The notes beneath the pieces are model-generated. The model saw nothing but the letters and a program-made list of their open reading frames with translations. It did no database searches and was not told the origin of the DNA. The position numbers were made by a program, and so were the translations under genes. Positions 1 through 12,703 of a DNA stretch of 12,703 nucleotides are shown in pieces (the first letter of the stretch is position 1; each line of letters starts with the position of its first letter). This DNA comes from an uncultured Planctomycetaceae bacterium (GTDB lineage: Bacteria > Planctomycetota > Planctomycetia > Pirellulales > Pirellulaceae): assembly GCA_903927685.1 (NCBI GenBank), contig CAIYOB010000004.1:1-12703 (forward strand). Direction: 5' to 3'.

Positions 1-107
1 CAGTCCGACTCTGAAAAGGGACCTGGTTTCGACTGGATCGAACGGCGACCATGCGGCGCTGCAGAGTCCGGCCGGTTGGCCGAGTCACCTCGAACAGGAG
101 GAGCGTC
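1..107. other. Leader before imuB, no assignable gene
   Basis: I see no complete gene here. In frame 3 a TGA stop falls at 12-14, so an upstream gene could end there, as imuA often does before imuB, but too few codons are visible to identify anything. The two other forward frames stay open into the imuB gene and their translations look like shadow reading. The region ends in a strong ribosome binding site for the downstream gene. Confidence 0.4.
96..101 (+). promoter_or_regulatory. Ribosome binding site of imuB
   Basis: AGGAGG ends six bases before the ATG at 108. It decides the start: an in-frame ATG at 51 would add 19 arginine-rich residues and has no such signal, whereas from 108 the protein opens directly with the family's typical beginning MPRILALWLPNWP. 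Confidence 0.75.
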
Positions 108-1709
108 ATGCCGCGCATCCTCGCCCTTTGGCTGCCCAATTGGCCCGTGCAACGACTCGTCCGCGACCAGCCGGAACTGGCGGGGCGCGCCATCGTGCTG
201 TATGAACAAGATGCCCGGCACGGTCAACGCGTCAAAACGTGCTCGGCGGCCGCGGAACATCAAGCCGTGCGGCCCGGAATGCCGTTGGCCGAGGCGCAGA
301 CGCTGGTGATGAGGCCGGCGACAGAAGGGAACAGGACGGGGAGACCTGCGGCGCGCGAGAGCGAACCGGTGGCGGGTGATCCGCTTGTCGCCTGTCACGA
401 CGCACGCCGGGATCAAGAGGCGCTGGTCGCGTTGGCCGAGTGGTGCGAGCAGTTCAGTCCCCTCGTCGGGCTCGACCAGGCGGACGAACCGGACACACTG
501 CTGTTGGACATCAGCGGCTTGGCCCACCTGTTTGGCGGCGAACAGGAGTTGGCCCGGGCGGTCGTCACTGCCTGCCGGCAACAGGACTTGACCGTTCGCG
601 TGGCGATTGCCGACACGGTTAGCGCCGCGTGGAGCCTGGCCCGTTGGAGCGAGGTGCTCGCGGAAGACACTGGAGGGGCGACCGTTGTGGAACGTTTGCC
701 CGTCGAAGCGTTGCGGCTGGCGTCGCGGGCGGTCGAGCAACTGCACCGGCTGGGCATTCGCCGCGTCGGGCAGTTGAACTGCCTGCCGCGGGCCAGCCTG
801 GCGGCGCGGTTTGGCGAATCGTTGCTCGAACAACTGGACAAGCTGGCCGGCACGGTCGCCGAGCCCATCGTGGCTCATCATGCCCGCGAACCGTTGGCGG
901 TGCGCTGGTGTTTCGAGCAACCGACGACGCATCACGAGACGCTCGAGTACGTCGTGGGGGACTTGTTGAGCCAGTTGGCGCGGCGGTTGCTGGAACGCGG
1001 CCAAGGCGTCTTGCGTCTGACTTGCCAACTGGTTTGCCGGAACCGGCCGCCGTTGAACATCGACATCAGCTTGTTTCGGCCCACGACCGCTCCGCAGCAT
1101 TTGTTGGCCCTGGCCAAGCTGCAGTTGGCCTTGGTGACCTTGCCCGAGGCGGTCGAGGAGATCCGGGTTCGCGCCTTGACGACCGCCCCCCGCGAGCAAC
1201 GGCAAGGCGAACTGTTCGGCGAATCGCCGCGGGACCAGCCGGCCCAGTTGGCGTTGCTGGTCGAGCGGCTGAGCAATCGCCTGGGACGCGAGCGCGTACT
1301 GCGGGCGGAACTGCTGGCGGAAGCGCAGCCCGAGTTGGCTTATCGCTACCGGCCGCTGGCCGGCGAGTCCGCCGCGTCACCGTCCGCCGCGCCGCCATCC
1401 CCAGCATCTTCGCCGGCGGGGATGGCGCTGCCGGGGCCGCTGCTGCGGCCCTTGCGATTGTTCGCTCCGCCGCAGCCGATCGACGTGGTCGGTTTGGCAC
1501 TGGGCGGGCCGCCGGCGATGTTTCACTACCAGCGCCGGCGGCATCGCGTGGCTCGCTGCTTCGGCCCCGAGCGGATCGAAACCGGCTGGTGGCGCGGCGA
1601 ATCGTGCCGCCGCGATTACTACCGCGTGGAAACCGAAGAGGGGAGTCGCTGGTGGCTGTTTCGGCGTCTGCAGGATCAGTGCTGGTTCCTGCACGGAGTG
1701 TTTGACTAG
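108..1709 (+). CDS. imuB: ImuB-like Y-family DNA polymerase homologue
   Basis: This 533-residue protein matches the ImuB type of Y-family polymerase relative, which works with ImuA and the DnaE2 polymerase in damage-induced mutagenic DNA synthesis. Seen in the sequence: the opening LALWLPNWPVQRL; a palm-like segment with LLLDISGLAHLFGGE around residues 131-145; a helix-hairpin-helix-like thumb stretch around 208-255 (LHRLGIRRVGQL); QGELF at 366-370, which resembles the beta-clamp binding motif QLxLF; and a C-terminal block near 490-533 (RDYYRVE at 502-508, then WFLHGVFD) typical of this family. The N-terminal metal-binding aspartate and the SIDE-type acidic pair of active Y-family polymerases are absent, as expected for ImuB, so it is probably a non-catalytic adaptor. 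The partner genes imuA and dnaE2 are not visible in the window. An Ala/Pro/Ser-rich linker lies near residues 420-440. The gene is separated from the next by 76 bases. Confidence 0.85.
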   Translation: MPRILALWLPNWPVQRLVRDQPELAGRAIVLYEQDARHGQRVKTCSAAAEHQAVRPGMPLAEAQTLVMRPATEGNRTGRPAARESEPVAGDPLVACHDARRDQEALVALAEWCEQFSPLVGLDQADEPDTLLLDISGLAHLFGGEQELARAVVTACRQQDLTVRVAIADTVSAAWSLARWSEVLAEDTGGATVVERLPVEALRLASRAVEQLHRLGIRRVGQLNCLPRASLAARFGESLLEQLDKLAGTVAEPIVAHHAREPLAVRWCFEQPTTHHETLEYVVGDLLSQLARRLLERGQGVLRLTCQLVCRNRPPLNIDISLFRPTTAPQHLLALAKLQLALVTLPEAVEEIRVRALTTAPREQRQGELFGESPRDQPAQLALLVERLSNRLGRERVLRAELLAEAQPELAYRYRPLAGESAASPSAAPPSPASSPAGMALPGPLLRPLRLFAPPQPIDVVGLALGGPPAMFHYQRRRHRVARCFGPERIETGWWRGESCRRDYYRVETEEGSRWWLFRRLQDQCWFLHGVFD

Positions 1710-1785
1710 TGCTTCGCCGAGGCTCAGAATTAGGTTCAGCCTTGACGGCCCACGACGCACTGCACCCCGGGAATTCGCCACCTCC
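1710..1785. other. Short gap between imuB and the kinase gene
   Basis: These 76 bases hold no terminator-like hairpin that I can see. A TTGACG at 1742-1747 resembles a -35 box, but no convincing -10 box follows at 16-19 bases. The sequence before the ATG at 1786 has no clear Shine-Dalgarno motif. The two genes may therefore be transcribed together. Confidence 0.4.
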
Positions 1786-4191
1786 ATGAGACCCCGACTA
1801 TGCTTTCTCGGCCTGTTCGCACTGGCGCTGACGGTTTCGGCGGCCCGCGGCCAAACCGTGCGCGCCGACGGCGATTACTGCCAGGACTGGCTCGTCGCGG
1901 GGCCATTCACGGCGCGGCATCTCTGGCTGATTCAAGTCGCCAACTTGCTGGGGCCTGGTCAGCTTGACCCGCAGGCAGGCCGTCCCGCGCTGCCGCTGAT
2001 GAAGGACGTCCCCAGCTGGACCCGCTATCAGGCCGTCAGCAGCCAGGTGAACCTGATCGACGCTTTCGGCCCGCACGAAGATGCCGGGGCCCTGGCGTTT
2101 GCGACGATCCTGGCGGATCGGGCCGGGCCGGCCACATTCTACTTCGGCAGCGACGACGAAGCCCGAGTCTGGATCAATGACCAGTTGGTGCACCGCTACG
2201 ACGAAGAACGGCCGCTCTGGCCGGACCAGGATTGCTTCACGGCCGAGTTGAAAGCCGGGGCGAACCGCTGCCTGGTGTTCGTCGCACAGGGCACGGGGAA
2301 CTGGGGGTTCACGTTGCGTGCCGTCACGGGCACAGCCCCCAGTCCGGTTCCCCTGGTCTGGGACGTCGCGGATGTCAAAGGTCAGGCTCGAGAGCTGTTC
2401 ACGCCGTACTGGCGCTGCCTGGCGGGAGACGAACCCCGCTTTGCCGACCCGCAGTACGACGATTCCGCCTGGACGCGGGTGTTGCCCAAGGGCCTGGTCG
2501 CCGGCGTCAAGGACGCGCCCGTGGTTTGGTTCCGCACGCCGGTCTGGTGTACGCGGGCCCTGGTCAACTTGCCCTGCCGGTTGTCCGCCACGGACCAAGG
2601 CACCGCCGAAATCTTCCTCGACGGCCGGTTGGTCTGCACGCTGGGCGCCGACTCGGCGGGCGGCAGTGGCCAGTTGCCCTCGCCGGGGACGACGCCAACC
2701 GCCTCGTTCGCCTTGACGGCCCCGCACCAGGTGCTGGCCGTCCGCCTGGTGCGCCGCCATCCCGAGGCGGACGACAAGCCGTTTGTGTTTGAACTCAAAC
2801 TGACGGTGGCGGACCGTTTCCGGGAACTCGCTACGGCCGATTGGGACGAAGCGGTCCAGGACCTGGCCGCAAAGGCTTCGCAGCGGCTGCACCGGCTGCT
2901 GCTGATCGTCGCCCTGCTGCTGTTCCTGGTCTTCCACGCGGCCCTGCTGTGCTACTATCCCAAGCGTCGCGCGAACCTGATGTTCTGCCTTACCCTGACG
3001 CTGGCGGTCGCGACGCTGGCGGTCCTGGACGCCCAGGAGATCGCCGCGGACCGGGGGCTGAGCGAGGGCCTGTACTGGCTGTTCCTGGCGATGGTGTCGG
3101 TGTGCATGCTGACGGGCCTGGCCTTGGCGCACGCCCTGTGGCGGGACGATCTGCCGTGGCGCAAGCTGCTGGTCTGGGCGGTCGTCCTGGTGGTCCTGTA
3201 CGCGGTGGGATGGACCAAGGGCGCGCGGACGTGGGCGTTCGTTGCCCTACCCTTGTGCACGTTCGAATTCCTGCGGCTGTACTTCCGTAACGCCTGGGGC
3301 CAAGTCCCCGGCAGCTGGGTGTACGGGCTCGGCCTGACCTGTTTCGCTGTCGCTCAATCGGTGAACGTCGTCGGCCACTTGAAGCTGATTGCGTTGCCCG
3401 CGACCGGCCTGTTCACGTACTTCTGGGTCTACGGATTCGTGGCCCTGCTGGCCTGCGTCTCGATCTACATCGGGCGGGAATTCGCGGGCGCGTTCCGCCA
3501 GTTGGAAGAGCTGACGGCGACGCTGGACCGGCGCGTCCAGCAGGTCTCGCGGCAGTTGGAGACCCGGCTGCTGGCGCAGGCCCGCCTGGAGACGCTGCGA
3601 TACCAGCTGAATCCGCACTTCCTGTTCAACGCCCTGAACTCGGTCGAAGCCCTGTCGCGGGAAGAGCCGGCCCAGATTCCGGAACTCGTCCGCCGATTGT
3701 GCGAATGCCTCCGCTATGCCCTGCATCCGAAGCCGGGCGGCGTCGCGACGCTGCAGCAGGAATTGGATGCGGTGGCCAGTTTCCTGAGCGTCGAGAAAGT
3801 GCGGTTCGAGGAGCAGTTGGTGATCGAAGTCGACGTCAGCCAGGCCGCGCGCGAGCAGAGCGTGCCGGAGTTTCTCTTGCAGCCGCTGGTCGAGAACGCT
3901 GTCAAGTACGGGATGCGGACCAGCGAACTGCCGTTGCGCGTGCAGGTCCTCGCCCACTGCGAAGACGACCGGCTGCGGGTCGAAGTCCGCAATACGGGCA
4001 GCTGGTCGAATGCCGACAGCGGAGTCCCGCACGGCGGCGTCGGGCTGGAGAACCTGCGAAACCGCCTGGAGTTGCTGTATCCCGACTGCCACCGCCTGGC
4101 CACCCAGGACGCTGACGGCTGGGTGTCGATATCGGTCCAGATCCCCTGTCGTCCGTCCACGTCGAGTGCAACAGGCGCCGGCCACGCTTGA
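1786..4191 (+). CDS. LytS-type sensor histidine kinase, multi-pass membrane
   Basis: This 801-residue protein looks like a membrane sensor kinase of the His_kinase/LytS class. Order of parts: signal peptide at residues 1-22 (MRPRLCFLGLFALALTVSAA); a large extracytoplasmic region to about 365; about seven membrane helices between 368 and 563; a coiled coil at about 565-605; then the kinase core with the phospho-acceptor motif NPHFLFN (His611), the ATP-binding N-box LLQPLVENAVKYG (Asn704) and a glycine-rich GGVGLENL box. The extracytoplasmic part shows FYFGSDDEARVWIN near 118-131. Later it has ADPQYDDSAW, VVWFRTPVW and AEIFLDGRLV, the spacing of galactose-binding-like jelly-roll domains as in glycoside hydrolase family 2 N-termini, so a carbohydrate-related ligand is possible (inference). 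An in-frame TTG at 1702 overlaps imuB, but the ATG at 1786 places the signal peptide at the N-terminus. Its probable partner is the LytTR regulator at 5038. Confidence 0.85.
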   Translation: MRPRLCFLGLFALALTVSAARGQTVRADGDYCQDWLVAGPFTARHLWLIQVANLLGPGQLDPQAGRPALPLMKDVPSWTRYQAVSSQVNLIDAFGPHEDAGALAFATILADRAGPATFYFGSDDEARVWINDQLVHRYDEERPLWPDQDCFTAELKAGANRCLVFVAQGTGNWGFTLRAVTGTAPSPVPLVWDVADVKGQARELFTPYWRCLAGDEPRFADPQYDDSAWTRVLPKGLVAGVKDAPVVWFRTPVWCTRALVNLPCRLSATDQGTAEIFLDGRLVCTLGADSAGGSGQLPSPGTTPTASFALTAPHQVLAVRLVRRHPEADDKPFVFELKLTVADRFRELATADWDEAVQDLAAKASQRLHRLLLIVALLLFLVFHAALLCYYPKRRANLMFCLTLTLAVATLAVLDAQEIAADRGLSEGLYWLFLAMVSVCMLTGLALAHALWRDDLPWRKLLVWAVVLVVLYAVGWTKGARTWAFVALPLCTFEFLRLYFRNAWGQVPGSWVYGLGLTCFAVAQSVNVVGHLKLIALPATGLFTYFWVYGFVALLACVSIYIGREFAGAFRQLEELTATLDRRVQQVSRQLETRLLAQARLETLRYQLNPHFLFNALNSVEALSREEPAQIPELVRRLCECLRYALHPKPGGVATLQQELDAVASFLSVEKVRFEEQLVIEVDVSQAAREQSVPEFLLQPLVENAVKYGMRTSELPLRVQVLAHCEDDRLRVEVRNTGSWSNADSGVPHGGVGLENLRNRLELLYPDCHRLATQDADGWVSISVQIPCRPSTSSATGAGHA

Positions 4192-4285
4192 TTCGCCGCG
4201 TCCCCGGGGGCCGATTCACCCCAGAATCCGGCCGTCTCACCCCAAACTTGTTGCTCCCGGCCCGCCGCGAGGTCAGGCTGGAGCA
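4192..4285. promoter_or_regulatory. Intergenic gap with 15-bp direct repeat, candidate operator
   Basis: GGCCGATTCACCCCA at 4209-4223 recurs as GGCCGTCTCACCCCA at 4230-4244, with 13 of 15 positions identical and a period of 21 bases. LytTR-family regulators typically bind two imperfect direct repeats spaced about two helical turns apart. The site lies 41 bases before the next start codon, in a locus that encodes a LytTR regulator. The binding role is inference; the repeat itself is plain in the sequence. No clear -35/-10 promoter is seen. Confidence 0.4.
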
Positions 4286-4843
4286 ATGAGTCCGGTCAAT
4301 TCCCACTTCCTGTTCAATGCCCTGAATTCGATCGAAGCGTTGTCGCGCGAGGCCCCGGCGCGGATCCCGGAACTGGTGCGGGGACTGGCGGAATACCTGC
4401 GTCACGCGTTACGATCTGGGGAGGGTGAGTGGGCGACGGTCCAGCAGGAGTTGGACGCCGTCGCGAGCTACCTGCGCGTGGAGAAGATCCGCTTTGAAGA
4501 CCAGTTGCACGTCGAGTTGCAGATCGACGACGCAGCCCGGCCTGTGCGGGTTCCCCGGTTGCTCCTGCAGTCGCTGGTCCAGCACGCCGTGCAGCACGGG
4601 ATGGCCACCAGTGCCACGCCGCTGGGCCTCCGCGTGCGTGTTTGCCGCTCGGCCGGGCGGCTGCGGATCGAGGTGCAAGACACGGGGACCAGGTCCGCCG
4701 CAGGGGGCGGCCGGGAGATATTGGGGGAGGATCTTGGCACGCGTCTGGACCAGCTCTATCATCCGGACGAATACCGCCTGGTCTGCGGCGACACCGGCGG
4801 CTGGGCTTCGCTCGCGGTCGACCTGCCGGCGAGCGACCGCTGA
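4286..4843 (+). CDS. Headless, degenerate LytS-type kinase core (paralogue of upstream kinase)
   Basis: This 185-residue protein begins six residues before the HFLFN box (His7) and aligns from there to its end with the C-terminal core of the kinase just upstream: HFLFNALNS, EALSRE, IPELVR, QQELDAVAS and VEK are shared. It has no signal peptide, sensor, membrane helix or coiled coil. Key ATP-site positions are altered: the N-box reads LLQSLVQHAVQHG, with Gln99-His100 in place of Glu-Asn, and the GxGLxNL glycine box is replaced by GEDLGTRL. Asp132 in DTGT is kept. It is therefore probably a pseudokinase or a decaying duplicate, although a soluble modulator or phosphotransfer role through His7 remains possible. 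The ribosome binding site is weak (AGG at 4275-4277). The frame stays open upstream of the ATG, but that stretch reads as non-coding. It is intact, without stops or frameshifts, which argues against simple decay. Confidence 0.65.
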   Translation: MSPVNSHFLFNALNSIEALSREAPARIPELVRGLAEYLRHALRSGEGEWATVQQELDAVASYLRVEKIRFEDQLHVELQIDDAARPVRVPRLLLQSLVQHAVQHGMATSATPLGLRVRVCRSAGRLRIEVQDTGTRSAAGGGREILGEDLGTRLDQLYHPDEYRLVCGDTGGWASLAVDLPASDR

Positions 4844-5037
4844 CGGCGGGGTGTCACGGAGCGTCCAACCGCAAGACTCAGCTGCGCGGATGCCCCCACC
4901 CGGCCGCTACCGCGTCCGACCTCCCCCGCTGCGCAGGGGAGGTCAAGCACGGAAAGCCCCGCAGAGGCCGACCCCTGACCCCTGACCCCTGACCCCTGAC
5001 CCCTGACCAATGACCCCTGACCAATGACCCCTGACCA
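4844..5037. other. Intergenic region with hairpin and heptamer repeat
   Basis: These 194 bases separate the kinase fragment from the response regulator. They carry a 9-bp perfect inverted repeat (4918-4944) followed by a 70-base tandem heptamer array that runs into the regulator's start codon. I see no Shine-Dalgarno sequence in front of that start, and no convincing promoter boxes. Confidence 0.6.
4918..4944. repeat. 9-bp inverted repeat (stem-loop)
   Basis: GACCTCCCC at 4918-4926 and GGGGAGGTC at 4936-4944 are perfect reverse complements around a nine-base loop. No T-run follows, so a classical intrinsic terminator is not supported. It could be an RNA hairpin in the leader of the regulator mRNA, or a dispersed palindromic repeat. 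Confidence 0.6.
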
Positions 5038-5040
5038 ATG
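4971..5040 (+). repeat. Ten-unit tandem heptamer repeat overlapping a start codon
   Basis: Five ACCCCTG units (4971-5005) are followed by ACCAATG, ACCCCTG, ACCAATG, ACCCCTG and ACCAATG, making ten heptamers without interruption. The ATG of the last unit (5038-5040) is the start codon of the response regulator. The two earlier ACCAATG units place ATGs at 5010 and 5024, each opening a five-codon frame (MTPDQ) that ends on a TGA overlapping the next ATG. Because seven is not a multiple of three, a change in unit number would shift upstream frames but not the regulator's own frame. Confidence 0.85.
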
Positions 5041-5877
5041 ACCACCAAAGCTCTTCTAGTCGATGACGAGCGGTTAGCGCGGCGGAGCCTGCGGGCGTTG
5101 CTGGCCGAGCATCCGGAGATGGAGATCGTAGGCGAGGCGTCCAACATCCGGCGGGCGGCGGAGTTGATCGCGGCGGAACGTCCTGAGGTCGTGTTTCTGG
5201 ACATTCAGATGCCCGGGGGCAGCGGGTTTGACTTATTGGCACCGTTGGACGATCCTCCCGCGATCATCTTTGTCACCGCCTACGACGAATACGCGATTCG
5301 CGCTTTTGAAGTCAATGCTTTGGACTACCTGCTGAAGCCGGTCGAGCCGGCACGGCTGGCGCTGGCCCTGGCGCGGGTGCACGCACATACGGGCCACGCG
5401 GACTCGTCGGCCGGGCCGTACACGGCCGACGACCAAGTCTTGATCAAGACGGCCCGGCGGTGCTTCTTCCTGCCCGTGGCGCGGATTGCGGTCATTCGGG
5501 CCGCGGACAATTACAGTTACGTCATCTGCGACAGCGGCGATGAACACTTGGTCCGGAAGAGCTTGAAGGACTGGGAAACGATGCTGCCTGCCGACCGTTT
5601 TGAGGCGTTGGACCGTTCCGTCGTGATCAACTGGCGTCTGATCGAAAAATGGGTGCCCCGCGGCCGGAGTCTCGATCTGTATTTCGGGCGGGCGTCCGCG
5701 CCGCTGGAACTGGGCCGAGCCGCCGCCCAACACTTCAAGACCCGGATCATCCCCAAACTAACCGGCTTTGCGATCCGCGCCGGCGGCGAGTATGCTATGG
5801 GGCACGAGGATCAAGACCATGGAAAAGCCATTTATCCTGCACATGCTGACCCCGGGCAAGAACGTAAGTCCGTTTGA
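5038..5877 (+). CDS. LytTR-family response regulator
   Basis: This 279-residue protein has a receiver domain at about 1-120 and a LytTR DNA-binding domain at about 132-237. Receiver residues are all in place: Asp9-Asp10, the phospho-acceptor Asp55 in VVFLDIQMPG, Thr80 and Lys100 in LLKPV. The LytTR part shows ARIAVIRAADNYSYV and the FEALDRSVVIN segment characteristic of the family. It should receive phosphate from the LytS-type kinase upstream and act as a transcription factor. The start is the ATG that ends the heptamer repeat, with no Shine-Dalgarno motif; MTTKALLVDDE is the natural family beginning. About 40 residues (from roughly 240) run past the usual end of the domain and their last 19 codons overlap the next gene in another frame. 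This tail looks like non-selected sequence, which suggests that an earlier stop was lost. Confidence 0.9.
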   Translation: MTTKALLVDDERLARRSLRALLAEHPEMEIVGEASNIRRAAELIAAERPEVVFLDIQMPGGSGFDLLAPLDDPPAIIFVTAYDEYAIRAFEVNALDYLLKPVEPARLALALARVHAHTGHADSSAGPYTADDQVLIKTARRCFFLPVARIAVIRAADNYSYVICDSGDEHLVRKSLKDWETMLPADRFEALDRSVVINWRLIEKWVPRGRSLDLYFGRASAPLELGRAAAQHFKTRIIPKLTGFAIRAGGEYAMGHEDQDHGKAIYPAHADPGQERKSV

Positions 5878-6727
5878 CGTGAATATGGCCCTGGACGCCG
5901 GCTGGACGGCGGTGGTGCCCTATTCGCACGTGGATCTGGACGACATCGGGCCGCTGGTCCAGGACGTGATCTTCTCGCGGAGTCCGAAGAGTGCCAAACG
6001 TACCGGGATCTTCATCGGCGGCCGGGACTTGCATATCGCCATGGACATGCTGGACGGGGCTCGCGAGGCGATGGTGCCGCCGTTCGAGGTCTCGGTGTTT
6101 GCCGATCCCAGCGGGGCGTTCACCACGGCCGCCGCGCTGGTCGCCTGCGTCGAACGCCAGCTGCAGAAGTCGCACAGCGCCACGCTGGCCGGCCTGCGGA
6201 TCCTGGTGCTGGGCGGCACCGGTCCGGTCGGCGCGGCGGCGGCCATCCTGGCCGCCAAGGCGGGGGCCGAGGTGGTTATCCTGGGCCGCCACAAGGACCG
6301 GGCCGATCGCGTCGCCGCGATCTGCAATCACAATTACGGAGCCGACTTGACGGGCATCAAGGGCGACGCGAGCGATCACAAGTTCGAGCAGTTCCGCTAC
6401 GCCGATGTGGTGCTGGGAACCGCCAGAGCCGGCATCCAGGTCATGGCCGCCGCGGACGTGGCCGCCGCGCCGCGGCTGAAAGTCGCCGCGGACGTCAACG
6501 CCGTGCCGCCGGCAGGCATCGCCGGCGTCGGCCTGCAGGATGACGGCACCCCCCTGGCCGGCTCGACCAGCGGCGCGGTCAGCATCGGAGCCCTGGCGAT
6601 CGGCAACATCAAATACAAGACGCAGCATGACTTGTTCCAACGTATGCACAATGCGGAAAAACCGCTGTATTTGCACTTCGAACAGGCTTTCGATTATGCC
6701 CGAAAATCCCTCGCACACGGGCACTGA
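5819..6727 (+). CDS. NAD(P)-dependent methylene-tetrahydromethanopterin dehydrogenase (MtdB/MtdC-like)
   Basis: This 302-residue protein belongs to the MtdA/MtdB/MtdC family, which oxidises methylene-tetrahydromethanopterin (or -folate) to the methenyl form with NAD(P) in one-carbon oxidation or formaldehyde detoxification. Seen: an N-terminal catalytic-type domain (LTPGKNVSPFDVNMALDAGW; GIFIGGRD near 80), a Rossmann nucleotide loop GGTGPVG at residues 132-138 followed by AEVVILGRHKDRA, and VAADVNAVPPAGIAGVG, matching the family's ADYNAQPPLGIGG-type segment. The start at 5819 follows GAGGA (5806-5810). An in-frame upstream ATG at 5768 would only add codons inside the regulator gene. Length fits the family (about 290-300). 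It overlaps the LytTR gene by 59 bases and is followed closely by two co-directional genes. The subclass (MtdB or MtdC) cannot be settled by eye, though divergence from proteobacterial MtdB and the planctomycete-like context favour MtdC. Confidence 0.85.
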   Translation: MEKPFILHMLTPGKNVSPFDVNMALDAGWTAVVPYSHVDLDDIGPLVQDVIFSRSPKSAKRTGIFIGGRDLHIAMDMLDGAREAMVPPFEVSVFADPSGAFTTAAALVACVERQLQKSHSATLAGLRILVLGGTGPVGAAAAILAAKAGAEVVILGRHKDRADRVAAICNHNYGADLTGIKGDASDHKFEQFRYADVVLGTARAGIQVMAAADVAAAPRLKVAADVNAVPPAGIAGVGLQDDGTPLAGSTSGAVSIGALAIGNIKYKTQHDLFQRMHNAEKPLYLHFEQAFDYARKSLAHGH

Positions 6728-6739
6728 AAGGAGAATCCG

Positions 6740-6976
6740 ATGCTGACTGCCCCCGAGGTGCTGAGCACCTATTTTCTGGAAACTCGCTGCCAACTGCTGG
6801 AGATCGGAGCCGTGCTGGACCGACTGGATCGCGCGGCCGCTGGCGATCCGCCGAGCGATATGGCAGCCGACGAGCGACTGGGCAAGGTCTATCAGTCGCT
6901 GCAGCTGTTGGCGGATCGCACGACGACGCCCGACCGGGCCGAGCGGCTATTGCACCTGTTTTCCGATCCCGCTTGA
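6740..6976 (+). CDS. Small conserved-looking protein of unknown function, 78 aa
   Basis: I do not recognise this 78-residue, mostly helical, acidic protein. It lies 12 bases after the Mtd gene and 15 bases before the TatD-like gene, with an excellent ribosome binding site (AAAGGAG at 6727-6733, six bases before the ATG), so it is very probably translated as part of that operon. It has no signal peptide, membrane helix or cysteine pair; only one cysteine is present (in ETRCQLL). Leucines and charged residues alternate in two predicted helices (about 5-32 and 44-72), which suits a small partner or subunit. A link to C1 metabolism rests on position only. Confidence 0.75.
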   Translation: MLTAPEVLSTYFLETRCQLLEIGAVLDRLDRAAAGDPPSDMAADERLGKVYQSLQLLADRTTTPDRAERLLHLFSDPA

Positions 6977-6991
6977 AGAGGAAGCCGAACC

Positions 6992-7813
6992 ATGCAGATC
7001 ATCCAACCGCACTACCACGGGATCGCGCGCACCGCCCAAGACTATGAACGGATGGCGATGTCCGGCGTCGTGGCCGTCGCCGAACCGGCGTTCTGGGCCG
7101 GCTTCGACCGCAAGTACCCGGAAACGTTCATCGACTACTTCCGCCAGATCAGCGAGTTCGAGCCGACGCGGGCCGCCCAGTACGGGATCCGGCATTTCTG
7201 CTGGGTCGCGGTGAATCCCAAGGAGGCGGAGAACCCGGACTTGAGCCGCGAAGTCCTGCGGCAGATGCCGGACTTTTTCCAGAAGCCCACCGTGCTGGGC
7301 GTCGGGGAAATCGGCTTTCACAAAACAACCAGGAACGAGGAGGAGATCTTCGAGGCCCAAGTCGAACTGGCACTCCAGCACAACCAACTGATCCTGATTC
7401 ACACGCCGCATCTGCAGGACAAAGTCCGCGGGACGAAGCGGACGCTGGAAGTCCTGGCCCACATGCGGGTCGATCCCCAGCGGGTCTGGATCGATCACAT
7501 CGAGGAGCACACGATCCGGGCGCCGCTGGACGCCGGCTACTGGGTCGGCATGACGCTGTACCCGATCACCAAGTGTTCGCCCAGACGCGCGGTCGACATC
7601 CTGGAGCAATATGGCACCGAGCGGATCCTGGTCAATTCGTCGGCCGATTGGGGTCCCAGCGATCCGTTTACGCTGCAGGAGTGCATTCTCGAATTCCGCC
7701 GCCGCAAGCACACGCTGCAGGAGGCGATCGAGGTGTTCCACAATAACCCGTGCCGGTTCCTGGGCCAGTGCCCGAAATTCGACCTCCGGCCGATCCGCGT
7801 GGAAACGGTGTGA
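6992..7813 (+). CDS. TatD-family metal-dependent hydrolase
   Basis: This 273-residue protein has the length and metal-ligand pattern of TatD-type amidohydrolases (TIM barrel, two divalent metals): His7 and His9 in PHYHG, Glu106 in GEIGFH, His137 in LILIHTPH, His169 in IDHIEEH and Asp219 in NSSADWG. Canonical TatD DNases have GEIGLD and ETDxP at two of these sites, so this is a divergent branch. From memory it resembles the TatD-like proteins of ebo-type metabolite clusters more than housekeeping TatD (moderate confidence; not checked). The substrate is unknown; location beside an Mtd-type dehydrogenase suggests a role in cofactor or one-carbon metabolism rather than DNA turnover. The AGAGGAAG site just upstream supports the start. 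It is the last gene of the tight run 5819-7813. Confidence 0.8.
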   Translation: MQIIQPHYHGIARTAQDYERMAMSGVVAVAEPAFWAGFDRKYPETFIDYFRQISEFEPTRAAQYGIRHFCWVAVNPKEAENPDLSREVLRQMPDFFQKPTVLGVGEIGFHKTTRNEEEIFEAQVELALQHNQLILIHTPHLQDKVRGTKRTLEVLAHMRVDPQRVWIDHIEEHTIRAPLDAGYWVGMTLYPITKCSPRRAVDILEQYGTERILVNSSADWGPSDPFTLQECILEFRRRKHTLQEAIEVFHNNPCRFLGQCPKFDLRPIRVETV

Positions 7814-8025
7814 GCCCGGCCCCGTAGGACGGCCTCAGACGCAGCATCGTTCACGAAACTGGGGCCTCGTTTAACGCCAAGCCGGCAGGCGACGGCTGCG
7901 GTGGCCGCATCCCGCTGATCCGCCGTCGCCTGCCGGCTCGGCGTTAAACGAGCTGAGCCGAAATGGGGAAGTTATTTCGTGATCGCGGCTGCAGAATTCA
8001 ATCTTCGCGGTGAAAGGCTGGCCCA
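7814..8025. other. Intergenic region with long inverted repeat
   Basis: These 212 bases separate the TatD-like gene from the next plus-strand gene. The main content is the 87-base inverted repeat at 7866-7952. Beyond it the sequence is less GC-rich (around 7960-8005), which would suit a promoter, but I cannot point to convincing -35/-10 boxes. AAAGG at 8013-8017 is a possible ribosome binding site for the GTG at 8026. Confidence 0.6.
7866..7952. repeat. 31-bp near-perfect inverted repeat with nested hairpin
   Basis: The arm 7866-7896 pairs with 7922-7952 with a single mismatch (A at 7879). The 25-base loop contains its own small hairpin, TGCGG at 7897-7901 and CCGCA at 7905-7909. The arms begin CTCGTTTAACGCC and end GGCGTTAAACGAG. 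There is no adjacent T-run and no open frame, so a dispersed palindromic (REP/MITE-like) element or a bidirectional transcription stop after the TatD-like gene are the best readings. Copies elsewhere in the genome cannot be tested from this window. Confidence 0.85.
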
Positions 8026-9900
8026 GTGAAGACGCGTCTGCCCGCGAAAACGGGATCCTGTACATCCGAGCCCGAACTCTCCCGGCTCCGCACGCATTTC
8101 GTGTCCCTCGCGGTACTGGTTGCCTGCCACTTGGCCGCCGTGCCCGCCCACGCCCACCCCATTTCGCTGACCCAGGCGTTCGTGTTCGTGACCCGGGACC
8201 AGGTGAGCGTCCAACTGGACTTCTTTGCCGAGGATCTGTTCCTGTTCCACGGACTGGGGCCCAATGATCGGGATTTCCTCGAGCCGGACTTGATCCAGAC
8301 GGGCATCCAACGGCACGAGAAGTTCCTGCTCGAGCGGTTTTCGATCCGCGACGTGCAAGGCCAGCGACTGGTAGGCCGCGTGGTCGGGGTCGAACAGCCG
8401 AAGATGCCGCCGGAGGGGATTCGGCTGGCCGACTTGATGTCGCACCGGATCTCTTTCCAGGTGGAATACCCGCTGGCCGAACCGCCTGAGTTCCTCACGT
8501 TCAGCCAGCACCTGACGGAAGGCCAGCTGGTTGTGCCCGCCGAGGTCCAGCTGCACGTCCAGCAGGAAGGCGCGGGGACTGCATCGCGGGAGGTTCTTTA
8601 TCCCGGCACACCGCAGACGGTGCGGTTCGGTTGGGACAATCCGCCACTGCCGCCCGACGCGTCCCAGAACGCGCGGGACGAGTGGTATCAGAGGCAGAAA
8701 GACGAGACGCTGGGCATCACCAGCTACAGCGCGGTGTACTCGTTCCTGTACATCACGGATTACGAAGTCCGCCACGAGATCCTGATCCCGCTGCTGACTT
8801 TGGAGGAGAGTGTGTTGATTGCCCGCGCGGACACCGCGTTCCTGGAGGTTGCGGAACAGGACGCGGCCCGCGAACAGATCGCGGCGTACTTTACCGCGGG
8901 CAATCCACTGGAGATCGACGGTGTGCGCGTCCAACCGGTCGTGCCACGGATCGATTTCTACGGGCTGGATTTCAAGGACTTTGCCCAACGGGCTGAGCCC
9001 CGCCGAGTGCCGCTGTCGAGCGCCCGCGTGGGAGTCATTCTGTCCTACAGCACCAAGGGGAGCCCCAGCCGCGTCCAGCTGACTTGGGATCGCTTCAATC
9101 GGTTCGTCTGGACGGTGAACATGATCGTCTACGCATTTGACGAAACCCAGCGCGTCACCCTGTCCCGGCTGGGGTTGGAGAATCAATACCGCTGGCAGAA
9201 TCCCGGCCGCCCGGTTCCCCCGCCGCTGACCCAAATCGACATCACGCTGCCGCCGCGACCCCGCTGGTCGGTGCCGCTGGCCTCGTTGGCGTGCCTGTTG
9301 GCCCTGCCGGGGCTGCTGTGGCTGCTGCGGCGTCAGTCCGCGGCCAGGATGTCGTACATGTTTGGCTCAGCCCTCGTGGTCGTCGTCGCGGCGGGCGTTT
9401 GGCCGGTCGGCCGCTGGGAAATCGAGAATCCGTTCGCGCCGCCGAGCACCGCATCGGCGGAACAGGCTGCGGCCATTTTCGCCGCGTTGCACAAGAACAT
9501 CTACCGCGCGTTTGACTATCGCGAGGAAAGCGACGTGTACGAGGCGCTGGCCAAGAGCGTCGACGGGCCGCTGTTGAACGAGCTGTACCTGCAAGTTCGC
9601 CGTGGACTGGAGATGCAGGAACAGGGCGGCGCCGTGTCGCGGATCCGCGAAGTGAAGGTCGTCGCCGGCGAGCGCCAACCGGCCGGGGCCGGCGGCGAGG
9701 CCGACCCGCGCAGTTTCGCCTATCGCTGTCGCTGGACCGTGGCGGGGACGATCGAGCACTGGGGCCACGTGCACGCCCGGACCAACGAGTACGAAGCCCG
9801 GTTCGCCGTCGAACCGCGTGCCAACGCCTGGAAGATCACGGCGCTGGACGTGTTGAACGAGCGGCGATTGAAATTCGAGACGACGGTCCGCGGGCTGTGA
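8026..9900 (+). CDS. Secreted, membrane-anchored protein of unknown function
   Basis: This 624-residue protein has an N-terminal signal peptide (about residues 24-43, ending AAVPAHA before HPISL), then a long extracytoplasmic region rich in beta-type sequence (about 45-410), two membrane helices (about 414-435 and 443-463) with a short Arg-rich turn between them, and a C-terminal region (about 464-624) with AIFAALHKNIYRAFDYREESD followed by a beta-rich part. The mature start HPISLTQAFVFV resembles the periplasmic N-terminal segment found ahead of HupE/UreJ-like proteins, but the multi-pass HupE core is absent. I do not assign a function. The GTG start at 8026 has AAAGG eight bases upstream; GTG at 8101 would still leave a signal sequence and cannot be excluded. 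Its stop codon directly abuts that of the convergent gene. Confidence 0.75.
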   Translation: MKTRLPAKTGSCTSEPELSRLRTHFVSLAVLVACHLAAVPAHAHPISLTQAFVFVTRDQVSVQLDFFAEDLFLFHGLGPNDRDFLEPDLIQTGIQRHEKFLLERFSIRDVQGQRLVGRVVGVEQPKMPPEGIRLADLMSHRISFQVEYPLAEPPEFLTFSQHLTEGQLVVPAEVQLHVQQEGAGTASREVLYPGTPQTVRFGWDNPPLPPDASQNARDEWYQRQKDETLGITSYSAVYSFLYITDYEVRHEILIPLLTLEESVLIARADTAFLEVAEQDAAREQIAAYFTAGNPLEIDGVRVQPVVPRIDFYGLDFKDFAQRAEPRRVPLSSARVGVILSYSTKGSPSRVQLTWDRFNRFVWTVNMIVYAFDETQRVTLSRLGLENQYRWQNPGRPVPPPLTQIDITLPPRPRWSVPLASLACLLALPGLLWLLRRQSAARMSYMFGSALVVVVAAGVWPVGRWEIENPFAPPSTASAEQAAAIFAALHKNIYRAFDYREESDVYEALAKSVDGPLLNELYLQVRRGLEMQEQGGAVSRIREVKVVAGERQPAGAGGEADPRSFAYRCRWTVAGTIEHWGHVHARTNEYEARFAVEPRANAWKITALDVLNERRLKFETTVRGL

Positions 9901-11691
9901 CTATTCCTTCTTCAGCCCTTCGGACTGCAGCTTGCGGAAGGCATCGACGCCTTCGCCCGCCGGCTCGCCTTCCTTGCTTTCCTTCTTCTTGATCACGTCG
10001 TCCAGGTTGAGTTGGATCTTCTTGAACGTCTTGTCCGACACCAGGTAGTACCAATCGGCAAAGCGGGTATTCTCCTTGGCGACCGTTTCCTTGGCCTTCT
10101 TGATCTTGTCGTTTCGCTCGTCGATCTTCCGCTGGTTCTCCTTATTGATCCGCTCGCGTTCCTTTTCGATCTCGGATTCCTGCGCTTCCTTGTCGGTCTT
10201 GGCTTCCGGCTTGGCGGCGGCAGCCGCGTCGGGTTTGGCAGCAACCGCGTCGGGTTTGGCCTCGGGGGCTGGCTTCGCTTCGCTCTCCGGCTTTGCTTCC
10301 GCCGGCGCCGGTTCCTTGGCTGCGGGCCCGTCGCTCGCCGTGGGCTTGGCCGTCTCGGTCGCGGTTTCCGCCGGCTTGGCCTCCGGCTTGACTTCGGGTT
10401 TCTCTTCCGGTTTCGCAGCCGGCTTCTCCTCGGGCTTGACTTCGGTCTTAGCTTCCGGCTTTGCTTCCGGCTTAGCTTCCGGCTTGGCTTCGGTCTTGGC
10501 GCCCTGCGGCAGTTCCGGCAGGGGCTGCAGTTCGGGCTGCGGGAACTTGGACATGTCGACGCGCGTGGTCACGAACAGGTAGCGGTCCTGGCCTTCGTCG
10601 GCGGCACCGCTGGCACTCTCTTGGGTTTCGCCAAACCGTAGCACGTACTCGACTCCGTCCTTGGTTCCGACGCTGACTTCTCCGTTGGCGCTCAGCAACT
10701 CGACCTCGTTGCTGGCCGTGGGAACCATGTAGAAGCCGTGCTTGGCCAAGTCCATGACGCCCTCGTCGTCCTTGGCATAGCCTTCGCCGGCTTTCAGGTC
10801 GGCGCCGAGTCCCTTGGGCTTCTTGCGGACATCGGCGATTTCCAGTTCGTCGACGGCGGTCTTCAGATCGTTCAGCTTGTCCTTGTTCAGCTCTTCCTGG
10901 TCGGACAAAGCCACAACGGCTCCTTCGCCCTGGCTATATTTCTTCAGCTCGCGGACTTTCCATTCCGAGTCCTTGAAATCCGCCAGCAGATCGAACTTCT
11001 TGTCGATCAGGACTCGGGGCGGCTGAAACGAGACGGTGTAATTCTTCAGTGCGACGTGTTCGACGTCCCAACTCTTCAGATCCTTGAACAGGTCCTTTTC
11101 GATCCAGTCCTGGAACTTGGTGGACAGTTTGTCGGGGTCGATCCGGACCGTGTACACCGCATCCTTTTTCGGCTCGCGCACGAACCGCTGGTCGTCCGCA
11201 CCCTTGACCTTCTTGCCGATGATCAGACTGGCCAGATCTTGCCCCTTGGCATCTTCAAAGCGGACCAACAGGCCCACTCCCTCGTCGCCAGCCTTCAGCT
11301 TGTCCTTGTCCGGCTCGACGACGCCGAACATCCGGTGGTCGCCGGAGACCGTCGAGGCGATTCCGAGGATCTGCAGGTCGACCAGCAACAAGGCGGCGTC
11401 GCGGACGCGCGTTTCAGCGTCCGCCGGATAGCCGCCATGCGATGGCAGCGTCCATGCACCCGAGGCTTTGTCACGAGCCACGCTGAACTCGTCCAGCGTT
11501 CCCAACGCCTCGTCGTATTTGACGATCGCCATCCGATCCGCTTGGGCCGGATCGTCGAATTTCTCGAACAGCACTTTGCCTTCCTGCTCGCTGACCTTGA
11601 ACTCCTCGATTCTGGGGCGCGAAATGAACGCGACCAGCGCGACGAGCAGGGCCACACCCATGTAAATCAGCGTCTTGATGCCTTCAGTCAT
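9901..11691 (-). CDS. DUF4340 domain protein, membrane-anchored
   Basis: This 596-residue protein has one N-terminal membrane helix (residues about 5-23, MTEGIKTLIYMGVALLVALV) and then an extracytoplasmic region of DUF4340 type. Recognisable segments are WTLPSHGGYPADAETRVRDA, LIIGKKVKGADDQRFVRE and VYTVRIDPDKLSTKFQDWIE. A long Lys-Pro-Glu-Ala low-complexity stretch (about residues 396-500) and a charged helix precede a final block FADWYYLVSDKTFKKI. DUF4340 proteins usually follow GldG-like ABC auxiliary genes, exactly as here (GldG-like gene ends at 11836), and probably act in the same envelope transport complex. The start chosen gives the membrane helix near the N-terminus and has GGAGAG upstream; an ATG at 11760 adds 23 unconvincing residues and has no ribosome binding site. 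The gene's precise biochemical role is unknown. Confidence 0.85.
   Translation of the reverse strand: MTEGIKTLIYMGVALLVALVAFISRPRIEEFKVSEQEGKVLFEKFDDPAQADRMAIVKYDEALGTLDEFSVARDKASGAWTLPSHGGYPADAETRVRDAALLLVDLQILGIASTVSGDHRMFGVVEPDKDKLKAGDEGVGLLVRFEDAKGQDLASLIIGKKVKGADDQRFVREPKKDAVYTVRIDPDKLSTKFQDWIEKDLFKDLKSWDVEHVALKNYTVSFQPPRVLIDKKFDLLADFKDSEWKVRELKKYSQGEGAVVALSDQEELNKDKLNDLKTAVDELEIADVRKKPKGLGADLKAGEGYAKDDEGVMDLAKHGFYMVPTASNEVELLSANGEVSVGTKDGVEYVLRFGETQESASGAADEGQDRYLFVTTRVDMSKFPQPELQPLPELPQGAKTEAKPEAKPEAKPEAKTEVKPEEKPAAKPEEKPEVKPEAKPAETATETAKPTASDGPAAKEPAPAEAKPESEAKPAPEAKPDAVAAKPDAAAAAKPEAKTDKEAQESEIEKERERINKENQRKIDERNDKIKKAKETVAKENTRFADWYYLVSDKTFKKIQLNLDDVIKKKESKEGEPAGEGVDAFRKLQSEGLKKE
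10195..10505 (-). repeat. Low-complexity KPEA-type repeat inside the DUF4340 gene
   Basis: The DUF4340 protein carries a stretch of about 100 residues dominated by Lys, Pro, Glu and Ala, with repeated AKPE units. At DNA level a 12-base unit (GCTTCCGGCTTN on the plus strand) repeats three times perfectly except for its last base at 10451-10486 and once with changes at 10487-10498. Such stretches are extended, flexible linkers or wall-spanning spacers. Repeat number is likely to vary between strains. Confidence 0.8.
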
Positions 11692-11835
11692 GATTCTTAT
11701 CTCTCCAACCTCATTCAAACCGCTCCAGCGAAGGACCGGCGAACACCGGCCCACTGCCATGCCGAGGGGCAGCCGTCCCCTGGGGGGGCCCCGGTCCGCC
11801 GGCGCAGGCCGACCGGGTCCGAGCTGCCTCGCTCC
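11692..11835. other. Gap between GldG-like and DUF4340 genes
   Basis: These 144 bases lie within the presumed minus-strand operon. A short hairpin is possible (AGGGG at 11765-11769 with CCCCT at 11777-11781). On the minus strand GGAGAG precedes the DUF4340 start. No gene or clear promoter is seen. Confidence 0.5.
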
Positions 11836-12703
11836 CTACCGCATCCGCGACTTGGCTACGCCCTCGCGTTCGCGCAGGCGGCGCCGGACAAACACGATCA
11901 GGGCGACCAACAGAGGCGGGATCGGCGGAAGTGCCACGGCCAAGCCCTTGTACCAGTTCTTGATGCCCACGATCTCCGAGTCCACTTGGCGGCGGATCTC
12001 TTCGATCTTTTCGTCCCGCTGACGCTGCAGCTGCTCGCGCTTCACGTCCAGACGCCGCTTCAGCCGCTCTTGAACCTCGGCCAACTTCTGCGCCCGGCTC
12101 TGCAGATCCGAAAACCGGATCCCACCCTGCCCCGCGTCCGTCTGCTTGGCCTGCAGTTCTTCCAGTTCCTTCTTGAACTTGTCGATTTCCTTGTTGTTCT
12201 CTTCCTCAATCGCCTTGACGGCCTTGTCGAACTCTTCCTGGTACGTCATCCGCTCGCGGAATTCCGTCTGGCGAGCCGCCTGAGCCCCGACCTCGACAAT
12301 CCGCAAGGTGCTGTGCTTGGGCTTGCGCTTACGGATTTCGACATAGTCGTCGTCACCCGAGAGGATATCCACGATATTGAGCAGGAAGTTGACGTTCTCG
12401 AACTGCCAGCTGATCTCCTCGTCCTCGCCGGGACGAGCCCGGATGCGGAGGAAGGCAGGCATCATCAGGTCGATGTCCGCCACGTAGACCACGTCCAGGC
12501 TGCGGGCCTTCGGCTCCTCCGCCGCAGGCTTCGCGGGCTCTTTGCCGCCAGTCGCGTCCTTGGCTGCAACATCCTTGGCTGCCGCATCCTTGGCTGCCGC
12601 ATCCTTGGCCGCTTCCGCCGGAGCGGCGGCCGGCTTGCTCTCGGCGCCCGCGGCGGGTGTTTCCGCGACCTTCGCGTCGACCTTGGCCTCTTCCGCGCCG
12701 GCG
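11836..12703 (-). CDS. GldG-like ABC-transporter auxiliary protein, 3' part
   Basis: The frame is open from the right window edge to the stop at 11836, so the N-terminal part is missing; the GTG at 12490 is internal, not the start. Visible parts in order: an Ala/Lys/Asp-rich linker (with AAAKD units), then VVYVADIDLMMPAFLRIR and WQFENVNFLLNIVDILSGDD, which match the C-terminal part of GldG-type ABC_transp_aux proteins, then a long charged coiled coil (KAIEEENNKEIDKFKKELEE onward; LKRRLDVKREQLQRQ), and one C-terminal membrane helix (about 11885-11945) followed by RRRLRERE. GldG-like proteins accompany an ABC ATPase and permease in envelope export, named after gliding motility in Bacteroidetes but widespread elsewhere. 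The DUF4340 gene follows 144 bases downstream. The ATPase and permease should lie beyond the right edge. Confidence 0.85.
   Translation of the reverse strand, partial: AGAEEAKVDAKVAETPAAGAESKPAAAPAEAAKDAAAKDAAAKDVAAKDATGGKEPAKPAAEEPKARSLDVVYVADIDLMMPAFLRIRARPGEDEEISWQFENVNFLLNIVDILSGDDDYVEIRKRKPKHSTLRIVEVGAQAARQTEFRERMTYQEEFDKAVKAIEEENNKEIDKFKKELEELQAKQTDAGQGGIRFSDLQSRAQKLAEVQERLKRRLDVKREQLQRQRDEKIEEIRRQVDSEIVGIKNWYKGLAVALPPIPPLLVALIVFVRRRLREREGVAKSRMR
12556..12615 (-). repeat. 15-bp tandem repeat encoding AAAKD units
   Basis: Four 15-base units run head to tail: 12556-12570 (three changes), two identical copies at 12571-12585 and 12586-12600, and a diverged fourth at 12601-12615. On the minus strand they encode repeated Ala-Ala-Ala-Lys-Asp, a composition known to form rigid alpha-helical spacers. 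They sit in the linker of the GldG-like protein. Confidence 0.8.

Follow-up and report, generated by a model that had tools for sequence, protein, structure and literature searches.

A probably kinase-dead, sensor-less LytS core kept alongside a kinase of the parental type and a LytTR regulator

The window (the whole stretch of DNA that was analysed, 12,703 nucleotides) encodes, between a LytS-type sensor kinase and a LytTR response regulator, a short protein, P0001, with the features of a headless and probably kinase-dead LytS core. Judging from its sequence and those of its relatives, we conclude that the headless gene is a paralogue of the LytS-type kinase core that is old, has been kept by selection and lacks signal input, and that ATP-driven autophosphorylation has very probably been lost, at least in P0001. 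The earlier note on this DNA had proposed a headless pseudokinase with an intact frame, next to its parent kinase and a LytTR regulator, and our analysis supports a retained, functional-looking gene of this kind at such a locus. As to what the protein does, we tentatively prefer, at slightly less than even confidence, a soluble, regulator-facing DHp module that would lower or buffer phosphorylation of the LytTR regulator and so tune the kinase/regulator pair.

The three genes lie on one strand in the order LytS-type kinase, 94-base gap, headless ORF, 194-base gap, LytTR regulator. The features of the locus are as follows.

1702..4191, + strand: LytS-type sensor kinase as the longest ORF, with a TTG start at 1702
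1786..4191, + strand: the same LytS-type sensor kinase, of the parental type, 801 amino acids from the ATG at 1786
3616..3618, + strand: predicted phospho-acceptor His codon of the full-length kinase (H611 in P0019 numbering)
4286..4843, + strand: headless LytS-core putative pseudokinase (P0001), 185 amino acids
4304..4306, + strand: codon of the retained His7 of the headless ORF (of 23 tree rows spanning this position, 20 have His and 3 have Asp)
4580..4600, + strand: degenerate N-box QHAVQHG of the headless ORF (ENAVKYG in the parent)
4679..4687, + strand: G1-box DTG of the headless ORF (NTG in the parent)
4715..4735, + strand: lost G2/ATP-lid end EILGEDL of the headless ORF (GVGLENL in the parent)
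4970..5045, + strand: tandem repeat of the heptamer GACCCCT/GACCAAT, in the gap after the headless gene and extending into the regulator start codon
5038..5877, + strand: LytTR-type response regulator (receiver domain 3.4e-22, LytTR domain 4e-10)

No terminator-like site was found between positions 3900 and 5200. A sigma-70-like match at 4734-4762, inside the headless ORF and upstream of the regulator (one match, against a mean of 0.0 in shuffled sequences), is a match to the consensus and not evidence of use. The regulator is the one receiver protein among the nine ORFs of the window that were scanned. The heptamer repeat at its start, with 9.6 copies of the 7-base unit over 4970-5036, may affect translation of the regulator or form a mutation-prone stretch. 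The end of the regulator gene is overlapped by a methylene-tetrahydromethanopterin dehydrogenase-like (Mtd-like) ORF at 5768-6727 (Mpt_N, E 8e-36), which is a hint of C1 metabolism and of the lineage. Elsewhere in the window, the ORF at 51-1709 is Y-family DNA polymerase-like, matching Pfam IMS above its cut-off (5.9e-12) and scoring far below the cut-offs of all seven NCBIfam models listed. Short tandem repeats with units of 12, 15, 21 and 48 bases, at 10216-10500 and 12553-12609, sit in large overlapping ORFs at 9901-11760 (- strand) and 10738-12702 (+ strand), and neither ORF matched a Pfam or NCBIfam family at E 0.01.

The headless ORF contains no internal stop, and BLASTP aligned its product with residues 636-816 of the kinase ORF ending at 4191, at 98 identities in 182 positions (54%, E 2e-54). 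Homology begins at the H-box, which reads LNPHFLFNALNS in the parent and VNSHFLFNALNS in the headless protein, with the start of the latter six residues before the His; because the first homologous residue is in the H-box, the sensor, membrane and coiled-coil parts are missing. The description of the 185-residue product in the earlier note, as a repeat of the kinase catalytic core from the phospho-acceptor box onwards, with an intact frame, a retained phospho-acceptor His (His7) and Gln-His for Glu-Asn in the N-box, is thus borne out by the translation. In the N-box, LVQHAVQHGM replaces the parental LVENAVKYGM, so that the Lys has become Gln too. An additional loss, beyond those given in that note, affects the glycines of the ATP lid: the lid/G2 end GVGLENL of the parent has become EILGEDL, and three lid residues are absent.

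The ORF has the composition of a coding sequence. Its GC3 of 0.83 falls within the 0.75-0.86 spanned by the ORFs of the kinase, the regulator, the Mtd-like protein and TatD; only the headless frame, out of six across 4286-4843, has a positive codon score; and Pfam His_kinase (PF06580) matches P0001 above its cut-off (E 2.3e-18) over the H-box region. The frame stays open upstream as far as 4010, and a start there was set aside. We take 4286 as the likely start because, upstream of it, the ORF would share its DNA with the kinase gene in a different frame, and its translation there, compared by eye, is unlike the N-termini of longer family members.

The structural model of P0001 matches kinase cores, the closest solved structure being the GanS kinase core (6swj/6swk), and it resembles ChpT in fold no more closely than it does active kinases. 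His7 stands at the start of the modelled helical hairpin, at a position that is Asp in 3/23 family rows; ATP motifs are lost, and the lid is shortened and modelled at low confidence. What remains in P0001 is a DHp hairpin and a CA-like domain, the surfaces that kinases use for regulators and for each other. With no signal helix and a broken ATP site, P0001 cannot plausibly be a sensor kinase.

An AlphaFold2 model of the parental-type kinase (mean pLDDT 72, pTM 0.37) consists of an N-terminal helix, a beta-rich region (34-341), seven long helices (351-607) and the His_kinase core, with the last long helix running on into the stretch before the His-box. Since, outside the core, the matches of parts of the model are low-TM ones, to such entries as anti-sigma factor domain proteins and beta-galactosidases, we propose no signal for this kinase. 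The usual G1-box consensus is Asp-x-Gly; the kinase G1 (window 3991-3999) is instead Asn-Thr/Ser-Gly in 16/16 kinase rows, and Asn-Thr-Gly also occurs in some more distant kinases (P0193, P0195 and P0215).

A protein search with the headless ORF returned 18 proteins at E 1e-3 or better, query included, and a profile built from 13 proteins of that search matched 7530 proteins, the best 120 of which were examined. The headless family comprises at least 28 members, all metagenome proteins (P0001-P0013, P0015, P0139-P0149, P0153, P0156 and P0159); P0014 and P0016-P0018 were excluded by sequence as belonging to other lineages or carrying membrane parts, with P0014 serving as an outgroup. Of the 28 members, 22 are complete and undisrupted, three have an incomplete N-terminus (P0149, P0156 and P0159), and three have a disrupted C-terminal part (P0015, P0148 and P0153). 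Absence or breakage of the gene in close relatives, which the earlier note had named as the sign of a decaying duplicate, was therefore mostly not what we observed among these metagenome proteins. The nearest relative of P0001 among the matches listed is P0002, which is 78% identical, starts at the same position and shares the Gln-His N-box. The His_kinase profile is matched by 26/28 members at E 0.01, and Pfam HATPase_c by 4/28 members compared with 7/17 kinases; because so few kinases match HATPase_c, loss of that profile alone is weak evidence of decay.

Other sequence collections gave only distant matches. The scan of genome contigs yielded a sole match, a Verrucomicrobia locus with 36% identity inside a 606-amino-acid ORF; the scan of viral contigs yielded none; and matches in the plasmid scan were all below 60% identity (33-44% among the 15 matches listed out of 261 records). 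Matches were present in 37 of 288 genomes from the phylum of the Verrucomicrobia locus, and no headless form was found in these 288, the matches listed all lying in open frames of at least 277 amino acids. The smallest match there, at about 2990-3763 (- strand) of locus L012 in genome G182, is a LytS-type kinase ORF of up to 257 amino acids whose N-box is intact and in which no membrane part is obvious; by eye, LytTR-regulator-like sequence lies nearby.

We placed the family in a maximum-likelihood tree of 52 core sequences that included 26 headless rows, P0015 and P0153 being omitted for their disrupted C-termini. All 26 formed one clade (support 100/99), which groups with LytS-type kinases. 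A first tree included two miscut outgroup rows (P0036 and P0038) and long branches; seven outgroup rows were then dropped, and the headless clade was the same before and after. Forcing P0001 together with the adjacent kinase cost 129 log-likelihood units (AU p 0.00018), and forcing P0001 and P0002 together with P0019 and P0020 cost 49 (AU p 0.00015); P0019 is the window's kinase as it stands in the database, where one differing residue was noticed. A recent duplication of the adjacent kinase within the window, as the earlier note's phrase "duplicated from the adjacent LytS-type kinase" would have it, is rejected by these tests. The monophyly of the headless clade and the AU rejections together indicate that the duplication took place before the sampled organisms diverged, and by these phylogenetic data the adjacent kinase is a cousin, not the direct parent, of the headless protein. 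The placement of the clade as sister to all kinases or nested among them has support of only 54/65.

Motifs were compared between 26 headless rows and 16 kinase rows, with P0033 excluded. Ahead of the His-box, the signal helix is lost or unconserved, and longer headless members show no conservation in their upstream residues. Within the HFLFNALN box, the F, L, F, N (H+4), L and N are present in 23/23 headless rows covering the box. The phospho-acceptor is His in 20/23 rows and Asp in the sisters P0012 and P0143 and in P0147, the substitution having arisen in two separate lineages with the rest of the box nearly unchanged; P0153, outside the trees, keeps the His and has Asp at H+4. The strict N-box, G1 and G2 motifs occur together in 0/26 headless rows, compared with 15/16 kinases. 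Both G2 glycines are present in 13/26 headless rows, compared with 15/16 kinases; the N-box Asn is present in 15/26 rows and the Lys in 2/26, with Arg in 18; Trp at 740 is kept in 7/26; and the three lid residues are absent from every headless row but P0148. At columns invariant in the kinases, entropy in the headless family is 1.21 bits for ATP motifs (15 columns) and 0.42 bits elsewhere (41 columns), an excess matched in 0/20,000 permutations, with ATP-motif ranges that follow the N-, G1- and G2-box positions but were set after the column table had been viewed. In the headless family, 25/199 columns are invariant, and eight positions are conserved in this family only (R26, Q53, D57, E71, Q73, R88, D155 and E179), suggesting a new constraint.

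Decay of the ATP site is uneven between subclades. The window's own subclade has lost G2 in 5/5 rows, and the N-box is strictly intact in 2/5 (P0003 and P0004), both of which also have a strict G1. In the 21-row sister subclade, GxG is present in 13/21 rows, the N-box Glu in all, and Arg for Lys in 18. Relaxed forms of N-box, G1 and G2 occur together in 6/26 rows, all from the sister subclade (P0006, P0012, P0013, P0139, P0143 and P0149), and three of the six also have the His (P0006, P0013 and P0139). Because these six rows keep relaxed ATP motifs, nucleotide binding or even activity may survive in the sister subclade. The term "kinase-dead" would apply most strongly to P0001 and P0002 and less certainly to other members; likewise, a predicted kinase fold, loss of catalytic motifs and family retention point to P0001 being a pseudokinase, and do so more weakly for the sister subclade.

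Four headless proteins match a parental-clade kinase in exact contig size (43796, 6374, 4487 and 5217 bases); the 43796-base contig is the locus of the window, and the other three pairs are from metagenome contigs. On the 4487-base contig, the 798-amino-acid kinase and the 234-amino-acid headless protein necessarily lie within about 1.4 kb. Members on contigs of at least 4 kb were paired in 4/11 cases. The seven unmatched members (P0009, P0011, P0015, P0140, P0144, P0146 and P0148), two of which sit on contigs of 54 and 69 kb, do not imply absence of the kinase, because pairing covered the longest contig per cluster and the best 120 of 2308 kinase matches. As far as can be seen from such same-sized contigs, the headless gene travels with a parental-type kinase. 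In six non-independent comparisons among four pairs, distances between headless proteins exceed those between their paired kinases by a factor of 1.6 to 2.4, with the same rank order.

The sequences show that the family is homologous to the kinase core, forms a single clade and has been retained, and that its signal helix is gone and its ATP motifs have decayed; we infer a protein that would be soluble, would have lost kinase activity and would act to lower regulator phosphate. With its dimerisation/His-box part kept and its Bergerat-type domain broken at the ATP site, it would dock the LytTR regulator of the same locus and either take the regulator's phosphoryl group onto its own His or dephosphorylate the regulator; the lowered or buffered regulator phosphate would then set the gain of the kinase/regulator pair. 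The DHp domain of EnvZ reportedly acts without the kinase domain. We favour action on regulator phosphate because LytS can dephosphorylate LytR, according to PMC4830213, and because the H+4 Asn is present in 23/23 rows; the role of H+4 in phosphatase activity is taken from DrBphP (PMC8292422), another kinase that is not of the LytS class. Counting against this role, the phosphatase activity of S. aureus LytS is described in PMC4830213 as stronger with ATP, an effect that a dead CA domain would not supply. Phosphotransfer through the His is not essential throughout the family, because Asp replaces it in two lineages. It is possible, though we hold this with some doubt, that the family represents an independent origin, in the LytS/LytTR class, of a sensor-less pseudokinase that sits beside its parental kinase and regulator and controls the regulator's phosphate, with the Asp variants acting by docking only.

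The main rival to a role in regulator phosphate is that the headless protein heterodimerises with the parent kinase through the DHp helices common to both, so that the kinase is activated, inhibited or retuned; we consider this rather unlikely. The His and the ATP site would then be dispensable, as in the ChrS pseudokinase or DivL, and loss of the His in two lineages with the remaining box kept is consistent with this. In the three pairs with complete sequences, identity of the headless protein to its paired kinase is 63-73% in DHp, compared with 39-49% in CA. However, DHp is also better kept among the kinases themselves (88-95%, compared with 59-74% in CA; n = 3), so the high DHp identity is suggestive only, and shared regulator docking would explain it equally well. 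PMC9491836 describes an effect of ChrS_CA-fs that does not need its His, and heterodimerisation of native ChrS and HrrS, but no significant heterodimerisation of the truncated ChrS variant. Also against a dimer partner, the signal helix/coiled coil ahead of the His-box is missing or unconserved in the headless family.

To our knowledge, only a few histidine kinases have turned into phosphotransfer or docking proteins, and P0001 would be comparable to Spo0B, ChpT, PhyT and DivL as a kinase-derived protein. A phosphotransferase of the Spo0B/ChpT/PhyT type, relaying phosphoryl groups between two receiver domains, seems an improbable role for it. ChpT, the Caulobacter histidine phosphotransferase, works in the CckA-ChpT-CtrA relay, and its gene is not known to be flanked by a LytS kinase and a LytTR regulator; in the headless family, unlike ChpT, the phospho-acceptor His has been lost in two lineages. 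Spo0B, ChpT and PhyT are grouped together by the PhyT authors (PMC5898713). Spo0B of Bacillus sporulation would resemble the headless family as a cytoplasmic dimer, maybe a former kinase without signal-detection and ATP-binding domains, with fast sequence divergence (PMC12826061); it differs in relaying between Spo0F and Spo0A, and the likeness is drawn from descriptions of Spo0B. PhyT/PhyP of alphaproteobacteria also has a degenerated ATPase domain and is encoded at the locus of its regulator, with His-dependent transfer and negative control (PMC5898713), but its DHp carries an HRxxN motif instead of the LytS-type box. DivL and ChrS_CA-fs are likewise kinase relatives without catalysis in which the phospho-acceptor residue is dispensable (PMC9491836, and for DivL also PMC4211667); unlike the headless proteins, both retain sensory parts, and ChrS_CA-fs is a laboratory-evolved frameshift. 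The direct family of the headless proteins is the LytS/GanS-type kinases (PF06580), given the 26/28 members that match His_kinase, and the kinases compared are longer sensor kinases with N-box, G1 and G2 in 15/16. The earlier statement that no system of this layout has been described stands for the LytS/LytTR class, for which we found no degenerate kinase in literature searched by titles and abstracts, weak evidence of absence given that most subscription papers lie outside that coverage; it is too broad for kinase-derived degenerate proteins at large, since Spo0B, ChpT, PhyT, DivL and ChrS_CA-fs have been described.

That the headless protein is a still-active soluble kinase with a divergent ATP site is more improbable again: the strict N-box and G1 of P0003 and P0004, the G2 glycines in half of the rows, the six rows with relaxed motifs and the failure of most kinases, too, to match HATPase_c would all fit, but P0001 has neither the N-box Glu, Asn and Lys nor the two G2 glycines, and no headless row combines the three strict motifs. 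Decay of a duplicate without function is very improbable and was rejected as the main reading: a single old origin, open frames in 22/28 members and the invariant columns speak against it. The greater distances among headless proteins than among their paired kinases and the three disrupted C-termini would fit decay, but some of these ends may be assembly errors, because kinase row P0170 also has a disrupted end.

With an ATP site that has decayed to different degrees, a His conserved in most members, natural Asp variants and, at least in the window, an adjoining parental-type kinase, the headless family is a good natural series on how a kinase loses catalysis yet keeps a job. As a member of an old, conserved family, the headless protein is likely to be a working part of a signalling switch and not a broken copy.
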